Below, piece by piece: positions 1 to 64,000 of a DNA stretch of 64,000 nt. The first letter of the stretch is position 1. Each line of letters begins with the position of its first letter. A program made the translations under genes and the position numbers. The notes beneath the pieces were generated by a model. It saw nothing but the letters and a program-made list of their open reading frames with translations, searched no databases and was not told the DNA's origin. Source of the DNA: Candidatus Obscuribacterales bacterium (GTDB lineage Bacteria; Cyanobacteriota; Vampirovibrionia; Obscuribacterales; Obscuribacteraceae); assembly GCA_019744775.1 (NCBI GenBank), contig JAIETZ010000002.1:558001-622000 (forward strand), read 5' to 3'.

Positions 1-164
1 TTTCTTCTGAAATCGACTTTAGGTGCGTCTTGGCGGTTGAGAGAATGTCGTTCCCAGAATTTTTGCCAGTCGGCTTTGTTGCGAATGGTGTGTGCACCCG
101 TCTCCGTAATCTGACTGCGAGAACCTTGTTGAAGGTTGGAGAAGCTAACTTCTTTGTTGTTCAT
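1..164 (-). CDS. PrcB-like C-terminal domain protein, N-terminal part (runs off left edge)
   Basis: Reading leftwards from an ATG at 164, an open frame of 54 codons continues to the window edge, so only the N-terminus is seen. A GAGG ribosome site lies 9 bases upstream. The visible protein has W..FW..HS spacing followed by PKVDF, which resembles the start of the PrcB_C domain (a small beta domain found in PrcB, which stabilises PrtP protease in Treponema, and in many stand-alone proteins). Everything after residue 54 is missing, so the family call rests on this short stretch. An open frame on the opposite strand over the same bases lacks a ribosome site and looks like a shadow. Confidence 0.6.
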   Translation of the reverse strand, partial: MNNKEVSFSNLQQGSRSQITETGAHTIRNKADWQKFWERHSLNRQDAPKVDFRR

Positions 165-377
165 GGTTGTATTCCTCAATGGGAGTTAATAGCAGCTCAG
201 CAGTTGACAGAGATCTCTATCACCTCGCCTCTCTTCGTTCGCCTGCATGGCGAACTTTTATCGTTTGAGTCTGGCGCGTACTTTGGTAGAAACGGATCTC
301 TTTGCTGAACTTAGGTCAAATGGAAATTCAACCTACAAAATTTGCTTCTACTAAATCAATAAAGTTCTATTGGATAT

Positions 378-611
378 TTATGACTTATAGAAATTCTGAA
401 TCATCGCTTGCGCTAACCGCTCGAGAGGCAACCGAACGACAACAAACACTTGCCAAGGGGCACTAGCTTCGCTAGGTTTCAAAAAGCCCTGAAAGCCAGT
501 CTGTACTAGCTTGCGCAGGCTTTCAAAGAGGACTTTACTTGTAATTAACCAGTCTGTAGAAGCTTTATTTGAAATTACCCTTTTTGTTACTGTGAAATTA
601 GATTGAAACAT
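378..611 (-). CDS. small hypothetical protein (77 aa), doubtful
   Basis: An open frame of 77 codons starts at ATG 611, with only a weak purine stretch (AAAGAAA) in front. The product is mildly basic, with an amphipathic C-terminal half (LERLAQAMIQNF), and resembles nothing I recognise. It lies alone between the PrcB-like gene and the first gene of the plus-strand cluster. It could equally be non-coding; the weak ribosome site contrasts with the strong sites on almost every other gene here. Confidence 0.3.
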   Translation of the reverse strand: MFQSNFTVTKRVISNKASTDWLITSKVLFESLRKLVQTGFQGFLKPSEASAPWQVFVVVRLPLERLAQAMIQNFYKS

Positions 612-716
612 AGTTTCTTTTATTCAGGTATTTCAAACCAGAAAACCTCATCTAATGAGTATTTCTAATTCCCACTAGGAGCTTTAGCGCTCTGCAGGTG
701 GTGCCAGTTTTCTTCA

Positions 717-748
717 GCCGACTCCCCGTGAGTCGGCATTTTTGTTTT
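717..748 (+). terminator. stem-loop with T-tract before the first plus-strand gene
   Basis: A perfect 8 bp stem (GCCGACTC / GAGTCGGC, loop CCCGT) is followed by ATTTTTGTTTT and then directly by the GGAG ribosome site of the gene at 760. It has the form of an intrinsic terminator, but no clear plus-strand gene lies upstream, so it may act as a leader attenuator or an RNA 5' end structure. Confidence 0.6.
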
Positions 749-759
749 GGAGTCAAATC

Positions 760-1305
760 ATGATTAACAACAACCACGACGGAGGTAAGAGCAGGTATCA
801 ACACAACATGGCTCTACTTTCGGAACTGCATAGCATATGCAGAAACATGACCTTTTACGTAAAACACGAAGCTCGTCCTGAAAGTGCCGACGAACTTGAC
901 CCGCAAATAATTCGTTTCACTTTCCGAATCGAGAAAAACAAACGCCAGAGATTTCACACAATTCTGGAAGACCTGCAAAACAACGGCGTCTCTTTCGGAA
1001 TGGGTGTCCGTGAAATCGACCAGGATGAACTCAAAACGAAATGGGTTCAACAATTGACCGGCGACGGTCTTGAATCTTCAAGCCCAATGTGGCGCAAAGA
1101 ATTCTATAATCACTTACGCAGAGCAACCAGAGACTCAAGCGCTCGCCTGGAGTTCACACCACCAAATCGTGAAAATGAGGCAGGTCAAATAAATCTCGTG
1201 GTAATTCTCAATCCCGGACTTCTGGAAAAATTCGAATATGCAATCGACGCATTATCGACTCTAGGAGCAAGCGGTAGCGTAAAAATCGTCGAACAGTCCA
1301 ATTAA
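760..1305 (+). CDS. hypothetical protein (181 aa)
   Basis: I do not recognise this protein. The ATG at 760 is chosen because GGAG lies 7 bases upstream, just after the T-tract of a stem-loop; a TTG six codons earlier lies inside that structure. The product is soluble, charged and without signal peptide or membrane segment. A central part (PQIIRFTFRIEKNKRQRF) and a C-terminal part (INLVVILNPGLLEKF) alternate strands and helices, suggesting a small alpha/beta fold. The next gene starts 17 bases downstream, so the two are probably co-transcribed. Confidence 0.75.
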   Translation: MINNNHDGGKSRYQHNMALLSELHSICRNMTFYVKHEARPESADELDPQIIRFTFRIEKNKRQRFHTILEDLQNNGVSFGMGVREIDQDELKTKWVQQLTGDGLESSSPMWRKEFYNHLRRATRDSSARLEFTPPNRENEAGQINLVVILNPGLLEKFEYAIDALSTLGASGSVKIVEQSN

Positions 1306-1322
1306 TTAAGAGGCATCTCATT

Positions 1323-2192
1323 ATGACCAGCGTGGCATATCTAGGACTCGGAATTATGGGTGGTGCAATGGCGGCCAATTTGGCTACCAAAGGACACTCT
1401 GTTTTCGGCTGGAATCGAACACCCGGTAGACCCGGAGCGAGAGTAGCATCAGAAGCAGGCGCCAATATAATCGGCTCGGCTTCTGATGCAGTCAGCCAAG
1501 CTGATGTTGTTTTTCTTTGTCTCTCGGATGTTAGCGATATTGAGGAAATGCTGCTTGGCGCAAATGCTGTGACCAAAGCAGCAAAGAAAGGCACGCTGTT
1601 TATAGACATGAGCACGACTGGTCCTCAATGCGCACAACATCTGGCTCAAGAATTGGACAAGCTCGGCATGCGCTTTCTTGATGCGCCGGTATCAGGTGGT
1701 GATATCGGCGCTCAAAATGGCACACTGACCATCATGGTTGGTGGAGCTGAATCCGACTTTGAAAAAGCCAAACCACTCTTTGCATGCATTGGCAAAAGCA
1801 TCACCTACTGCGGTCCAACAGGATCCGGACAAGCAGTCAAACTCTGCAATCAAATTCTCTGCGCAGTCAACATGGTTGCCGTCACAGAAGCAATTCGATT
1901 TGCCGAATTAACAGGTATTGATTCGCAACTGGTAATTGATGTGTGCAGCACCGGAGCCGGCGGCTCCTGGGCGCTGAGCAATCTTGGACCGAAAATTCTT
2001 AAGGGAGATTTCGCTCCAGGATTCAAGATAACAGACATGCGAAAAGATCTACGCCTTGTCGGACAGTCTTTGTCTGACGCAAATCACGGTCTTACAGGAA
2101 CCACACTAGCTGCAGAAAACTTTCAGCAGACAGCAGCATTAGAAAGCGGCGACACTCAGGGCACACAAGCCATGATTCGAATCTACCGCTAA
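1323..2192 (+). CDS. 3-hydroxyisobutyrate dehydrogenase family NAD(P)-dependent oxidoreductase
   Basis: A beta-hydroxyacid dehydrogenase of the HIBADH/tartronate-semialdehyde reductase family, which oxidises or reduces short hydroxy acids with NAD(P). The Rossmann motif GLGIMG is at residues 8-13, the substrate-binding SGG at about 124-126 within a DAPVSGGDIGA segment, and the catalytic lysine at about 173 in GSGQAVKLCNQ. The C-terminal helical domain carries the family's GFKITDMRKDL-type segment. The length of 289 aa is normal for the family. AAGAGG precedes ATG 1323. The substrate cannot be told from sequence; a glyoxylate/succinic semialdehyde reductase role is also possible. Its neighbours are unknown proteins and give no pathway clue. 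Confidence 0.93.
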   Translation: MTSVAYLGLGIMGGAMAANLATKGHSVFGWNRTPGRPGARVASEAGANIIGSASDAVSQADVVFLCLSDVSDIEEMLLGANAVTKAAKKGTLFIDMSTTGPQCAQHLAQELDKLGMRFLDAPVSGGDIGAQNGTLTIMVGGAESDFEKAKPLFACIGKSITYCGPTGSGQAVKLCNQILCAVNMVAVTEAIRFAELTGIDSQLVIDVCSTGAGGSWALSNLGPKILKGDFAPGFKITDMRKDLRLVGQSLSDANHGLTGTTLAAENFQQTAALESGDTQGTQAMIRIYR

Positions 2193-2219
2193 CAAATCGC
2201 CTTGAAACCACACGAAATG

Positions 2220-2243
2220 ACACTGCCTTAAGCAGTGTTGTTT
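2220..2243 (+). terminator. intergenic stem-loop with T-rich tail
   Basis: A 7 bp stem (ACACTGC / GCAGTGT, loop CTTAA) is followed by TGTTTT. It lies between the HIBADH-type gene and the gene at 2266, whose AGGAG ribosome site follows a few bases later. It could end the upstream transcript or act as a partial terminator. Confidence 0.6.
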
Positions 2244-2265
2244 TCGCGTATCCAGGAGCCTATTT

Positions 2266-2658
2266 ATGAGTAACAAACCATCAGCAAGAATACTGACAAA
2301 GTGCAACGACAAGCTGCAAACAGCCCTCATCACTCTCTCGGCAAACGAAGAGCTCACAATAATAGCGACACTAAGGGTAACTGGCCCTGAACCGACTATG
2401 CCAGACCCCAAAGATTACCCAACACGAGTTGAATATCGAAAAGCCTGTATCGAGCTACGAAAGGAATTCATCAAGCGCGAGACAGAAGCAACAATCACCG
2501 CACTCGGGAAATTGTCATTGAATGTAAGTCAGCCCGAAGTCAGTCGAGTGATAGTAATCTCCGGAGCGAAAAAGCACATTCTTAAAGCTCTCCGACTAGA
2601 CGGCATCGAACATGCCTCACTCAATGAACAACTAACTCTACTTTCGTCCGACAAATAG
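2266..2658 (+). CDS. hypothetical protein (130 aa)
   Basis: Unrecognised. ATG 2266 has AGGAG seven bases upstream. The protein is soluble and charged. The N-terminal half contains a possible beta-alpha unit, the middle is a basic helix (EYRKACIELRKEFIKRETEA), and the C-terminal part (VSRVIVISGAKKHILKALR) looks like a strand-helix. Only 14 bases separate it from the next gene, so the pair is likely co-transcribed. No cysteine or histidine cluster is present. Confidence 0.7.
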   Translation: MSNKPSARILTKCNDKLQTALITLSANEELTIIATLRVTGPEPTMPDPKDYPTRVEYRKACIELRKEFIKRETEATITALGKLSLNVSQPEVSRVIVISGAKKHILKALRLDGIEHASLNEQLTLLSSDK

Positions 2659-2672
2659 ATGGAGCTAAGTCC

Positions 2673-3635
2673 ATGAACAAACAAAAACAACTTTCGCTAG
2701 CCGCAATTGCTGATCAATTCAGCATAACCGCTGCGGACTCAGTGCAAAATCAAGAGTTGACCAAAGCCTACTACAAGCTTAGCAACCGACTCAAAAGACT
2801 GCTGCCTATAGAAAAAGCATTTGAATATGATCTTCAAGAAAAGTTAGCCGACATGCGAACTGATGTTGCCGATTGTAATTTCCCTCGAATCGACATGACG
2901 TTCCTCAGCATGCGACGCCAACAAGACCTGACTTTTCCCAGACGACAGAAGTGGAGTCCCGGCAGAAACATGTGGGTAGAAGACGACGCGCAGAACACCT
3001 ACAAAGCGCTTGTTCCAAGATTCGCCATCTTTACACCGGATACCGACACTTGCAGCTTCAAGACACAGCTTAAATACGAATATTGGCCGTATGGCGGCGG
3101 ACCTTTTATGAAGTTCGATGTTTCAGGCCAATGCATCGACTATGTTCTCAACTACCAGCTGGTGGAAAAATTGATGAACAAAAAACCATTTTCACAGAAA
3201 GAAGGAGTTTTGTTTAATTCCTCCAACGTAAAATTCTGTGTCAAAGTGCCTGAAGATTTCGAGAAAGTGAAACGATCTCTGAAGAAGGGTGGCACTGATT
3301 TTCTTCACGCCGTAATGCTTGAAGTCAACTACCTACACGAATATCATCAGCACCAAATGAGTTGCATTTGCGAGCCTGAATTCACGTTTTCAACACAGTT
3401 CACAGGCGTACTTCCAGACGACATTCTGGACAATCTGCCTCAATGGCAACAGCTCTTTCACGAAGTATTCTTTGTCGCCGAAGCCGCCGATTGGGCCGTC
3501 AGCGCTCCGCCCCTGCCGCAGTTCAATGCAGATCCTTTGGTAATCGGCAGAATTGGTCTCGACTTCTGGCTGCTAAGCCGATTCGATCTGACATCGGCGG
3601 AAGAATACGTCTCACGAGAGTGGACAACTAAGTAA
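2673..3635 (+). CDS. hypothetical protein (320 aa)
   Basis: Unrecognised soluble protein with no signal peptide. It starts at ATG 2673 behind a GGAG site that overlaps the stop region of the previous gene. The centre is rich in aromatic and proline residues (EYWPYGGGPFMKFDVSG), suggesting a globular beta-rich domain. A stretch near residue 225 (YLHEYHQHQMSCICEPEF) clusters three His and two Cys and could bind metal, though this is only a composition argument. A second open frame inside its 3' part is a shadow. Confidence 0.72.
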   Translation: MNKQKQLSLAAIADQFSITAADSVQNQELTKAYYKLSNRLKRLLPIEKAFEYDLQEKLADMRTDVADCNFPRIDMTFLSMRRQQDLTFPRRQKWSPGRNMWVEDDAQNTYKALVPRFAIFTPDTDTCSFKTQLKYEYWPYGGGPFMKFDVSGQCIDYVLNYQLVEKLMNKKPFSQKEGVLFNSSNVKFCVKVPEDFEKVKRSLKKGGTDFLHAVMLEVNYLHEYHQHQMSCICEPEFTFSTQFTGVLPDDILDNLPQWQQLFHEVFFVAEAADWAVSAPPLPQFNADPLVIGRIGLDFWLLSRFDLTSAEEYVSREWTTK

Positions 3636-3655
3636 TCACATCAATACAGAACAGA

Positions 3656-3697
3656 CAGCACCGCTCAGTGAAGTGGTGCTGCTGTTCACAACTTTTT
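3656..3697 (+). terminator. intergenic stem-loop upstream of adenylate kinase
   Basis: A 9 bp stem with one G-T pair (CAGCACCGC / GTGGTGCTG, 8-base loop) is followed by CTGTTCACAACTTTTT. The T-run abuts the GGAGG ribosome site of the adenylate kinase gene. Confidence 0.5.
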
Positions 3698-3710
3698 GGA
3701 GGGCAACCTT

Positions 3711-4451
3711 ATGCCTCAATTCGTAGTCGTATTAGCCGTTGTGGCATTGGTTCTTGTAGTTGAATCAGTTTTGAGAGCCCGCAACTACAACGGCAAGAAG
3801 CACAACGTCATCTTTATGGGTGCTCCCGGTTCGGGCAAAGGCACCCAAGCAAGTCATCTGGCAAAAGACTTGAACATCCCGCACTTGTCATCAGGTGACT
3901 TACTGCGTAAAGCAGTCATGGAGGGATCTCCAACCGGCGAAGAGATAAAGTCCTACATCGAAAAAGGCCAATTGGCCCCCGATGACCTTATCAACAAGAT
4001 GATCGCCCAAGAACTCTCAAAGCCCGATTACAAAAACGGTTTTATCCTTGACGGATATCCGCGAACAGTCGAGCAAGCAGAATTCCTCGATAATTATCTC
4101 GATGAAGACAATCGCTACATCACAGCTGTAATCGAACTCCAAGTAGATGAAGAAGTACTCGTCGAAAGAATCGCCGGCAGACGTATATGTGGCAACGGAC
4201 AGTGCAACGCTTCTTATCACCTCAAGTTCAAACCACCACTAGTTCCTGGCACTTGCGACCTATGTCGTCGACCTCTTATTCAAAGAGCCGATGACACTGA
4301 AGCTGTTCTAAGAGAACGCATCGAACGCCACGAGCAGCGCATCGTGCCGTTGCTTCAGCACTATCACCATCAAGGCACTCTCAAAGAAATGAAAGGCGAA
4401 GGTCCTCTAGAGGAAATCTACGACGACATTCTACTTTCACTCGGCATTTAG
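3711..4451 (+). CDS. adk: adenylate kinase with N-terminal membrane anchor
   Basis: Interconverts ATP+AMP and 2 ADP. The P-loop GAPGSGKGT is at residues 37-45, the AMP-binding/core segment LDGYPRT near 113-119, and a LID domain has four cysteines (160, 165, 182, 185) typical of zinc-type adenylate kinases, followed by QRADD. Two things are odd. The first ~20 residues are a hydrophobic helix (FVVVLAVVALVLVV) absent from normal adenylate kinases, followed by a basic segment, so the enzyme is probably tethered to the cytoplasmic face of the membrane. The first zinc pair is spaced C-x4-C instead of C-x2-C. ATG 3711 is chosen because of GGAGG 7 bases upstream; an upstream TTG overlaps that site. 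It may be a second, specialised copy. Confidence 0.93.
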   Translation: MPQFVVVLAVVALVLVVESVLRARNYNGKKHNVIFMGAPGSGKGTQASHLAKDLNIPHLSSGDLLRKAVMEGSPTGEEIKSYIEKGQLAPDDLINKMIAQELSKPDYKNGFILDGYPRTVEQAEFLDNYLDEDNRYITAVIELQVDEEVLVERIAGRRICGNGQCNASYHLKFKPPLVPGTCDLCRRPLIQRADDTEAVLRERIERHEQRIVPLLQHYHHQGTLKEMKGEGPLEEIYDDILLSLGI

Positions 4452-4475
4452 AAGAGGAAATCTCATGAGTACAAC

Positions 4476-4510
4476 AAACGGATATGTTCTTCAATGGACA
4501 TGTCCGTTTT
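4476..4510 (+). terminator. intergenic stem-loop after adenylate kinase
   Basis: A 12 bp stem with one G-T pair (AAACGGATATGT / ACATGTCCGTTT, 10-base loop) ends in TTTT. It lies between two candidate starts of the next gene (4465 and 4528). A structure this strong is more likely non-coding, which favours the later start. Confidence 0.55.
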
Positions 4511-4527
4511 ACCATAGGAAACATATT

Positions 4528-5064
4528 ATGAAAAATACAATAGTCAACGTCACAAAATACGTGCTGACTGCACTCAATCAAGACAAGTACGTACTCGCTG
4601 GACTCGCACTCACATTATTTGTGCTTAGCTCAGCATTCCCTGCTTCAATTCACTTGGGTGCTAATACTCTTGTCTCAGCCCTTATAGCAGCAGTATTTGT
4701 TCATATCAGCTTGATAGTTGCAGTGCCGATTACGTTTGCTTTGTTTGATTACACCAAGGTGGGCGAATACAAGCTCTCCCTCAAACAATTGTCACTGAAA
4801 GAAAAACTCTTCATCGCCACACTAACCTTCGGTTTGGGGGCGATAGGACTGCAAGTACTGTCTTCGCTTTTCTCCTCGGTAATTTCACTGTCAAGCAGCA
4901 TGGTTGCCGTCCTTGTCATATTCGCTTGCGAAATTGTGGCACTCGGCATAGACAGATTTGAGGAAGTTTTGAAAGACCGTGACGACGACGAGGGGATGAC
5001 ACGTCAAGGCAAACGCAAACCCACTCAATCAAAACGCAAACCCTCTAAACCAAAAGGAAAATAA
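4528..5064 (+). CDS. hypothetical membrane protein with basic C-terminal tail (178 aa)
   Basis: Unrecognised integral membrane protein. About four hydrophobic segments are visible (starting near LAGLALTLFVLS, LVSALIAAVFVHISL, LFIATLTFGLGAIGL and SSSMVAVLVIFACEI), followed by an acidic patch and then a lysine/arginine/proline-rich tail (KRKPTQSKRKPSKPKGK) that probably stays cytoplasmic and may touch nucleic acid or phospholipid. Start choice: ATG 4528 has AGGAA upstream and lies after a stem-loop; ATG 4465 also has a good GAGG site but would put the stem-loop inside the coding region. The next gene begins 4 bases after the stop. Confidence 0.75.
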   Translation: MKNTIVNVTKYVLTALNQDKYVLAGLALTLFVLSSAFPASIHLGANTLVSALIAAVFVHISLIVAVPITFALFDYTKVGEYKLSLKQLSLKEKLFIATLTFGLGAIGLQVLSSLFSSVISLSSSMVAVLVIFACEIVALGIDRFEEVLKDRDDDEGMTRQGKRKPTQSKRKPSKPKGK

Positions 5065-5068
5065 GTCT

Positions 5069-5677
5069 ATGAAACTAATGACCGCATTAGCTTTACTTGG
5101 AGTCTTATGCCTGCAGGTTGGAGCCACACCAGTGTCCGCGCAGAGCTGCAAAACGGAGAAGGAATGTCAGCGTCAGATGCGACAATTTTTCGACGTGCAA
5201 AAGTCGATTAGCCTCAATGTCTCCAGCGGGTCGGCACTTGTCGAACCGGACGGCAGACAATTCACGGTAAAAAAGAGCTCCAAATTCAAATTTGTCGGAT
5301 TTCTCAAGCTAACCGTAAATGGCTCCGGCACTATCAGAAAGTCATTTCCGAATGGCGAGCAGGGGGGCACCGTCACCTTTGATGGAGTAGGCACCATCGA
5401 ATACAACGATAGCGGGCAAGTGGTGTTTGAGAGCAGCAAAGAACACAAACTGAGTGTGACTGCTGTCGACGTAACACATGTGGTGCTATTAGATAACACC
5501 ACAGGCGTTGTTAAACAGTGCAAATTCGTTGATGCCTATAGAAATTCCGAGGTATATGCCTTGGCTTGCGATCAAGTTTCTGCATACACTGAGGCTACTG
5601 CAATGGTCTGGCGCTGCAAAACATCCAAAGCGCACGACAACGCAAAGGTGACCGAGGTCAAATCAATAGCTCAATAG
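5069..5677 (+). CDS. secreted hypothetical protein (202 aa)
   Basis: A Sec signal peptide is clear: Lys at position 2, a hydrophobic core (ALALLGVLCLQV) and a likely signal peptidase I site after VSA near residue 24. The mature part is beta-rich and polar, with an even spread of Gly, Val and Ser (SGSALVEPDGRQF, GSGTIRKSFPNG), and has cysteine pairs near its start and end. I do not recognise the family. It starts 4 bases after the membrane protein gene and is followed by a palindromic repeat. Confidence 0.75.
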   Translation: MKLMTALALLGVLCLQVGATPVSAQSCKTEKECQRQMRQFFDVQKSISLNVSSGSALVEPDGRQFTVKKSSKFKFVGFLKLTVNGSGTIRKSFPNGEQGGTVTFDGVGTIEYNDSGQVVFESSKEHKLSVTAVDVTHVVLLDNTTGVVKQCKFVDAYRNSEVYALACDQVSAYTEATAMVWRCKTSKAHDNAKVTEVKSIAQ

Positions 5678-5679
5678 CC

Positions 5680-5757
5680 TTTGTCATTCTGAGCGAAGCG
5701 AAGAATCTCACGTCTTGAACACGCGAGATTCTTCGGCTGGCGCCTCAGAATGACAAA
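5680..5757. repeat. palindromic repeat family A, copy 1
   Basis: A 78 bp imperfect palindrome has outer arms TTTGTCATTCTGAG / CTCAGAATGACAAA and inner arms GAAGAATCTC / GAGATTCTTC. It lies between two plus-strand genes just before the AAGGAG site of the gene at 5779. Seven related copies occur in this window. Confidence 0.92.
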
Positions 5758-5778
5758 TTGAACAAGGAGACCGTAATC

Positions 5779-6513
5779 ATGGTTACAAGAAAAATCACAT
5801 CGACATTGATGTCCCTGATTTTCTTGAGCGGAGTTTCCATCAGCAGCGCATTCTGTGCTCCTGACTCATCACTGCGTTCAACAAAACCGGCGATATCTTC
5901 TACCAAACCTCAACTCAAAGGCAAAATCACACAAGATGCCTGCGACTTGAAGACCCAACAACCAAAAGTGGATTCAACCCCACCACTGACAGGCAAAATC
6001 AAGAGGCACGCTCTTTGGGATGCATACGAAATCGTTCTCAGCAAAACTGATGATTTGGGACGCGTGCCTAAATGCTTCCTCCACATTCAAACTATCTTCG
6101 AAGTGCTAAAAAATCCGAAGGTAGACGACAACACCAAGCGCTTTCTGTCATTTCTCGTCAAAAACTGGGGCACCTTCACTACCAATGAAGATCCGCCTCC
6201 GCTTAACCTGGAAGTATTGGGAGAGTGCATTTGGGCAGTCGCCGAGCAAAGCATACCGCTTAATGGTCGCGAGGACTCATCCGGAACACCCACTAAGATA
6301 ACGTACTTCGTCGTCGATGCCGATCACGACAACATGCTCACGCGAGAAGAATTGGAGACAGCCATCAGAACTCTTGATGCCGTACCAATTGCTCAGAAGC
6401 GCAAAGAAGGTCACTTCAACTACTTCCGCATGAGGGCAACGCTTAGTCTGCTTCTGGAAAGCTTCGACATGTTCGATGCACAGACTAATAAAGAAGCGTA
6501 CAAATACTTGTAA
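5779..6513 (+). CDS. exported EF-hand-like protein (244 aa)
   Basis: The N-terminus (basic, then LMSLIFLSGVSISSAFCA) looks like a signal peptide, followed by a low-complexity Ser/Thr/Lys/Pro linker. The C-terminal third contains a canonical EF-hand loop, DADHDNMLTREEL, with Asp at positions 1, 3 and 5, Thr at 9 and Glu at 12, so calcium binding is likely. Only one clear EF-hand is seen; the remainder is helical and unrecognised. Start ATG 5779 is supported by AAGGAG nine bases upstream. Repeat elements flank the gene on both sides. Function beyond calcium binding is unknown. Confidence 0.8.
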   Translation: MVTRKITSTLMSLIFLSGVSISSAFCAPDSSLRSTKPAISSTKPQLKGKITQDACDLKTQQPKVDSTPPLTGKIKRHALWDAYEIVLSKTDDLGRVPKCFLHIQTIFEVLKNPKVDDNTKRFLSFLVKNWGTFTTNEDPPPLNLEVLGECIWAVAEQSIPLNGREDSSGTPTKITYFVVDADHDNMLTREELETAIRTLDAVPIAQKRKEGHFNYFRMRATLSLLLESFDMFDAQTNKEAYKYL

Positions 6514-6524
6514 CCCTCTCTTTC

Positions 6525-6596
6525 CGTCACCCTGAGCAAATGCGAAGGGTCTCGCACGTTAAGGCGTGAGATTCTTCGCTGTCGCTCAGAATGACA
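6525..6596. repeat. palindromic repeat family A, copy 2
   Basis: About 72 bp; arms GTCACCCTGAGC / GCTCAGAATGAC and an inner GAGATTCTTC arm. It is more diverged on the left side than copy 1. It sits between two plus-strand genes. Confidence 0.88.
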
Positions 6597-6639
6597 GATG
6601 CTCAAAACACATACATGCCACCAAAGGAGGTGAAAACAA

Positions 6640-6978
6640 ATGAACAGATACGCTGATATCATCGCTCTACTTAAAGCCGGTAAAACGGTTACTTTCAGAG
6701 GCAAGGGAAATTCAATGGTGCCAATTATCTACTCCGGACAGGAGGAGACACTGGAACCAATTACCGATCCGTCCACCATTCGAAGAGGTGACGCTGTCTT
6801 TTGCAAAGTACGTGGCAACGTATTTACGCACAAGGTAACGGGCATCCGTAAGAATGGCGAGAAATTGGAATTTCAAATTTCCAATAACCACGGACATGTA
6901 AATGGCTGGACACCTCAAGAGCATCTCTATGGCAGACTAATTGCCATAGACGGTAAGCCTTATCGAACAAGACGCTGA
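6640..6978 (+). CDS. S24/S26 peptidase-fold protein (signal-peptidase-like)
   Basis: A 112 aa protein with the S24/S26 core: GNSMVP near residues 24-29 carries the presumptive serine nucleophile, followed by the GDAVFCK strand and FTHKV, where the signal peptidase/LexA fold has its base. In SipW-type enzymes a histidine takes this place; here both His and Lys are adjacent. There is no membrane segment and no DNA-binding domain, so it is neither a normal signal peptidase nor a LexA repressor. The ribosome site AAAGGAGG is one of the strongest in the window. The substrate is unknown. Confidence 0.75.
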   Translation: MNRYADIIALLKAGKTVTFRGKGNSMVPIIYSGQEETLEPITDPSTIRRGDAVFCKVRGNVFTHKVTGIRKNGEKLEFQISNNHGHVNGWTPQEHLYGRLIAIDGKPYRTRR

Positions 6979-6983
6979 CCGGT

Positions 6984-7226
6984 TTAGTTTAAAAGCGCAC
7001 TGTCTTGATCTTGAGAATCATCTTTGGGCTGCTCTTGTTCGCCAACACCAAACAAGGTTGCCCAAAAGCCTTGTGGTTTTGTGTTTGACGGGCTTATTAC
7101 GACTGTACTGCGCCCGGCTAACTCGGCTCCGCCTTGATACACAGGCATGACATAGCCGCAAGTCGAACAGAGATGTTTGTTCGCCGGCACTTTAAACTTG
7201 CATCTAGGACAAAGTACGTATTGCAT
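6984..7226 (-). CDS. zinc-ribbon protein (80 aa)
   Basis: A small protein opening with a zinc ribbon: CPRC at residues 6-9 and CSTC about 12 residues later, then a Gly/Ala linker and an acidic Gln/Asp-rich C-terminus. ATG 7226 is adopted. An in-frame TTG 36 bases upstream with AGGAG in front would add a hydrophobic extension and is a real alternative. It is convergent with the S24/S26-like gene (5 bp gap) and divergent from the gene at 7293. Confidence 0.65.
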   Translation of the reverse strand: MQYVLCPRCKFKVPANKHLCSTCGYVMPVYQGGAELAGRSTVVISPSNTKPQGFWATLFGVGEQEQPKDDSQDQDSALLN

Positions 7227-7292
7227 AAGTGATTTCAGTATAACATGTAGCAACTTAACTCCTGCCAGCAGCATGGCAATGTCAAGCTATAT

Positions 7293-7517
7293 ATGCCTAG
7301 ACTGATACTCACCTTCAAAACCATGTTCGACGTGCTGGCAGCCGACAAGTTGTTGCGAGAGAAATTCGCTTGCCGCCCCACTCCTACACCTCCGGGACTG
7401 CCGACATCAATATGCGGCATGTCACTGGAATTACTAAGTTCGGAAGATCAGGATGCAGTAATTGAAACCCTGAAAACCGGACAACTCAGTCCTTCTGGAA
7501 TCCATCAGATCGACTGA
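7293..7517 (+). CDS. DUF3343 domain protein (putative Se/S carrier-like)
   Basis: A 74 aa protein with the DUF3343 layout: LILTFKTMFDVLAADKLL at the N-terminus (strand plus helix), an RPTPTPPGL segment and the small TSICGMSL motif with its single cysteine. Family members are annotated as putative selenium/sulfur carriers, often near selenium metabolism or cysteine desulfurase genes, but no such neighbour is present here. No clear ribosome site precedes ATG 7293, so it may have a very short leader. It is divergent from the zinc-ribbon gene with a 66 bp gap. Confidence 0.7.
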   Translation: MPRLILTFKTMFDVLAADKLLREKFACRPTPTPPGLPTSICGMSLELLSSEDQDAVIETLKTGQLSPSGIHQID

Positions 7518-7625
7518 TAGACCAACCTAAGTCTAAGCTCCACCTCCATTTCAAGAGGTCGAGCACCATATTTCACAAATGCGCGCAGCTTTTGCTGGGC
7601 GCCATATCGCCACGAGGATACAACG

Positions 7626-8312
7626 ATGAACTACCTTGATGGATTCAAATCCTGTCCACTGTGCAGCGGAGCTTTAGAGCAAAAACAAATAGAAGAAGAC
7701 AAATCACGTCCAGTTTGTGCACACTGCGGATGGATTCACTGGGGAAATCCAGTTCCAACAGCTTCCGCTGTAATTCCATTCAATGGCGGCGTGATATTGG
7801 CTAAACGCAAGAAGCCACCGCAAGAAGGTTTTTGGGCGCTCGCCGGTGGACACGTCGAGAATGGCGAAAGTCCAAAGGACACTGTTGTAAGAGAAATAAA
7901 AGAAGAAACCAATCTCGACGTGAAAGTCATCTGCGAGATAGGTGATGCATTCACAACGGACAGCAATCACTTAGTTTTCTTCTATCTGGTCGAAGTACTC
8001 GGCGGAGAAATGCAAGCCGGAGATGATGCCGATGAATTAGCAGTCTTCACTCTTGATACCCTACCTGAAAACATTGCTTGGACTCATCACCGGGAAGCAA
8101 TTGAGAGTTTCTATGCAGGACGTAATTTACGCCCTAGCAACCCTCAGCTACCTTCGCCACAAAGCGATTCAAATAGTCAAAGAGATAAGCACTGCCAGTT
8201 AAATGACGCGGACCAATACTACCATCCGTCTCCAGCGATAGTTTTCTGGGGCTGTGTCATTTATACGGCGCTCTATCTCGGACTCTGTCTTCTCATTCGC
8301 TTCGGACACTAA
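7626..8312 (+). CDS. Nudix hydrolase with N-terminal zinc ribbon and C-terminal membrane helix
   Basis: Hydrolyses a nucleoside diphosphate linked to another moiety; the substrate is not defined. A zinc ribbon (CPLC at 10-13, CAHC at 31-34) is followed by HWGNPVPTASAVI and the Nudix box, starting at G75 (GGHVENGES, then REIKEETNL), with Glu ligands intact but the usual Gly after EET replaced by Asn. Zn-ribbon Nudix proteins resemble NADH pyrophosphatase. After residue ~140 there is a Ser/Gln/Asn-rich linker and a C-terminal hydrophobic helix (about 203-224), unusual for this family and suggesting a membrane tail anchor. GAGG precedes ATG 7626. Confidence 0.9.
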   Translation: MNYLDGFKSCPLCSGALEQKQIEEDKSRPVCAHCGWIHWGNPVPTASAVIPFNGGVILAKRKKPPQEGFWALAGGHVENGESPKDTVVREIKEETNLDVKVICEIGDAFTTDSNHLVFFYLVEVLGGEMQAGDDADELAVFTLDTLPENIAWTHHREAIESFYAGRNLRPSNPQLPSPQSDSNSQRDKHCQLNDADQYYHPSPAIVFWGCVIYTALYLGLCLLIRFGH

Positions 8313-8363
8313 TCAAATCATTCATCAATTTCATAACCATCATTGTCAGACGAGGTATCTGTC

Positions 8364-8909
8364 ATGTTTAACTCGGAAAAAATGCGCAAAGCCATGGTCG
8401 TAGTTATGTTTATCGAATTGCTTATTTTGCTTGGACTTCTAGCCAACGATCACATCCAAGCCGAGAATCAATTGCGACAGCAAGTGCACAAACTTACCGC
8501 GCAAATTGCAACACTTACGCAAGAACAACAAAAGACAGTTTCTGAACTGACAACTGTAAAACATCAAGTTCAAACACTGTCGAATGAAAACGCCGTTCTC
8601 AAAGAAGAGAACAAAGCAGTCAAGTCTCAAACGGCCACTCTTCAAACAGACGTACAAAAGCTGAAGAAGTGCTGCTCAGAAAAGACATCGTGCAAATCGA
8701 AATGCAAGTCCAGATGTAAATCAGACCCCGGCAAATCAAAATGCAAAGAGAAGTCCGGCTGCGGCAACGCATGCAAATGTCCGCAAGACAACCCAACCAA
8801 GAAACCTGAATGCGGCAACGACAACGGCACCACAAGTCCTCCTGCCATGCATCAGGTCGAAGTGTATTATGGCGCTGAGAAAGTAATCATCGCTGTGCCC
8901 AGTCAATAG
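8364..8909 (+). CDS. membrane-anchored coiled-coil protein with Cys/Lys-rich segment
   Basis: Unrecognised 181 aa protein with four clear zones: an N-terminal transmembrane helix (VVVMFIELLILLGLLA), a long coiled coil rich in Gln/Glu/Leu (residues ~30-105), a cysteine/lysine-rich stretch with about ten Cys in forty residues (repeats of CKSKCK type, then CGNACKC), and a short beta-like tail (HQVEVYYGAEKVIIAV). The cysteine stretch resembles metallothioneins in composition, so metal binding or disulphide crosslinking is possible. ATG 8364 has GAGG upstream; seven codons of open frame before it lack a site. Confidence 0.78.
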   Translation: MFNSEKMRKAMVVVMFIELLILLGLLANDHIQAENQLRQQVHKLTAQIATLTQEQQKTVSELTTVKHQVQTLSNENAVLKEENKAVKSQTATLQTDVQKLKKCCSEKTSCKSKCKSRCKSDPGKSKCKEKSGCGNACKCPQDNPTKKPECGNDNGTTSPPAMHQVEVYYGAEKVIIAVPSQ

Positions 8910-8931
8910 CACCCTCTTAGTCATTTGCTTT

Positions 8932-8954
8932 GTAGGGGCGCATTGCATGCGTCC
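8932..8954 (+). repeat. repeat family B, copy 1
   Basis: GTAGGGGCGCATTGCATGC followed by GTCC, with one change from the consensus GCCC ending. It lies in the gap between the coiled-coil gene and the gene at 8994. Confidence 0.85.
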
Positions 8955-8993
8955 TTGCCGACGAATGACCAGCCCACACAGGAGGAAACAGTC

Positions 8994-9395
8994 ATGTCCA
9001 ATTCTTCCAAGGAGATGCTCACTTTCACAAAAGAGCAAGCAAGACTCACCGTTATGTCCATCGCTCCCACTGGGCGGCTGATACGGCTTGATGAGTTTAT
9101 GGACGACCTGGACGCTCGCATTTGCGGTGCCATCCGTCGCGAAAACTACATACCGACCGTTGCAGAAATGTCCGAAGAACAAAGTCGTACTATCGTGCAG
9201 GGCATTCTCTTCGGACAAGACCTAGACAATCTCACGGCATGTCCGTGCGGCAGCCCGTGCTCGTTCGGACAGCAGCTGACGACTCTGTGGGAGGAACCGC
9301 ATTCGGTTCATGCCGCGGAAATAGTTGAGCACTACCTCAAGCAGGCTGCCTACTTGGAGCAGATGGCTATAGCCAACCGCATCATCATCACTTAA
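8994..9395 (+). CDS. hypothetical protein with small Cys motif (133 aa)
   Basis: Unrecognised. AGGAGG lies 8 bases before ATG 8994; open frame upstream runs through a dispersed repeat and is not counted. The protein is mostly helical with a CPCGSPC motif near residue 80, which may bind metal or form a disulphide. No signal peptide. The next gene starts 17 bases after the stop, suggesting one transcript. Confidence 0.75.
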   Translation: MSNSSKEMLTFTKEQARLTVMSIAPTGRLIRLDEFMDDLDARICGAIRRENYIPTVAEMSEEQSRTIVQGILFGQDLDNLTACPCGSPCSFGQQLTTLWEEPHSVHAAEIVEHYLKQAAYLEQMAIANRIIIT

Positions 9396-9412
9396 CGCGC
9401 AGGTATTTCATC

Positions 9413-9922
9413 ATGAATGACCAAGAACCTGAACCAATCACCTATAGCGAAAAGACCCCCTTCTACAAAACAGCTTTGCCGGCGCCAGTTATGCCTGAGG
9501 GACTTACAACGATCCTCTGGGCTCACTACATCGAGAGCATCGGCATACTTTACCTGGCTATGTCGAATTTTCCCGAGCCGCTCCAGACGATTTGCACGGC
9601 TCTCAATGTCGATTTCGATGATCTCAAACAAGCGATTACGGATCGCTTGTCAGCGAAATTTCTGACAGAGGCAAATGCAAGTCGTGAAGAATACGCGCTC
9701 ATTCTCAATCCACAGATGCAGAAGCTTACTCGCTACTCTGAATACTGCGATTTGTTCGCCGTGCCGGGCGTCATTGGATTACGCGAATACGAGCATGTGA
9801 CCAACGGTAAATCGTTGGCTGTCTACATAAGTTTGTCCAGATCGGATGCCCGGACAGCTTTGTTGTTACCCGCAGTCCATCCAAAGACTGGGCTACCCGT
9901 CGATTTGATCCACGAGCACTGA
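9413..9922 (+). CDS. hypothetical protein (169 aa)
   Basis: Unrecognised soluble protein. CAGG precedes ATG 9413. An N-terminal proline-rich segment (FYKTALPAPVMPEG) leads into a helical domain. The C-terminal part (GKSLAVYISLSRSDARTALLLPA) looks like strand-helix. It sits directly before the Dyp peroxidase gene (45 bp gap) and could be a partner, but encapsulin, the usual Dyp partner, is not recognisable in it. Confidence 0.7.
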   Translation: MNDQEPEPITYSEKTPFYKTALPAPVMPEGLTTILWAHYIESIGILYLAMSNFPEPLQTICTALNVDFDDLKQAITDRLSAKFLTEANASREEYALILNPQMQKLTRYSEYCDLFAVPGVIGLREYEHVTNGKSLAVYISLSRSDARTALLLPAVHPKTGLPVDLIHEH

Positions 9923-9967
9923 CCACCATGCGGTCGTGCCCGTTCTTAGTTATATAAGGAGCACACC

Positions 9968-11599
9968 ATGTCACGCACTTCCCTTTTGAACAGACTGGCA
10001 TCATTTGCAAACACGTTAAAACAATTCGTTCGCAAAATAGTGCCTATCTGCCCAGTCAAACTCTTAGGTAGTTTGTTTAAACACCAAGCAAAGTCACATC
10101 CACTTGAATCAGTTCTCAATGCAAAGACTCCTCCATCAGAGGACAATCCCCTTTTACAAGATTTGCTCGACGACCTGCAGGCAAATATCCTCACTGGTCA
10201 CGGACGTACCTTTGCCCGTCACATCTTCTTGCGCTTCAAGCCAGGCAGTCAGCTAGACGCCAGAATTTGGATTGCCGAACTAGCCAAGCACAACCTGACG
10301 AGCGCCAAGCAACAGTCACAACAAGCACGATCGTACAGGTCGCTTGGATTTGATGGCGGCATTTTTGCTCATCTTGCACTATCCAACGACGGTTACGAAT
10401 ATCTCGGCGTGCCGACTGAAAAGAGACCGGTACCGTCTAATCCACAAAAGAGAGGCGACGAAATTGGCTACACCAACGTCTTTGCCGATGGCATGAAGTC
10501 GCGACAGGACGACTTGCTTGATCCGCCAGTCGATACTTGGGACAGCGGATACCAACAAGCAATTCATGCTATGGTAATTCTGGCATCCAACAATGAACGA
10601 TCTCTTGATCGCGCTGAAGGCAACCTCATACAGTCGGTAGAGCCGATTGCGGAAGTCTGTGCTCGCGAAGTGGGCAAGGTTTTGTATCGTGAATTCCAAC
10701 TGGAAGGCGGTAACCAGACACTACCCGTTGAACACTTCGGCAACGTCGATGGACTCAGCCAGCCATGCTTTTTTGCTGAACAACTCGAACGCGGCAATCG
10801 CAACTTTGACAGCGCAGCACATCTGTCGCTAGTACTTGTTCAAGATCCAATGGGAAATGACCAGAACAGCTTCGGCAGTTTTCTGGCATTCCGCAAGCTT
10901 GAACAAAACGTCAAAGGTTTTGACGCAACTCTCGAAGCATTAGCTAATGAAATTTGCATGAGCAAGTCGCTTGTAAGCGCCATGGCAATTGGTCGATTCC
11001 AGGACGGCACACCTGTTGTAGAAAGTGACAAGGCGGGCAAAGGTCCTGGAAACAACGCCTTCGATTTCAACGACGATCGAAGCGGACTGCGCTGTCCATT
11101 TCAGTCGCATATTCGCAAGACAAACCCCCGTGGTGAGTCTGTTAGCGATAACGCCGGACTGGACAAAACACTCGAACAAGAGCGCGGTCACCGTATAGCC
11201 AGACGCGGCATTACTTACGGCGGCAACCTCTCCGACTTCAACAACCCGGACTCACTTCCGGAAAAAGGCGTCGGACTTTTGTTCATGTGCTACCAGAGTG
11301 ACCCCGTTGAGCAATTCGAATTCATTCAGAGACGCTGGAGTAACAATCCCTACTTCGTCAAACCGATGTTGGAAAAGGACTCAAACTACGACGTTACAGG
11401 ACTCGATCCACTTGTCGGACAAAAGCACCCGACGGCCAAAGGCGCGGCTAAAGCTCCCGCCAATTGGCCAATCGCCTGGGATCGTCCAACACGCAAGGTC
11501 AAAACTGAACTGAGCGGCTTCATAACCATGAAAGGCGGTGAGTATTTCTTCTCACCAAGCCTGAGCGGTTTGAGAAGCCTGTCCAACACAAACACATAA
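9968..11599 (+). CDS. Dyp-type heme peroxidase
   Basis: A dye-decolorising peroxidase, using hydrogen peroxide and heme to oxidise organic substrates. The distal motif GNVDG is at residues 258-262, with Asp 261 as catalytic residue. The proximal heme ligand is predicted as His 381 in CPFQSHIRKTNPR, and RRGITYGG follows. At 543 aa it is longer than bacterial A/B types and closer to the larger C/D classes; the first ~60 residues are a basic extension without a clear signal peptide. AAGGAG precedes ATG 9968. The next gene follows after 14 bases. The physiological substrate is unknown. Confidence 0.93.
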   Translation: MSRTSLLNRLASFANTLKQFVRKIVPICPVKLLGSLFKHQAKSHPLESVLNAKTPPSEDNPLLQDLLDDLQANILTGHGRTFARHIFLRFKPGSQLDARIWIAELAKHNLTSAKQQSQQARSYRSLGFDGGIFAHLALSNDGYEYLGVPTEKRPVPSNPQKRGDEIGYTNVFADGMKSRQDDLLDPPVDTWDSGYQQAIHAMVILASNNERSLDRAEGNLIQSVEPIAEVCAREVGKVLYREFQLEGGNQTLPVEHFGNVDGLSQPCFFAEQLERGNRNFDSAAHLSLVLVQDPMGNDQNSFGSFLAFRKLEQNVKGFDATLEALANEICMSKSLVSAMAIGRFQDGTPVVESDKAGKGPGNNAFDFNDDRSGLRCPFQSHIRKTNPRGESVSDNAGLDKTLEQERGHRIARRGITYGGNLSDFNNPDSLPEKGVGLLFMCYQSDPVEQFEFIQRRWSNNPYFVKPMLEKDSNYDVTGLDPLVGQKHPTAKGAAKAPANWPIAWDRPTRKVKTELSGFITMKGGEYFFSPSLSGLRSLSNTNT

Positions 11600-11613
11600 C
11601 CAGAGGTAATCGA

Positions 11614-12282
11614 ATGGACGAAAACTCACAACGCGTAATCATCCAGATAGAAAAACGCGGGATGAATTTCTCTCATCGCGATGCACTTGAAGTTCTCAAA
11701 ACAATCGAGACTTTCATTCCGGACAAGCCAGTCAAATCCGTTGGCGGATACTGCAACTTCTCCTTTCGAGGAGTTGCAACGGGTGACATCCAACTCCAAG
11801 AAGGCGTGCGCATCTACGACAACGAAGATATCGATCTAACCGATCCGACAAACTTCGCCCGTATAGTTCAAGAGGAATTGACCACACGTAAATCCGGGTT
11901 GTTACTCACAAGTAAAACACGGGAAGAAATCGACGATCAATTCTTTTTCGAGAAAATGGCGCGAATCAAAGCCAAGGCAATAAAAGAAGGCAAAAGCCAT
12001 GTCACGATCGCCGGCATCGGTAATTGGGAAATGATTTATAAAGCGTACGGCAAGAAAGCTTCATGGGTAGAACGCTTGCTAGCACACCACTTTGAGGAAG
12101 CTCGAGTGCATCTCATCGCCAACTATGCACTCAACGATTGGCACAAGTCACTCCGTCGCTACTTCAGAAAGGCAGGCGAACACTTCGTGCCGCAGTATAC
12201 AGAAGAAACATTTCTAGCCGATTACGGACACAAGCAAGAGGAAATTACCTTGGTAGGTTATTCGCTGGTGTTGAAATTCTAG
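11614..12282 (+). CDS. hypothetical protein (222 aa)
   Basis: Unrecognised. AGAGG precedes ATG 11614, 14 bases after the Dyp peroxidase stop. Two parts can be seen: residues 1-100, mixed alpha/beta with VIIQIEKRGMNFSHRDALEVL, and a basic helical half rich in Lys/His/Trp (KAYGKKASWVERLLAHHFEEAR). No catalytic motif is recognisable. Confidence 0.72.
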   Translation: MDENSQRVIIQIEKRGMNFSHRDALEVLKTIETFIPDKPVKSVGGYCNFSFRGVATGDIQLQEGVRIYDNEDIDLTDPTNFARIVQEELTTRKSGLLLTSKTREEIDDQFFFEKMARIKAKAIKEGKSHVTIAGIGNWEMIYKAYGKKASWVERLLAHHFEEARVHLIANYALNDWHKSLRRYFRKAGEHFVPQYTEETFLADYGHKQEEITLVGYSLVLKF

Positions 12283-12312
12283 TAGTTCAATTGATTTAGC
12301 CAGGAGGCTAAC

Positions 12313-12930
12313 ATGAAAAGTTCATATGCATTCATCGAGACCAGTCCAGACGTAGAAGCGGCTTGGACTGTCATTAACCAATCAAACGGAAACGCGGTAG
12401 AAAGGCTAGAAGGAATGACGGCTCTTGTAAGAAACAACCTCGGATTAGCTGAGCTAAAAAACCAAACAGCTCAGCTAACGTTCATTGCATTGCGAGAGTT
12501 AAACGAGATGAAGACCACTGCAGGAGTTCAGACTGATGGGACAAACAAGATCAACGAAACATTCGACAAGAAAGTCTCAGAGTTGTTTGCTCTCATCGAC
12601 CTAGAAATTAGCTATTGCGATAAGAACATCAAGTTCGCCTCGGATGAGCTTGAGTTACCGGCAGCCAACCAATACAACCGATGGCGCCTATCGCGCGTGC
12701 AATTGTTTGCTACACAGGCTCTGTCCTACAGCAAGTCTTGGTCAACCAAGCAGGGACAAATGTACAAAGGCAGATTGCTCGCCCTTCAGAAAATCACCGA
12801 ATCCTTAGTTCGTTTTGACACTGCGCAAAAAACATTTCTCAAGTCACTGGAAGCGGACACAAAAGCTGTGACCAAGAAGTCTTTAGCCCAAAAGCCAAAA
12901 GTGGTTAAACGCAGAGTCACTCCAGACTAA
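12313..12930 (+). CDS. hypothetical helical protein (205 aa)
   Basis: Unrecognised, almost entirely helical, with heptad-like spacing in KINETFDKKVSELFALIDLE and a lysine-rich C-terminus (KPKVVKRRV). CAGGAGG precedes ATG 12313. No membrane segment. The basic tail and helical body would fit a structural or nucleic-acid-associated protein, but nothing specific supports this. Confidence 0.72.
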   Translation: MKSSYAFIETSPDVEAAWTVINQSNGNAVERLEGMTALVRNNLGLAELKNQTAQLTFIALRELNEMKTTAGVQTDGTNKINETFDKKVSELFALIDLEISYCDKNIKFASDELELPAANQYNRWRLSRVQLFATQALSYSKSWSTKQGQMYKGRLLALQKITESLVRFDTAQKTFLKSLEADTKAVTKKSLAQKPKVVKRRVTPD

Positions 12931-12942
12931 AAATTACACACT

Positions 12943-12989
12943 GCAGGAAGATTTGTGCCCGACTGCATGTCTGGCGCAGATCTTCCTGC
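12943..12989 (+). promoter_or_regulatory. long stem-loop directly upstream of the PIN-domain gene
   Basis: A 17 bp near-perfect stem (GCAGGAAGAT-T-TGTGCC paired with GGCGCA-G-ATCTTCCTGC, two G-T pairs), one mismatch, then GAC/GTC closing a TGCAT loop. It is followed not by a T-tract but by CACATAAAAGGAGG, the ribosome site of the PIN gene. It does not look like a terminator; it could be a leader structure or an RNase III-type processing site. Confidence 0.7.
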
Positions 12990-13012
12990 GCACATAAAAG
13001 GAGGTAACAGCT

Positions 13013-13522
13013 ATGTTAGCCCCCGGCAGCACCGCATTCGTCGATACGAACGTGTTAGTTGAAGCGCTGCTTGTGAAAACCATGTCAGCGCTTGCCATTA
13101 TGGATTTAGCCGCTTCAGAACAACTCGTCTTGGTCACATGTGAAATGGTCAGGCATGAATTCGACAAGGAAATTTTGAAGCGTGCATCACGTGATGGCGA
13201 AACCCTGGACGCATTGCTCACAGCCCGACAAGAGCTTGTGACGAGAGTTGGACTTAAAGTACATCCAAATGCACCAGATGACATGGTTTTGGCCGCTTGG
13301 CGCATGCTGTTACCGACAGTCCGCCATGCCGCTGACATTCCAGTCATTGCAGCAGCAATAGAAGTAAGACCTCATCTGATTCTTTCAGGTAACAGGAAAC
13401 ACTTCAATAACAGAGCAGCGATAAAAATTGGCATCCCAATCTTCTCTTGCGGCGAATTGCTCGATCGCATGACTCCACAGGGAATCAAATTGAAATCGCT
13501 CTTTGAAGACGACAAACCATGA
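13013..13522 (+). CDS. PIN-domain protein (putative ribonuclease)
   Basis: A 169 aa PIN-fold protein. The N-terminal FVDTNVLVEALL motif supplies the first acidic residue (Asp 11), EMVRHEFDKE the second, and the later DIPVIAAAIE and ILSGNRKHF match the C-terminal PIN strand region. AAAGGAGG gives a strong ribosome site. No antitoxin gene lies upstream, where a stem-loop occurs instead; the gene downstream is a thioredoxin. It is therefore an orphan PIN protein, either a solitary VapC-like toxin or an RNA-processing factor. Confidence 0.82.
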   Translation: MLAPGSTAFVDTNVLVEALLVKTMSALAIMDLAASEQLVLVTCEMVRHEFDKEILKRASRDGETLDALLTARQELVTRVGLKVHPNAPDDMVLAAWRMLLPTVRHAADIPVIAAAIEVRPHLILSGNRKHFNNRAAIKIGIPIFSCGELLDRMTPQGIKLKSLFEDDKP

Positions 13523-13544
13523 AACTCAAAGAGAGGTAACAACC

Positions 13545-14003
13545 ATGAGAGTCATTCCCTTAAATTCAGACAACTTCGACGAGAAGATAATAAACAGCGA
13601 CACATTAGCAATTGTGACATTCTATGCCGATTGGTGTGGTCCCTGTGGAGGCTTTAAGCCGAAGCTGTATTCACTTGCCCAAGAACTGGGTGATGCCGCA
13701 GTCGTCGGAAAAGTCGATGTGGATGCCGAGCCGCAGCTATCGAAACGCTTCGATGTTAACGGCGTCCCTAACACGGTAATCTTCGCGTCGGGCAAAGTGA
13801 TTCATCGTATCACCGGCAATGTGCCATACGACCACTTGAAGGCGACGATTCTAAAGCATGTACCCAGCGACCGTAACATCGGCTTGCGACAATCGCCGGC
13901 TCCTGAAACCAAAGAAGAAAAGGCATCAGTGCTTTCTAGCTTATTGAAGACACTACGAAATGGACTGAAATCCGTCTTCTCCCTCTTTCGCAAGAACAAA
14001 TGA
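13545..14003 (+). CDS. thioredoxin-like protein with C-terminal extension
   Basis: Thiol-disulphide oxidoreductase. Active site WCGPC (Cys 31 and 34), the cis-proline in GVPN (Pro 75, with Asn instead of the usual Thr after it), and the AEPQLSKRFDVNGVP strand are all present. The thioredoxin fold ends near residue 108; 40 extra residues follow, with a Lys/Leu-rich amphipathic helix at the end (LKTLRNGLKSVFSLFRKNK) that could associate with membrane. GAGG precedes ATG 13545, which is 22 bases after the PIN gene stop. A terminator follows. Confidence 0.92.
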   Translation: MRVIPLNSDNFDEKIINSDTLAIVTFYADWCGPCGGFKPKLYSLAQELGDAAVVGKVDVDAEPQLSKRFDVNGVPNTVIFASGKVIHRITGNVPYDHLKATILKHVPSDRNIGLRQSPAPETKEEKASVLSSLLKTLRNGLKSVFSLFRKNK

Positions 14004-14023
14004 CGAATAACAAACCGCACAAA

Positions 14024-14063
14024 GAAAGGTCAGACTCGCTTCGAGATTTGACCTTTCCTTTTT
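14024..14063 (+). terminator. intrinsic terminator after the thioredoxin gene
   Basis: Stem GAAAGGTCA / TGACCTTTC (9 bp) around a 16-base loop, followed by CTTTTT. It ends the 0.7-14 kb plus-strand series and faces the convergent punA gene. Confidence 0.85.
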
Positions 14064-14118
14064 CAACGATTCTACTATCCCATTTAGGACGTCCTTCTGA
14101 GTGACGATACCGGGCTAG

Positions 14119-14937
14119 TTAAGACGCGATCGCTTTGCGTAACAGTAAGTCTAAACGCTCTGACGCTTCTTTGGCGGCGCGCAAGACTTCTTCGTGTCCT
14201 TCCAATACAACATCGTCGGTCCAGACATTCGTAATGACAGATACGGCTGCTGCTTCTGTTTTAGTACCTTTGACAGTCTGCAATTCTGGCACAGTCGACA
14301 TACCAACAGCATCACAATTCAATTTACGCAGCATTTTGATTTCTGCAATTGTCTCATAAGTTGGTCCGAGCAATCCGGCATATGTGCCTTTACGCATCTG
14401 GCGAAATTTGCCGTTTTGCGACGCAAGCTCATCGCCGATTTGTTGCAACTTCGAGGAAATGGTCGACTTGTGTTCCTGTGAAGGCTGCGAAACAGCAGGC
14501 ATCAGACCTGTTTCTGATAGTTTCGGATTGAGGTGATCGCGATAGGAAGTTATATGCATCAAGTCACCAACACGAAATTCCGTATTGATTCCACCAGCTG
14601 CATTGGTCAAGATAAGAGTCGGTACTCCCCATTCAATCATTGCGCGTGCCGGCAATGTGACTGTTTCCCAATCATGTCCTTCGTATAAGTGAAAGCGACC
14701 ACGCATGACGGCAACAACTTTGCCATCTACTTTGCCGATAGTTACAGAGCCACTGTGTCCAGCGACAGATGGCGATACGCCAAAGACTTCCTGAAAAGGA
14801 TATGACTTTTCATCGTCCAAATTCTCGAGGACATTGACACCGGAACCAAGCACAATTGCAACTGAAGGTGTCACCAGAGATGCGTTACGCAGGTGAGCTA
14901 CTACTTCTGTCGAAGACTTTGGTTTATGCGCGGACAT
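14119..14937 (-). CDS. punA: purine nucleoside phosphorylase
   Basis: Phosphorolysis of purine (2'-deoxy)ribonucleosides to base and (deoxy)ribose-1-phosphate. This is the trimeric PNP type: GSG at 31-33, RFHLYEGH at 81-88, NAAGG at 112-116, GPTYET at 191-196 and GMSTVPE at 212-218 are all intact, with Asn 237 in the ITN motif for base recognition. The length of 272 aa is standard. AAGGAG precedes ATG 14937. It is the last gene of a deoB - PNP-like - punA unit, so the ribose-1-phosphate it makes can be passed to phosphopentomutase. Confidence 0.95.
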   Translation of the reverse strand: MSAHKPKSSTEVVAHLRNASLVTPSVAIVLGSGVNVLENLDDEKSYPFQEVFGVSPSVAGHSGSVTIGKVDGKVVAVMRGRFHLYEGHDWETVTLPARAMIEWGVPTLILTNAAGGINTEFRVGDLMHITSYRDHLNPKLSETGLMPAVSQPSQEHKSTISSKLQQIGDELASQNGKFRQMRKGTYAGLLGPTYETIAEIKMLRKLNCDAVGMSTVPELQTVKGTKTEAAAVSVITNVWTDDVVLEGHEEVLRAAKEASERLDLLLRKAIAS

Positions 14938-14949
14938 AAATTCTCCTTT

Positions 14950-15420
14950 TTAACCTAATTTTGCCGCAATTGGTGCAGCGTCAACGCCATCCGGCACCAC
15001 AAGGCCAACGACGCGCTTGTGGCTATGTGCGGCAATAATCATTGCCGGCACCAGGTTGTAGCAACAAACTTCACATCCAAAAGTGCGCAATAGTTCAAGG
15101 TCTTTGGCAGACGGTGCATAACCTGGCTTTAGTCCGGCGGCAATTCCCACAGAAATACCATTCGCTTTGTCGGTCATGTAAATATCTTGAACAGCAGGAA
15201 AACGCTCACCGCAAGGATCATTAGGCCCAACAAGCGGATTGCCACCCGTGAGGTTGATGTGATCGCTGACTATAAACGGCTCACTCTTTTGGAAACCCGT
15301 GCCTTTGTCGACTATGACAAAGACTTTCTCATCACTATTGCGAATGAGTTTCACAACCTCATCGCTAAATTTGTCGAATTGCTTAGAACCAGGAACGGTT
15401 CCGCTGAAGTCAATAATCAC
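14950..15420 (-). CDS. degenerate purine nucleoside phosphorylase paralog (156 aa)
   Basis: Residues 52-68 (SDHINLTGGNPLVGPND) match the PNP segment that follows the phosphate-binding half, and the later part aligns by eye with the PNP C-terminal half. The catalytic signatures are altered: the GPxYET position reads KPGYAPS (98-104) and GMSTVPE reads CYNLVPA (120-126). The N-terminal ~100 residues of PNP, with the GSG, RxHxYEGH and NAAGG motifs, are replaced by about 45 unrelated ones. It cannot be a normal PNP. The frame is fully open, with AGGAGG close to a GTG start, between deoB (8 bp gap) and punA (12 bp gap), so it is probably expressed, perhaps as a partner or regulator of PunA. Confidence 0.78.
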   Translation of the reverse strand: MIIDFSGTVPGSKQFDKFSDEVVKLIRNSDEKVFVIVDKGTGFQKSEPFIVSDHINLTGGNPLVGPNDPCGERFPAVQDIYMTDKANGISVGIAAGLKPGYAPSAKDLELLRTFGCEVCCYNLVPAMIIAAHSHKRVVGLVVPDGVDAAPIAAKLG

Positions 15421-15428
15421 GTACCCTC

Positions 15429-16688
15429 CTAATTGTTTTTTGCAGTTGCTAATTCCGGAACAAATGATTTACCTAGGCCTGTCCACTTGAGTCCGTACCA
15501 AGCGGCAAGACTGGCGGCCACGTCAAAGAAACCATCACGGATGCCGATTTCTTTCTTGTCTTTGCTCAAATTCTCGAGACTTGGCGAATAAGCAACTAGT
15601 GGCACAAACTCACGTGTGTGATCGGTGCCTACAGCTGTTGGATCATTTCCATGGTCAGATGTAATCAACAAAAGATCATTTGGCTGCATGGCAGAAATAA
15701 TTTTGCCGAGCCATTCGTCAATTTCTACCAACGCTTCAGCATAGCCTTTGACGTTTCTTCTGTGTCCATAAAGCATGTCAGTATCAACGAGATTGGTGAA
15801 GATGAGCGAAACATCTGCAGGTGGATTATTCGAGATTGCCAACGGCTTCAGATCAACAGAACCCGTCACAGCATCCAGAGTTAATTCCAGTCCTTCTTTG
15901 TTGGTGCCTGTATGTTTAGCATGCGTCAGACCCTGCTTAACGAAAATGTCTTCAATTTTGCCTATACCAAACACGCCGTGACCAGCCGCGTGCAATTGAT
16001 CCAGCAAAGTTTTTCCAGGCGGTGGCACTGAATAGTCTCTGCGATCTCCGCCTAGACGTTCATACTTGCCGGGCTCGCCCGCAAATGGTCTGGCAATTAC
16101 GCGACCAACTCTATGTTCGTTCTGCAACATTTCTCTGGCAATTTCGCACCAACGATAAAGAGTAGCCAATGGAACTGTTTCAATGTGCGTAGCAATTTGG
16201 AAAACACTGTCGCCGCTGGTGTAAACAATTGGAAATCCCGTGCGTTGATGTTCTTCGCCCAGGTCAACTAATACATCCGTACCGGAAGCCGGCTTGTTGC
16301 ACAAAATTCCCTTGCAACCAGTTTCAGCAATAAATCTGTCTATGACGTCCTTGGGAAATCCTTCAGGATAAACAGGAAACGCAGTCTTACTAACAAGACC
16401 CATCAACTCCCAGTGTCCTGTTTGCGTGTCTTTGCCGTTGGAGACTTCCTGCAGTTTGCCGCATAGTGCAGCTGGGTTGGCGACCTTTTCCACACCCTGA
16501 ATATCAGAGATGCAGCCTAAGCCCAAACGCGCCAAGTTAGGCAACTTAAGTCCGCCGACTGCTTTAGCGGTGTTGGCCAACGAATGCACTGTCGGCGCAT
16601 CGCCGAATTCACGCACGTCCGGGGCGGCACCAATTCCACAGCCATCGATGATGACAATGATTGCTCGACGAGTGTCAGAGATGGACAT
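15429..16688 (-). CDS. deoB: phosphopentomutase
   Basis: Converts (deoxy)ribose-1-phosphate to the 5-phosphate in nucleoside salvage. An alkaline-phosphatase superfamily metalloenzyme: IIDGCGIGAAPD at the N-terminus, GKDTQTGHWE (phospho-acceptor Thr), DTDMLYGHRR and LLITSDHGNDPT provide the metal ligands. The length of 419 aa is near the usual ~390-410. AGGAG precedes ATG 16688. First gene of the nucleoside catabolism unit with a degenerate PNP paralog and punA. Confidence 0.96.
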   Translation of the reverse strand: MSISDTRRAIIVIIDGCGIGAAPDVREFGDAPTVHSLANTAKAVGGLKLPNLARLGLGCISDIQGVEKVANPAALCGKLQEVSNGKDTQTGHWELMGLVSKTAFPVYPEGFPKDVIDRFIAETGCKGILCNKPASGTDVLVDLGEEHQRTGFPIVYTSGDSVFQIATHIETVPLATLYRWCEIAREMLQNEHRVGRVIARPFAGEPGKYERLGGDRRDYSVPPPGKTLLDQLHAAGHGVFGIGKIEDIFVKQGLTHAKHTGTNKEGLELTLDAVTGSVDLKPLAISNNPPADVSLIFTNLVDTDMLYGHRRNVKGYAEALVEIDEWLGKIISAMQPNDLLLITSDHGNDPTAVGTDHTREFVPLVAYSPSLENLSKDKKEIGIRDGFFDVAASLAAWYGLKWTGLGKSFVPELATAKNN

Positions 16689-17123
16689 ACCAAGCTCCTG
16701 ATTTCGATGTGTATTTACTAAGCATTAGGATATCGAGTTAGTGACACTTACAGCTAGTTCAAATTGTTTATTCTGTTTCACTATTGTGGGCATCATCCCA
16801 CTCACAACGCCTACGGTTTCCAAGGATGCCAAATTGCCGGAGAAAACCGGCTTGCCAACTGGTTCGCGAACTAGGCCAACAGACATTTCCAATTATTGTT
16901 GAAGTAGCGTTCGTCATTCTGCCAGTATGGGGATGACTTTTGATCTATCAATACGTCAGGAAATTTCTCCAGAACACAGCATTCAACGCAAACTTCGACT
17001 ATCTGTTTAACCGTTAAGCGGTAAGGTTGTTTGACGACTGCTCATCTGGTTGGAATTTTTGTCCGAGGACTTGAAGGAAACGTTACTTCGAGTCAATTTT
17101 CTGCACACGCAGAGGAGAAACGA
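16689..17123. other. intergenic region between divergent deoB and the Gly/Tyr-rich gene
   Basis: About 435 bp without a supported gene. It must hold the deoB promoter (minus) and that of the secreted Gly/Tyr-rich protein (plus). A small GCCGG-AGAAAA-CCGGC hairpin near 16835 and a TTCGCGAA palindrome near 16863 are visible; no convincing -35/-10 pair was identified. An open frame from 17031 joins the gene at 17124 but has no ribosome site. Confidence 0.5.
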
Positions 17124-17591
17124 ATGAAAAAATTCCTCCTCATCGCAGCCATGATAATTGGGCTGTTGACCATAAACCTATCATCGCCGGCTGAAGCTCG
17201 CTGCAACGGTCGCGGTGGTAACGGATTCCATTTCGGACTTGGTGGCTACGGTACTCCCGGCTTCAATTTCGGATGGGGACGTGGTGGCGGAACCTACGTG
17301 AATATCAATCCAGGCTATGGATATTATTCCGGCGGTTACGGCTATGGTGGCGGCTACGGTTACGGTGGTGCATACGGTGGCGCTTATGGTGGTGCTTACG
17401 GTGGTGTTTATGGCGGTGGTTATTATCCGTACGGATACAACAACTGCTACCCATACAACAACTACTATCAGTATCGTCAGTGCTATCCGTATCAGTACTA
17501 CCAGTATCCGCAGTACAACTATGGCTATCCGAACTACGGCTATGGATACCCGAATTATGGTTACGGCTACCCGCAGCAGCGCTGCAGGTAG
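17124..17591 (+). CDS. secreted Gly/Tyr-rich low-complexity protein (155 aa)
   Basis: A signal peptide (KKFLLIAAMIIGLLTINL) ends at a likely signal peptidase site in SPAEA-R. The mature protein is almost entirely Gly, Tyr, Asn and Pro: tandem YGGA units near residues 75-95, then NNCYPYNN, QCYPYQYYQ and two YPNYGYG units, with five scattered Cys. Such composition is typical of surface-layer, sheath-like or self-assembling proteins. GAGGAG precedes ATG 17124. The gene is monocistronic, with a repeat element 135 bp downstream. Confidence 0.82.
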   Translation: MKKFLLIAAMIIGLLTINLSSPAEARCNGRGGNGFHFGLGGYGTPGFNFGWGRGGGTYVNINPGYGYYSGGYGYGGGYGYGGAYGGAYGGAYGGVYGGGYYPYGYNNCYPYNNYYQYRQCYPYQYYQYPQYNYGYPNYGYGYPNYGYGYPQQRCR

Positions 17592-17888
17592 AGATTCAAC
17601 TCAAGTGAGTCCGGCGTGCAAACGTCGGGCTCACGCGAGTCAATTTTTTAGCAGTCTATATTATCTCCTATAGTATTCACCGCCTTTTTGAACTATATAT
17701 AGGTAGACAGCTGTAGCTTGGTTCTAGTAGGGGCGCATTGCATGCGCCCGCTTTAGCTGCCAAGAAGCCAAAATGCCCACCCAGTACATTAAAAATACAG
17801 AAATCAAGATGAAATTTCTTAAGCCTTAGCAAAGCTGCGCTAGTTATGCCGTATTATATTGGTGAACCTCTTGGCATTGGAGAAAGAG
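17592..17888. other. intergenic region with repeat B
   Basis: About 297 bp without a gene. It contains one family B repeat at 17727 and AT-rich sequence (TATATATAGG around 17695). The promoter of the MerR-type gene probably lies in the last 100 bp, but no clear hexamers were found. Confidence 0.45.
17727..17749 (+). repeat. repeat family B, copy 2
   Basis: Exact consensus: GTAGGGGCGCATTGCATGC then GCCC. It lies in the gap upstream of the MerR-type gene. Confidence 0.92.
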
Positions 17889-18674
17889 ATGACCCAGACA
17901 GACATGTTGTCGATCAACGCCGTAGCCGACAAGCTCGGGTTATCAGTCCACCAGCTTCGCCGCTGGGAATTGATGTTCGGACTGGAAATCAAAAGAGGTC
18001 GAGGACAACAGCGCCAATACCGCGCAGAAGATTTGACTGTGTTGGAACGCATCAAAGAGTTGGTCGAGCAAGGCTGGCCGACATCCCAGATTCGCCCGCA
18101 ACTTGAAGCCGAAGGATTGATCACACCAAAACTAATTGGTCTTCCGGCAGCCCCACAAAACACAGATGTTTTGATGGAAGCACTAATAGGCTTCCGCACA
18201 TTCAGCGAAAGACGCTTTATCGATTTGTCAAAGCAAATAGACGAGTTGAGACAACTGGTAATTTCGTTGAGTCTGCGTCAGGAATTAGAAAGCGAACAGC
18301 GTGCCACCAGCACTCCATCACCATGGCAGCCTATGCAGCGTGAAGACTATTCACTAGAAGCTGTTACCGCACCGCCAACACCAGCTCCTGCTGTGCCACC
18401 AAGACCGGTAGAAGAAATTTCCATCGGGCCACAAGTAACAATGTCCATGCCTACGCAAACGGAAGCCCAAAGCGCTGACTTAGCAATTGGCGAAGTCACC
18501 GATCAAAACTTCTTGACGCTTTTAGGCAGAGCCTTGGACTTGGTTGGCTGGAGCGACGAGCAAGCAGACCAATATTGCACACAGACTTTCGGTGTTGCTC
18601 ACTGGGATATGCTCGGACGCAGCCAAGCTGAAACGCTTATTGCTCACTTGCGCTCCCTCGGACAAGCTGCTTAG
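17889..18674 (+). CDS. MerR-family transcriptional regulator with C-terminal accessory domain
   Basis: Residues 7-50 form a MerR-type winged helix (LSINAVADKLGLSVHQLRRW, then GRGQQRQYRAEDL), followed by VLERIKELVEQGW, the start of the family's linker helix. There is no effector-binding domain; instead a disordered Pro/Thr/Gln-rich linker (about 150-190) leads to a ~60-residue C-terminal helical domain (LLGRALDLVGWSDEQADQY). GGAG precedes ATG 17889; ten codons of open frame before it lack a site. Target genes are unknown; the closest candidate is the gene itself or the neighbouring secreted protein. Confidence 0.82.
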   Translation: MTQTDMLSINAVADKLGLSVHQLRRWELMFGLEIKRGRGQQRQYRAEDLTVLERIKELVEQGWPTSQIRPQLEAEGLITPKLIGLPAAPQNTDVLMEALIGFRTFSERRFIDLSKQIDELRQLVISLSLRQELESEQRATSTPSPWQPMQREDYSLEAVTAPPTPAPAVPPRPVEEISIGPQVTMSMPTQTEAQSADLAIGEVTDQNFLTLLGRALDLVGWSDEQADQYCTQTFGVAHWDMLGRSQAETLIAHLRSLGQAA

Positions 18675-18699
18675 TCTGAAGATCAGGTATAAAAAGTAC

Positions 18700-18753
18700 C
18701 AAAAAGGTAAAAAAGTCGCAGAGTTTGGAACACCTGAATGTTCCAAACTCTGC
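18700..18753 (-). terminator. terminator of the 18.8-26 kb minus-strand cluster
   Basis: A perfect 15 bp stem (GCAGAGTTTGGAACA / TGTTCCAAACTCTGC, loop CCTGAA). Read on the minus strand it is followed by GACTTTTTTACCTTTTT, so it terminates the minus-strand cluster; on the plus strand there is no T-tract after it. Confidence 0.85.
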
Positions 18754-18761
18754 CTAGTCGA

Positions 18762-19193
18762 CTAACTTTCTGCAGAACCGGTATCTAGTTGTACCGGAAT
18801 GCTTCCCCAAATTTCTTTGGGTGGTTGTCCAAAGTGATCGATGTACACCATAAGCGTCTCGATGTACTGTTCTTTGAAGAGCTCCGAGTCTTCTTGTCCG
18901 CCCTTACCAGGATCGTGATAGACGATTTGTCCAATCACATTCTTGCAAAATGCCAAGTAGTTGCGCAAGTAAAGAAGATGCATGTGCCAGACCGAGTCCA
19001 CCACGACAGAAGGCGTCAAGGGCTGTTCTGTAACTGTCTTCAGGTACATGAACTTTCGATACTCGGCGATAGCCTTCGCCGTATACTCTTCGTCCCATTC
19101 ATTCGCTTCACGCAGGCGAACTGAAAAGGGTCTTTCTGCCGTCGGATCATCGAGCGGCCAGTAAAGCACTTGTTGCCAGCGTTCAGCATTCAT
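18762..19193 (-). CDS. glycine-rich-domain-containing (DUF1399-type) protein
   Basis: A 143 aa protein with the signature of the GRDP/DUF1399 family: VVDSVWHMHLL at residues 65-74 (D-x2-W-H-x-H), then a tyrosine/cysteine helix (LRNYLAFCKNVIG) and VYHDPGKGG. In plants this domain is fused to RNA-binding and Gly-rich segments; in bacteria it stands alone and its role is unknown. The conserved His/Asp residues suggest a metal site. ATG 19193 has only a weak site but lies 6 bases after the stop of the upstream gene, so translation is probably coupled. Last gene of its cluster. Confidence 0.78.
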   Translation of the reverse strand: MNAERWQQVLYWPLDDPTAERPFSVRLREANEWDEEYTAKAIAEYRKFMYLKTVTEQPLTPSVVVDSVWHMHLLYLRNYLAFCKNVIGQIVYHDPGKGGQEDSELFKEQYIETLMVYIDHFGQPPKEIWGSIPVQLDTGSAES

Positions 19194-19199
19194 ATAGAA

Positions 19200-19547
19200 T
19201 TACCCGCAGCCGCCGTAACTGCAGTTGCCATTCGTGCTCCAGGGCTGACTCCCACTTTGGTTTTGGTTGTCACAGCGGCCGTTACACTTGCTTCGGCAAT
19301 CGGAAGCGCCTTCTTCTTTCTTAGACTTGCAGTCACCTTTGTGACTGGAAGTTTCGTCGCCACGGTAGATGTTACCTTCAGTCGGAGCATCTGCTGTCTC
19401 AAGTTTCTGAATGACCTGCAGTTTCACCGCTTTGGTGTTTTCCTGAATCGCAGCAAGCAATTGCTTCTGCGTTTCATTGCTTGTTTTCAACTCAGTGAGG
19501 ACTTTATTCAACAGCCCAATCATCTGTCCTAGTTCTTTTCCAAACAT
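19200..19547 (-). CDS. small coiled-coil protein with Cys/Gly-rich tail (115 aa)
   Basis: Unrecognised. The N-terminal half is a coiled coil (GQMIGLLNKVLTELKTSNET, then KQLLAAIQENTKAVKLQ). The C-terminal half is polar with six cysteines: CKSK, CRSKCNGRC, and a final NCSYGGCG at the stop. It could bind metal, be crosslinked, or be a substrate of a modifying enzyme; the DUF1399-type gene 6 bases downstream is the obvious partner. AAGGAG precedes ATG 19547. Confidence 0.72.
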   Translation of the reverse strand: MFGKELGQMIGLLNKVLTELKTSNETQKQLLAAIQENTKAVKLQVIQKLETADAPTEGNIYRGDETSSHKGDCKSKKEEGASDCRSKCNGRCDNQNQSGSQPWSTNGNCSYGGCG

Positions 19548-19563
19548 AGTCGTTTCTCCTTAG

Positions 19564-20052
19564 TTATGCATTGCTCGCCAAATCGCCAAGGTGCACGTTA
19601 CTCTCTTCAGGAAATTTCGCGACAAAATTGCGCAAACTTTCCGAGAAGAAACCACCTATGGTTATGTCGAGCACAGGTTCTGTATCGTCAAACCAAAATT
19701 TAGGCTCATTCGTGAAAATATCGCGCGCAGACAAGTACTCGCGACAACGATAGAGCCTAAGAGTTTGCACAAGAGCGTTGCCGGAAAAGGTTGGTGGCAA
19801 CACCTTTGCAGCGCGTATTTCGTTCCACGGCAATTGAATTTTCATCAGCGTGACATTGTTGTCTGCGCTGACAAACACCGTGTCCTGTGCAGTCGGCTCC
19901 TCCACATCCATAAGATGAATGAAGCCTGCTGCATTTGCCCAGACGTAACTGTCACCTGCCTGCATCTTACAAGTGACAAAAAACGGTGCAGCCACGTCTA
20001 TACATTCCACCACAAGCATTAGAAAAAGCTTGCGCTGATTGAGAGACATCAT
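19564..20052 (-). CDS. hypothetical protein (162 aa)
   Basis: Unrecognised soluble, beta-rich protein (LFLMLVVECIDVAAPFFVTC, then VFVSADNNVTLMKIQL). AGGAGG precedes the ATG at 20052, with a second ATG next to it. Its start overlaps the stop of the upstream membrane/papain-like gene by four bases (ATGA), a sign of coupled translation and a functional link. Sixteen bases separate it from the coiled-coil gene downstream. Confidence 0.75.
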   Translation of the reverse strand: MMSLNQRKLFLMLVVECIDVAAPFFVTCKMQAGDSYVWANAAGFIHLMDVEEPTAQDTVFVSADNNVTLMKIQLPWNEIRAAKVLPPTFSGNALVQTLRLYRCREYLSARDIFTNEPKFWFDDTEPVLDITIGGFFSESLRNFVAKFPEESNVHLGDLASNA

Positions 20053-21113
20053 GATGCCACCTCCTGGTCATCGACTGTAAGCAGACGATAGGCGGGCTCG
20101 CCCAAAAGGCGCATTGGAACAATTGGATCCAAAAGACCTGTGCCCCAGCCAAGAAGTCCGGTGCCGTAATCATTCATCGCCACGCCAAGACGCTTGTCCA
20201 GTTCAACACAAGCACCAATACAGGTGAAGCGGTTGCTATGCAAGACACCGATAAACAAACCAAACCAGTCGTAGCCGGTCGGTTCGATTTTTGCGTAGAT
20301 TGCATCACGCAACTTTTGCGGCAGAGGAATAGAATCGGCAAATTTGCGCCGGCGAATTGTTTCTTCGTTACGCCAAACTACATTGTCTGCATACATTTGC
20401 TCGACTATGTGACTAGCTCTGACAATTTGCTCCGGCGTCCAGGGTTCTACGAGTCGCAAAACAATGTAATGTTCACCGTCGGCAATTACTTTTGCCAGAA
20501 CTTGTTCCAAAGGCTGGCGAATGACGCCCTTCTCCATGTAAGAGCTGAAGCTCCACATTTCGCCATCGGCATTGAGATAGGCAATTTCGCCGTGTCCGAC
20601 ATTTTGACGAACACGCTTAGAGACGCGACCGCTTGTTAGGATCATGTCTCCTGGTCGAATGAGTCGCGCTTCCGCATTGACCAATGTACCGGCAGGAAGC
20701 GGCCCATGTTTTCTGTCGACATACAAATTACGATTGTGGCGATATTGCATGTAGACATAAAACCAACCAATGAGTTCTGCTACTGCCGTATAACGAAAAA
20801 CGTCAGACGCACCATGGTATAGAGCCAGTCCGGAGAGGATGGCGCCAATTAAAAGCGGGATCCAGATGAGTATGCGTGACAGCGTGTCGTAATAGGTACG
20901 CAATAGCACACGCAGCTCAAGGGCAGTTAGGGCAAGCCAGGCACCGCTCAAGGTGAGGGATGCGATCATAGCTGTTGAGTCGAATTCGCCCTTGCCCAGC
21001 TTAATACTGAGGGCGAGTAATCCTGCATACGCAGTGGTTTCGATGAACTTCTTATTCCAGAAGTAGCGTCGCAGTCTGTTTCTCAGCCGCGAACGCTTAA
21101 ACAACTCGAACAT
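20049..21113 (-). CDS. membrane-tethered circularly permuted NlpC/P60 (YiiX-like) protein
   Basis: The first ~130 residues hold three or four membrane segments. The C-terminal half resembles permuted papain-like amidases: PGDMILTSGRVS opens the domain, GHGEIAY supplies a candidate catalytic His (174), and FTCIGACVELD supplies a candidate nucleophile Cys (298 or 302), in the His-before-Cys order of the permuted fold. Relatives cleave amide or ester bonds in lipids or peptidoglycan. With the basic N-terminus inside, the hydrolase domain could lie on either side depending on the helix count. AGGAGG precedes ATG 21113. It overlaps the next gene by 4 bases. Confidence 0.7.
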   Translation of the reverse strand: MFELFKRSRLRNRLRRYFWNKKFIETTAYAGLLALSIKLGKGEFDSTAMIASLTLSGAWLALTALELRVLLRTYYDTLSRILIWIPLLIGAILSGLALYHGASDVFRYTAVAELIGWFYVYMQYRHNRNLYVDRKHGPLPAGTLVNAEARLIRPGDMILTSGRVSKRVRQNVGHGEIAYLNADGEMWSFSSYMEKGVIRQPLEQVLAKVIADGEHYIVLRLVEPWTPEQIVRASHIVEQMYADNVVWRNEETIRRRKFADSIPLPQKLRDAIYAKIEPTGYDWFGLFIGVLHSNRFTCIGACVELDKRLGVAMNDYGTGLLGWGTGLLDPIVPMRLLGEPAYRLLTVDDQEVAS

Positions 21114-21160
21114 TGCGGCCTCCTTTTTGAGTGTTGTTTTTTGTCATTCGATTTTTTGTT

Positions 21161-21264
21161 TTGTCATTCTGAGCGAAGCGAAGAATCTGCCGTAGCAGAT
21201 CGTTGTTCGAGTTGAACTCCGAAAAGCCGCGGTAGATTCTTCGGCTATCGCCTCAGAATGACAA
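21161..21264. repeat. palindromic repeat family A, copy 3 (long form)
   Basis: About 104 bp: outer arms TTGTCATTCTGAG / CTCAGAATGACAA as in the other copies, but with an enlarged central region that includes a GCCGCGG. A truncated extra arm (TTTGTCATTC) lies just before it at about 21140. Confidence 0.9.
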
Positions 21265-21268
21265 GAAC

Positions 21269-22309
21269 CTACTTCCCTCTAGTCGATTGCTCCTTCAGAC
21301 GAGTGAGCGCTTCACGAAGAGCGGGATCGCGCTCCGTGTCGCCGAATTCGCTGGTGTTATTAGTGCCTTGCACCGGGAAGTCCGGGTCAATGCCATTGCT
21401 GCAACGCCTGTAATCGCTGCCGATACATTTGCCGGCAGGATTATAAAATTCCGCAGCGTCGGCTCGTACAATGCGATCACCGCGATCGTCTTTCTTGCGC
21501 ACGTAGTAGGCGGTACGTCCGTCACCATAAGTGCGCTCGCCGACAATCTTGCCACGCTTGTTTTCACGCACCGCAGCCAAAAAGATTTCGGCGCCTTGCG
21601 TCGTATAGCGATCGGCGAGGAACATCATCGGCTTCTTACGACCTTCTTCTCTGCCTCGGCGGTAATACTCGGTATTACGCTCTTTGGTTTGATAGTTGTA
21701 AGTCGTTACAGCCATGCCATTGCCGAATAGCTTGAAGTTCTGCGCTATGTCGTCTCTGTCAACACGTGCGTTCACGTCGGACAAGGTGCCATCGGGCAGA
21801 AGCACATGCGAGCAATATATGGACTTGTCGAAGTCGTTGGCATAGCGGATGTTGCGAATATCGATTGCGAAGCCTTCCGCGCCTTGACGATCCATATCGT
21901 TAACAGCGCGCTCAAAGTCATAATCGACATCACGATACTCGAGGTCGTTAATACGGACCCAAGCATACTTGTGTCCTTCCCAATCGATTAGCTTGTACTC
22001 AACGCCACGTCCGCCGGCATTTTTTGTAGCCGACTTTTGCTGGTGAGCAAACAGGCGTTTGATTTTCTGAATCAACGTCGCTGACTTCTCGGCGGCCTTG
22101 CCTCTTTCGGTCATGTTGTATTTAGGCAACCATATCGTATTGCCCGACGGAGCTTGCACATCATCGAAGTTCGGAAGTGTTTTTGCCGGACACGATAAAT
22201 CCGACGGTGCGAGCGAACCCGCAAGCGAAGGTGAGACACATGCCGTGAGCAGCATCATTACAAATGCCATCGTCATCGACACGAGTCTGGGCAGTTTGGT
22301 TTTTATCAT
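21269..22309 (-). CDS. lipoprotein resembling S41 C-terminal processing protease, catalytic dyad absent
   Basis: Residues 12-24 form a lipoprotein signal (hydrophobic stretch ending LLTAC, lipid on Cys 24). The C-terminal part aligns by eye with tail-specific protease cores: TTQGAEIFLAAVRENKRG then IVGERTYGDG. In active S41 enzymes this reads TASASEI...VG.KTFGKG, with Ser nucleophile and Lys base; here the Ser position is Gln 238 and the Lys position is Asp 263. No PDZ domain is obvious. It is therefore probably a non-catalytic peptide-binding lipoprotein on the outer or inner membrane. AAGGAG precedes ATG 22309; an ATG five codons earlier overlaps this site. Confidence 0.72.
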   Translation of the reverse strand: MIKTKLPRLVSMTMAFVMMLLTACVSPSLAGSLAPSDLSCPAKTLPNFDDVQAPSGNTIWLPKYNMTERGKAAEKSATLIQKIKRLFAHQQKSATKNAGGRGVEYKLIDWEGHKYAWVRINDLEYRDVDYDFERAVNDMDRQGAEGFAIDIRNIRYANDFDKSIYCSHVLLPDGTLSDVNARVDRDDIAQNFKLFGNGMAVTTYNYQTKERNTEYYRRGREEGRKKPMMFLADRYTTQGAEIFLAAVRENKRGKIVGERTYGDGRTAYYVRKKDDRGDRIVRADAAEFYNPAGKCIGSDYRRCSNGIDPDFPVQGTNNTSEFGDTERDPALREALTRLKEQSTRGK

Positions 22310-22354
22310 AGGATTCTCCTTCATCGACAGGTTGCAACCTGTCCAAAGTGAAAT

Positions 22355-22801
22355 TTATTCGTTGCCTAGTCCGCCTTGAGCAAGAAAGGCGAATACGAAA
22401 ACGACATCCAGAAAGGCGCCGTAGGCAGCAGAAAAAACGCCGGTCAAAGCGACTGAACGAATTGTCGGATCAACAACCAGTGACAATTGCGGTTGGCACA
22501 GAACTCCAAGCACACAGTACACAAACGTCAATGCGAGAATAAAAGCAATAGCTCCGCCCAATATAGCGAAGCCGATTTTGCTTTTAGTTCCCTGTCCAAT
22601 AACGTACGCGGCATATGCAGGAATTATGTGACCAACAGTTAGAGCGGCTGACATTAAGACGGCCGACAAAAGTCCACTGAATTGCAGAAACTCAACCGTG
22701 ACCCGAAATTGAATCATCATTTGACTGGCAATGGCGAAGACAAAAAGCGGATTATGCATAATTGTCGTTGTTGTTGTAATAAGCTTTTGAAATTTGTTCA
22801 C
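22355..22801 (-). CDS. hypothetical membrane protein (148 aa)
   Basis: Unrecognised; about four transmembrane helices cover most of the length (LFVFAIASQMMI, LLSAVLMSAALTVG, IGFAILGGAIAFILAL, GVFSAAYGAFLDVVFVFAFL), with small residues throughout. The GTG at 22801 has GGAGG about 10 bases upstream; ATG 14 codons in is an alternative. It lies between the pseudo-S41 lipoprotein and the DUF900 hydrolase in the envelope cluster. Confidence 0.72.
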   Translation of the reverse strand: MNKFQKLITTTTTIMHNPLFVFAIASQMMIQFRVTVEFLQFSGLLSAVLMSAALTVGHIIPAYAAYVIGQGTKSKIGFAILGGAIAFILALTFVYCVLGVLCQPQLSLVVDPTIRSVALTGVFSAAYGAFLDVVFVFAFLAQGGLGNE

Positions 22802-22821
22802 GCGAGTTGCACCTCCGTATG

Positions 22822-22900
22822 TTTTGTCATTCTGAGGAGCGTAGCGACGAAGAATCTCACGTCTTTAACACGCGAGATTCTTCGCTCTGCTCAGAATGAC
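22822..22900. repeat. palindromic repeat family A, copy 4
   Basis: About 79 bp with arms TTTGTCATTCTGAG / CTCAGAATGAC and inner GAAGAATCTC / GAGATTCTTC. It lies between two co-directional minus-strand genes. Confidence 0.9.
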
Positions 22901-22902
22901 GA

Positions 22903-24165
22903 CTACTCGTCGCAGTCTTCTTTGTAGAGTTCTTGGAAGTGCTCGTTGGTGGGCACTTTCACTCGAAGCTTCCACGGACTGCGCGGCTTGCCAAAGCTAG
23001 CCATATCGGATTCCAGCCATTGCGGCTCAGCATGACCTGTGGGACCATGATCGGCGACACTGAAATCAATGGTTGTTACACCATCGACTTTAGGCGGCAC
23101 TTTCCAATCAAGATCAACGCCGGCTCTACCAAGACGTGTGTAGCCGTTAATTCCTTTCGACCAGCGAAGCGGATGATCGTATTTGGAGATGTAGTTGAAA
23201 ACCTTCTCCTTTCCTGAGCAAGCAACTACTCTTGTACCGTCGTGGCAATACGTTTCCGTATCCATGTCGGGTGAGGCAAATTGCGTGAACCAGAAACGAT
23301 CTTTTTCCGGCAATGGCTGCACATCTTGCATCATTTGCACGCTCACAAGATCACCATTTGCCGGACACGTGCGGCTGAGTTTTTCGTATCTCAGCTTTTC
23401 ATACCAGAAAATAATTCTCGTGCCCATGCTGTGTCCTGTCAGTCCGATGTTATTGGGACCACCAAATCGCGAATCAGCAGCCAATGCATCGACGAACTCT
23501 TCAAAATTCTTGAGAGTCCACTCAGCATTCACTGAAGCAGCAAAATAGCTGCGCTTCTTCGCATCTGACGGCCATGCCCAGTTGATGACCATGCAATTGG
23601 ACCAGTAGGCAAATTCACCGGACTTGCGTACTGAATATAGCCAGTCGTTGTTGTAACCGTGCACACGGACAATCAGGCGTTCGTAGCCATAGCGCTTCAT
23701 CACGCCGGGGATACGCTCGAAAAGCGCAGCCTGCGATGGCACCAGCTCGACTGATTCGATGTGCGAGTTTTTCTGAAACGGTGTATCAATTCTGTGCACG
23801 ATGGACTTCATCAGTCTTGTGTGCGGGCAGACTTTCGGCTCGGTGGACATCACTGCTTTCACCTTATCCAGGTGCAAAACGACAATGCCGTAATGAAGTC
23901 CGTTTTTGCTACGCTTTGCTGTGAAACCTGTCGGCTTGCCTTTCTTGTCACAAGCCAACTCTCTGTCAGTGGCAAAAACAATTGCCACGTGTTTGGCGCC
24001 GAGTTTCTCGGGATGTTCAGGGTTGGCGCATCGTTGCGGGGGCATCAAGTAGTCACCGGAGGCAATTGCCGTATCTGGTGACGCCGCTTGTACACCCGGC
24101 GAAACATAACTAAAAAACATCATCAAAACTGCGGCTATCACGCTAAGAATTTTGGGTCTGAGCAT
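22903..24165 (-). CDS. exported alpha/beta hydrolase, DUF900 type
   Basis: A signal peptide (ILSVIAAVLMMFFSY, cleavage near VQAA) leads to an alpha/beta-hydrolase fold: VRVHGYNND at about 167-174 is the oxyanion-side motif, INWAWPSDAKK follows, and the nucleophile elbow GHSMG places Ser at about 246. This order matches the DUF900 family of uncharacterised serine hydrolases. The C-terminus is Pro/Trp-rich. Six or more Cys suggest disulphides after export. AGGAGG precedes ATG 24165. The substrate (lipid, ester or amide) is unknown; its neighbours are envelope proteins. Confidence 0.85.
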   Translation of the reverse strand: MLRPKILSVIAAVLMMFFSYVSPGVQAASPDTAIASGDYLMPPQRCANPEHPEKLGAKHVAIVFATDRELACDKKGKPTGFTAKRSKNGLHYGIVVLHLDKVKAVMSTEPKVCPHTRLMKSIVHRIDTPFQKNSHIESVELVPSQAALFERIPGVMKRYGYERLIVRVHGYNNDWLYSVRKSGEFAYWSNCMVINWAWPSDAKKRSYFAASVNAEWTLKNFEEFVDALAADSRFGGPNNIGLTGHSMGTRIIFWYEKLRYEKLSRTCPANGDLVSVQMMQDVQPLPEKDRFWFTQFASPDMDTETYCHDGTRVVACSGKEKVFNYISKYDHPLRWSKGINGYTRLGRAGVDLDWKVPPKVDGVTTIDFSVADHGPTGHAEPQWLESDMASFGKPRSPWKLRVKVPTNEHFQELYKEDCDE

Positions 24166-24249
24166 AAGCTCACCTCCTGGACGTTCCTCCCAAAAGTAAA
24201 AAAAGAGAACAGGGGCATCGACTGATACCCCTGCATCTCAATTTTGAAT

Positions 24250-25881
24250 CTAGAACTCCTGATCCGGATTCGGTTCGGTGAAGACAGGGCAGAAGCCAGC
24301 CTTGCCAAACTCGTATTCGCAGTTTTTCCAAATTCTCGTCTCAATCGACGGGTGGGTGTAGAAGAGACTATCCCAAGCACGTCTGATGCGAGCAACACCG
24401 GCCTTAACGGCTGCCACCAATCTGATGATCAAATCAAGAATGGGATTGCCGGTTTTAGGCTGTGGCGCTGGTTCCTCTTTCTGTGCCGGAAGGGCATCGT
24501 AGAGGGAGTCGATGAACATGATTGGACGCAAAGCCATCATCGCCGATTCCATACGATGTTCTTCGTAGGTCTTGGCGAACTTAGCACCCAAGAAAGAGCG
24601 ACGAAGCGCGTCTTTCGATTCACGACGCCACATGACGAACGGTCTCAACGCCTTCAGGCTGTACGCCAGATCAAGCGGTCTGTCCGTTACCATGGCTGCG
24701 TATGCATCAGCACCAGACTCACGGCTACGTGTTACGAAAGCCGGGATGATCTTCTGCACTTGCGAAATGCCCATCTGAATCACCTGACCGACAACACGCA
24801 TAATCCAATCAAGACCCAACGCTTTTGCAGCATCCGGCAATCTCAATTTGTTGAGCAGTGTTTCGACCCACTTGGTTCTGATGAAACCTGTTACCAGGCG
24901 AACCGGTGTGTCGACGATCATTGAGAGAACAACCGTCTCAAGGTTCATCAGCGCGTTGACCATAATGTCCAAGCGAGCAACGTGACCACGTTCGTGCGCA
25001 AGCACGCCTTTCATACCACGACGAGTGATGCGCTGTTCAGGAAACTCCTTCAAGTGCTCAACTACATCAGGATCAGACGGCAACCACTGCTGCAGAATGT
25101 CGCTGGAAACAGCGATGACGCTCATGAACGGCAGCGGACCCGACGCGAAAGCGTTGGAGTCGCCGTCGAAGAAGAACAACTCAGGATCTTCGGCCAGACG
25201 ATTCAAGCCGGCGATGGCGATGACGAATCTAGCGAACGCTCTGCGCTGAAACTCAGGCATCTTAGGCATCAGCTTGTCGAAAACGAAATTGATACCATCG
25301 CGAACGTTACGCAGTCTCCTCAAGAGCCACGGCGATTCCAACGGAACATCATCACCAAGCGACAGCAGATGCTGCAACTGCTTAGCCTTTTTCGGATCGG
25401 CTTGATACTTCTTGATCAATTCCTTGCGCTCTAGCTTGCGAGCATCGCGCAGGACTTCGTTGTACACTTCGATGAGTTTGGCTTCACGAGGATCAGCCGG
25501 GTTGGCCTTTCTCGCTCTCACCATGAACAACGCTGTGTTAGCGCTGTGCCAGTAACCCATGAAAGTCATGACCATCATGACGATTGCTGTTTCGTTCAGC
25601 ACTTGATCCTGCCAACCGAAATGCTTCGCAACCAAAAGAATGGTCACTCCACGGAGCAACATTCCACCAAGAGTCTTCAAAGTGCTGACCAGCAAGCCAC
25701 CCTGAACACGCGGAAAACGTGGGTCGGACGGCGTGATGATTCTCTTGAGACCGTGGGGTTTAACCAGCGGCAAAATGTCGATCACATCTCGCAGGCGGCC
25801 TAAGCCTTTTTCCCGCGAGGTAAACAAAACACCTAGCGCGCATGCAATGAGCGCCAGGATAAACGCATTAATTGCAAACAT
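24250..25881 (-). CDS. M48-family membrane metalloprotease (HtpX/Ste24-like)
   Basis: A 543 aa zinc protease. The HExxH motif HERGH is at residues 296-300, and the third ligand is predicted as Glu 388 in SRESGADAYAA, as in HtpX. DSNAFASGP precedes the motif, matching the M48 substrate-strand region, and THPSIETRI near the C-terminus is the conserved tail. One transmembrane helix is at the N-terminus and two are predicted around residues 62-120; the region after HERGH is also hydrophobic. A charged helical insert (about 125-180) is larger than in HtpX. AGGAGG precedes ATG 25881. Likely role: degradation of misfolded membrane or envelope proteins. Confidence 0.92.
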   Translation of the reverse strand: MFAINAFILALIACALGVLFTSREKGLGRLRDVIDILPLVKPHGLKRIITPSDPRFPRVQGGLLVSTLKTLGGMLLRGVTILLVAKHFGWQDQVLNETAIVMMVMTFMGYWHSANTALFMVRARKANPADPREAKLIEVYNEVLRDARKLERKELIKKYQADPKKAKQLQHLLSLGDDVPLESPWLLRRLRNVRDGINFVFDKLMPKMPEFQRRAFARFVIAIAGLNRLAEDPELFFFDGDSNAFASGPLPFMSVIAVSSDILQQWLPSDPDVVEHLKEFPEQRITRRGMKGVLAHERGHVARLDIMVNALMNLETVVLSMIVDTPVRLVTGFIRTKWVETLLNKLRLPDAAKALGLDWIMRVVGQVIQMGISQVQKIIPAFVTRSRESGADAYAAMVTDRPLDLAYSLKALRPFVMWRRESKDALRRSFLGAKFAKTYEEHRMESAMMALRPIMFIDSLYDALPAQKEEPAPQPKTGNPILDLIIRLVAAVKAGVARIRRAWDSLFYTHPSIETRIWKNCEYEFGKAGFCPVFTEPNPDQEF

Positions 25882-25885
25882 AAAA

Positions 25886-26080
25886 TTACCTCCTGCACCT
25901 CATTGAGCGGGTGCCAGATAGAAGTTTCAAACGAAGAAACGACGGCGGCCAGCATCTGGCCAACCAGCCACGGACGGCAAAACCGTTCACCGGGCAAGTA
26001 TGTTCAGCTACGTCGACGCAAACGCGGCAGCAAATTCCAGTCTTGAACGAGTACAACGTCATGTGGGTGCAACCACACAT
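25886..26080 (-). CDS. small Cys-rich protein (64 aa), tentative
   Basis: An open frame from ATG 26080 with GAGG eight bases upstream, in the spacing usual in this genome. It ends at a TAA that overlaps the ribosome site of the M48 protease gene. The product has seven or eight Cys (MCGC, GICCRVC, TCPVNG) in a basic, Trp-containing sequence. It may be a leader-type cistron coupled to the protease. No homolog is recognised, and the frame could be chance; the overlap with the downstream ribosome site is the main argument for it. Confidence 0.35.
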   Translation of the reverse strand: MCGCTHMTLYSFKTGICCRVCVDVAEHTCPVNGFAVRGWLARCWPPSFLRLKLLSGTRSMRCRR

Positions 26081-26116
26081 GAGCGCAACCTCGTAGGGGG
26101 GGGAACTTAAAACCTC

Positions 26117-26139
26117 GTAGGGGCGCATTGCATGCGCCC
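26117..26139 (+). repeat. repeat family B, copy 3
   Basis: Exact consensus copy, 23 bp. The bases just upstream repeat CTCGTAGGGG with a run of G, as if a partial second copy had inserted or slipped. Confidence 0.92.
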
Positions 26140-26336
26140 GACTTAGCACCGCCGGCAGTAGCAAACTTTGTGTTGAACTTCGACGCCTTCAGGGAAATTA
26201 CTCTCTGAAGAACTTCTATTTCAAACCAGTACTTGCTTTAGGCGATCGTTTCTATATAACTGCAATAAGTAAATAACTAATATGCAAATTCAAATTACTC
26301 TTTAATTGCGTTGCAAAGCAATTTAAAAGCTTGCAA

Positions 26337-26362
26337 TAAAGCCTGTTTTGGGGCTTTTTACT
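26337..26362 (+). terminator. orphan terminator-like hairpin
   Basis: AAAGCC / GGCTTT-type stem around TGTTTTGG followed by TTTTT. No plus-strand coding gene lies upstream within 400 bp, so it would end either a small RNA or nothing. It lies about 130 bp before the rfaE2 start. Confidence 0.45.
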
Positions 26363-26492
26363 GGTCCGAAAGCTAGCGCAGCGCGGGCAAACCCAGCAGA
26401 TCAGCAGCCAAAATCGATAGTAACTAGCGAAGCTCACCAACCGCTTGAAAACTATATCGTCTTACAATAAAGACCACAACAAGGTGCTCAAA

Positions 26493-26960
26493 ATGAACTC
26501 CGTCATAGAAAAGTCAAACCTAAAAGCCCTCGCCGAGAGACTTCGCAGCGAAGGAAAAACAATCGTCTGTACTAACGGATGCTTTGATTTGCTACATGTC
26601 GGACACGTGCGTTACTTAAAAGCAGCACATGAACTTGGTGACATTCTTATCGTTGGATTGAACAGCGACGCATCAGTAAGCAAACTAAAAGGACCTGAGC
26701 GCCCAATAAACTCACAAGATGATCGCGCCGAAATTCTGGCGAGTCTGGATTGCGTCGACTACGTCTCCATCTTCGACGAGAACACCGCCGATGAATTTCT
26801 GAAGCTCATTAAGCCGGACATCTATGTCAAAGGCGGCGACTACGCCCCCAGAGACCTCCCGGAAGCGCCCACAGTCGAAGCCTTAGGTGGACAAGTGCGC
26901 ATCCTCCAACACGTGCCGGGCAAAAGTACAACAAACACCATTGAGAAAATGAAGAAATAA
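26493..26960 (+). CDS. rfaE2: D-glycero-beta-D-manno-heptose 1-phosphate adenylyltransferase
   Basis: Adenylates heptose-1-phosphate to ADP-heptose for LPS core or related glycans. Nucleotidyltransferase signature CTNGCFDLLHVGHV with HVGH at residues 35-38, then GLNSDASV, RPINSQDDRAEIL and the late PGKSTTNTIEKM motif (ISTT-type) are all present. The length of 155 aa fits a stand-alone RfaE2 domain without the kinase half of HldE. AAGG precedes ATG 26493; upstream open frame to 26445 has no site. No other heptose genes are adjacent. Confidence 0.95.
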   Translation: MNSVIEKSNLKALAERLRSEGKTIVCTNGCFDLLHVGHVRYLKAAHELGDILIVGLNSDASVSKLKGPERPINSQDDRAEILASLDCVDYVSIFDENTADEFLKLIKPDIYVKGGDYAPRDLPEAPTVEALGGQVRILQHVPGKSTTNTIEKMKK

Positions 26961-26996
26961 AAGAAAGGGCGGTCATAAGACCGCCCTTTCTTTGTT
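26960..26996. terminator. bidirectional terminator between rfaE2 and the AMIN-TPR gene
   Basis: 15 bp perfect stem AAAGAAAGGGCGGTC / GACCGCCCTTTCTTT with loop ATAA, flanked by T-rich sequence on the plus side and A-rich sequence on the other, between two convergent genes. Confidence 0.9.
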
Positions 26997-27011
26997 CGTA
27001 ACTCTACTGAC

Positions 27012-28529
27012 TTACTGAGTACCAGCATCCTTCTTAGCCGCTGTCGCTTTCTTGTTGCTACCTGTGAGGAAGCTCAAGCGTTGACGTGCGTCTTCTGCGT
27101 ATTCAGCATTCGAAGATACCTTCAAAGCCTGGCTGAACTGCTGAGCTGCATCATCTAGACGGTGCTTACGCTCCATGATGAGTCCCATGCGGTAGTAGGC
27201 TTCGCCAAGACGATAGTCATTTTTGACTGCGTCTTTGTAAGCGTCAACTGCTTTGTCGTATACCTTTTGGATTTCGTAGGCTGTGCCCAAGTTGTAGTAG
27301 GCAGTAGCCAAATGCGGATCGAGTGATACCGCTGTTAACCAATTCTTGATTGCGCCTGGAAGATCACGCTCAGCACGCAGTGCAGCGCCGATACCGTTGT
27401 ATGTGATCGCATCTTTCGGGTTAATCGCCAACGCTTTGCGAAACTCGGAAAGAGCTTGCGCATAGTTGTGCTGTTGATTGTGAATCAATCCCAAGTTGCT
27501 GTGCGCTTCAGACAAATTCGGATCAGCTTGCAAGGCAGCCTGGTATTCAGCAACCGCTTCGGTCAACTTACCGGTGAGGTGCAATTGAACAGCTGCGTTA
27601 TAGCGCTTAACTGCTTCAGCTCTAGCGGCTTTACTTTCTGTCGGAGTAGAAGTTGATTCAGCAGAAGCTGTTGTTGTTTCGCTTGTAGCTGGAGCAGCTC
27701 CCATTTCAGGCTTCAACGGAGCAGAATTATCTGCTGGAACTTCATTTGTTGTTGCCGGAGTTGCTGGAGCGTTATCGAGACCACGCAGACCTGGCTCAGA
27801 GGAAGCAACCGGTTGTGCATTGGTTGCTGGAGCTTCCCAACCAGCTGTTGGAGCTGGAGTTGGAGCTGGAGTTGGAGCTGGAGTTGCTGCCGGTGTTGGT
27901 ACCGGCTCTGATACCACTGGCATTTCAGCCGGTTTGGCTGCTTCGGCTGATGCAGGTGCTGCAGCGGTTTCAGCAGCTGGAGTTGCTGCCGGCTCAGTTG
28001 TTGCCGGCGTTGTTTCAGCAGGCTTTGTTTCCGTTGTTGGAGCAGCAGCAATTGTTTCTGTTGTTTCAGCAGCAGAAACTTCTTTGCCGTTGGCACCGAA
28101 ATTGATGGTGATTGAACCTTCTTCAACTTTGACGACACGCGGCTTCACTGTCAAAGCTTCCGGCAAATCGATTACGACACGAGCTGTCGGTTTGGCAGAC
28201 TTAGTGAGGTCGCCGTAGCGAACCGACTTGACGTAAGGAATTGCTTGATGCAATTGTCCGCCGAGTTCTTCAACAGCAGGAAGAGAATTTTTGTCGAGAG
28301 TAGCGTCGACAAAGTCCATGACGATACGGTGGTTTGGTCCCGGAAGATCAAGAAGCTTCGGGACTGTCGGGAATGCACCTGGAGCAAACTCCACAACTAG
28401 TTGTTGCGCGTTGTCGACCGATATCTTTTTGATTGGCAAAATGGCGCCTTGGGCAAAGACGGCTTGTGACGCCATCACTCCGGCGATCCCGGCTATCCCA
28501 AGATACCCCATCAGATTTTTGCGACTCAT
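27012..28529 (-). CDS. exported AMIN-domain and TPR-repeat protein
   Basis: Signal peptide (LMGYLGIAGIAGVMA, cleavage after VFA), then an AMIN-type beta domain at about 35-150 (LVVEFAPGAFP, RIVMDFVD, ARVVIDLPE), a long Ala/Thr/Pro/Glu linker with PAPT tandem units (about 150-300), and five or so TPR units (AVAEYQAALQADPNLSEAH, ALSEFRKALAINPKDA, AIKNWLTAVSLDPHLA, AVDAYKDAVKNDYRLGEAY). AMIN domains bind peptidoglycan; TPRs bind protein partners, so it is likely a cell-wall-bound scaffold. GGGGAG precedes ATG 28529. A GA-biased antisense open frame over the linker is an artefact of the repeats. Confidence 0.9.
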   Translation of the reverse strand: MSRKNLMGYLGIAGIAGVMASQAVFAQGAILPIKKISVDNAQQLVVEFAPGAFPTVPKLLDLPGPNHRIVMDFVDATLDKNSLPAVEELGGQLHQAIPYVKSVRYGDLTKSAKPTARVVIDLPEALTVKPRVVKVEEGSITINFGANGKEVSAAETTETIAAAPTTETKPAETTPATTEPAATPAAETAAAPASAEAAKPAEMPVVSEPVPTPAATPAPTPAPTPAPTAGWEAPATNAQPVASSEPGLRGLDNAPATPATTNEVPADNSAPLKPEMGAAPATSETTTASAESTSTPTESKAARAEAVKRYNAAVQLHLTGKLTEAVAEYQAALQADPNLSEAHSNLGLIHNQQHNYAQALSEFRKALAINPKDAITYNGIGAALRAERDLPGAIKNWLTAVSLDPHLATAYYNLGTAYEIQKVYDKAVDAYKDAVKNDYRLGEAYYRMGLIMERKHRLDDAAQQFSQALKVSSNAEYAEDARQRLSFLTGSNKKATAAKKDAGTQ

Positions 28530-28662
28530 GCTCTAAAACTCCCCTCATTTCCACAGAATTTTTCGCCAGTGACTGAGCCTTCTCAGGCTTTCTCACCGTG
28601 CAATAGTTTACTTTACTTCTGATAACATTGCACTGAATATTTGGGTTAATTTGAAAGAAAGC

Positions 28663-28693
28663 TTGATTCAAATTAAGCATTCAAAGCTATTAT
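28663..28693 (+). promoter_or_regulatory. candidate promoter for the gene at 28731
   Basis: TTGATT (28663-28668) and TATTAT (28688-28693) with a 19 bp spacer. A start site near 28700 would exclude the ATG at 28692 and support ATG 28731. The pair lies beside a TTTGAA...TTCAAA inverted repeat that could be an operator. Divergent from the AMIN-TPR gene. Confidence 0.35.
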
Positions 28694-28730
28694 GAGCTTA
28701 GATCAATCTTTCAACTGGAAGGCCCGCGTC

Positions 28731-29252
28731 ATGTCAAAACACAACGCCCAATTTATTGCCCTGACGCTTGTGTTAGCGAGCTTTATCCCGGCAATTGCCG
28801 CTGATGCTCCAGCAAGCGGTCAAGCACAACCGGCAAGCAAAAAGCATCTTGGCTTCCCATTCAAAAAGCAAATTGCCGCCCGCTTCTTTGCTCAACAGCC
28901 AAGCGATCCGTCACAACTTTCATATCCTCCGGCACCACCGGCACCTTCGGGTCAATTAATTGCGCCACCCGGAGAAAGTCCCTACTATCCAGTTCGCAAA
29001 GACGGGCAACCTTACGTCAACAATTTGGACACCCACACCAACCAAACCGCGACACAAAATCGTTTCAAATATGACCAAGCATGGGACGGACTAGTTAGAT
29101 CCGATTTTGACTCCTATTCAATCATTGGACGAGCCGAGCGCTCTATGGCGACCTGGCCCGAGAAAAACGAATTTAGCGTCTATCGCGTCGGCACACGTAT
29201 CAACAAAATGTTCGAGCGCTGGATGGGCTTCGATCCCTATGAGTTCCGCTGA
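28731..29252 (+). CDS. exported hypothetical protein, Pro-rich (173 aa)
   Basis: Signal peptide (FIALTLVLASFIPAIAA) with cleavage near AIAA-DAP, then an Ala/Gln/Pro-rich linker (YPPAPPAPSGQLIAPPGESP) and a polar C-terminal domain rich in Asn, Asp, Arg and Trp. No family recognised. AAGG lies 8 bases before ATG 28731; an upstream in-frame ATG at 28692 falls in the probable -10 box. Its last 14 bases overlap the start of the epimerase gene. Confidence 0.75.
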   Translation: MSKHNAQFIALTLVLASFIPAIAADAPASGQAQPASKKHLGFPFKKQIAARFFAQQPSDPSQLSYPPAPPAPSGQLIAPPGESPYYPVRKDGQPYVNNLDTHTNQTATQNRFKYDQAWDGLVRSDFDSYSIIGRAERSMATWPEKNEFSVYRVGTRINKMFERWMGFDPYEFR

Positions 29253-29664
29253 GTCAGGCAAACGGCTTGATCACATAGCGATAGCCGTCAATAACCTTGA
29301 GGAAGCACTTAAGTTCTGGCAAGAGCAATATGGACTTGCCAACTTAGGCGTGGAAGTCGTCGAAGAACAAGGCGTCAGAGTCGCCAAGCTCGATGTTGGC
29401 AACACGCACATCGAACTTCTTGAACCGTTGTCCCCGGATACTCCCGTCGGAAAATTCCTGGCTCAAAAAGGTCCCGGACTTCATCACATCTGTATTGGCG
29501 TCGACGATATCAAGTCCGACCTTGCCAATTTGTCCAGCCAAGGCACCAAGCTAATTGACAGCCAGCCAAGAATAGGAGCCGGTGGGGCAAAGATTGCCTT
29601 TGTTCACCCAAAAGCAACCGGCGGCGTGCTTCTTGAATTGTCCCAGCCGCAAAATACTGATTAG
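29239..29664 (+). CDS. mce: methylmalonyl-CoA epimerase (VOC superfamily)
   Basis: Interconverts (R)- and (S)-methylmalonyl-CoA in propionate metabolism. VOC fold with two beta-alpha-beta-beta-beta units: LDHIAIAVNNLEEALKFW at the start (first metal His), HIELLEPL with the Glu ligand, GLHHICIGVDDI (second His) and LLELSQ (second Glu). The length of 141 aa is typical. ATG 29239 lies inside the 3' end of the preceding exported-protein gene and has only a weak site, so translation may depend on that gene. No mutase gene is present nearby. Confidence 0.9.
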   Translation: MSSAESGKRLDHIAIAVNNLEEALKFWQEQYGLANLGVEVVEEQGVRVAKLDVGNTHIELLEPLSPDTPVGKFLAQKGPGLHHICIGVDDIKSDLANLSSQGTKLIDSQPRIGAGGAKIAFVHPKATGGVLLELSQPQNTD

Positions 29665-29784
29665 TTTCACCTCAATTTCAGGCTAAATAGCCTCTGCGCT
29701 TGCTAGCATTTACTGGTGATGGCGCATTAGCGCAAACCCAAGGCACATTGCGGTGCGCCATACCAGCGCAATGAGGAAGGCAAA

Positions 29785-30867
29785 ATGGCAGTTATGACAA
29801 AAACAAACAACGCCAAGATTGACGTTGAAAAAATTCTAGGTTCAACAAAATCAGCTTATCTGATGGACCACAAATGCAAAACCATCTCCAAAGATCTCTT
29901 GCATTTGCCGGGCCCTGATTTTACCGATCGTGTATTTGTAAACACCGATCGCTCACCGCAAGTTTTGCGCAGCATCCAGGCTTTGTTCAACCATGGTCGT
30001 TTGGCCGGTTCCGGCTATCTATCTATTCTGCCGGTTGACCAAGGAATTGAGCACTCAGGTGGAGCATCTTTTGCCAAAAACCCAATATACTTTGACGGTG
30101 AAAACATCGTGAAGCTTGCTATCGAAGGCGGCTGCAACGCTGTTGCTTCAACTTACGGTGTTCTTGGGTCAGTTGCTCGCAAATACGCGCACAAAATTCC
30201 ATTCATCGTAAAAATCAATCACAACGAATTCCTCTCCTACCCCAACAAATTCGACCAAATCATGTTCGGCAATGTGCGTGAAGCATGGGAAATGGGAGCC
30301 GTCGCGGTAGGCGCAACCATCTACTTCGGTTCAGAAGAATCAACAAGACAGATTCAAGAAGTGGCTCGCGCCTTCCGTGAAGCACACGAACTCGGCATGG
30401 CTACAATTCTCTGGTGCTACTTGCGTAACTCCGCTTTCAAAGTCGGCGATACCGACTACCATGTCTCGGCTGACTTAACCGGTCAAGCCAACCACTTGGG
30501 CGTCACCATCGAAGCCGACATCATCAAGCAGAAGTTGCCGGAAAACAATGGCGGCTACAACGCCTTGAAATTCGGTAAGACCGATTCACGCGTCTACTCC
30601 GAATTGACCACCGACCACCCAATCGATTTGACTCGCTATCAGGTAGCTAACTGCTACATGGGACGCGCAGGGCTGATCAACTCCGGTGGCGCCTCCGGTC
30701 AAAACGACTTGGAAGATGCAGTTGCCACGGCAATCATCAACAAGCGCGCCGGCGGAACAGGACTCATCTCCGGTCGCAAAGCCTTCCAAAAACCAATGAA
30801 GGATGGCATTCAGTTGCTCAACGCGATTCAGGATGTCTATTTGTCCGACGATATAACGATTGCCTAG
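29785..30867 (+). CDS. fbaB: class I fructose-bisphosphate aldolase (DhnA/FbaB type)
   Basis: Cleaves fructose-1,6-bisphosphate in glycolysis/gluconeogenesis through a Schiff base. The archaeal-type class I features are present: [45 protein letters not shown], and a C-terminal [14 protein letters not shown] phosphate-binding stretch. Length 360 aa. AAGG lies just before ATG 29785. The stop codon TAG at 30865-30867 is the TAG of a family B repeat, so the repeat has inserted at, or replaced, the original 3' end. Confidence 0.95.
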
Positions 30868-30886
30868 GGGCGCATTGCATGCGCCC
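30865..30886 (+). repeat. repeat family B, copy 4 (supplies fbaB stop codon)
   Basis: TAGGGGCGCATTGCATGCGC then CC; the first G of the consensus is C here. Its first three bases are the in-frame stop codon of fbaB. Confidence 0.9.
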
Positions 30887-30902
30887 ACTGTCCGTGGGAA
30901 AC

Positions 30903-30934
30903 AAAAAAGGGCGCCCAATGGGCGCCCTTTTTTT
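30903..30934. terminator. bidirectional terminator after fbaB
   Basis: GGGCGCCC / GGGCGCCC stem (8 bp, loop AAT) flanked by six A on the left and seven T on the right, between convergent genes. Confidence 0.93.
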
Positions 30935-30952
30935 AATGCCTAGTAAAACGGC

Positions 30953-31132
30953 TTAGCTGTTGACTGCTTTGTTGGGCTTCCAGGTAATCTGGCAAGCTCC
31001 AGCGCAGCAATTGCTTTCCGGGTTGGTTTCCTGATTGGACTGGCCGACTTGTTGTGCGTTGTTCAAGCTGTTCGCTTGCTCATCGCGCCCTGAGAAATCC
31101 GAAGGATCTGCAACGTAAATCGGGGGATTCAT
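30953..31132 (-). CDS. small hypothetical protein with CCAGAC motif (59 aa)
   Basis: Unrecognised. Of two ATGs, 31132 is preferred because AAGGAG lies 9 bases upstream (only 3 bases before ATG 31138). The N-terminal 35 residues are polar and Asn/Gln-rich, like a leader or disordered arm. The C-terminal part reads SNCCAGACQITWKP, with three clustered Cys. It could be a metal-binding peptide or the precursor of a modified peptide, but no modifying enzyme gene is adjacent. Convergent with fbaB across a terminator. Confidence 0.6.
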   Translation of the reverse strand: MNPPIYVADPSDFSGRDEQANSLNNAQQVGQSNQETNPESNCCAGACQITWKPNKAVNS

Positions 31133-31138
31133 AGCCAT

Positions 31139-31574
31139 GGTCTCCTTGGTCTAGTTCAATATTCGGTTTGTCCGCTCTGATTCTATTGACTACCGAATTG
31201 GGTAATTGTTCCATCCACCACTAAAAGACATTTATTACGGTCCAAAATCGCTGAGACATATTAACAGCGGTCGATCGTTTATGCAAAAGTGATCGAGCGC
31301 TTATCCGTCACTGGTTGTTAACAGATCACTTGATCTCAAAACGACACCCTGCGAGGCTTTGCGCGATTTTCCGCAAATTTCGATTCTCTTTAGGATGATT
31401 AAAAATCCACGAACTTTTTCGTACCATCTGTGGTGGCACATTTGAAGCCTGCACGCGTTTTTACGCCACTGGTGAAGGTCTTGCAGCTTTTTCTTTTACG
31501 GCTATGATGTATACAGTTCCTGAGTTATCCGTCATTTATAAAACTTGATATCATCCAGTTTACAATCATTAGTT
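31139..31574. other. intergenic region before the second Nudix gene
   Basis: About 436 bp with no gene supported on either strand. AT-rich, with scattered GATC-containing short inverted repeats (GATCGTTT...AGTGATCGAGC around 31272-31300). It should contain promoters for both divergent neighbours; none could be assigned with confidence. Confidence 0.45.
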
Positions 31575-32054
31575 ATGAACACCTGCCCGCTTTGCGCTAG
31601 CCCGCTTAAGTCCGTCCACATTGGCGGACGCGATCGCATTGGCTGCAGCAAGTGCGAATTCGTATATTGGAATAATCCGTTGCCGGTTACCGCAACACTA
31701 ATCCCACACGATGATGGACTTGTATTAGTAAAACGCAAGTTTGAGCCATTTGTTGGTTGGTGGTGTTTGCCTGGTGGCTTCATGGAGTCTGCCGAACATC
31801 CAGAAGAATCCGCCATTCGCGAAGTCTATGAAGAGACAGGTCTAACCGTTGAAATAGACCGACTTCTTGGAGCCTATTCTCCTGGTCGTGGCATCAACGT
31901 ACTTATTTTGTTCTACCTAGCAAAACAAAATAGCGGCATTCTTCAAGCAGGCGATGACGCTGAAGAAGTGAAGACCTTCCAGCTAAAAGATTTGCCTGAA
32001 CAAATTGCATTTGATCTACACAGAAAAATGATCGGCGATTTCTTTAACGGCTGA
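31575..32054 (+). CDS. Nudix hydrolase with N-terminal zinc ribbon
   Basis: 159 aa. Zinc ribbon CPLC (4-7) and CSKC (24-27), then a complete Nudix box from GGFMESAEHPE to REVYEETGL (68-90), with all catalytic Glu residues. It resembles the gene at 7626 in domain order but lacks the C-terminal membrane helix; the two are probably paralogs. ATG 31575 has no good ribosome site; it is chosen because the ribbon starts right after it. Its last 11 bases overlap the end of the convergent lysC gene. Confidence 0.88.
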   Translation: MNTCPLCASPLKSVHIGGRDRIGCSKCEFVYWNNPLPVTATLIPHDDGLVLVKRKFEPFVGWWCLPGGFMESAEHPEESAIREVYEETGLTVEIDRLLGAYSPGRGINVLILFYLAKQNSGILQAGDDAEEVKTFQLKDLPEQIAFDLHRKMIGDFFNG

Positions 32055-33429
32055 CAGCCTGATTTGAAATAGATTTCACAACAGCAACAGTTGATAGAAA
32101 TTCAGCATGAAGCATGCGCACCGCATCGTCTGCATTTGCTCCTTCGACAACGAAGCTCAAATTGATATCGGAAGCCCCGCCAGAGATCATAACGATGTTC
32201 ACGTCTTTTAATGCGGCAAAGACACGTCCGGCGATGCCTGATTTTTCTCTGTATTGACGTCCGACAACAGAGACAATGGCCACGTCATGAACAACACGCA
32301 CTTCACCGTACTCTGACAAGTCGCGCACTATTTCTTTAAGACTTTCTGTTTGATCAATAGTCAGAGCAACAGAAATTTCCGATGTAGCAATTGTGTCAAT
32401 TGATGTTTGATATCTATCAAAAATGGCAAACACTTTTGCCAAGAAACCATAACTCATCAACATCTTAGGCGTGCTGATGAAGATAGCCGTAATGCCTTTC
32501 TTTGAAGATACCGCACGAATTATGTCGTCAGACACAACAGTATCTTTGATAAGTGTCCCTGGCTCATTAGGACGAAACGTATTGAGAATTCGCACTGGAA
32601 TTTTCTTTTCCACGGCAGGCTTGATCGTCAGCGGATGCAAAACCTTCGCCCCGAAATACGCAAGCTCAGAAGCTTCTTGGAACGAGACTTCCGATATCAC
32701 ACGCGCATCTTTCACCACACGCGGATCAGCCGTCATCATGCCATCCACGTCAGTCCAAATTTGTATTTCGTCAGCATCAATAGCAACGCCCATGATAGAA
32801 GCTGAGTAATCAGAGCCGCCACGACCTAATGTTGTGGAGACTCCATTTTTAGTCGAGCCAATGAAACCTTGCGTGAAGACAACCGTACCTTGTTCCAAAA
32901 GCGGCACTAGAGCTTCACGAGTCGCCGGCACCAATTCTCCCCAAACAGGGTTGGCACGCCCGAATGAATCATCAGTAACCATGAATTTGCGTGCATCGAG
33001 CCACTGGCTACGCAATCCTTGTCCATTAGCAATTCGAGCGACAATTGCTGATGAAAGAAGCTCACCCATTCCAGAGACTGCATCAAGAGAGCGCTTACTC
33101 AGTTCACCAACAGCAGCAATGCCTTTATAGGTAACGACTAGTTCAGAAAGTCTTTCCTCGACTTCGGACAGGAGATCCGCACCACCCGAAATCGCATTTA
33201 TAGCTTCAACGTGCTTCGCCCGAATCAAATCAACTTGGCGAAGCGCATCATTGAAATTTCCAGCAGCCGCAGCCTCAGCTCCGGCAATCAATGCATTGGT
33301 CACACCAGACATTGCGGACAGCACAACTACGGGGCATGACTTTGTCGCCGCCTGTTTTACGAGCTGCACAACTTCCTGCATGCGCTCAGCACTGCCAACC
33401 GAGGTACCACCAAACTTCATTACAATCAT
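32044..33429 (-). CDS. lysC: aspartate kinase
   Basis: Phosphorylates aspartate, the first step towards lysine, threonine and methionine. VMKFGGTSVGSAERM at the N-terminus (amino-acid kinase P-loop), TLGRGGSDYSAS and WTDVDGMMTADPR in the catalytic domain, and two ACT domains at the C-terminus (EISVALTI, then IVMISGGASDINLSFVV) for feedback control by end products. 461 aa, monofunctional type. ATG 33429 fits the family start and has AGGTG upstream. Divergent from the Phd/VapC pair; its 3' end overlaps the Nudix gene by 11 bases. Confidence 0.95.
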   Translation of the reverse strand: MIVMKFGGTSVGSAERMQEVVQLVKQAATKSCPVVVLSAMSGVTNALIAGAEAAAAGNFNDALRQVDLIRAKHVEAINAISGGADLLSEVEERLSELVVTYKGIAAVGELSKRSLDAVSGMGELLSSAIVARIANGQGLRSQWLDARKFMVTDDSFGRANPVWGELVPATREALVPLLEQGTVVFTQGFIGSTKNGVSTTLGRGGSDYSASIMGVAIDADEIQIWTDVDGMMTADPRVVKDARVISEVSFQEASELAYFGAKVLHPLTIKPAVEKKIPVRILNTFRPNEPGTLIKDTVVSDDIIRAVSSKKGITAIFISTPKMLMSYGFLAKVFAIFDRYQTSIDTIATSEISVALTIDQTESLKEIVRDLSEYGEVRVVHDVAIVSVVGRQYREKSGIAGRVFAALKDVNIVMISGGASDINLSFVVEGANADDAVRMLHAEFLSTVAVVKSISNQAVSR

Positions 33430-33518
33430 GCCGTCACCTACAAGCGAGAAGCGCCCATATTGTCTCACAATGATCAATTACTTTGGCTATGCCATCAGTC
33501 TATGATGTGATACACTAG

Positions 33519-33540
33519 ACTAAGTTAAGTAAACTAAGTT
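33519..33540 (+). promoter_or_regulatory. direct repeat upstream of the Phd/VapC pair (candidate operator)
   Basis: ACTAAGTT occurs twice, 14 bases apart (33519-33526 and 33533-33540), just downstream of TATGAT/TACACT -10-like hexamers and 12 bp before the antitoxin start. The placement fits autoregulation by the antitoxin; this is inference from position. Confidence 0.4.
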
Positions 33541-33551
33541 TCTTTATTTTC

Positions 33552-33791
33552 ATGCAAATCATCAACATTCACCAAGCTAAGACTCACCTTTCTCGGCTCA
33601 TTGCCCAAGCGGTCAAAGGGGAATCATTTCTGATCGCCAAATCCGGAAAACCACTCGTAAAAATTAGTCGCGTGGACGAACCTCCTGCAAAACGCCGCCT
33701 GGGTTTTCTAAAAGGCGAGATTGATGTGCCTAAAGATTTTGACCACATGGGCGCGAAGGAAATTGCACAACTGTTCAATGGTGAGTCGTGA
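33552..33791 (+). CDS. Phd/YefM-family antitoxin
   Basis: 79 aa. Begins INIHQAKTHLSRLIAQAVKG, the DNA-binding fold of prevent-host-death antitoxins, followed by FLIAKSGKPLVKISRV and a variable tail (ideal for binding and inhibiting the toxin). It overlaps the PIN toxin gene by four bases (GTGA), the usual type II arrangement. No clear ribosome site precedes ATG 33552, so the leader may be very short. Confidence 0.92.
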   Translation: MQIINIHQAKTHLSRLIAQAVKGESFLIAKSGKPLVKISRVDEPPAKRRLGFLKGEIDVPKDFDHMGAKEIAQLFNGES

Positions 33792-34174
33792 AATTACTAC
33801 TGGACACTCATTTGCTGCTCTGGGCATCAGCTACCCCCAGCAAGCTGTCATCAAACGCACGAAAACTCATTGAAGATACAAACAACGAATTGCTATTCAG
33901 CACGGCCAGCATCTGGGAAATTGTAATCAAACACGGTCTTGGACGAAAAGATTTCCGTGTTGAACCACGCGTCTTAAGACGCGGATTACTAGACAACGGC
34001 TATGATGAGCTAGCCATCACCAGCCTACACGCGGTAACGATGGACACTCTGCCGCCAATTCATAAAGATCCATTCGACCGCATAATAATTGCCCAGGCGA
34101 TTGCCGAAGGCATAACACTAATCACAACTGATTCAACTATGGCAAAATATCCAGGACCTGTGCGCAAAGTTTAA
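33788..34174 (+). CDS. vapC: PIN-domain toxin (VapC-type)
   Basis: A 128 aa ribonuclease toxin expected to cleave RNA. LLLDTHLLLWAS provides the first Asp, TASIWEIVIKHGLG the conserved Glu, DPFDRIIIAQA the third acidic pair and LITTDSTM the last Asp. It starts with GTG inside the antitoxin stop (4-base overlap), so it is translated by coupling. The pairing of PIN with Phd-type antitoxin is common. Confidence 0.93.
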   Translation: MKLLLDTHLLLWASATPSKLSSNARKLIEDTNNELLFSTASIWEIVIKHGLGRKDFRVEPRVLRRGLLDNGYDELAITSLHAVTMDTLPPIHKDPFDRIIIAQAIAEGITLITTDSTMAKYPGPVRKV

Positions 34175-34269
34175 TTCATCCCATCCTACATGGACTAGTA
34201 GTACCTTGTCAAAAACAAGGACAAGCGTGGAAACTACGCACATGGATCAAGAATTCCAAAACAAAGCCA

Positions 34270-34324
34270 GAAAGAATCTCACAGTTTAAAGCTGTGAGAT
34301 TCTTCGCATTGCTCAGAGAATGAC
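34270..34324. repeat. palindromic repeat family A, copy 5 (partial)
   Basis: About 55 bp: the inner arms GAATCTCACAG / CTGTGAGATTC and one outer arm (GCTCAGAGAATGAC) are present; the left outer arm is missing. It lies between the toxin gene and the convergent oxidoreductase. Confidence 0.85.
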
Positions 34325-34329
34325 GGTAC

Positions 34330-35847
34330 TTATTTCAAGCGACGAATTATTTCCTGAGCACACATATAGCCGACTGTTCCTGCGACAGATCCGCAAGGAT
34401 AAGCGCCGGCACCGCAGTAGTAGACATTTTCATGTCTGCCAAATTGGTAAAAGCGCTTCGAGGGATTAGCCGAAAATGTGCGTGCAAAGAAATTTTGCCC
34501 GTCGCAGAGTTCAATGTGGTCAATGTTGCCTTGGGGCATGAAGAAGTTGTCTCTTATGTCCTTCGGTGTAAACAAAAGACTGCCGATCAAATCCTCGCGA
34601 TTGAGAATTTTTGAAAGCACAATGTCCTCTACCTGTTGTTTTACTTCAGGCAACTCGATACCGGTTTTGGCAATAGCTAGATTTTTCAAGAAGACAGCTA
34701 CAACATCGTAGTCCATCTTGTCGCCCAGGCGCCGGCGTCCGGCTCCTTCGCAGTAGACCTCAAAGTAGGCATCAGAGAAGTCCTTCTTCCCGAGTTCTAC
34801 TTCTTTTGATGACTCTGCAAATTCGCCTGGGCTATTCGTATTGATTATGAATCGAAATGCCGAATCGAAATCAGTGGCGCCAGTTGAACCTTTCCACTGA
34901 ACAGGATTCTTGAAAAACAGCAAGACCTTGCCGCTTGTACCAAGCATCTTCTTACCGGAAACCCGCACTTCCAATTTACTGTCTTGAAGAAGTCGTGCAG
35001 CGCTCAAGGGATCAGTTGCAAAAACAACATAGTCTGTCTTTAATTTGTGCAGCTGTCCATCGAATACATAGCGAACTTCCTTACCAGACTTTGCCACCGA
35101 GCGAATTTCGACACCGCTAACGAGATTCACTCCCAACTCAGCGTTGATGTCCGCCAGAGTCTCGGTAATTTTTCCAATACCACCGCTGACAAAGCCCCAC
35201 TTGCCATCAAAAATTGCGCCAGTATTCATCAGCGCAACATTGAAGGCGGAATAGGGAGAATCAAATTCGACCGGACCGCTTTCCGTGACCTCAATATAGA
35301 AAAACATCTTGGTTTTTTCGGACGTGAAATAGTAATTCAGAAGATCGCGAGCACTGCCGGATATCCAGCGATCACTCAATTCCTGACCTAGAGTGTCGAC
35401 AGCAGATGTCATTGAAGGAATTGTTGCAGATTTGAAGTTAGCAATTAGGAAATTGCAAACCTTCTCCATATCCTCTATGAATCCCTCAACATCACCTTCT
35501 TCACTCCACTTCTGCTTCAGCTCTTGCTTGAGCATTTGGACATCGTCGTGAAGCAGGCAAGATTCATCTTGCCCATCAAAGTAAACAATCTCCGGATGCT
35601 CTGGGGCACCAACAACGACTCTTTGAGCAAGACCGGTTTCTTCAAAAACAAAATCCTGCATAAAGCCAAATGCTGATGCGCCGTTTGAATAGCGATACTG
35701 CTTCCCGTCGATCGAAACAACATCAGAAGTGCAAGCACCACCAATTGAAGTCTTCTTCTCCAACATTGTTACAGCAAAACCGTTGCGTTGAAGATAATTT
35801 GCAGCCACAAGTCCATTTATTCCACCACCAATTACAACTACCTTCAT
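34330..35847 (-). CDS. FAD-dependent oxidoreductase, phytoene-desaturase/PYROXD2-like
   Basis: 505 aa. N-terminal FAD-binding motif VVVIGGGINGLVAANYLQ with a following Glu for ribose, TSIGGACTSD typical of phytoene desaturase/NAD(P)-binding-like amine oxidases, and a C-terminal YYCGAGAYPCGSVAGTVGYM that closes the FAD site. It may be a carotenoid desaturase or a broader PYROXD2-type oxidoreductase; no other carotenoid gene is near. AGGAGG precedes ATG 35847. Repeat A and a toxin-antitoxin pair lie downstream. Confidence 0.88.
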   Translation of the reverse strand: MKVVVIGGGINGLVAANYLQRNGFAVTMLEKKTSIGGACTSDVVSIDGKQYRYSNGASAFGFMQDFVFEETGLAQRVVVGAPEHPEIVYFDGQDESCLLHDDVQMLKQELKQKWSEEGDVEGFIEDMEKVCNFLIANFKSATIPSMTSAVDTLGQELSDRWISGSARDLLNYYFTSEKTKMFFYIEVTESGPVEFDSPYSAFNVALMNTGAIFDGKWGFVSGGIGKITETLADINAELGVNLVSGVEIRSVAKSGKEVRYVFDGQLHKLKTDYVVFATDPLSAARLLQDSKLEVRVSGKKMLGTSGKVLLFFKNPVQWKGSTGATDFDSAFRFIINTNSPGEFAESSKEVELGKKDFSDAYFEVYCEGAGRRRLGDKMDYDVVAVFLKNLAIAKTGIELPEVKQQVEDIVLSKILNREDLIGSLLFTPKDIRDNFFMPQGNIDHIELCDGQNFFARTFSANPSKRFYQFGRHENVYYCGAGAYPCGSVAGTVGYMCAQEIIRRLK

Positions 35848-35963
35848 ATCAACACCTCCTTCTACTTGATACTATGCATGTTTCTCTACTCCAAAGCAGG
35901 CAGATAGGAATTGAGATCCTCCCTGCCTACTTCGGTAATAATTGACACGCGTTAGCGCTTGGA

Positions 35964-36575
35964 TTATTGAGCGACGTTGGCGCTGTATGCCTGGGCCTCG
36001 CCGTAATACCGATTCACCTTTATCACCCAATCGGCCTCGTTGAACCTTCTGATCAAACCGGCCTTCACTCGCACAAGCCTCGACTTGGTCGCATCATGTC
36101 TTGCATCGATTACACGAGCGCCATGCTCTCCGAACAAAGCCAGGAGCTTCTTGGACACTTCGATATCTGACATCTCTTCTTTCAGATGCAGGCTAACATC
36201 AATGCCCTTATCAAAGGGAATTGCAGCCTGATTAAGATATGCGCGCAATCCTTCACTAAGTTTGTTTTCCGCTGGTGTTTCTGGTGCTGCGGGCTTCTCT
36301 TCCGGTTGTCCCTCTTCCTGAGCTTTGAGCGTCTTTAAGCGCACAAGAATCTCTACTGGCGCCTTACACTTCTGCTCATTGAGCGTTTGTTGGATGTGCG
36401 GCAAGGCTTCTTCGGCTGATTCTTGAGTGAACACAATCATGCGAACGGATGTTTTGGTCTGCTCCAATTTAAATTCGTCCGGTTGTTCACCAAACACCAA
36501 ACGTATCGCCAGTGCAGTTTCAAAAATGTCTTTCTTTGTAACTTTGGTGGATTTACCACTTGCTTTGCGTGTCAT
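35964..36575 (-). CDS. hypothetical protein (203 aa)
   Basis: Unrecognised. AAGGAG lies 8 bases before ATG 36575; open frame upstream runs through a stem-loop. Basic N-terminus, an alpha/beta part with SVRMIVFTQESAEEALPHIQ, a Glu/Pro-rich hinge (EEGQPEEKPAAPETP) and a second alpha/beta half (FDKGIDVSLHLKEEM, then RLVRVKAGLIRRFNEADWVIKV). Last gene of the 36-43.8 kb cluster. Confidence 0.72.
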   Translation of the reverse strand: MTRKASGKSTKVTKKDIFETALAIRLVFGEQPDEFKLEQTKTSVRMIVFTQESAEEALPHIQQTLNEQKCKAPVEILVRLKTLKAQEEGQPEEKPAAPETPAENKLSEGLRAYLNQAAIPFDKGIDVSLHLKEEMSDIEVSKKLLALFGEHGARVIDARHDATKSRLVRVKAGLIRRFNEADWVIKVNRYYGEAQAYSANVAQ

Positions 36576-36599
36576 AGCTAGAACTCCTTTTTTTGGATT

Positions 36600-36639
36600 T
36601 ACAAATCGAATAACGAAGGGGAAGCTCAATAGCTTCCCC
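36600..36639 (-). terminator. intergenic stem-loop between two cluster genes
   Basis: Stem GGGGAAGCT / AGCTTCCCC (9 bp, loop of 4) at 36618-36639; on the minus strand it is followed by TTCGTTATTCG and, further on, the ribosome site of the gene at 36575. Confidence 0.55.
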
Positions 36640-36663
36640 ATATCAACACAATTGGAAATATTG

Positions 36664-37080
36664 TTATCGCCAGTTGATCACATCGAGCCAAGCGAATGGA
36701 ATACCGATGACGGTATTCACAGCAGCGCCGGCTAATGCGCTTAAACCAATTGCGCCCAGCAAACCAAAAGTGCCGGTGGCAACCATTACACCTCCTGGAA
36801 TTAGCGCGGATAATCCCAGTATTACGCCAGTCAAAACGACCGCGTAGATTCCCGACACAAAAAACATGGCTGCCGCCGAGCCAAGAAACGTGTTGGGACC
36901 ACCGCTGCCTGTAGACCAACCCGCTACTGTCAAAAGAGTTACTGCCGCATTGAGAAAGGCCAGCAACAAGATGAGTAATCCAGAAAAGATTACCGACTTA
37001 AACGTCAGGGTTGCTCCAAATACAAACCCCTGGACAACCAACTGCAACAGAAAGATAAAAATACATCCGAGTATAATCAT
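36664..37080 (-). CDS. hypothetical membrane protein (138 aa)
   Basis: Unrecognised; nearly all hydrophobic with four or so transmembrane helices (ILGCIFIFLLQLVVQGFV, IFSGLLILLLAFLNAAV, MFFVSGIYAVVLTGVIL, LLGAIGLSALAGAAV) joined by Gly/Ser-rich turns. AGGAG precedes ATG 37080. Follows the acetyltransferase gene after 24 bases in the same direction. Confidence 0.75.
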   Translation of the reverse strand: MIILGCIFIFLLQLVVQGFVFGATLTFKSVIFSGLLILLLAFLNAAVTLLTVAGWSTGSGGPNTFLGSAAAMFFVSGIYAVVLTGVILGLSALIPGGVMVATGTFGLLGAIGLSALAGAAVNTVIGIPFAWLDVINWR

Positions 37081-37104
37081 ACACTTTCTCTCCTAGAGTG
37101 AATT

Positions 37105-37890
37105 TCACAGCTGCTTTTGCATTTTCACGCAGGGCATTTCGAGGCCCGTATGCAGTGTGTAAAAAATTGGGGCAATACGCTCATAGCCGTGCTTTACATA
37201 AAAGCCTTCGGCATTTATTGCTGCATCCAGCTCAAGATATGTACAACCGGCACCTCTAGCTAGTCGTTCCATCTCTTGCAAAAGTCGAACACCGACTTTC
37301 TTTCCGGCAGCTTGCGGACTGACATATAAGCTCAAGAGATAATTTTTCTCCGGCACATATGAAGCAAATCCAATTATCCTTTTGGCAAGCTCAGCGACTA
37401 CAGTCACTCGCTTATCCGGATATCGTTGAGGAAAAGTGCGAACCCATTCCCTGTAGAGAGTAATTCGTTCAGCACTTACCTTCGGCGACCAGTCCTCTAA
37501 GATTTTCGGACCGTAATATCCATAATTTGCCGCCGTTATATGTACAGCCTTCCAATGCGTCCAAACCATATCGTAAGCATCAGATTCGACTGCTTGGCGA
37601 ATTTTGATGGAGGATAAAACCTCTGCCAGCAATTTCTCGTCTCGGTTTTTACACCATAGCAAATTAGCCGGCAGAGCAAGGTCTCTTTCACAAAGAGACC
37701 TTTGTACTCCATCCGGAAGGACTTCGAACTCCCGGAATCGCACGATTACTGTGTCATCAGTAAATGTTATGCGTGCGATTTTCTCGACGGTGATGCCTGT
37801 GATTTGTGACCATTTTGCAACTAGCTTTTCAGTTGCTTCCTGAAGTTGTTGCTGCCGGCGTACAAATAGATTGTATGTTCCATTGTTCAT
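37105..37890 (-). CDS. GNAT-family N-acetyltransferase with N-terminal extension
   Basis: The C-terminal ~170 residues form a GNAT fold: IRQAVESDAYDM opens it, VSPQAAGKKVGVRLLQEM is the acetyl-CoA-binding motif A (Q/RxxGxG/A-like), and YLELDAAINAEGFYVKHGYE is motif B. The first ~90 residues are an unrelated charged domain (KWSQITGITVEKIARITF) that may bind the substrate. The ATG at 37890 overlaps the previous stop by four bases (ATGA), with GGAGGGAG upstream. The acceptor is unknown. Confidence 0.88.
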   Translation of the reverse strand: MNNGTYNLFVRRQQQLQEATEKLVAKWSQITGITVEKIARITFTDDTVIVRFREFEVLPDGVQRSLCERDLALPANLLWCKNRDEKLLAEVLSSIKIRQAVESDAYDMVWTHWKAVHITAANYGYYGPKILEDWSPKVSAERITLYREWVRTFPQRYPDKRVTVVAELAKRIIGFASYVPEKNYLLSLYVSPQAAGKKVGVRLLQEMERLARGAGCTYLELDAAINAEGFYVKHGYERIAPIFYTLHTGLEMPCVKMQKQL

Positions 37891-38300
37891 ACTCCCTCCG
37901 AACCAGGCGGGCTTGCATCAGGGTACCGGCGAGGTTCATTCGTCGGGGACTGCGATGCCTGATGAAAGTGAAATGAGATTAGACTGACACCGGAGCCGCA
38001 GAAGAGTCCATTTAGAATTCCTTCTGCCAGACTGACTTTGACGTCGAATCGGGAATTGTTCATCGCGCCATTGAGAATCTTGTCAGTTGTTTCAACATCA
38101 ACTTCATTTTTCTCTCGGCTTGCTTGCAGTTTTGCCTGCTCTTCGGCGGCTTGTGCAGCACTTTCAATTACCAATGAGGTTGCGTTTGTAAAAGCTTCAG
38201 CAATTGAGTTTGTCACTTTACCGGCTCTTTCTATTACTTGGGCAGCAATATCGGCAACGCGAATTGCCAGCCTTTCTTCTATGTTGTTTCCATCAGCCAT
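37887..38300 (-). CDS. hypothetical protein with helical N-terminus (137 aa)
   Basis: Unrecognised. Residues 5-80 are one long amphipathic helix rich in Ala/Glu/Ile (IAAQVIERAGKVTNSIAEA), then a Gly-rich, weakly hydrophobic segment (AEGILNGLFCGSGVSLISF) and a Pro/Ser tail. GAGG precedes ATG 38300. Translationally coupled to the GNAT gene through an ATGA overlap. Confidence 0.75.
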   Translation of the reverse strand: MADGNNIEERLAIRVADIAAQVIERAGKVTNSIAEAFTNATSLVIESAAQAAEEQAKLQASREKNEVDVETTDKILNGAMNNSRFDVKVSLAEGILNGLFCGSGVSLISFHFHQASQSPTNEPRRYPDASPPGSEGV

Positions 38301-38310
38301 TGTTGTATCC

Positions 38311-39078
38311 TCAATAATATTTCCTTACTTTCAGTCCTTCGTGTCGTGCAAAGACAGGACCACGCTGTCCTAGCTGCCAGTCCTGCAGCAGAAGCTTGTT
38401 GAATCGAATATCGGCTTTATGCGGATCGGTTTCGCGGTCGTCATCTACGAGTATCAATCCGTGATCCAAGTATTCCTGCAAATACTCTTTCCCGATGCTA
38501 CTTCTGTAAAGATGCGCGAGCGGAGGCAAGTCCGCGTTTTCCACCGCGCGCTCCAAATAGATGCTTCTTTCAACCAAATTCATGGTGCCGGTTCGTTCGG
38601 ACAACACCCTGATAAGTGTTGTCTCAAGTGCAGCAAACTTTCCTTGAGGCACACGACTGACTAGATTTGCGATAGCATCTACGAAGCACACTGCATCGAT
38701 GGGAAAGCGCTTCTTTTCCACAGCGACTTTGGCGACTTCCTCGACAAGTGACCATAGCCAAAAGTCGTTGAGACATAAGTCGCTAAATATGTCGTAGCCA
38801 TCGCCTCTCGTAACGAGCTTCAATTCGAATAATTCGCGCTTAACAGAAAATGCTCCGAATCGAAGTAATTCTTGTTCAGAAAATTCGTCTTTGGCAAATT
38901 CATCTGTGCGCTTACCACTGGCGGCAATTGCAATACCGGCAAAACTGCCCCAAGCCGTTGAATTGTTGATGCCGTATTTGGGCACATAGAATTTCTTTCG
39001 AGGCTCCTGATAGTTTTCCTTCAGCCGAGCCGCGACTGCGGACATCGAGTGCAAACATTGCTTTTGTGTTGGATTCAT
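38311..39078 (-). CDS. hypothetical protein (255 aa)
   Basis: Unrecognised. Soluble, mostly helical, with segments such as FGAFSVKRELFELKLVTRG and DFWLWSLVEEVAKVAVEKKR. The ATG at 39078 overlaps the preceding stop by four bases and has GAGGAG upstream. Ten bases separate its stop from the next start. No catalytic pattern is visible. Confidence 0.75.
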   Translation of the reverse strand: MNPTQKQCLHSMSAVAARLKENYQEPRKKFYVPKYGINNSTAWGSFAGIAIAASGKRTDEFAKDEFSEQELLRFGAFSVKRELFELKLVTRGDGYDIFSDLCLNDFWLWSLVEEVAKVAVEKKRFPIDAVCFVDAIANLVSRVPQGKFAALETTLIRVLSERTGTMNLVERSIYLERAVENADLPPLAHLYRSSIGKEYLQEYLDHGLILVDDDRETDPHKADIRFNKLLLQDWQLGQRGPVFARHEGLKVRKYY

Positions 39079-39407
39079 AAATCTCTCCTCTTGCGCAGCA
39101 GACGCGCCAAATCCGCGCTCTGCTTTTTGAGTAGACGTTTAGCCGATTTGATCTTGCGATTACTCTCTAGAAACTTGTCTATTGCTTTGACGACGTCTTC
39201 ATCGAGAGTTTCGAGATTGTCCGGGTAAGCACTTGCAGGCTCACCCGTTTTGCACTGCCCGAGGAAAGAGTTTGCCCAACCGCACTTTTCCGCTACTCGC
39301 CATCGAGCAAATTCATGCTCTTTTGCAAGTTTGGCGATGGACGCAGTCGTGGCTTTAACTCTTTCCTCGGCGACCTCAATTTGGTCCTTGTCGGTATTCG
39401 AGGTCAT
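39075..39407 (-). CDS. hypothetical basic helical protein (110 aa)
   Basis: Unrecognised. Two helices flank a small centre (ARWRVAEKCGWANSFLGQCKTG) with two Cys; the C-terminus is strongly basic (RKIKSAKRLLKKQ, RLLRKRRDL), suggesting contact with nucleic acid or membrane. Overlaps its neighbours on both sides by four bases (ATGA), so it belongs to a translationally coupled set. Confidence 0.73.
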   Translation of the reverse strand: MTSNTDKDQIEVAEERVKATTASIAKLAKEHEFARWRVAEKCGWANSFLGQCKTGEPASAYPDNLETLDEDVVKAIDKFLESNRKIKSAKRLLKKQSADLARLLRKRRDL

Positions 39408-40054
39408 CTCGTTCTGCCTAATTTGCCAAGACGGTAGATGCCCTTCACGATAGACAGAAGTCCGGCGTTTAGGGCGGCGTTGGCGTCAGCCTTTGCACGG
39501 AATTGAACAGCTTTAGCATCGAAAAAGGCGTCTTTAATGTCTCCCAATATGGTGGGCGAAAACTCCTCCCACCTTTGAAAGACTTTGCCAGCCGTTATCT
39601 TTGCTAGATCGTAATCGTCGTGTACCTTCTTCGCCCGTATGTCTAATTCTTTCGGGTCATCGTCCGGCTTAATCTCACGATAAAAGAAATTCGACGCTTG
39701 TTCGTACTTATCGATAGCTTCGTGATAAGCATTTCTTGCAGCCTCAGTGCTCGCGTCATAAAGATCTGCTTGCACTCGAAATGTTTTTACGGCTTTGTCA
39801 TAAACCTTTTGTGCTTTCGCATAGGCTTTATCCCGTGCATTTAAGAGGAGCCTCACCTTTGCTACAACTTTCTCATCGCGACCGGATTCCAATGTCTTGC
39901 CACAACCCTGGCACCTATCTTCGACAATTGCGCATGAGGTACACAGAGTAATTCCACCCTCATCTGCCATGTGTTTGCATTCACTGGCGACACGGTGGAT
40001 TCCTATAACGGCCATGTGCATGCACGTGCTGCACTCCAAAGTTTGTTGTTTCAT
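39404..40054 (-). CDS. zinc-finger/coiled-coil protein (216 aa)
   Basis: The first ~55 residues hold a cysteine/histidine array (CSTCMHM, then ECKHM, CTSC, DRCQGCG) that looks like a cross-braced zinc module of B-box or RING-like spacing, followed by a long charged coiled coil (about 65-190) and a basic end. In eukaryotes this order recalls TRIM proteins, but the match is by layout only. AGGAA precedes ATG 40054. First gene of the coupled set 40054-37105. Confidence 0.72.
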   Translation of the reverse strand: MKQQTLECSTCMHMAVIGIHRVASECKHMADEGGITLCTSCAIVEDRCQGCGKTLESGRDEKVVAKVRLLLNARDKAYAKAQKVYDKAVKTFRVQADLYDASTEAARNAYHEAIDKYEQASNFFYREIKPDDDPKELDIRAKKVHDDYDLAKITAGKVFQRWEEFSPTILGDIKDAFFDAKAVQFRAKADANAALNAGLLSIVKGIYRLGKLGRTR

Positions 40055-40414
40055 GTTCCTAGGTCCTTAGTGAAATGGTGTACAGAACTTCCAGCCGAAC
40101 AAAAACCGAGCCGCGAATTAATCGGCTCTTTTGGTGGTTGCTATGTCCAGCTATCTAATTTCTAGTTTCTGTTCAATATCGGAGAAGTTCTATTTCTAAT
40201 GGACTTTGAATTTAGAAAGTTCAGCACACCCAAGTCAAGCAGCACGAGCCTCTCACCCCGCGCCCTACGGGGCATACAGTCACCTCTTAGCAACATCTAA
40301 CTAATTCTTGCTGTGCGCTAGCTGTGCAACGCAATGAAATTTGCCCCTTGGCTACCATGCGCAAGGAGTTTTGTACTATCCACCCTAGTATTCAAAAGGC
40401 AAAAAGAGAAAGCC
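40055..40414. other. intergenic region upstream of the coupled gene set
   Basis: About 360 bp without a supported gene. Probably holds the promoter for the minus-strand set starting at 40054. No clear hexamers or strong hairpins were found; a 64-codon plus-strand frame here has no ribosome site. Confidence 0.45.
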
Positions 40415-41017
40415 CTATTTAAGAGCTTTCTCTTGAAGTTCCATCAAGATTCGAAACGGCAGAGGCACCTGTTTACCAATCGGCACCCACTGCAAATCGT
40501 TGTTTAGCGCGTCTTGCAAAAACACACGCAGATTGGCTTCATTCAATTCCTTACGAAATCCGCTACCGAGACGGTCAGTTTTGGTTTTGTAGGAAATACA
40601 AATGAAGGTCTGGTCATCAATGTGAAGTTGTGCTCGGAATTTTGCAGTGATTTTAGGTGATTTCTGGATGTTGATGCGGATGAATTTCATCCCCTTTGAT
40701 CCAAATTCCGCCGCCATCTTTTCCAGCAACTGATCAGCATGGGGCGTAGAGCCGCCATCTGGAGCGCAGGCTGGTTGCAAAAATGCGAGCACAATGTAGG
40801 GTTTGCTCGGGTCGAGAAATTCTTTTAGAAAATTTGTTCGATCGACCGGGATTATGAGCGAAGTATTGGTGTTCGGCTGCCCTTCCGAGCCGTCTAGTTT
40901 TTTGTGGATTGGAGCTGTGTTGTCCGCCAAGCATAGGCTGGGACTCAACCACAGAGCCATACCAACAATGGCGGACATAAATTGTTTTGGTTTGAACATA
41001 CTGTGGATTTTCGACAT
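40415..41017 (-). CDS. exported thioredoxin-fold-like protein lacking CxxC (200 aa)
   Basis: Signal peptide (FMSAIVGMALWLSPSLCLA) followed by a thioredoxin-like pattern: KPYIVLAFLQPAC begins the fold, then QLLEKMAAEFGSKGMKFIRINIQ and a later FICISYKT strand. The redox position reads ACAPDGG, with one Cys only, so disulphide exchange in the normal way is not expected. ATG 41017 is used; the ribosome site is poor, and an ATG six codons later is possible. A long inverted repeat lies in its leader. Confidence 0.65.
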   Translation of the reverse strand: MSKIHSMFKPKQFMSAIVGMALWLSPSLCLADNTAPIHKKLDGSEGQPNTNTSLIIPVDRTNFLKEFLDPSKPYIVLAFLQPACAPDGGSTPHADQLLEKMAAEFGSKGMKFIRINIQKSPKITAKFRAQLHIDDQTFICISYKTKTDRLGSGFRKELNEANLRVFLQDALNNDLQWVPIGKQVPLPFRILMELQEKALK

Positions 41018-41026
41018 TACGCAGTC

Positions 41027-41101
41027 GGGGTGGCTCCTCCACCTCGGGCGGTACTTTCGGCAATAGCACTTATAAACACACTACAGGAACAGGAGCCACC
41101 C
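41027..41101 (-). promoter_or_regulatory. inverted repeat in the leader of the 40415-41017 gene
   Basis: GGGTGGCTCCT (about 41029) and AGGAGCCACCC (about 41091) form an 11 bp inverted repeat with a ~50-base loop. One arm contains AGGAG-like sequence, so pairing could hide a ribosome site. Whether this regulates translation is not known. Confidence 0.4.
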
Positions 41102-41191
41102 TGTCCACAAGCTTCAGATAAAGCCCGATGACAAGCGCTGCCGTTACCGAGCTGTGGATGCAGCGCGATAACGGCGATCACTTGGGCGAGT

Positions 41192-41566
41192 CTATTCCAG
41201 AGTGAATGAAATTTCGCCGTCCTCGTCATCATCGACAGGATCAAGAACATCGACAGACTGAATCGAGCGACGCCCCTTTCCACCCAAAATGAACTCAATG
41301 ACTTCATCGCCTTCTTCAGTCGCATCATTCATGCGCACGGCAACAACGTCATCACCGCGGAATGCTCCGTGGATGCCCGGTTTGCGAGGAGTTATCGAAA
41401 GAACTTTGAATACTGCTTCGGCACGCGTGGGATCAAATCCATCTTCATCGCGATAGCCAATCATCAGACGTTCTTTGCCTTCAATTTCCGCTCTGCGAGC
41501 GTAAACGAATGCTTCGGACTGAACAAATTCACCAACTTTCAAACCAGTTTCGTTCTCATTTTGCAT
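41192..41566 (-). CDS. hypothetical acidic protein (124 aa)
   Basis: Unrecognised. AAGGAG lies 7 bases before ATG 41566; open frame further upstream overlaps the preceding gene. The protein has beta-rich segments (ERLMIGYRDEDGF, VVAVRMNDATEEG) and a very acidic C-terminus (DPVDDDEDGE). No membrane segment. Confidence 0.7.
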   Translation of the reverse strand: MQNENETGLKVGEFVQSEAFVYARRAEIEGKERLMIGYRDEDGFDPTRAEAVFKVLSITPRKPGIHGAFRGDDVVAVRMNDATEEGDEVIEFILGGKGRRSIQSVDVLDPVDDDEDGEISFTLE

Positions 41567-41594
41567 ATCAATTCTCCTTTCCGTAGAAGTGTGA

Positions 41595-41975
41595 TTAGTG
41601 TGGGTGACAACGACAGTCCTTCTGCCCCGACCAGGGCAAGAAGAGCCGATATCGCGCAACAAATTCGTGACGAACGCCGTTCACCTTGCCATTTTCATCG
41701 AGTGAAAACAATCGAAACTCCGCCGTGCAAGCTTTCATGATTCCGCCATCGACCGGTAGCATGTCGGGATTCTTCGGTGCGCATAGCAAATCCAAGCGAA
41801 GTCTTGCCTCAGTTGTCTTGCTCGCTTCGTTGAACAACCTTTCTGCTCGATCAGCAACGATACTCACGTGATCCGTGCAGGCTTGTTCTTCCAAGAACTT
41901 CGTCAACTGTTCTTCACCAAGACGGTGATCTCGGCGCCGGAATGCCTCCAGCGCCTCATCTAATTGCGTATTCAT
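41595..41975 (-). CDS. hypothetical protein ending in CRCHPH (126 aa)
   Basis: Unrecognised. A charged helical N-terminal half, a middle beta part, and a C-terminus ending KDCRCHPH, a likely metal-binding end. AAGGAG precedes ATG 41975. The gap to the next cluster gene is 28 bases. Confidence 0.72.
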   Translation of the reverse strand: MNTQLDEALEAFRRRDHRLGEEQLTKFLEEQACTDHVSIVADRAERLFNEASKTTEARLRLDLLCAPKNPDMLPVDGGIMKACTAEFRLFSLDENGKVNGVRHEFVARYRLFLPWSGQKDCRCHPH

Positions 41976-41994
41976 TTGGGGTTCTCCTTTCCGC

Positions 41995-42666
41995 TCAACG
42001 AATCAGCTGAATGTATTTATTCAGCCAAAGTCTCGAGCGAAGTAATTGAATGAGGTATTCCCTGCTGCTATCTAGGCTGTCTTCAACCAATCGTGCTTCA
42101 GCCGAATCTTCCGAAGTCAGCCTGTACACGTAAAGCCGCTCGCTAGTCTGAACACACCAAGCATCGAATCTGACGACTGCCGCACGCATGCAAAAGTCAT
42201 CTTCGGGTCGGACAACAACTGCAGTCTCAATGCGGTTGGCGTCGAGACTGTCGACTATGCGGCTTATGTCTTCCAATCGATAAACGATGTCGATGATTTC
42301 GTTGTGAGTGTGCAGCAAGTCTTTTGCTTTGGAGACGAGCTTGTCACCGACAATATCCTTGCCGAAGTGCGTATTCACAATCGCGCCGCTAACTAACCAC
42401 ACGATCAAGGCGCGCAGCAACATCTCACGCCAAGCAGCAGCCGTCATTCCAACTTCCGGATGTGCGTGCAATCCCCAAGTCGCCAGAATAACTGGAATTG
42501 AAACTATGAGCACAAAGCGCCAGACTTTGATTGCCCCGTGTTTACTGATGGATTCTCCAAATGCTTTGTCTAAGTCCTCAATTCTTTCTTTGTTAATGCG
42601 AATGTTGCTGGTAATTGCCAGCGCGCGATCTGCTTCGCTGCCATCATAGGCACCTCTAATTTCCAT
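41995..42666 (-). CDS. hypothetical membrane protein with cytosolic helical domains (223 aa)
   Basis: Unrecognised. GAGG lies 8 bases before ATG 42666. An N-terminal helix (ALAITSNIRINKERIEDLDK) is followed by two transmembrane segments (VWRFVLIVSIPVILATWGL and MLLRALIVWLVSGAIV), then a long soluble domain with SKAKDLLHTHNEIIDIVYRLED. Likely two-helix hairpin with both ends in the cytoplasm. A stem-loop separates it from the gene upstream. Confidence 0.73.
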   Translation of the reverse strand: MEIRGAYDGSEADRALAITSNIRINKERIEDLDKAFGESISKHGAIKVWRFVLIVSIPVILATWGLHAHPEVGMTAAAWREMLLRALIVWLVSGAIVNTHFGKDIVGDKLVSKAKDLLHTHNEIIDIVYRLEDISRIVDSLDANRIETAVVVRPEDDFCMRAAVVRFDAWCVQTSERLYVYRLTSEDSAEARLVEDSLDSSREYLIQLLRSRLWLNKYIQLIR

Positions 42667-42689
42667 TTTCGTCACCTCGTAAAACTTCA

Positions 42690-42732
42690 ACAAGCAACAG
42701 AAAGAGGCGCACACCGATGCGTGCACCTCTTT
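42690..42732 (-). terminator. intergenic stem-loop between two cluster genes
   Basis: 12 bp stem with one G-T pair on the minus strand (AAAGAGGTGCAC / GTGCGCCTCTTT, 8-base loop) followed by CTGTTGCTTGTT. The GAGG site of the gene at 42666 follows about 20 bases later. Confidence 0.6.
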
Positions 42733-42753
42733 TGAATTTAGTCAAAAACCGCT

Positions 42754-43782
42754 TTAAGCTAGCGGTTCATCAATAGCGAGTTGTTTCAATTCAGCAAGCA
42801 ATGTCTTGCGCCCTTCTTCTTCCGCCTTCGTCAGGGAGCGCTGCAAAAGATCAACCAGGTTCTGTAGATCTTTGGCCGCCGATTGGTGAGAGACAGCGTT
42901 TTTATTCTGTGTTTCTCGCTTTGCACTGCAGTTTCGAACTCGTGCCTGCAAACCAGATACATCAGACAGCAGTTCTGTCTTCTGCTTCTCAAGAAATTCC
43001 AATTCTGCATCCGCAGCCTCAGGTTCTATGATCGCGCCAAGCCTCGCTACACTTTGCTCGGCCGCTTTCAAGTCTTTCTGCTTGGAGAGCAATTGCTCTG
43101 TATAGCGATCTAAATCACGGCCTGCCTGCAGAGCTTCTCCCTCACAGCGAGAAACTGATCTTTTCTCGTCCTGAATTTGGCGACAACAAACAACTACTAG
43201 CTGCTCAATTGCGCTCACGGGTCCATTAACGCCACTGCCATACCACTCGGAGTTAAGCACTTCATCGAGAAATTTCAGTCTGTTGTTCATGGTTAACCTA
43301 TTCATCGCAGAGTTGAGAGTATGCTCCCACTCAAATTCGGCATAAGCTCGCAGTAAAGGTTGATTGGGTACATTTTGCAACAACTCCGACGCAAAATCGT
43401 ATCCGGGTAACTTATCTCTTCGCCAATCCGTAAATAACTTGTAGATAACTTTCCTGAGCAGGCAGGAGCTACCAGTAACCCACAGATCTTCGTCTTGATA
43501 GACTAACTCACCTTCCTTAATCACCCTAGTCGCTTCATCAGAAAGTCCTGTGTACTCAACCGAAGTATCTCCTTGACCCAAACGCTCCCTAATGAGCCCT
43601 TCAAATCCATCCGGAAGATTTTTTACGTCCAATCTCGTTGGAGCAACAGCCATGATGCCCAAGAGCAAATGAGCTGTTCCCGCCTGAGCGTGACCCAACT
43701 TACGTGCCTCGTTGGCCGCGTACTCCAAAACTGCTTGCACATCGCCGTCTAATTGCATTGTCTTGCCTGAATATCCTTTCAT
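42754..43782 (-). CDS. Clp N-terminal-domain protein with long coiled coil (342 aa)
   Basis: Residues 10-50 resemble the Clp_N repeat (VLEYAANEARKLGHAQAGTAHLLLG), the substrate/adaptor-binding module of ClpA/ClpC. No AAA+ ATPase domain follows; instead there is a helical middle and a coiled coil in the last ~130 residues (RDLDRYTEQLLSKQKDL and similar). It could be a Clp adaptor-like or chaperone-linked protein. AGGAG precedes ATG 43782. First gene of the cluster 43.8-36 kb. Confidence 0.7.
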   Translation of the reverse strand: MKGYSGKTMQLDGDVQAVLEYAANEARKLGHAQAGTAHLLLGIMAVAPTRLDVKNLPDGFEGLIRERLGQGDTSVEYTGLSDEATRVIKEGELVYQDEDLWVTGSSCLLRKVIYKLFTDWRRDKLPGYDFASELLQNVPNQPLLRAYAEFEWEHTLNSAMNRLTMNNRLKFLDEVLNSEWYGSGVNGPVSAIEQLVVVCCRQIQDEKRSVSRCEGEALQAGRDLDRYTEQLLSKQKDLKAAEQSVARLGAIIEPEAADAELEFLEKQKTELLSDVSGLQARVRNCSAKRETQNKNAVSHQSAAKDLQNLVDLLQRSLTKAEEEGRKTLLAELKQLAIDEPLA

Positions 43783-44070
43783 GGTCTTGCTCCTTTTGCT
43801 TGGGATAGACAGCGAGAAAGTCCAGCGAGCGGCAAAGCACATTCCGATAAAGATCCGGAATATCGCGCTGCCGTTCGATGGTTATTTCCCGCGTGCTGAG
43901 TCTTTTAGAAATCCAAATATATTTTTGAAGTAATAACTTCAACTTACAGATTTGATGGAAACAAACCAACAAATTAGGCTTAACTCTCTATATTCAATTT
44001 CAATTTAATTAGTAGTTCCCGCAAGCAATCATCTCTCACAGCTCGCGCGAACATGTTTCGTTTTGTCATT

Positions 44071-44093
44071 GTAGGGGCGCATTGCATGCGCCC
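44071..44093 (+). repeat. repeat family B, copy 5
   Basis: Exact consensus. Preceded by TTTTGTCATT, an arm fragment of family A. Confidence 0.92.
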
Positions 44094-44117
44094 TTGAATA
44101 ATCTGGCGCAAAGAAAC

Positions 44118-44140
44118 GGGCGCATGCAATGCGCCCCTAC
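44118..44140 (-). repeat. repeat family B, copy 6 (inverted partner)
   Basis: Exact consensus on the minus strand, 24 bases from copy 5, together forming a 23 bp inverted repeat that could fold into a strong hairpin downstream of the acyl-CoA dehydrogenase gene. Confidence 0.92.
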
Positions 44141-44161
44141 GCTTGGACTGACAAAGGAACC

Positions 44162-45337
44162 TTAGAATCCCAACTGTCTGGCAATAAGCAGACGTTGAAT
44201 TTCAGATGTGCCTTCGCCGATTTCGCAAAGCTTGGCGTCACGCAAGAAGCGCTCTGCCGGGAAATCTTCGATGTAGCCATAACCGCCGTGGATTTGAACA
44301 CAGAGGTTGCACACACGCGAAGCAATTTCAGAAGCGAATAGTTTGGCTTGTGAGCCTTCCAATGTTACGCGCTGTCCGTGGTCTTTCATCCAAGCAGCAT
44401 GATACAGAAGCAATCTTGCTGCTTGTATCTGCGTGGCCATATCAGCCAAATAACCTTTAATAAACTGGAAGTTACCAATCGGCTCACCAAATGCTTCACG
44501 CTGTCTGGCATAAACCAATGCCGCATCAAGAGCAGCTTGAGCAATACCTAGTGCCAATGCGCCGATGGAAATGCGTCCGCCTTCCAATGTCGTGAGAGCT
44601 TGCTTATAGCCTTCACCTGGTGCACCAATAATATTGCCGGCAGGAATGCGGCAGTCTTCCATGGTCAAGCTGGCTGTCGGCGAACCGCGCATACCCAATT
44701 TCTTTTCCACTTTGCTGACAAAGAAACCAGGTGTTCCTTTTTCAACTATGAAAGCAGAAATGCCCTTTTTGCCGAGAGACATGTCCGTCATCGCCATAAT
44801 GATGGCAACATCTGCGTGTGTGGCATTGGTGATGAATTGCTTTGTGCCGTTCAACACCCAATGATCGCCATCGAGCTTGGCAGTAGTTCTCTGCGCAGCA
44901 GCGTCTGATCCAGTGCCTGGTTCAGTCAATGCCCAACATCCGATGTATTCACCGGAAGTCAACTTCGGCAAGTACTTCTTTTTCTGCTCTTCGCTACCAA
45001 ATTTGTAGATTGGGTTAGTACCCAACGACACGTGAGCGGCGTAGCTCAAACCTGTCGAGCCACATGCGCGACCAATTTCTTCAACGGCAATAGCGTAGCT
45101 TCTGTAATCAGAACCAGCTCCGCCGTACTCAGCGCCAATTGGCAATCCCAGCAAATCCAGTTTGCCTAATTTTTTGAACGCCTCAACGTTAAAACGTGCT
45201 TCGCGATCAACCGCAGCTGCTTGAGGAGCAAGTTCCTTCGTCGCAAAATCACGAATCATCTCGCGTATTGCCTGATGCTCTTCGGTCAGGAATTCGCCGT
45301 AAGGCATTACTTCTTGTGTAGTCATGGTTGGGCTCAC
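44162..45337 (-). CDS. acyl-CoA dehydrogenase (isovaleryl/short-chain type)
   Basis: FAD enzyme that oxidises an acyl-CoA to the enoyl-CoA. WALTEPGTGSDAA and TKQFITNATHADV shape the FAD/substrate site; QTREAFG-like ARQREAFGEPI and QIHGGYGYIEDFPAERF are conserved, and the catalytic Glu is in EIGEGTSEIQR near the C-terminus. 391 aa, the usual size. Sequence features lie closest to isovaleryl-CoA or short-chain enzymes, but the substrate is not certain. The GTG at 45337 has AAGGAG eight bases upstream; an ATG four codons later is the alternative. Confidence 0.93.
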   Translation of the reverse strand: MSPTMTTQEVMPYGEFLTEEHQAIREMIRDFATKELAPQAAAVDREARFNVEAFKKLGKLDLLGLPIGAEYGGAGSDYRSYAIAVEEIGRACGSTGLSYAAHVSLGTNPIYKFGSEEQKKKYLPKLTSGEYIGCWALTEPGTGSDAAAQRTTAKLDGDHWVLNGTKQFITNATHADVAIIMAMTDMSLGKKGISAFIVEKGTPGFFVSKVEKKLGMRGSPTASLTMEDCRIPAGNIIGAPGEGYKQALTTLEGGRISIGALALGIAQAALDAALVYARQREAFGEPIGNFQFIKGYLADMATQIQAARLLLYHAAWMKDHGQRVTLEGSQAKLFASEIASRVCNLCVQIHGGYGYIEDFPAERFLRDAKLCEIGEGTSEIQRLLIARQLGF

Positions 45338-45456
45338 GTTTCCGTCTCCTTCGCTATATCAGCCCTGATCATACAGCTTATTGAAAACAGTTAGCCCGCT
45401 TCCCTGCTTGTAAAACTCTCATGTTTGGGGCTGTCAGGAGTTTATTCAATCAAAAT

Positions 45457-46617
45457 TCACAGCCCGGCCAGCAAGGCCGTTAATTCTTCCAACCCAATTG
45501 CCTCAATTCCATCGCCTATTGGATAGCGTTCACTGCCGGAATAAACTACAAACGCTCGTGTAGGTTTGAGGTCTTCGCAAGCAGAATAGAATCCCTTTTC
45601 CAGTTTGGCTGACAAACTACGTTTGATTTCGATAGCCCAGCACTCACCATCCGACAACTCGAGAACCAAATCAATCTCTGCACCAGTGAAACTTCTATAG
45701 AAGAAGGACTTGATTGACCAAGGTAAGACGGAAAGCAAATTTTCAATAACGAAGCCTTCCCAGCTAGCACCAATAACCGGATGTCCTGCTAACCTCTCCA
45801 TGTTTTCTATCCCCAACAATGCGTGGACCAAGCCGCTGTCTCGCACATAGACCTTGGGAGACTTCACTAACCGCTTACGCGCATTGGCATGAAATGGTAT
45901 CAAACGACGAACCAAAAGAAGATCAACCATCAGATCAAGGTACCGAGCAATCGTTTTTCCATCGACAGACAAATTTCTAGCCAGTTGCGCAGCATTCAAT
46001 AGATTGCCCTGATTGTGAGACAACATTGTCCAAAATCTGCGCAAAGTCTCGGCTGGAATGCGCGGCCCTAGCTGAGGAATGTCGCGCTCCAGATAAGTGC
46101 GAATGAAATTGTCTCGCCAAATGGTGCTCGCATGATCATCTTTCGAGATAAAACTCTTGGGAAATCCACCACGCAACCATAGGGGATCCCGACTTGCATT
46201 GATCTCCAACACATCCAAAGGGAAAAGTTCTTCATAGGCAATGCGTCCGGCTAGGCTTTCGCCGGATTGTTTCAACAAATCAACAGAAACAGAACCAAGG
46301 AGGAGGAAGCGTCCTAATCCTCTTCCATCGCGGATGCCTTGATCGATAAGTCCCCGCAAAGTTTGAAAAAGCTCGGGCGCTCTCTGGACTTCATCCAAAA
46401 TTACCAATTTATCCTCATGGGCAGAGAGGTATGATTCGGCATTCAGTAGCTTTGCGCGGTCTGTAGCAATTTCAAGATCTAGATAGATACTTTTGCGGTC
46501 TTTAGCAATCGTGTGGGCTAAAGTAGTCTTACCAACCTGACGAGGTCCAAGCAAAGCCACAGCAGGGAATTGCTCCAAACGATTGATAATTGTCGGTGTA
46601 AGTCGTCGAGGTATCAT
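45457..46617 (-). CDS. AAA+ ATP-binding protein with DUF4143
   Basis: 386 aa. Walker A GPRQVGKTT at 24-32, Walker B LVILDEVQRAPEL near 83-95, sensor-like FLLLGSVSV, then a winged-helix part (NAAQLARNLSVDGKTIARYLDL) and a C-terminal nuclease-fold DUF4143 segment (AEIDLVLELSDGECWAIEIKRS) that contains the D...E-x-K pattern. The family is widespread, mobile and functionally unclear; many members are linked to genome islands. ATG 46617 is used although no ribosome site is seen; upstream in-frame ATGs exist. Downstream gene (acyl-CoA dehydrogenase) is 119 bp away. Confidence 0.88.
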   Translation of the reverse strand: MIPRRLTPTIINRLEQFPAVALLGPRQVGKTTLAHTIAKDRKSIYLDLEIATDRAKLLNAESYLSAHEDKLVILDEVQRAPELFQTLRGLIDQGIRDGRGLGRFLLLGSVSVDLLKQSGESLAGRIAYEELFPLDVLEINASRDPLWLRGGFPKSFISKDDHASTIWRDNFIRTYLERDIPQLGPRIPAETLRRFWTMLSHNQGNLLNAAQLARNLSVDGKTIARYLDLMVDLLLVRRLIPFHANARKRLVKSPKVYVRDSGLVHALLGIENMERLAGHPVIGASWEGFVIENLLSVLPWSIKSFFYRSFTGAEIDLVLELSDGECWAIEIKRSLSAKLEKGFYSACEDLKPTRAFVVYSGSERYPIGDGIEAIGLEELTALLAGL

Positions 46618-46773
46618 TATTGAAATTATGGCACACGACTCCATGATTTCAATGTTAAATTTCATCTTACACGATAGGGCGTAGTAGCTCATTTCGCACA
46701 GAAGGGAGGAGAGCCCAGCCATTGTCCACATGCAAATCACGAGCGGCGGGGGCGCCTGACAAGTCTGTGTTTC

Positions 46774-46796
46774 GTAGCGGCGCGCTGTATGCGCCC
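46774..46796 (+). repeat. repeat family B, copy 7 (diverged)
   Basis: GTAGCGGCGCGCTGTATGCG then CCC: three to four changes from consensus but the same palindromic frame. It lies between the DUF4143 gene and the gene at 46867. Confidence 0.65.
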
Positions 46797-46834
46797 TCAT
46801 GCATCCGCCCGGCAACCAGTCTGATGAGGTCAGT

Positions 46835-46840
46835 TATAAT
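46835..46840 (+). promoter_or_regulatory. candidate -10 box
   Basis: A perfect TATAAT at 46835-46840 lies 26 bp before ATG 46867. A start site near 46847 would leave a leader of about 20 bases. No good -35 was seen at 17 bp spacing. Confidence 0.45.
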
Positions 46841-46866
46841 GCTTTGTGAAGGCGAAACTTGCACGT

Positions 46867-47145
46867 ATGAGCAGCTATGACGATTACAGACTGTCTTCTG
46901 ATACTTCTCCTGAGACAGAAAGACTACTTTTCCAATTGCTGGCACAAAAATCCCCAGCAGAACGGCTGCAGATGGTTTCCAAATCAACCATCATGATGCA
47001 GTCCCTATCACTTAGCGGTTTGCGTGAGCGTTATCCTGAAGATACAGACGTTCAGCTGAAAATTAGACTGGCTGAACTCCTTCATGGCAAAGACGTCGCC
47101 AGAAAAATAGCCGACAAATTGATGAATAAACAAGATCATGAATGA
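46867..47145 (+). CDS. hypothetical helical protein (92 aa)
   Basis: A small protein of a widespread uncharacterised type, with the C-terminal pattern GLRERYPEDTDVQLKIRLAE. The N-terminal part (PETERLLFQLLAQKSPAERL) is also helical. ATG 46867 is used; a GTG seven codons upstream lies almost at the predicted transcription start and would need leaderless translation. Stands alone on the plus strand, convergent with the gene at 47256. Confidence 0.7.
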   Translation: MSSYDDYRLSSDTSPETERLLFQLLAQKSPAERLQMVSKSTIMMQSLSLSGLRERYPEDTDVQLKIRLAELLHGKDVARKIADKLMNKQDHE

Positions 47146-47194
47146 CAGACCAATTTTCCAACGACTTCTGCCAGATTGACAAACAGCTAAAGGT

Positions 47195-47247
47195 AAAAAA
47201 GTGCCAAAAAGATGAAAAAGGGAGTTGGTTTACTCCCTTTATTCATC
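47195..47247 (-). terminator. bidirectional terminator
   Basis: Stem GATGAA-AAAGGGAGT paired with ACTCCCTTT-A-TTCATC; on the minus strand it is followed by TTTTTGGCACTTTTTT, on the plus side by no clear T-run. It ends the minus-strand gene at 47256 and may also stop the convergent plus-strand gene. Confidence 0.85.
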
Positions 47248-47255
47248 TACTTTCC

Positions 47256-47522
47256 CTACTCCACGCTGGTAAGCATTTCGAACGAGAACATCGTGGTGTA
47301 CTCGTCAGAAAGACAGCAACAGTATTCTTCATATCCCACTACGACGCCTGCATCTGTAGCCGTAGCTGTTCGAAATTGTCTCTTGAGACTAGGTTTACAG
47401 GGATTCAATTTGTTCCAGACTGCAAAAGCTCGTTCAGCCGTTTCCTCTAGCTTTTCTTGCAAAGGATTTCGTTCGGCATTCAATTCAATCAGTCTCTTCA
47501 ACTCGTCTTGTGTGATTTTCAT
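47256..47522 (-). CDS. hypothetical protein (88 aa)
   Basis: Unrecognised. AGGAGG lies 7 bases before ATG 47522. An N-terminal helix (QDELKRLIELNAERNPLQEK) resembles a coiled coil; the C-terminal part has a YEEYCCCLSDEY run with three consecutive Cys. Last gene of the hisS-side cluster, followed by a terminator. Confidence 0.7.
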   Translation of the reverse strand: MKITQDELKRLIELNAERNPLQEKLEETAERAFAVWNKLNPCKPSLKRQFRTATATDAGVVVGYEEYCCCLSDEYTTMFSFEMLTSVE

Positions 47523-47583
47523 GGTGTCTCCTCCTGTAAATTTGACATTTTGCTTTCCTCAGATTGAATTGGTTTTTAGCAGC

Positions 47584-48543
47584 TCATGATTTCCCTAGCG
47601 CGGCAATGCGCGCAGCAATTGCGCCGGAAGCTTTGCGAGAGTCCAAAAGCTCTTGCCAGAGCCTGCATGCGTCACTGCTTATATTTCGGCACAATCTGAC
47701 ATCTGCATCGGTCAGATATGCAAGATGCGATATGTGCGCCAAACCGGCATCTGTTATCTTCGCGCCGCAGATTCGAAGCACCGCAAGATTGCTAAGCCCG
47801 GATAAATACGCGAGTCCGGCATCAGTTATTTCCGACTTGTGGCTGTCGCAGTGAGAGACATCAAGCTCTTGCAACCTTGTGAATCCCGCTATATGCGATA
47901 ACCACGCATCAGTTATGGTGTTTTCGACATTGTAGAGGTAAAGCTTCTCCAATTTGGTGAGACTTGAAAGGCTTGCCAGTCCCCTATCGGTTATTGCTGT
48001 TCCTGTTAGGGTGAGAGTTTTCAAGTCAGTCAAACCGGACAAGTGAACTAGTCCCGCATCGCTTACGGCAGAGCTATGCAAGTTCACTCCCTGTAGCTTT
48101 TTTAGCTTCGCAAAATACGGCATTCCCGCATCAGTTATATTTCTCCCGTCAGTCCAGAGTACTTCCAGATTAGTAAGCCCTTGCAGATGCGCTAAGCCTG
48201 CGTCGCCAACCGTGGTTGAGTAGTCGATGTTCAAAGATCGCAACTGAGTCAACCCGGACAAATGCCTCATTCCGTCATTGGTAATATTGCTCATTTGTCC
48301 CAAATCCAGCATTTCCAGATTTCTCAGTCCCGACAGATGCGCTAGTCCAGCATCTGTTATGTCAGTTGCTCGCAGTTTGAGCGAGCGCAGGTTAGGACAA
48401 TCCGGTAACAATGCTGCAAGATCTTCGTCAGTCAATTGGTGACCGAGAGTGAAATCCAACTCCGTTGCCAAACACGCAAAGTTAACAGGAGCAGGCGGTC
48501 TTGCCTTGCCTAGTATCGATACATATTGGTCAAACTTATTCAT
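47584..48543 (-). CDS. leucine-rich-repeat protein (319 aa)
   Basis: About nine LRRs of ~24 residues with the core ITDAGLAHLSGL, spanning residues 35-290, of the cysteine-containing/GALA-like class. No signal peptide or membrane segment, so it is probably a cytosolic binding protein. AGGAG precedes ATG 48543; open frame upstream crosses a stem-loop. Variation between repeats is low in the consensus positions, so recombination between repeats is possible. Confidence 0.9.
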   Translation of the reverse strand: MNKFDQYVSILGKARPPAPVNFACLATELDFTLGHQLTDEDLAALLPDCPNLRSLKLRATDITDAGLAHLSGLRNLEMLDLGQMSNITNDGMRHLSGLTQLRSLNIDYSTTVGDAGLAHLQGLTNLEVLWTDGRNITDAGMPYFAKLKKLQGVNLHSSAVSDAGLVHLSGLTDLKTLTLTGTAITDRGLASLSSLTKLEKLYLYNVENTITDAWLSHIAGFTRLQELDVSHCDSHKSEITDAGLAYLSGLSNLAVLRICGAKITDAGLAHISHLAYLTDADVRLCRNISSDACRLWQELLDSRKASGAIAARIAALGKS

Positions 48544-48569
48544 GAGCTTGTGTCTCCTGAGGTTTCCTG

Positions 48570-48626
48570 TCTCCGCAAGAAAAGAGCGTGCAGCAGCTAA
48601 GCAGCACAGAAGCTGCCTAGCTGCAC
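48570..48626 (-). terminator. intergenic stem-loop before the LRR gene
   Basis: Minus strand: GTGCA-GCTAGGCAGC pairs with GCTGCTTAGC-TGC-TGCAC (15 pairs with a 3-base bulge), followed by GCTCTTTTCTTG. It lies between the gene at 48634 and the LRR gene. Confidence 0.6.
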
Positions 48627-48633
48627 ACACTAA

Positions 48634-49299
48634 CTACATTGTAAATCTGGATTTTTCTTCGTCAGTGTATGGTTTAAGTCTGACAGTGATTTTGCCGGAC
48701 TTATACAATCTAACGAATTCTTCCTGCAAAGCTTTGAGTTTCTTTTCCTCCTCATCCGTGTCGGAAAGAACATTGATCGTTATATGAGTGATCTCCTTTC
48801 CGGCTTCTTTACTGATGTTTTTCGACCTAATCTGAAGTGAATACGTTGGTTCTTCAGCCTCAGATTCTTCTCCTTCCGAACTCATGGCCTGCAAAACTGC
48901 AAGAAGATCCTCTACACTAACTTCATTCAGCGCTTTCGTATCAATAAACACCATCGCCAGTGTCATCAAAAGTGCACCGGTAAGGTCAGTGCGCTCACCG
49001 GATTCATCGATTGTTTTTTGTCCTTCGGCTGTTGGCACCCACTTACCCGCGGCATCTTGCTCTACTGGTATTGTCTGCACGCCGGCGGTCTCCATGATGC
49101 GTGACAACACTCTGATGTCTCGTTCTGCTGCGCGAACATAGCTCTCTTCACTCGAACGTACATTTACAACAATCTCCGGCGGATTCGGTCCGTCTTCAGT
49201 TTCGACCGTTAAGAAGAAACTATTGCAGGCAGAATTCCACAATTGAATGAGTTGCTTAGCGGCTTCCGATGCGGGTTGTGGTTGATCTTGGTTAGTCAT
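48634..49299 (-). CDS. hypothetical protein (221 aa)
   Basis: Unrecognised, strongly acidic. GAGG lies 7 bases before ATG 49299. Contains two beta-rich stretches (PEIVVNVRSSEESYVRA and ITHITINVLSDTDEE) around a central helix (ALLMTLAMVFIDTKAL) and an acidic linker. The C-terminus is basic (TVRLKPYTDEEKSRF). Confidence 0.72.
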   Translation of the reverse strand: MTNQDQPQPASEAAKQLIQLWNSACNSFFLTVETEDGPNPPEIVVNVRSSEESYVRAAERDIRVLSRIMETAGVQTIPVEQDAAGKWVPTAEGQKTIDESGERTDLTGALLMTLAMVFIDTKALNEVSVEDLLAVLQAMSSEGEESEAEEPTYSLQIRSKNISKEAGKEITHITINVLSDTDEEEKKLKALQEEFVRLYKSGKITVRLKPYTDEEKSRFTM

Positions 49300-49347
49300 G
49301 ATTTTTCCTCTGTTAATTGTTGATCTGTTTCTCAAGAAAAATGGGCG

Positions 49348-49860
49348 CTAAATTTCTGGAGGCAATTGGGGCATTACTACCAACCCGACTCGTGCGATGT
49401 TTTTGGAATCATCGACACCCAAGTGCGGGCTGCCTTCGAATGTCATTCCGAAGGTGGCAAGCATGCCTTCCAAGCTAACCTTCTCCATTTGCCCTGTCTT
49501 CATTGCGTACAGAATGGAGATATTCATTCTGTGGTCGCTAAACTTAGCGCCCAATTGTTCTTCCAAGAATTGGATTTCGTTACTCATGTCAGTCAACAAC
49601 AGCCTGTTTTTGAAACCGTGTTTGTTGATCAACATGTTCGCAATCTGCTCAAGTGGCATGCCTTGTCGCTGCAACTTCCGATTAGTCCAACCAGTAAGTG
49701 CAGTAATCTCCGGTGAAATCTCGAAGTCGACTTTTACAGGCATGCAGTAACTCTTCAGGATTTTTCTCTCTTTCAAATTGAGCATCGTCAATCCGACCTC
49801 AATCAGCCGACCTTCTTGGTGTTCGCAGTCGACTACGTTTGCGATATTGGAAAACTTCAT
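49348..49860 (-). CDS. DEDD-type 3'-5' exonuclease domain protein (170 aa)
   Basis: Resembles ERI-1/KapD-like members of the DnaQ fold: NVVDCEHQEGRLIEVGLTML carries the DxE first motif, ITALTGWTNRKL matches the family's ITGIT segment, and PHLGVDDSKNIARV has the His...DD of the last motif. The second acidic residue (in FLEEQLGAKFSDHR) is less clear. RNA or single-stranded DNA would be the substrate. GGAGG precedes ATG 49860, right after a stem-loop with TTTT. Confidence 0.78.
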   Translation of the reverse strand: MKFSNIANVVDCEHQEGRLIEVGLTMLNLKERKILKSYCMPVKVDFEISPEITALTGWTNRKLQRQGMPLEQIANMLINKHGFKNRLLLTDMSNEIQFLEEQLGAKFSDHRMNISILYAMKTGQMEKVSLEGMLATFGMTFEGSPHLGVDDSKNIARVGLVVMPQLPPEI

Positions 49861-49876
49861 CGATTTCACCTCCGTA

Positions 49877-49910
49877 GCAAAACAGAGACTCCTTTCGAAA
49901 GAAGTCTCTG
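49877..49910 (-). terminator. palindromic stem-loop before the exonuclease gene
   Basis: CAGAGACTTCTTTCGAAAGG then AGTCTCTG on the minus strand: 14 bp arms with one G-T pair, followed by TTTTGCTACGGAGG. The T-run runs straight into the next ribosome site. Confidence 0.7.
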
Positions 49911-49931
49911 TATGGGTTCGTTTATCGTCGA

Positions 49932-50258
49932 TTACTTACTATGCTGCTTCAGCAAATCGACTTCCTTTCCCGTGTTGTCCTTGCCTTCGTATTTGATCTC
50001 GACAAGCTCTGTCAGATCATCAAGAATGTACCAGCAAGGAGCATGATGCTCTGGAATAATCAGCACACAATTGTACTTTTCCTCCTTCTTGCGAGGATGT
50101 GTGACTGTCATGAACTCGTAATAGCAGGATGAATAATTCAGCTCGGTTCTGTCTGAATGTTTGACTCTCAGCTCGCGGCTGCAGTTATCCAGCTCTCCGA
50201 GTTCGGCATCCCTGAGCTTCTTCACTCTATCTACGACTTTCTGAAAAATGTATGCCAT
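49932..50258 (-). CDS. hypothetical protein (108 aa)
   Basis: Unrecognised. AGGAG lies about 11 bases before ATG 50258. Starts with a charged helix (IFQKVVDRVKKLRDAELGE), then a beta-rich domain (SSCYYEFMTVTHPRKKEEK, NCVLIIPEHHAPCWYILDD) with four Cys and two adjacent His. It may bind metal. Confidence 0.7.
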   Translation of the reverse strand: MAYIFQKVVDRVKKLRDAELGELDNCSRELRVKHSDRTELNYSSCYYEFMTVTHPRKKEEKYNCVLIIPEHHAPCWYILDDLTELVEIKYEGKDNTGKEVDLLKQHSK

Positions 50259-50278
50259 GTTTTTACACGCTCCTTTGA

Positions 50279-50470
50279 TTAATGTCCACCACTGCACGAC
50301 TGGTGTGACGGTCTGCCATAGCCGTTATAGTGCTGCATTATAGGCATCGAGCAGGAATTGCCGTTGCCGTCTCTGCGTGCACAATAAGAGCCGGTAGAAT
50401 GGGAGGGACGAAATTGCGGAATTAGCTCTTCCTGCTTCTTTGTTGAATCTTGTTTATCTTTCTTGCTCAT
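50279..50470 (-). CDS. small protein with Cys/Gly/His-rich tail (63 aa)
   Basis: Unrecognised. A Lys/Asp/Gln-rich N-terminal half (SKKDKQDSTKKQEEL) is followed by GSYCARRDGNGNSCSMP and ends GRPSHQSCSGGH. The charged leader plus Cys/Gly tail looks like a precursor peptide or small metal-binding protein. GAGG precedes ATG 50470. Composition recalls the gene at 19200. Confidence 0.65.
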   Translation of the reverse strand: MSKKDKQDSTKKQEELIPQFRPSHSTGSYCARRDGNGNSCSMPIMQHYNGYGRPSHQSCSGGH

Positions 50471-50497
50471 GGTCTTTTTCCTCACGTGTTTTCGGAG

Positions 50498-50806
50498 TTA
50501 TCGCTTCTCATAGATGGCGCACTTGCCTTCGTTGGCGCCAACGATTCCCCAAAATTTAAATTCTGTCGACGACGGCCGACGATAGGGTATTCCGGTTTTG
50601 TACATGTGAAACTCGATTGTTTCGTCTTTGAGAGTCTCCGTTGCATCGGGCACCGGCTGTTGTACCGTCACGGTCACGTTACAGCCCGTTGATCTCACCT
50701 CGACAACTCGAGAGCCTACCGGCACTTCAATGGAAGAAATTCGTAGAAACTCTTCCGTGAAACCGGTCGATGAAAATCCGTGTTCCTTTTCTACTATCAA
50801 TGGCAT
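50498..50806 (-). CDS. hypothetical beta-rich protein (102 aa)
   Basis: Unrecognised. GAGG lies 8 bases before ATG 50806. Alternating hydrophobic pattern (SSIEVPVGSRVVEVRSTG, NVTVTVQQPV) indicates a beta sandwich or barrel. No signal peptide. Only 17 bases follow the stop of the upstream gene. Confidence 0.7.
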   Translation of the reverse strand: MPLIVEKEHGFSSTGFTEEFLRISSIEVPVGSRVVEVRSTGCNVTVTVQQPVPDATETLKDETIEFHMYKTGIPYRRPSSTEFKFWGIVGANEGKCAIYEKR

Positions 50807-50823
50807 GTTGTTTACCTCACTGT

Positions 50824-51249
50824 TTACTCCAAATGTCCCCGCGGAGATCCTTCAATGCAAAGCACTCGGGGATCGGTCGACAGTAAATCGATGGCCTCGA
50901 GAGTGGCTCTGCACGCCCAGACATCGCCAATTTTGGATGAGACACTCAATCCCGGAATTTCCTTCGCGTCGAATTGTTCTTTCACTCTCATCAAAAATGG
51001 ATATTGTCGATTCGGATTTTCGCTACCCGCAATCTGGTGAGCCAAATACGCATCAACGTTACCGCCGAGTCGCTTCGCATCAAGAAATCTCTGTGTTACG
51101 TCTTCGACTTCGTCTGTTTCCTGAATTGCCGGCTCGATTTGATCGTCCTCATCGGCAGCATTTTGTATGATGTTCTGAATCGCACGGACAGCAACCGCGA
51201 CAGTGGTCACTCCAGCGACAATTAAAACTACGCCCAAAACTTTTATCAT
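50824..51249 (-). CDS. membrane-anchored protein with subtilase-prodomain-like region (141 aa)
   Basis: An N-terminal transmembrane helix (VLGVVLIVAGVTTVAVAV), an acidic linker, and a C-terminal ~80-residue domain with GLSVSSKIGDVWACRATLEA and DLLSTDPRVLCIEGSP. That order (strand, GD strand, helix, then 'DP-V-IEGS') resembles the I9-type prodomain of subtilisin-like proteases, but no protease domain is present. It might be a stand-alone inhibitor or chaperone. GAGG-type site before ATG 51249. Confidence 0.6.
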   Translation of the reverse strand: MIKVLGVVLIVAGVTTVAVAVRAIQNIIQNAADEDDQIEPAIQETDEVEDVTQRFLDAKRLGGNVDAYLAHQIAGSENPNRQYPFLMRVKEQFDAKEIPGLSVSSKIGDVWACRATLEAIDLLSTDPRVLCIEGSPRGHLE

Positions 51250-51279
51250 AGTAAATCCCTCGCCTTTTTCTGTGCCGAA

Positions 51280-51324
51280 GAGGCAAGCACGATGGTGTGT
51301 CATTCATGCCATCGAACTTGCCTC
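51280..51324 (-). promoter_or_regulatory. intergenic stem-loop upstream of the gene at 51249
   Basis: GAGGCAAG / CTTGCCTC (8 bp) and inner CGATGG / CCATCG (6 bp) with small internal loops, no T-tract after it. It lies just before the ribosome site. Confidence 0.55.
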
Positions 51325-51345
51325 TGCGATTAGTTGTTTTTCTAT

Positions 51346-51741
51346 TTATGCGCCATGCGCATCTGAAAGACGTTGCGCAAACAGGGCATTTGCCGCACTG
51401 CCAGCAACTACGCTTGAGGCGAGCAATTGCCAGAATTGTGTCGTCACCAACGCACCCGGAATAGCAGCAGCTGCAATGAGAACCATGAAGCTACCGACTG
51501 CCGCAAAAATCAGTGAATTACCGAGCATGCTCAGTCGTTTCTCAACACCAGATGCAGGCATCTTATACGGCGGATTCACTTGGGCAGATACTATCACCAG
51601 AAGAGCAACCACTGCTTGAACTGCGGCAAGCGATAGTGCCAGCGCTGCGATCGACAATGTCGACGAGCTAGAGTGCATGTGAACGAGATAAGCCTGCATA
51701 ACAAGTTGGCATGCGAACAGAATTGAATATACTTTTTTCAT
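51346..51741 (-). CDS. hypothetical membrane protein (131 aa)
   Basis: Unrecognised. GGAG lies 8 bases before ATG 51741. Four hydrophobic segments (YSILFACQLVMQAYLV, LSIAALALSLAAVQAVVALLVIV, SLIFAAVGSFMVLIAAAAI, LLASSVVAGSAANALF) cover most of the length. Confidence 0.73.
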   Translation of the reverse strand: MKKVYSILFACQLVMQAYLVHMHSSSSTLSIAALALSLAAVQAVVALLVIVSAQVNPPYKMPASGVEKRLSMLGNSLIFAAVGSFMVLIAAAAIPGALVTTQFWQLLASSVVAGSAANALFAQRLSDAHGA

Positions 51742-51808
51742 GCTGAAATCTCCAAGAAAATTAGTTTTCGACCCATATCGGAGAAGCAAAACCTCTCCTA
51801 ATCTCTAA

Positions 51809-52009
51809 TCAGCGACGTGTATTAACGTCGTATACATGCTTGGGGCACTTCATTACTTCTGCGGTCCATTCGTCCCACGGAAGATCGCAGTGCACACACG
51901 GACCTCCTTCTTCTTCAGCCTGGTGTAGTCCAGTTACAGCTCTTGCTACTGGGACCGGTTCACGTCTTGTAGTCGACTCACTTATTTCTAGTTTTCGATC
52001 TTCTGTCAT
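51809..52009 (-). CDS. small zinc-finger-like protein (66 aa)
   Basis: Unrecognised. A polar N-terminal half followed by PCVHCDLPWDEWTAE and KCPKHVYD, giving a C-x2-C ... C-x2-H set likely to bind zinc. ATG 52009 has only GGGG upstream. First gene after the hisS terminator. Confidence 0.62.
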   Translation of the reverse strand: MTEDRKLEISESTTRREPVPVARAVTGLHQAEEEGGPCVHCDLPWDEWTAEVMKCPKHVYDVNTRR

Positions 52010-52035
52010 TTGTTTGTCCCCACTTGGGTATTCGC

Positions 52036-52070
52036 TGAAAACAAAAGAGAGGACTCCACGAGGAGTCCTC
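52036..52070 (-). terminator. intrinsic terminator after hisS
   Basis: Perfect 9 bp stem GAGGACTCC / GGAGTCCTC (loop 4), followed on the minus strand by TCTTTTGTTTTC. Confidence 0.88.
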
Positions 52071-52078
52071 CCGTGAAC

Positions 52079-53362
52079 TTATGTCAGTTGATTGAGTTTC
52101 TTTGGCAAATCTGAGATCGGCACTGAGATCTGCAAACCTTTGATTCGCATGTCCTTCAGCGCAACCTCGTTGTTTGCCAATTCGTTTTCGCCTATGATCA
52201 CCGCCCATCTGCAGCCAAGCTTGTTAGCCTCCTGCAATTGCTTGGTGAAGGAGCGGCTCTTGGTTCCTGCAGCTGGAAACTCGAGGTCAGCAGAGATTCC
52301 TGCTTGACGCAACGATGTTGCAACCTGCAACGCTACGGCGACGTCCGTGCTAACAACAAAGACATCGACGTTTGTCGTAGGCGGCTCCTTAAGTAGCAGA
52401 AGCAACCTTTCCAGCCCAACAGCCCAGCCGACTGCAGGTGTTGGTGGTCCGCCAAGACTTTCGATGAGATTGTCATAGCGACCACCGGCTGCGATTGTGG
52501 ACTGAGCACCGAGGCGGCTGTCTTGCGAAACGATTTCGAAAACCGTCCGCGTGTAATAGTCCAGACCGCGTACTAGGCGTCTGTTGACTGCAAACGGGAC
52601 TTTCAGTTGAAGCAGAGCAAGTGTCAACGCATCCCATTGGCTGTCGCAATCAGCACACAGATAGCCGAGCGGACCCCGTACATCAATGAATTGCTCTTGA
52701 TCGGCTTGGACCTTGCAATCGAGCATGCGCAACGGATTGCGTTCGTATCTGTTATTGCAGTCTTCGCAAAGACTTGACAGACGATCACGCAACTTTTCTT
52801 TCAGCGCTTCACGATAGGCTGGGCGACATGCCGAACAACCAAGAGAGTTGATCTGCACTTCGAATTCAGCCACGCCTGCCTTCCTGAGGAAGTCGCAGGC
52901 GATGGCAATTGTTTCTGCGTCAAGCAATGGACTGGCACTACCGAAAGCTTCCAATCCGAGTTGATTGAATTGCCTGTAGCGGCCGGTTTGTACAGCTTCG
53001 TTGCGGAAGTATTGACCCATGTAGAACAGCTTTGTCGGAGGACGCAGCCTGTCCATTGCTGAGTTCAAAAACGCGCGCGCGGCTTGTGCAGTCCCTTCCG
53101 GACGCAAGGTAAGCGGGCGGTCTGCTTTGTCGACGAAGGTATACATTTCCTTGTTGACCACGTCGGAGCCTTCACCTGCCGTGCGGCAAAAGAGTTCTGT
53201 CTGTTCAAAAATCGGCAAGCGAATTTCCTTGTAGCCGGCAGACTTCAGTGTCGTGCGCGCAAGCTCTTCCAACTTTTGCCATTGTTCACTTTCAGCAGGC
53301 AGCACGTCGCGAGTTCCACGTGGCGGCTGCATGGAAATATTCTGTTTTTCTGGGTTAGTCAT
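52079..53362 (-). CDS. hisS: histidyl-tRNA synthetase
   Basis: Charges tRNA-His. Class II catalytic core: motif 1 region near PPRGTRDVLPAE, motif 2 in FRNEAVQTGRYRQFNQ, the HisRS-specific RGLDYYTRTVFE, and motif 3 in GWAVGLERLLLLL. C-terminal anticodon-binding domain (VDVFVVSTDVAVAL, then GTKSRSFTKQLQEANKLG). 427 aa, normal length. AGAGG precedes ATG 53362. It is followed by a terminator and by a series of unknown genes. Confidence 0.96.
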   Translation of the reverse strand: MTNPEKQNISMQPPRGTRDVLPAESEQWQKLEELARTTLKSAGYKEIRLPIFEQTELFCRTAGEGSDVVNKEMYTFVDKADRPLTLRPEGTAQAARAFLNSAMDRLRPPTKLFYMGQYFRNEAVQTGRYRQFNQLGLEAFGSASPLLDAETIAIACDFLRKAGVAEFEVQINSLGCSACRPAYREALKEKLRDRLSSLCEDCNNRYERNPLRMLDCKVQADQEQFIDVRGPLGYLCADCDSQWDALTLALLQLKVPFAVNRRLVRGLDYYTRTVFEIVSQDSRLGAQSTIAAGGRYDNLIESLGGPPTPAVGWAVGLERLLLLLKEPPTTNVDVFVVSTDVAVALQVATSLRQAGISADLEFPAAGTKSRSFTKQLQEANKLGCRWAVIIGENELANNEVALKDMRIKGLQISVPISDLPKKLNQLT

Positions 53363-53395
53363 TTCGGTTTCCTCTCAAAGAAGAAGTCGCAGAAT

Positions 53396-53474
53396 TGTCA
53401 CTCTGAGCAAAACGCAGTGAAGCGAAGAGTCTCGGCCGTTAAGGCGTGAGATTCTTCGCGGGGCTCAGAATGAC
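53396..53474. repeat. palindromic repeat family A, copy 6
   Basis: TGTCACTCTGAGC / GCTCAGAATGAC arms with an insertion (AAAACGCAGTG) in the left half and GAGATTCTTC on the right. Lies just upstream of hisS. Confidence 0.87.
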
Positions 53475-53720
53475 GTTCCGCGACGGGATTTCAGATAATT
53501 GCTATGCGAAGACGGCACAAAGTCAGACGGTAAACATGCCGTCGAAAATTGCCGTTAACGTAATCTGTGCTTTGCTTGCGCTTTAAGTAATGCTTCTTTT
53601 TAAAACCAATGTATTGGTGAATCTAACTTACACATTAATGTCCAAGGGATTTTCAAATAAACTATGTAAGTGGGGATTACACCACAACTTAGTCCTAGCG
53701 CTGTTCGCGCACCCCCTCTC

Positions 53721-53811
53721 TTTGTCATTCTGAGTCCGCAAAGCGGGCGAAGAATCTCGTAGCTTAAGTAACGAGATTCTTCGTCACGGCTGGGTCGCTC
53801 CTCAGGATGAC
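53721..53811. repeat. palindromic repeat family A, copy 7
   Basis: TTTGTCATTCTGAG / CTCAGGATGAC arms, inner GAAGAATCTCG / CGAGATTCTTC, with a longer right half (about 91 bp). Confidence 0.88.
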
Positions 53812-53822
53812 GCAACCACAAA

Positions 53823-53845
53823 GAGCGCATGCAATGCGCCCCTAC
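53823..53845 (-). repeat. repeat family B, copy 8 (inverted)
   Basis: Minus-strand GTAGGGGCGCATTGCATGCG then CTC; one change from consensus. Adjacent to family A copy 7 (11 bp gap). Confidence 0.88.
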
Positions 53846-53944
53846 GCCAAAGGATGACTATTCCAGAATTAACCACTTGGCTCGAACTTTTTGACTCGTT
53901 TTCCGTATTTACACTAGGAAGGCGTGAACACGGGGACAGTTGAC

Positions 53945-54265
53945 ATGTCTATACATGTTGTCTACACTAAAGTTGGGCGACTCGAATGGGATCCCTCCAA
54001 AGCAGAGAAAAACTTCCACACGCACGGCTATGAGTTCAGTATCTGCGAACAGTTGTTTCTGGGAGAATTCACAGATCAAGTTGATGACAAAAGAGATTAT
54101 GGCGAACAACGCCATATAGCCACAGGATCAGTTGCTTCCACGGTATTAGTAGCCGTATACACGCTGCGCAACGAGGGCAAAAGAATTATTTCCGTAAGGA
54201 GAGCCAACAGAAATGAAAGGAAAGGCTATTTCAAAAGAAAAACTCAAAAAGCTCAGTCGCTTTAG
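53945..54265 (+). CDS. brnT: BrnT-family toxin
   Basis: A RelE-fold ribonuclease toxin of the BrnT/DUF497 family. LEWDPSKAEKNFHTHGYEF is the family's N-terminal signature, followed by DKRDYGEQRHIATG and the C-terminal RIISVRRANRNERKGYF catalytic/basic stretch. 106 aa from ATG 53945; a GTG seven codons earlier with AGGA upstream is an alternative start. Overlaps brnA by 53 bases, as usual for this pair (toxin first). Confidence 0.93.
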   Translation: MSIHVVYTKVGRLEWDPSKAEKNFHTHGYEFSICEQLFLGEFTDQVDDKRDYGEQRHIATGSVASTVLVAVYTLRNEGKRIISVRRANRNERKGYFKRKTQKAQSL

Positions 54266-54548
54266 CACCAGAGCTTATGACCAGACACCCAGGCGTCGTC
54301 TACCGGACGTCAACTGGGACCTTGTTAAAGACATGACGGATGATGATATCGACTATTCGGATATTCCAGCAACTGACGAAGAATTTTGGGCGGATGCGGA
54401 ATTGATTGTGCCAGAGAACAAAGTTGCATTAGGCGTACGCTTTGATCGTGACGTCGTGGATTGGTTCAAAAAGCAAGGACCAGGCTACCAAACCCGCATG
54501 AATGCAGTGTTGCGCCTCTACATGCAACGCAAGAAAAAGAGGCGATAA
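54213..54548 (+). CDS. brnA: BrnA-family antitoxin
   Basis: Neutralises BrnT and represses the operon. The central DIDYSDIPATDEEFW motif binds the toxin, and the C-terminal FDRDVVDWFKKQGPGYQ and TRMNAVLRLYM form the ribbon-helix-helix-like DNA-binding end. 111 aa. GGAG lies about 11 bases before ATG 54213, within brnT. Ends one base before the end of the convergent wecB gene. Confidence 0.94.
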   Translation: MKGKAISKEKLKKLSRFSTRAYDQTPRRRLPDVNWDLVKDMTDDDIDYSDIPATDEEFWADAELIVPENKVALGVRFDRDVVDWFKKQGPGYQTRMNAVLRLYMQRKKKRR

Positions 54549-54549
54549 G

Positions 54550-55668
54550 CTATTCCAGATACTTCTCGATGGCTTCAACAATACGCTCAGATGCTTTGCC
54601 GTCCCCGAACGGGTTCACAACTGTCGACATAGTCTTGTAAGCACCGGCATCTTTCAGCAATGTGTTCGCGGCTTCAAAAATTCCTTCGCGGGTGACGCCG
54701 ACTAACTTGGACGAGCCGGCAGTAACTGCTTCGGGTCTCTCTGTATTCGTGCGCATGACGAGCACTGGCTTACCGAAAGTCGGTGCTTCTTCCTGGATGC
54801 CGCCGGAGTCGGTTAAGACGAAATGGCACTTCTGCAGAGCATAAACAAATGGCAAATAGTCCAAAGGCTCGATGAGAATCAATCTTGGATGATCTTTGAA
54901 AATCGGCTTGAATGAATCACGCACGACAGGATTTTTGTGAATGGCATAAAGCACTTGCACATCTTCATGCGCATCGGCAATTTGACGAAGAGCATGGGCA
55001 ATTTCTTCCATGCCAGTGCCCCAGTTTTCTCTGCGGTGGGCTGTTACCAAAAGCACTTTCTTGTTATCAAAATCCGCATTAGCGAAAAGATTCTTGTCGA
55101 CGAGATTACCGTTGAGACGAGATACTGTGTTTTTCAACGCATCAATAACAGTATTGCCAGTTAGGTAAACGTGATTGGTAATTCCTTCACGTCTTAAATT
55201 GTCTACTGCAAGTTGAGTAGGCGAGAAGTGTAAAGTCGCAAGACGTCCAACTTGTTGTCGCGCCATTTCTTCCGGAAATGGATTGTATCTATCGCCTGTG
55301 CGAAGACCTGCCTCAACGTGTCCGACAGGAATTTTCTGGTAGAAAGCAGCGAGTGACGCCGCCATCACCGTCACCGTGTCGCCTTGCACTAGCAACATAT
55401 CCGGCTTGGCTTCGGTCAACAATTTGTCGACACCAAGAATTACTTTCGATGTGAGCTCCGGCAATGTTTGCCCGTGTTGCATCAAATTCAAATCGTATTG
55501 TGGCTCAATCTCGAACCACTTCATCATCTGATCAAGCATTTCTCGATGCTGCGCCGTTGACACAACAATCGGCTCGACTTTCTTAGACGCCCGCAAAGCA
55601 TGGACAACCGGCGCCAGCTTTACAGCTTCCGGTCGAGTGCCAAAAACACACATTACGCGCTTTTTCAT
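54550..55668 (-). CDS. wecB: UDP-N-acetylglucosamine 2-epimerase (non-hydrolysing)
   Basis: Interconverts UDP-GlcNAc and UDP-ManNAc for cell-surface polysaccharides. GT-B fold: VFGTRPEAVKLAPVV at the N-terminus, VTAHRRENWGTGM in the middle, and TDSGGIQEEAPTFGKPVLV with RTNTERPEAV in the C-terminal domain are family signatures. 372 aa, normal length. ATG 55668 has only a weak AGGTG site. No ManNAc dehydrogenase or glycosyltransferase gene is adjacent. Confidence 0.96.
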   Translation of the reverse strand: MKKRVMCVFGTRPEAVKLAPVVHALRASKKVEPIVVSTAQHREMLDQMMKWFEIEPQYDLNLMQHGQTLPELTSKVILGVDKLLTEAKPDMLLVQGDTVTVMAASLAAFYQKIPVGHVEAGLRTGDRYNPFPEEMARQQVGRLATLHFSPTQLAVDNLRREGITNHVYLTGNTVIDALKNTVSRLNGNLVDKNLFANADFDNKKVLLVTAHRRENWGTGMEEIAHALRQIADAHEDVQVLYAIHKNPVVRDSFKPIFKDHPRLILIEPLDYLPFVYALQKCHFVLTDSGGIQEEAPTFGKPVLVMRTNTERPEAVTAGSSKLVGVTREGIFEAANTLLKDAGAYKTMSTVVNPFGDGKASERIVEAIEKYLE

Positions 55669-55764
55669 GGGTCGATTTTATCACCTCACAATCTTTAGCT
55701 TCGGCTCGTTGCTTGGAGTCCCGGCGTGGAATAAATAGATGAGAAACGACTTGTGTTTAATGTC

Positions 55765-56697
55765 ATGACTGATAAAGAAGCTGCACATAAGGACTACTAC
55801 TACACCCTTGGCGTCGGCCCTGATGCGACGTCCGAGGATATTCATGACGCCTATGAGCGGCTCTATCATAAATTCGGGCCCCATGTGACTTTGTCGGGTC
55901 AGGACCCGGAAATGATGCTTAAGACGTTTAAGGAAATTACCGAAGCCTACGAGATACTTATCAACCCCGAAAAGCGCAAACAGTTCGACAGTACGGGTTC
56001 CATCCATTCGTCGCGCTCGGATTTGCGGAAATTATGGGCACAATCCGCAGGACCCAAACCGAGCAGTGGTGGGTCTAAAGGCGAGTTGAAAATTGCCCGG
56101 GACACCACAGTCACTATTCCGATTACCTTGAAAGAAGCACTCAAGGGCACTCGCAAAGAGGTAACTCTTAAAGACTCGGTTGTTTGTGAAGATTGCAGCG
56201 GGTTGAAGCCGTTAGTCAGAATGCAATGCCCCAACTGCCACGGTATTGGATTTACCAGAGCCGATCGCAAAGAAGAAATCGACTTGCCTCCCGGCATGTA
56301 TCACGGAGTCGAGGTTCGAATTCCGGAAAGTGGCACACTGGATACTCAAAGCGGAAAACATGGCGATCTGGTCATCAAAATTGAACTCATTCCCCACCCG
56401 CAATTCAAAATTGTCGACAACAACCTAACCTGTACAATTCCGGTCACGCTGTTTGAAGCAATGTTGGGCGCAGATATTGAAGTGCCAACCGGAACAGGCA
56501 AGGTTGTCATGAAGATACAACCCTTATCGCAAAACGGAAGAGTTTATCGATTGCGTGGACTTGGTTTGGCAGGAGCCGATCAGTTAGTGACGATTGAAAT
56601 TCGCATTCCGGAAAAGCTAACCGCCGAAGAAAAATCACTTGTTCAAAGACTGGCGAATTCGTCAAAGATGGCGAACCCGCGCAAAGATATTTTGTAA
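55765..56697 (+). CDS. DnaJ-like protein with degenerate J domain (no HPD)
   Basis: 310 aa. The N-terminal ~70 residues have J-domain helices (DYYYTLGVGPDATSEDIHDA, then FKEITEAYEILINPEKRKQF), but the HPD triad that stimulates DnaK reads GPH at residues 38-40. A Gly/Ser-linker follows, then DnaJ C-terminal beta domains (TVTIPITLKEALKG, HGVEVRIPESGTL, LTCTIPVTLFEAMLGADIEV) with one CxxC pair of pairs (CEDCSG, CPNCHGIGF), i.e. half of the usual zinc finger. It is probably a client-binding protein that cannot drive DnaK. ATG 55765 has a weak site. Confidence 0.85.
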   Translation: MTDKEAAHKDYYYTLGVGPDATSEDIHDAYERLYHKFGPHVTLSGQDPEMMLKTFKEITEAYEILINPEKRKQFDSTGSIHSSRSDLRKLWAQSAGPKPSSGGSKGELKIARDTTVTIPITLKEALKGTRKEVTLKDSVVCEDCSGLKPLVRMQCPNCHGIGFTRADRKEEIDLPPGMYHGVEVRIPESGTLDTQSGKHGDLVIKIELIPHPQFKIVDNNLTCTIPVTLFEAMLGADIEVPTGTGKVVMKIQPLSQNGRVYRLRGLGLAGADQLVTIEIRIPEKLTAEEKSLVQRLANSSKMANPRKDIL

Positions 56698-57092
56698 GTC
56701 AATTTTGTTGATTGAACCGCATTGTCAAGCGGATCAAATCTCTATCTGCATGGCAACTATTTTTTGCCTATTTGATATTGGTTTGAACATAGATCGATAT
56801 CCGATCGCATAACGCTTAAAGAGCTGCGCCAACCACTAATTCCTCTTGTCAACTATACTTTGGTTAGTTCTAACTCAAAGTGCCACCAGTTGGGCGTTTC
56901 CGCCCGACATATATTTGCTTTTCAACAGGTAATTTATATAGGGTGAGGGCGTCATTTTATTCTTCTCTTTTCACAAAGAACAAACCCCAAGAAATAAGTA
57001 TTCAAAAGCATTTTCCAGATCTGAAGCCCAGCATATTGCGGGTCAGGTCTTTATGTCTTAACTCCACAGTTACTCAAAACGGAGAAAACCAT
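56698..57092. other. intergenic region upstream of the phosphoesterase gene
   Basis: About 395 bp without a supported gene. It includes a GTTGGGCG/CGCCCGAC hairpin near 56889-56908 and AT-rich sequence at 56920-56960. Open frame from 56880 into the phosphoesterase has no ribosome site. A long leader with structure is possible. Confidence 0.5.
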
Positions 57093-58055
57093 ATGAAAGA
57101 CGTATCCAAACTCACGAAAGCTCAACGCGCAGAAATCGCCGACGGCATTCGTTTCAACCATGTCCCTGTGAACTCGAAGTATGGTTTCTCCCAACTTCAG
57201 CAAGTTCGCAACCTTGACCTTCCAGACGGCTCAGTGCTTCTTGGCTGGCCAGATATTCACGGCGAGGTGGTCAATGAAATGGCTATACAAATTGGCGAAC
57301 GCCTTGCTCGCGATCTCAAACCAATGGGCAATATTCTCTTCGGCGATGTGTCAGATCAACCGAACATCAGTCGCTGGCCACAACCCATTAACGCCAAGTC
57401 ATACGATCTCAATCGCGAAGAAACAAAAGTGGGCAAACTCATTACCCGCATTCACGTGATTTCAGGAGCCGCAATCACTCTGGTCATCGACGGTAATCAC
57501 AACAGATACCAAGCGTATTTGAATGACAAAGCTGCCCCGCTGGCAACTTTGGACAACCGCGACGGCTCTCGTGTGTTCAACACCAAAGAACGCATGAAGA
57601 TTTCGCGCGACCTACCGATCACAATTCTGGCAGGCTCCCTCAATCGAGGAGGCTTCGACGGCGGCGTGCTCATCAACAAGAAACACTTGGCCACACACGG
57701 CAACAGAAGCACACGCCAACCAGGTGGAGCTTCTCGAGTGATGTCCGACAATCTGAATAAATCAGTGCACATCGGGCACACACACAAAGCTGCCAACGGC
57801 GCACGAGAAACAACCGGCATGGGCGTAATTACCTGGTCGGAAAACGGATTTCTCGCCATGCTCAGCTCGCACATCATGGCCTACCAAGGCAATCTCGATA
57901 AAAACTGGCAAACAAATTTGACGGTTTTCACAATCGCTCATGGTGGTGTAGTTGCTATGCAGCTTGTACCCATCATGCCGATGGTGACGCCAGATGGACG
58001 AGAAACATACGGCCTTATCTGGAACGGTAAGACGTATCTCGCTACCGACTATTGA
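57093..58055 (+). CDS. calcineurin-like metallophosphoesterase
   Basis: 320 aa. The five metallophosphoesterase blocks are present: WPDIHGE (D-x-H), ILFGDVSD (GD), VIDGNHN (GNH), KKHLATHGN (His) and HIGHTHK (GHxH). Between blocks there are basic insertions (GNRSTRQPGG) that recall phage-type phosphoesterases acting on nucleic acid. The substrate is unknown. GGAG precedes ATG 57093, chosen over upstream open frame. Probably co-transcribed with the two unknown genes downstream, though a stem-loop lies between. Confidence 0.83.
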   Translation: MKDVSKLTKAQRAEIADGIRFNHVPVNSKYGFSQLQQVRNLDLPDGSVLLGWPDIHGEVVNEMAIQIGERLARDLKPMGNILFGDVSDQPNISRWPQPINAKSYDLNREETKVGKLITRIHVISGAAITLVIDGNHNRYQAYLNDKAAPLATLDNRDGSRVFNTKERMKISRDLPITILAGSLNRGGFDGGVLINKKHLATHGNRSTRQPGGASRVMSDNLNKSVHIGHTHKAANGARETTGMGVITWSENGFLAMLSSHIMAYQGNLDKNWQTNLTVFTIAHGGVVAMQLVPIMPMVTPDGRETYGLIWNGKTYLATDY

Positions 58056-58073
58056 TATCGACCAGCACATCTA

Positions 58074-58114
58074 AGCCCTGCTGCTCGTGCGGCGGAGCTT
58101 TTTGCTGTTTTCGG
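58074..58114 (+). terminator. intergenic stem-loop with T-tract
   Basis: 11-pair stem with one mismatch (AGCCCTGCTGC / GCGGCGGAGCT, loop TCGT) followed by TTTTGCTGTTTTC, then the GGAG site of the gene at 58125. Confidence 0.65.
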
Positions 58115-58124
58115 AGACTTACAG

Positions 58125-59036
58125 ATGAAAAACAACAAAAACACAAAAACAAAGGCTGGTCGGTCTAATCAAGTCACAACCAGCCGAAACACACAACAGG
58201 AAAAACTCGCCAAGAAAATTAAGCGCGCTGCACGAGACGAAGTTTTGCTTGAAATCGTCATTAGCAACTGCATGCGCACCGGCGAACTTCCCTCACCAGA
58301 AGCGGCACTCGATTGCCACGAAACACTGTTCGGCTTCCTCGGACCGTATTGCGAATACGTCGCCGAGCGCAGGAAGAACCAGAATCTTCCGTTTGATAAA
58401 GTGCTTCAAACAAAGAGAATCTGGAACTTCAATTGCGACCCGCTGAACGATCTGACTCCTAACGAATTCGGCGACGAATTCATGGATTTCTCTTGCTTGG
58501 ATAGAGGCGGCTTTTCTGATCTGCCACTCATTTCCAACAGAATCCCCGGCATGCTCAAGAGACTGCATCAAGGCGGCCGCGGCAAACCACGCGTAACGCT
58601 GCACTTGTGGACGGATGTACCTGCGTTTAACTCGATACACCCCAGCACCGGTGCATGGCTCGAATCCGACTCCGCGAGATTCGGAACGTACAAACTAGTT
58701 CGCAATCACGGACTTCCGATTGCGTATGAAAACATCGAGTTCTACAACCCAAATGAAAAGGTTGCGAACATGCGCAAGAAAGGCGTCTTGATTCTTGTTG
58801 ACGACAAGGATTCAACCGCCATGAAGGTCCAAGAGATTGGACGTGTTTGCTTCGTTCCGAAACATGCGTTCAACGGCAAGGTCAATGACCCTCGTGTTGT
58901 TTACCTCGACAGCATCGATCAACTGGAATTTGCCGTGCGCACATTCTACACAGAGTTGTATCGAGCATTGAAAGAGCGCGAAGCAATCACCGGTCCGCTC
59001 CGCAAGCCGTTCTTCGCGGATTTCCCTATTAGCTAA
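58125..59036 (+). CDS. hypothetical protein (303 aa)
   Basis: Unrecognised. GGAG lies 8 bases before ATG 58125. The first 45 residues are Lys/Thr/Asn/Gln-rich and probably disordered. The rest is a mixed alpha/beta domain with GKPRVTLHLWTDVPAFNS in the middle and GVLILVDDKDSTAMKV and DPRVVYLDSIDQLEF towards the end; these look like Rossmann strands, but no nucleotide motif is complete. It follows the phosphoesterase gene and may act with it. Confidence 0.72.
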   Translation: MKNNKNTKTKAGRSNQVTTSRNTQQEKLAKKIKRAARDEVLLEIVISNCMRTGELPSPEAALDCHETLFGFLGPYCEYVAERRKNQNLPFDKVLQTKRIWNFNCDPLNDLTPNEFGDEFMDFSCLDRGGFSDLPLISNRIPGMLKRLHQGGRGKPRVTLHLWTDVPAFNSIHPSTGAWLESDSARFGTYKLVRNHGLPIAYENIEFYNPNEKVANMRKKGVLILVDDKDSTAMKVQEIGRVCFVPKHAFNGKVNDPRVVYLDSIDQLEFAVRTFYTELYRALKEREAITGPLRKPFFADFPIS

Positions 59037-59066
59037 TTGCTGACTCACATATCGTCATCCTGATTC

Positions 59067-59089
59067 GTAGGGGCGCATTGCATGCGCCC
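59067..59089 (+). repeat. repeat family B, copy 9
   Basis: Exact consensus, followed by TTTTGTCA, a fragment of family A. A long open frame reads through it into the gene at 59142. Confidence 0.92.
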
Positions 59090-59141
59090 TTTTGTCAGCA
59101 TGGTGGTTCGAGATCAGCATCAGAATGAGGACAAAAGTCTT

Positions 59142-60617
59142 ATGCCAAACGACAAACAAACTCAGTTTTTGGTCTCAATCTGCAAGCACCCAGATTTGAG
59201 CTTGGCGAAAGCCGGCACGTACGCTCCGACTGCGGACTTGCCTGTTGGTACTGAAATAATTACCGTCGCCAACCGCGCGTGGCCTCTCATTGACGTAGGC
59301 TGCAACGAGGTGCTCATCGATATTCTTCGCGAGAAGCAAAGGCAAAAAACGCCTGTGCTGCTCATCATCCAAGGCGGAGAATTCGACTATCACTCTTTCG
59401 AGAAGCTCAATGCCGATAAGCCATTGACCGAAGGTCATCCGTATTTGATTGACGCAAGTCAACAAATCAGATACGAACGGCGAATTCTACGCATGTTCGA
59501 GCTTTATCGCCAAGAAATCAGGGAACAGTTTTTGCAATTCGACAATATCATCGGTCTTATACTTCTGCTGAAAAACATGGGTCCCGGCATTCGCAATGAC
59601 GTCGACACACTGCACGTCATTCAGCGTGAAAAAACCAAGCGTGACATTCTGCGCTTGAAGATGTCCACCAAGGCCATGAAGTTGGATCGCAGACTGGCTC
59701 AGCATATGAATAGACTGACAAACGGCAAGTTCATCGAAAAACTCACCAAAGAGTTCAAGACGCAACATGTCGCCCGCTTGAAGGCCGAGTACATCTCAGT
59801 AGCATTGGCGTCGAGAGACAAAGATGCTCCACCGCTCACCGAGGAAGAAGAAGCGCAACTGATGAGAGACGCAAAGAAATTTGCTGAATCAGATGCGGCT
59901 CGACTGGCAACGGACGAAGCTGTGGCAGAAGCAAAACGCTTGATGGAAGAAATTCAGACAGAACTCGGCGAACAAATTGCTGAAGAGTTTCCGGAACACG
60001 AAAAGGAATTCATCGCATTTCCGGATGGTGACTTCGACAAACTCATTGGCTTCAGCAAGAGCGAAAAGGTCAAAGTGTTGCCTTTGGGTGCAGGTATTGT
60101 GCTCAACGGCTTCAAGCCGGAAGACAACGCCGTTTACCGCGGTACTCTCTTCAAGTGCATTGACTTCAATCGCATGATTCCCGGCCAAGCAGCAATCTAC
60201 GAACGCAGACAGCGTGGTATCGACGTCGTGTTGAATTCCGGTGGCGCTTTCAGCAACACCTACAACATGACCGCCGACGCCAACAGCTCGCTAGCGTTTG
60301 CTCAGTGTCAGGCTATCGAAGTTGGTTGCAACTTCAATAGAACCGAACTGCGCGCCCGCGACTACAAGAACATCGCCGCCGGCGTTTACGTCGGTGTCGT
60401 CTTGGAAGGCGGACGCATTTTCGGTCAGGCATACAACATCCAGCCTGGCAATGATGGCATCATGTTCACTGTGATCGGTCCTAAGATCTTCAGTGCAACT
60501 AAAGCCACTGCACTCTGCAACTTCAAACCACTGCCGCTTCCACTGGGTCAAACCGTGGAAATCGAAGAAGACGGCGATGCTTGCAACAACGAGCATTGTC
60601 ACAACTGCGAAGAATAA
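59142..60617 (+). CDS. hypothetical protein with C-terminal Cys/His motif (491 aa)
   Basis: Unrecognised. Start ATG 59142 (GAGG about 11 bases upstream) is preferred over an upstream ATG that lies inside a repeat element. N-terminal alpha/beta domain (TEIITVANRAWPLIDVG, then PVLLIIQGGEFDYHSFEKL), a long charged helical middle (about 120-290, e.g. EEEEAQLMRDAKKFAESDA), a beta-rich Gly/Asn-containing third part (VVLNSGGAFSNTYNMTADA), and a tail CNNEHCHNC that should bind metal. Ends at a strong terminator. Confidence 0.73.
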   Translation: MPNDKQTQFLVSICKHPDLSLAKAGTYAPTADLPVGTEIITVANRAWPLIDVGCNEVLIDILREKQRQKTPVLLIIQGGEFDYHSFEKLNADKPLTEGHPYLIDASQQIRYERRILRMFELYRQEIREQFLQFDNIIGLILLLKNMGPGIRNDVDTLHVIQREKTKRDILRLKMSTKAMKLDRRLAQHMNRLTNGKFIEKLTKEFKTQHVARLKAEYISVALASRDKDAPPLTEEEEAQLMRDAKKFAESDAARLATDEAVAEAKRLMEEIQTELGEQIAEEFPEHEKEFIAFPDGDFDKLIGFSKSEKVKVLPLGAGIVLNGFKPEDNAVYRGTLFKCIDFNRMIPGQAAIYERRQRGIDVVLNSGGAFSNTYNMTADANSSLAFAQCQAIEVGCNFNRTELRARDYKNIAAGVYVGVVLEGGRIFGQAYNIQPGNDGIMFTVIGPKIFSATKATALCNFKPLPLPLGQTVEIEEDGDACNNEHCHNCEE

Positions 60618-60686
60618 ATGACATGCGAACATCGAGAAGCGCTCACTAGTTGAGAACTCAGTCTGGATGCTCGCAAGACAAAAACA

Positions 60687-60740
60687 AAACGCCGGGCAAC
60701 GGGAAAATACCATTCCCGCCTCGGCGTTTTTGTTTTTTTT
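60687..60740 (+). terminator. intrinsic terminator after the 491 aa protein gene
   Basis: Outer stem AAACGCCG / CGGCGTTT with inner CGGGAA / TTCCCG, followed by TTTGTTTTTTTTT. Confidence 0.88.
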
Positions 60741-60805
60741 TACATTCTTACTACTTGTTTTAGTATCTTCACAATTTTTTTTAAAATTGAAACGAAAACA
60801 CTTGC

Positions 60806-60828
60806 GTAGGGGCGCATTGCATGCGCCC
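60806..60828 (+). repeat. repeat family B, copy 10
   Basis: Exact consensus; it directly abuts family A copy 8, so the two families form a composite here. Confidence 0.92.
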
Positions 60829-60829
60829 T

Positions 60830-60904
60830 TTTGTCATTCTGAGTGAAGCGAAGAATCTCACGTCTTTAACACGCGAGATTCTTCGGCCGTCGCCTCAGAA
60901 TGAC
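60830..60904. repeat. palindromic repeat family A, copy 8
   Basis: TTTGTCATTCTGAG / CTCAGAATGAC arms and GAAGAATCTC / GAGATTCTTC inner arms, nearly identical to copy 1. It ends next to the 3' end of the minus-strand gene at 60906. Confidence 0.92.
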
Positions 60905-60905
60905 G

Positions 60906-61493
60906 TTAGCGGATCGTCACGGCTTTCTTCTTCGCGCGGCAAGCTTTCTCAATTTTCTTGAGAACGGTTCCCCAGCGATAGAATCCGCGCTCTCGCAGAA
61001 CCTGCGAAATGCGGCCTCTCGATTGCTTAACCACCTTGCCTGTCTGATTGTCGATCGTGAAATCAGTGCGTGTCTGCCCGAATGCGTGTTCGAGCAAAAC
61101 AATCACCTTCGTTCGTTCCGGACTGACGCGCTTCATCTCGAATTCGCGCAGGTCAGCCTCAAAGCCGTCGTGTTTTCCACTAACGCCTTTTATGGCTGTA
61201 GCTTTGACAAGCTCAATGTTAGGATCAAGAACCGCTTCCACTGTCTTTTTCAAGTACAGCGTGTCCTTGTCGTTGATTGGCTTTGTGTACGGCTCAGCAA
61301 GTATCAGCCTGTACTTGAGCTTGCCGTTGCGAACGAATTGCTTCGCCTTGATTTCAGTAAGTCTGTCGAGAAACTCCTTGCTAAAATGCTCGGCGAACTC
61401 CGACTCTGGCGTAGCACCCTCCCGAAGTTCTCTAAGATCATGGAAGCCATGAGCGACTTCCCCGTAAATATCTCTTTCTGCATGTTTGCTCAT
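60906..61493 (-). CDS. hypothetical basic protein (195 aa)
   Basis: Unrecognised. AAGGAG lies 7 bases before ATG 61493. Helical N-terminal region, then GKLKYRLILAEPYTKPIN and ERTKVIVLLEHAFGQTRTDF in a beta-rich middle, and a very basic end (KKIEKACRAKKKAVTIR). Follows the amidase gene after 34 bases. Family A repeat lies right behind the stop. Confidence 0.7.
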   Translation of the reverse strand: MSKHAERDIYGEVAHGFHDLRELREGATPESEFAEHFSKEFLDRLTEIKAKQFVRNGKLKYRLILAEPYTKPINDKDTLYLKKTVEAVLDPNIELVKATAIKGVSGKHDGFEADLREFEMKRVSPERTKVIVLLEHAFGQTRTDFTIDNQTGKVVKQSRGRISQVLRERGFYRWGTVLKKIEKACRAKKKAVTIR

Positions 61494-61527
61494 AATATGT
61501 CTCCTTACATGGGAAACGAAGCTGGTA

Positions 61528-62454
61528 TTAAAAGCCCTGGCATCCCGGCCATTCGCTATCCGGTTGCACTTTGAAAAACGGTGCATAGGACGGGCCAGAG
61601 CTTTTTTCTTGTGTTGACTCCTGCCCATCAATCAGCCCCTGGCGATTCGGGGTAGGTGTTGGCGCAAGTATCGCGGGAGCGGTTTTCTTCTCCAAAGACT
61701 TGAAGTAATCTTCGAGCCCCAGCTCCATACCGTCAGCGAATTTGCGCTGATATTCCGGAGATGACAAAAGCTTTCTTTCGTCGGTGTTGTTGATGAAACC
61801 GTGCTCCAAAAGAATCGTCGGTACAGGTGAATTTTTCGGGATGTAGAAGTTATTCTGGTGAATGCCTCTATCCTTAGCACCGGTCGATTTCAAAACCGCC
61901 TTGTGAATGAATTCAGCAAGTGGTTTGGACTCTGCAGTCGTGTAATACGTCTCTATTCCGGAACTCGTTGTTTCGCCTTCAGACGAATTGATATGAACGC
62001 TGACAGCAACATCAGGTCGGTGACGCTGAATGGTGCCTACACGTTCATCGAGTCCCAGAAAAAGATCCGTAGCTCGCGGCAGAATAACAATTGCACCTTT
62101 TTCCTCAAGCACCTTGCGGTACATGAGTACGAATTGCAACGTGAGATCCTTTTCCAAAACCCCACCGCGCTGGGCGCCCGAATCGCTGCCGCCGTGTCCT
62201 GCGTCAAGGAGAACGGATTTCGCATTCGAGAATTTCCATTCCGCCTCATCGACGAAAACACTTTTCAGCGTGAGCTCGGGGCGCTTGTCCTTACCGGCAC
62301 CACACACATTGGGATTTGTGCAGGGCGGCAGCTGGTCCAGTGGTACGGGTTTGTTTTTAGGTGAGGTGTCTGCGGCAGCTTGTGATGACTGAGACAGAAC
62401 ATACGATGCGAACAATGCCATCAAGATGGCGGCTAGTTGTAGTTTGTTTTTCAT
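61528..62454 (-). CDS. N-acetylmuramoyl-L-alanine amidase (Amidase_3), exported
   Basis: Cuts the bond between muramic acid and the stem peptide in peptidoglycan. Signal peptide (LAAILMALFASYVLS, cleavage near SQA), Cys-containing linker, then the zinc amidase domain: LLDAGHGGSDSGA (first His), GVLEKDLTLQ (Glu), VAVSVHINSSEG (second His) and TILLEHGFINN with the catalytic Glu. A Pro/Thr/Gln tail follows. No AMIN or SPOR domain in the same protein; the AMIN-TPR protein at 27012 might be a partner. CGGAGG precedes ATG 62454. Confidence 0.93.
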   Translation of the reverse strand: MKNKLQLAAILMALFASYVLSQSSQAAADTSPKNKPVPLDQLPPCTNPNVCGAGKDKRPELTLKSVFVDEAEWKFSNAKSVLLDAGHGGSDSGAQRGGVLEKDLTLQFVLMYRKVLEEKGAIVILPRATDLFLGLDERVGTIQRHRPDVAVSVHINSSEGETTSSGIETYYTTAESKPLAEFIHKAVLKSTGAKDRGIHQNNFYIPKNSPVPTILLEHGFINNTDERKLLSSPEYQRKFADGMELGLEDYFKSLEKKTAPAILAPTPTPNRQGLIDGQESTQEKSSGPSYAPFFKVQPDSEWPGCQGF

Positions 62455-62490
62455 GGACCGTGCCTCCGGTAAATGCGTAGAAAAGAAAAA

Positions 62491-62513
62491 GGGCGCATGC
62501 AATGCGCCCCTAC
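62491..62513 (-). repeat. repeat family B, copy 11 (inverted)
   Basis: Exact consensus on the minus strand, just upstream of the amidase gene's ribosome site. Confidence 0.92.
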
Positions 62514-62569
62514 AAAATGTGTGAGCCCGATGGCTATATCCGGAGAGGAACCATCAGGTTCGTCTGTGG

Positions 62570-63067
62570 CTAGATCGGGAATGATGGATCCATTGGGTCG
62601 TGCGGGTAGTCAGGCTCTCGCCATTCACCAACAAATGTCGAAACTCGGAAAGTCATTCTGACTATGTGTTTACGCCAGAAAAACCCAACGAAGCACTCAG
62701 ACTTTTCTTCTGGAAAATTGCAGGCGCCAATTGTATTGCCGGGTAGAGCAAAATATAGCGCGCAATGATCAGCAGCTGACGCCGAGAGATGCGCAATTGC
62801 CTCATCGAGATCGATTGGCTCATCGTGCACTTTGCGCGCTTTAGTGATCCGCATTGTCACTGAAGCTTTGAGATAAAGTCCACCGTCTCTGTACCGAATG
62901 TACAACGGCAACTCCTGCTCGCCTTCGTAAGGTTTTCGTCGGACAATGGGGTATTCGGGTAATCCGGTTGGTTCAATGCATTGCTTGACCGCCCAGCGAA
63001 ATGCCCTAGCAATTACCGAACGCATTGATTCCTGATCTAGCGTTGATTCCGCTAATTCTTCAGACAT
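62570..63067 (-). CDS. hypothetical protein (165 aa)
   Basis: Unrecognised. GGAG lies 9 bases before ATG 63067, and the start directly follows the stop codon of the upstream gene, so translation is probably coupled. Mixed alpha/beta with LPLYIRYRDGGLYLKASV and ECFVGFFWRKHIVRMTF; Pro/Asp-rich end (EPDYPHDPMDPSF). No signal peptide. Confidence 0.72.
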   Translation of the reverse strand: MSEELAESTLDQESMRSVIARAFRWAVKQCIEPTGLPEYPIVRRKPYEGEQELPLYIRYRDGGLYLKASVTMRITKARKVHDEPIDLDEAIAHLSASAADHCALYFALPGNTIGACNFPEEKSECFVGFFWRKHIVRMTFRVSTFVGEWREPDYPHDPMDPSFPI

Positions 63068-63325
63068 CTAGACAGTCTCCGGATTTGGCGACTCTTGCAG
63101 GTGTCTGACATGTTTGAGCTGTTTCATCTCACTGCATTTGTGGTCGATACAATACTGTCTGTCCGGACTGTTCTTAACCACAGCCTGGGCAAGTTCGGCT
63201 TCGAGCTTTTTCTTCTGAGCCAATAAAGCTTCCCTTTCTTTCTCGGAAAGTTGACCGGCCAACTTGGCTTGAATGCGGTACAAAGCGTCGCGCTTTTTGT
63301 ATAGATTTTGGTTGTTGTTAGACAT
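63068..63325 (-). CDS. hypothetical coiled-coil protein with Cys/His end (85 aa)
   Basis: Unrecognised. AGAGG precedes ATG 63325. The first 50 residues form a coiled coil (KLAGQLSEKEREALLAQKK), followed by DRQYCIDHKCSEMKQLKH, a possible metal site. Its stop is contiguous with the start of the next gene. Confidence 0.72.
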   Translation of the reverse strand: MSNNNQNLYKKRDALYRIQAKLAGQLSEKEREALLAQKKKLEAELAQAVVKNSPDRQYCIDHKCSEMKQLKHVRHLQESPNPETV

Positions 63326-63590
63326 TGGATTGTCCTCTTGGTTTTTTGAGTAACAAATTGACAGCGTGGTACCACCCCCTCAGCGACAATTGGCTGAGAG
63401 AAGGGCACTAACGCTTATCAGGAAAAGTTTTTCGGTGTTTAAACGAGCTATAAATCAAAAGACAAATATACGTTCACAACATACTTGTTTTTTATATATA
63501 GACTCAACTAAGAAGCGTGTCACAAGGGGCTATTTTTCGGCACCCGTGGCGTTTCCGCATCTAGCGCAGCTAGCGCACAAAACGTGAGCA

Positions 63591-64000
63591 CTACTTAAGA
63601 CTTGTCCAATATTGAGAAAAGTGGTGGCGAAGCTCTGAAATTCTTGCGTCCACCGCAAACGGCTCGCTGTCTTCGGTGACAGGAAGGAGCAAACTGGTTT
63701 GCGTATTGATTAGCACCTCACCGGCATTGACACCTTCCGGTCGAGGTGAATTCAGAACATTCATTGTTGCAAGTACTGAATTCGCTAGCGCCTTGGTGTT
63801 GTAGCCACCTTCTAAGAAGCAGACTACCTTTGCGTCAGCATCCTTTGAAAGTTCACAGACCCTCTGAGTCATCAATGCAAATCCGGAAGTGGAAACATTC
63901 TGCATTGCCAGAGGATCAGATCGGTGAGCATCGTATCCTGCCGATACCATAATTAACCGTGGCTTATATTGCCGACATATCGGTGTAACAATTTCGTCCC
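63591..64000 (-). CDS. histone deacetylase family protein, C-terminal part (runs off right edge)
   Basis: The frame is open to the window edge, so the N-terminal two thirds are missing. What is seen matches the end of the HDAC/acetylpolyamine deacetylase fold: LIMVSAGYDAHRSDPLA (with the zinc-binding Asp), SGFALMTQRV and VCFLEGGYNTKALANSV, where EGGYN includes the catalytic-site Tyr loop. In bacteria such enzymes remove acetyl groups from polyamines, small molecules or proteins. The last ~40 residues are a variable tail. Confidence 0.92.
   Translation of the reverse strand, partial: DEIVTPICRQYKPRLIMVSAGYDAHRSDPLAMQNVSTSGFALMTQRVCELSKDADAKVVCFLEGGYNTKALANSVLATMNVLNSPRPEGVNAGEVLINTQTSLLLPVTEDSEPFAVDARISELRHHFSQYWTSLK

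What the first reader, a model, noticed from the sequence alone, without database searches (positions are those of the whole stretch)
14950..15420. Truncated PNP paralog without catalytic motifs, kept between deoB and punA
A 156 aa open frame shares the SDHINLTGGNPLVGPND segment and C-terminal layout with purine nucleoside phosphorylase, but the phosphate-binding half is absent, the GPxYET loop reads KPGYAPS and the GMSTVPE loop reads CYNLVPA. It has its own strong ribosome site and tight spacing to both functional neighbours. Trimeric PNP could form mixed oligomers with such a subunit, so a regulatory or scaffolding role is a reasonable guess.
Basis: partly seen in the sequence, partly recalled or inferred. 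Interest (0 to 1): 0.68.

Follow-up and report, generated by a model that had tools for sequence, protein, structure and literature searches.

The report
Two-part purine nucleoside phosphorylase, split by duplication
A small, enzymatically dead relative of purine nucleoside phosphorylase keeps exactly the subunit-contact loop that the neighbouring catalytic enzyme has lost, and the two genes occur together across a bacterial class, so a normally one-gene enzyme appears to have become an obligatory two-gene complex.

Summary
The ORF is real: 156 aa, GTG start, ribosome site, packed between deoB and punA. It is a true PNP homologue (NCBIfam 4.9e-11; predicted fold matches PNP, Z 14.2) and no decaying duplicate: about 40 relatives in its class, dN/dS 0.02-0.08. 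Each subunit of an ordinary trimeric PNP donates one loop (human 134-168, with Phe159) to its neighbour. The small protein ("X") keeps that loop (Phe in 39/39) and has lost the catalytic and loop-accepting parts. PunA keeps those and has lost the loop (Phe in 0/42). X and loop-less PunA co-occur even where unlinked; relatives without X have a loop-bearing PNP or none (one exception). Other families of the phylum carry an apparent intermediate: a full-length loop-bearing paralogue with a damaged purine site plus a catalytic loop-less one; trees give two old lineages. Best explanation: a heteromeric PNP made by complementary loss of one interface, with X the non-catalytic loop donor. Physical interaction is inferred, not shown. 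In one family X is fused to ArgJ.

The parts
14950..15420 (-). Gene X: 156 aa non-catalytic PNP paralogue (interface-loop donor subunit)
   Evidence: ORF; NCBIfam PNP homology; AF2 model and PDB fold match; conserved family
15178..15264 (-). Donor loop of X, residues 53-81 (DHINLTGGNPLVGPNDPCGERFPAVQDIY); F74 = human PNP Phe159
   Evidence: Alignment and residue counts: F159 39/39, P146 39/39, N137 39/39, Y166 39/39 in X
15100..15129 (-). Altered acceptor/purine loop of X, residues 98-107 (KPGYAPSAKD in place of GPxYETxAEx)
   Evidence: E201 is P in 34/39 X
15046..15063 (-). X-specific motif CYNLVP, residues 120-125, in place of GMSTVP
   Evidence: M219 is Y in 34/39 X, S220 is N in 33/39 X
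15424..15430 (-). Shine-Dalgarno-like AGGAGGG of gene X, overlapping the deoB stop
   Evidence: read
14119..14937 (-). punA: catalytic PNP subunit without the donor loop (PunA')
   Evidence: PF01048 1e-32; catalytic residues intact; loop absent
14458..14547 (-). Place in PunA' (residues 131-160) where the donor loop should be; reads SYRDHLNPKLSETGLMPAVSQPSQEHKSTI
14674..14688 (-). Retained acceptor strand of PunA', residues 84-88 (LYEGH; human 87-91)
   Evidence: alignment; interface role of 87-91 from PMC9916683
14338..14367 (-). Retained acceptor/catalytic loop of PunA', residues 191-200 (GPTYETIAEI; human 197-206)
   Evidence: interface role of 196-205 from PMC9916683
15429..16688 (-). deoB, phosphopentomutase, first gene of the conserved deoB-X-punA order
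   Evidence: NF003766 2.6e-143; gene order in relatives

Best explanation
X and PunA' are the two subunits of one purine nucleoside phosphorylase. Shown by sequence comparison: an ancestral PNP gene gave two paralogous lines; one (Sb, PunA') kept every catalytic residue and the surface that accepts the neighbour's loop but lost the donor loop; the other (Sa, X) kept the donor loop, lost the purine-binding residues and, in X, most of the rest of the active site and the accepting surface. Inferred: X pushes its DHINLTGxNPLxGPN...RFP loop, with F74 in the place of Phe159, against PunA' as one subunit of an ordinary trimer does to the next, and so orders PunA's active site. PunA' alone should be unstable or poorly active. 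Because X cannot accept and PunA' cannot donate, the ring cannot continue, and the simplest assembly is a 1:1 pair. The complex would release ribose-1-phosphate for DeoB, encoded in the same operon.
For: Of 73 positions at least 90% identical in ordinary PNPs, 45 are kept only by PunA', 13 only by X, 2 by both (Fisher p 8e-6, descriptive; direction holds at all nine threshold pairs). In human 134-168, 9 are kept only by X and 0 only by PunA' (p 7e-8). F159: 12/12 ordinary, 39/39 X, 0/42 PunA'; R84, H86, Y88, M219, N243, H257: 42/42 PunA'. Literature: the trimer interface is mainly loop 141-168 of one subunit against 87-91 and 196-205 of the next; Phe159 is the only active-site residue from the neighbour; the monomeric mutant loses efficient catalysis (PMC9916683). 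Co-occurrence: X with loop-less PunA' in families f1, f2 (linked) and f4, f6, f7 (unlinked); sampled f3, f5, f8-f11 genomes have loop-bearing PNP and no X. Intermediate Sa/Sb pairs in other families of the phylum: Sa has E201 changed in 11/12, N243D in 11/12, H257 changed in 11/12, loop intact; Sb catalytic intact, F159 0/12. Tree: X 100/100, PunA'+Sb 96/90, X+Sa separated 92/79. Purifying selection. The loop is the low-confidence part of the lone X model (residues 59-79, pLDDT under 50), as expected if it is ordered by a partner.
Against: No physical interaction, activity or complex model was obtained. Human Phe159Ala keeps near-normal activity and trimer state (cited in PMC9916683), so the invariant Phe alone is not decisive. 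One genome, G047 (91% complete), has PunA' with no X found. Other calf hot spots in the loop (Ser142, Arg148) are not conserved in X. In f1, X and punA are adjacent, so joint absence there may be one event or an assembly gap. Conserved positions within a protein are not independent. X+Sa support is moderate and X has long branches; the root was not inferred.
Confidence: 0.78

Rival explanations
1. PunA' has become self-sufficient without the loop, and X is a regulator (inhibitor or ligand sensor) that uses the old interface and a remodelled pocket (GLKxGxxP, CYNLVP) to tune it.
For: X has its own strongly conserved motifs not found in PNPs; fusion to ArgJ in family f4 suggests it can be recruited as a module.
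Against: Does not by itself explain why loop-less PunA' is confined to lineages with a loop-bearing partner, nor the Sa/Sb pairs, where the loop is kept although the purine site decays.
Confidence: 0.12
2. X works in something unrelated to PunA' (for example metabolite binding) and co-occurrence reflects shared ancestry only.
For: In f4, f6 and f7 X lies away from punA, next to gpmI, rsfS, purQ or ftsH, or fused to argJ.
Against: Complementary retention of the two faces of one known interface, conserved operon in f1 and f2, and absence of X in the sampled relatives that have a loop-bearing PNP.
Confidence: 0.07
3. Decaying duplicate or annotation artefact.
For: Short, below all curated PNP cut-offs.
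Against: Conserved across five families, open in nearly all copies, dN/dS 0.02-0.08, similar to PunA.
Confidence: 0.01

Closest known systems
Homotrimeric purine nucleoside phosphorylase (PunA/PNP, NP-I family, e.g. calf/human PNP, 3la8)
   Same: Fold, operon with deoB, catalytic residues (in PunA'), donor loop with Phe159 equivalent (in X)
   Different: The two halves of the subunit interface sit on two different proteins; one is non-catalytic and about half the size
Fungal V-ATPase ring subunits Vma3/Vma11 (complementary loss of interfaces after duplication; described in PMC7414715)
   Same: Ring protein duplicated, each copy lost a different interface, so both became necessary
   Different: There the loss was recapitulated by point changes in a ring of 8; here a whole loop on one side and much of the catalytic domain on the other are gone, in a bacterial enzyme
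HisZ/HisGS ATP phosphoribosyltransferase (regulatory protein that activates the catalytic subunit; PMC9734150) and trypanosome prozymes (from memory)
   Same: Catalysis by one subunit depends on or is enhanced by a non-catalytic partner
   Different: HisZ is a tRNA-synthetase paralogue, not a paralogue of HisGS; X is a paralogue of its own catalytic partner and would supply a loop rather than a known allosteric signal

Membership tests
Trimeric PNP (NF006054 / TIGR01697 / PF01048) | X reaches the curated score | tested here: not met
   42.6 against 218 bits for NF006054, 38.6 against 197.1 for TIGR01697; PF01048 not hit
Trimeric PNP (NF006054 / TIGR01697 / PF01048) | PunA' reaches the curated score | tested here: inconclusive
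   PF01048 113.9 against 25.1 met; NF006054 203.7 against 218 and TIGR01697 186.1 against 197.1 just missed
Trimeric PNP (NF006054 / TIGR01697 / PF01048) | NP-I fold in X | tested here: met
   AF2 pLDDT 77.9, pTM 0.78; VIA Z 14.2, rmsd 2.4 over 148 residues to 3la8
Trimeric PNP (NF006054 / TIGR01697 / PF01048) | Catalytic residues (S33, H64, R84, H86, Y88, E201, M219, N243, H257) in X | tested here: not met
   consensus residue kept in at most 8% of 39 X at these positions; the N-terminal alignment around S33 is uncertain
Trimeric PNP (NF006054 / TIGR01697 / PF01048) | Same residues in PunA' | tested here: met
   42/42, except E201 41/42
Trimeric PNP (NF006054 / TIGR01697 / PF01048) | Donor loop NPLxG...RF in PunA' | tested here: not met
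   0/42 sequences, and 0/15 further ones
Paralogous heteromer by complementary interface loss (Vma3/Vma11 type) | Duplication of one homomeric ancestor | tested here: met
   trees: X one clade, PunA' one clade, both PNP homologues; that the ancestor was a homomer is inferred from ordinary PNPs
Paralogous heteromer by complementary interface loss (Vma3/Vma11 type) | Each copy has lost a different side of the interface | tested here: met
   donor loop only in X, acceptor strand and loop only in PunA', against the interface in PMC9916683
Paralogous heteromer by complementary interface loss (Vma3/Vma11 type) | The two copies bind each other and both are needed | not testable with these tools
   no complex prediction or experiment available

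The most novel reading that the evidence does not exclude
Beyond being a structural donor, X is a sensing subunit: its remodelled dead site (GLKxGxxP, CYNLVP, conserved across families) binds a metabolite that switches PunA', and in family f4 the same module, fused to ArgJ, couples purine salvage to arginine synthesis.
Probability: 0.15. Interest if true: 0.88.

Novelty: new variant of a known kind. Interest (0 to 1): 0.77.

Why it matters
Purine nucleoside phosphorylase is a textbook homo-oligomer. A form in which catalysis and the interface loop are carried by separate genes would be a rare natural case, in a small soluble enzyme, of a homomer turned into an obligate heteromer by complementary loss, with apparent intermediates still alive in related lineages (Sa/Sb). 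It makes the question of how molecular complexity becomes locked in directly testable with two short genes, and it matters for annotation: PunA' is labelled a normal PNP although it may be inactive alone.

Tried and rejected
Decaying duplicate: rejected. BLASTP of X against its neighbour PunA gave only E 0.012; this looked like weak kinship but follows from complementary loss, since profile-profile comparison gives 2.4e-11. Pfam OST_IS hit to X (E 0.071) and the PDB 'Pizza' repeat hits (repeats of one weak match, none passing on its own): chance. AF2 of PunA' with four sequences was poor (pLDDT 58.8) and is not used as evidence. Rows from genome-search loci were not handed to the structure predictor because its rule names other sources. 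X not found in G047 by two searches. A plasmid search found only PNP-like matches under 60% identity, annotated as PNP where annotated. Distribution outside the phylum remains largely unsearched: the one scan of the genome collection used exact peptide patterns of the window's own X and returned Obscuribacterales only. Literature searches found no heteromeric PNP in the open library, which lacks most subscription journals.

Full report
OBSERVATION. The ORF at 14950-15420 (-) is present as described: 156 aa, GTG start, AGGAGGG just upstream, between deoB and punA on the same strand. It is homologous to PNP (NF006054 4.9e-11, TIGR01700 2.5e-10), although below every curated cut-off and invisible to Pfam PF01048. 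The AlphaFold model (four sequences; pLDDT 77.9, pTM 0.78) matches PNPs in the PDB (Foldseek E 2.8e-8; VIA Z 14.2, rmsd 2.4 over 148 residues to 3la8). The alignment runs from PNP residue 25 to 266, so the protein appears to be a whole fold with internal deletions rather than a C-terminal fragment. The best conserved segment (residues 59-79) is the only part of the model with pLDDT under 50.

IT IS A CONSERVED FAMILY. A search of 60 related genomes found matches in 45, and of 240 genomes of the class in 216. These counts mix X with ordinary PNPs. Short X-like frames occur in families f1, f2, f6 and f7; in f4 the X domain is the N-terminal part of ArgJ (ArgJ models 3.5e-113 and 9.7e-103, starting near residues 150 and 140), seen in six f4 genomes. 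In f1 and f2 the order is deoB-X-punA in nearly all loci, and X and punA frames overlap or lie within 17 nt in 13 of 17. dN/dS between close relatives is 0.02-0.08 for X, similar to PunA. Family codes (f1 and so on) are those of the genome search; two loci from named records place f1 in Candidatus Obscuribacterales.

THE NEIGHBOUR IS INCOMPLETE TOO. Aligning PunA proteins showed that the window's PunA and all its f1/f2 relatives lack the DHINLxGxNPLxGxN...RF segment that X carries. The joint alignment of 12 ordinary PNPs, 39 X and 42 PunA' gives a near-perfect division. Of 73 positions at least 90% identical in ordinary PNPs, 45 are kept by PunA' only, 13 by X only, 2 by both, 13 by neither (p 8e-6; other thresholds 0.02 to 7e-6). 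Within human 134-168, nine are X only and none PunA' only. Phe159 is F in 12/12 ordinary, 39/39 X and 0/42 PunA'. Arg84, His86, Tyr88, Met219, Asn243 and His257 are 42/42 in PunA' and nearly absent in X; Glu201 is P in 34/39 X. Positions are not independent, so the p-values are descriptive.

WHAT THAT SEGMENT DOES. In calf PNP the trimer interface is mainly the loop 141-168 of one subunit against 87-91 and 196-205 of the next; Phe159 is the only active-site residue from the neighbour; Asn137 and Asn145 of one subunit cluster with Asn199 and Glu205 of the other; and a monomeric mutant cannot catalyse efficiently (PMC9916683). X keeps the donor side (N137, N145, F159) and has lost or altered the acceptor side; PunA' keeps the acceptor side (LYEGH, GPTYETIAE) and lacks the donor. 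The same paper notes that human Phe159Ala is nearly normal, so the argument rests on the whole loop.

CO-OCCURRENCE. PunA' was found and is loop-less in the X-bearing genomes of f1 and f2 that were checked and in f4, f6 and f7, where it is not next to X. The one X-bearing genome without it is G030, whose X runs into a contig end. The f1/f2 genomes in which no X was found had no PunA either, only weak partial matches to other phosphorylases. Sampled genomes of f3, f5, f8, f9, f10 and f11 have a loop-bearing PNP and no X; one f5 row (G149) could not be read by the script but its PNP matches the X profile over the loop. The exception on the other side is G047 (f6): PunA' without a detectable X.

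AN INTERMEDIATE. In other families of the phylum (f12, f14, f21, f22, f28) genomes carry two full-length PNPs. One, Sb, has intact catalytic residues and no F159 or NPL motif (0/12). The other, Sa, has the loop and the phosphate-site residues, but Glu201 is F, C or Y, Asn243 is D and His257 is E or G in 11 of 12 rows (the twelfth, G389, is an ordinary single PNP). Most such genomes have both; two incomplete ones (G258, G272) showed one copy only. The trees place PunA' with Sb (96/90) and set X with Sa apart from the rest (92/79); X and PunA' are each one clade. With the loop columns left out, PunA' and Sb again lie apart from ordinary PNPs and Sa (99 for the latter). The simplest history is one old duplication, a loop-donor line (Sa, then X) and a catalytic line (Sb, then PunA'). 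The root was not inferred and X branches are long.

MECHANISM. Shown: homology, complementary loss, co-occurrence, selection, operon. Inferred: X and PunA' bind through the old trimer interface, X ordering PunA's active site; a 1:1 pair because neither can continue the ring; PunA' weak or inactive alone. The product ribose-1-phosphate would go to DeoB. Not explained: the X-specific motifs GLKxGxxP and CYNLVP, and the ArgJ fusion.

NOVELTY. No heteromeric PNP was found in the open literature searched. The principle is known from fungal V-ATPase (PMC7414715). I class this as a new variant of a known kind, of high interest because it is simple to test.

Noticed in passing
L048:7737-9347 and L049:7715-9328 (also L141-L145, L147): In family f4 the X domain is fused to the N-terminus of ArgJ; in G040 (L146) X and an ArgJ piece appear as separate frames.
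   Followed up: partly
L037-L040: In family f7 the X gene lies between rsfS and gpmI, unlinked to punA.
   Followed up: partly
L056:6784-10080: Genome G021 has two loop-less PunA copies flanking one X.
   Followed up: no
L187-L196, L184, L198-L222: Genomes of families f12, f14, f21, f22, f28 carry a loop-bearing PNP with a damaged purine site (E201F, N243D) and a separate loop-less catalytic PNP.
   Followed up: yes
window 15046-15063 and 15100-15129: X-specific motifs CYNLVP and GLKxGxxP are conserved across families and have no explanation in the donor-loop model.
   Followed up: no
L115 (G047): PunA' present but no X detected: a gap in the assembly, a very divergent X, or a PunA' that does without it.
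   Followed up: partly
window 17031-17591: ORF for a small Gly/Tyr-rich protein with an apparent signal peptide, conserved in G001 (96%).
   Followed up: no
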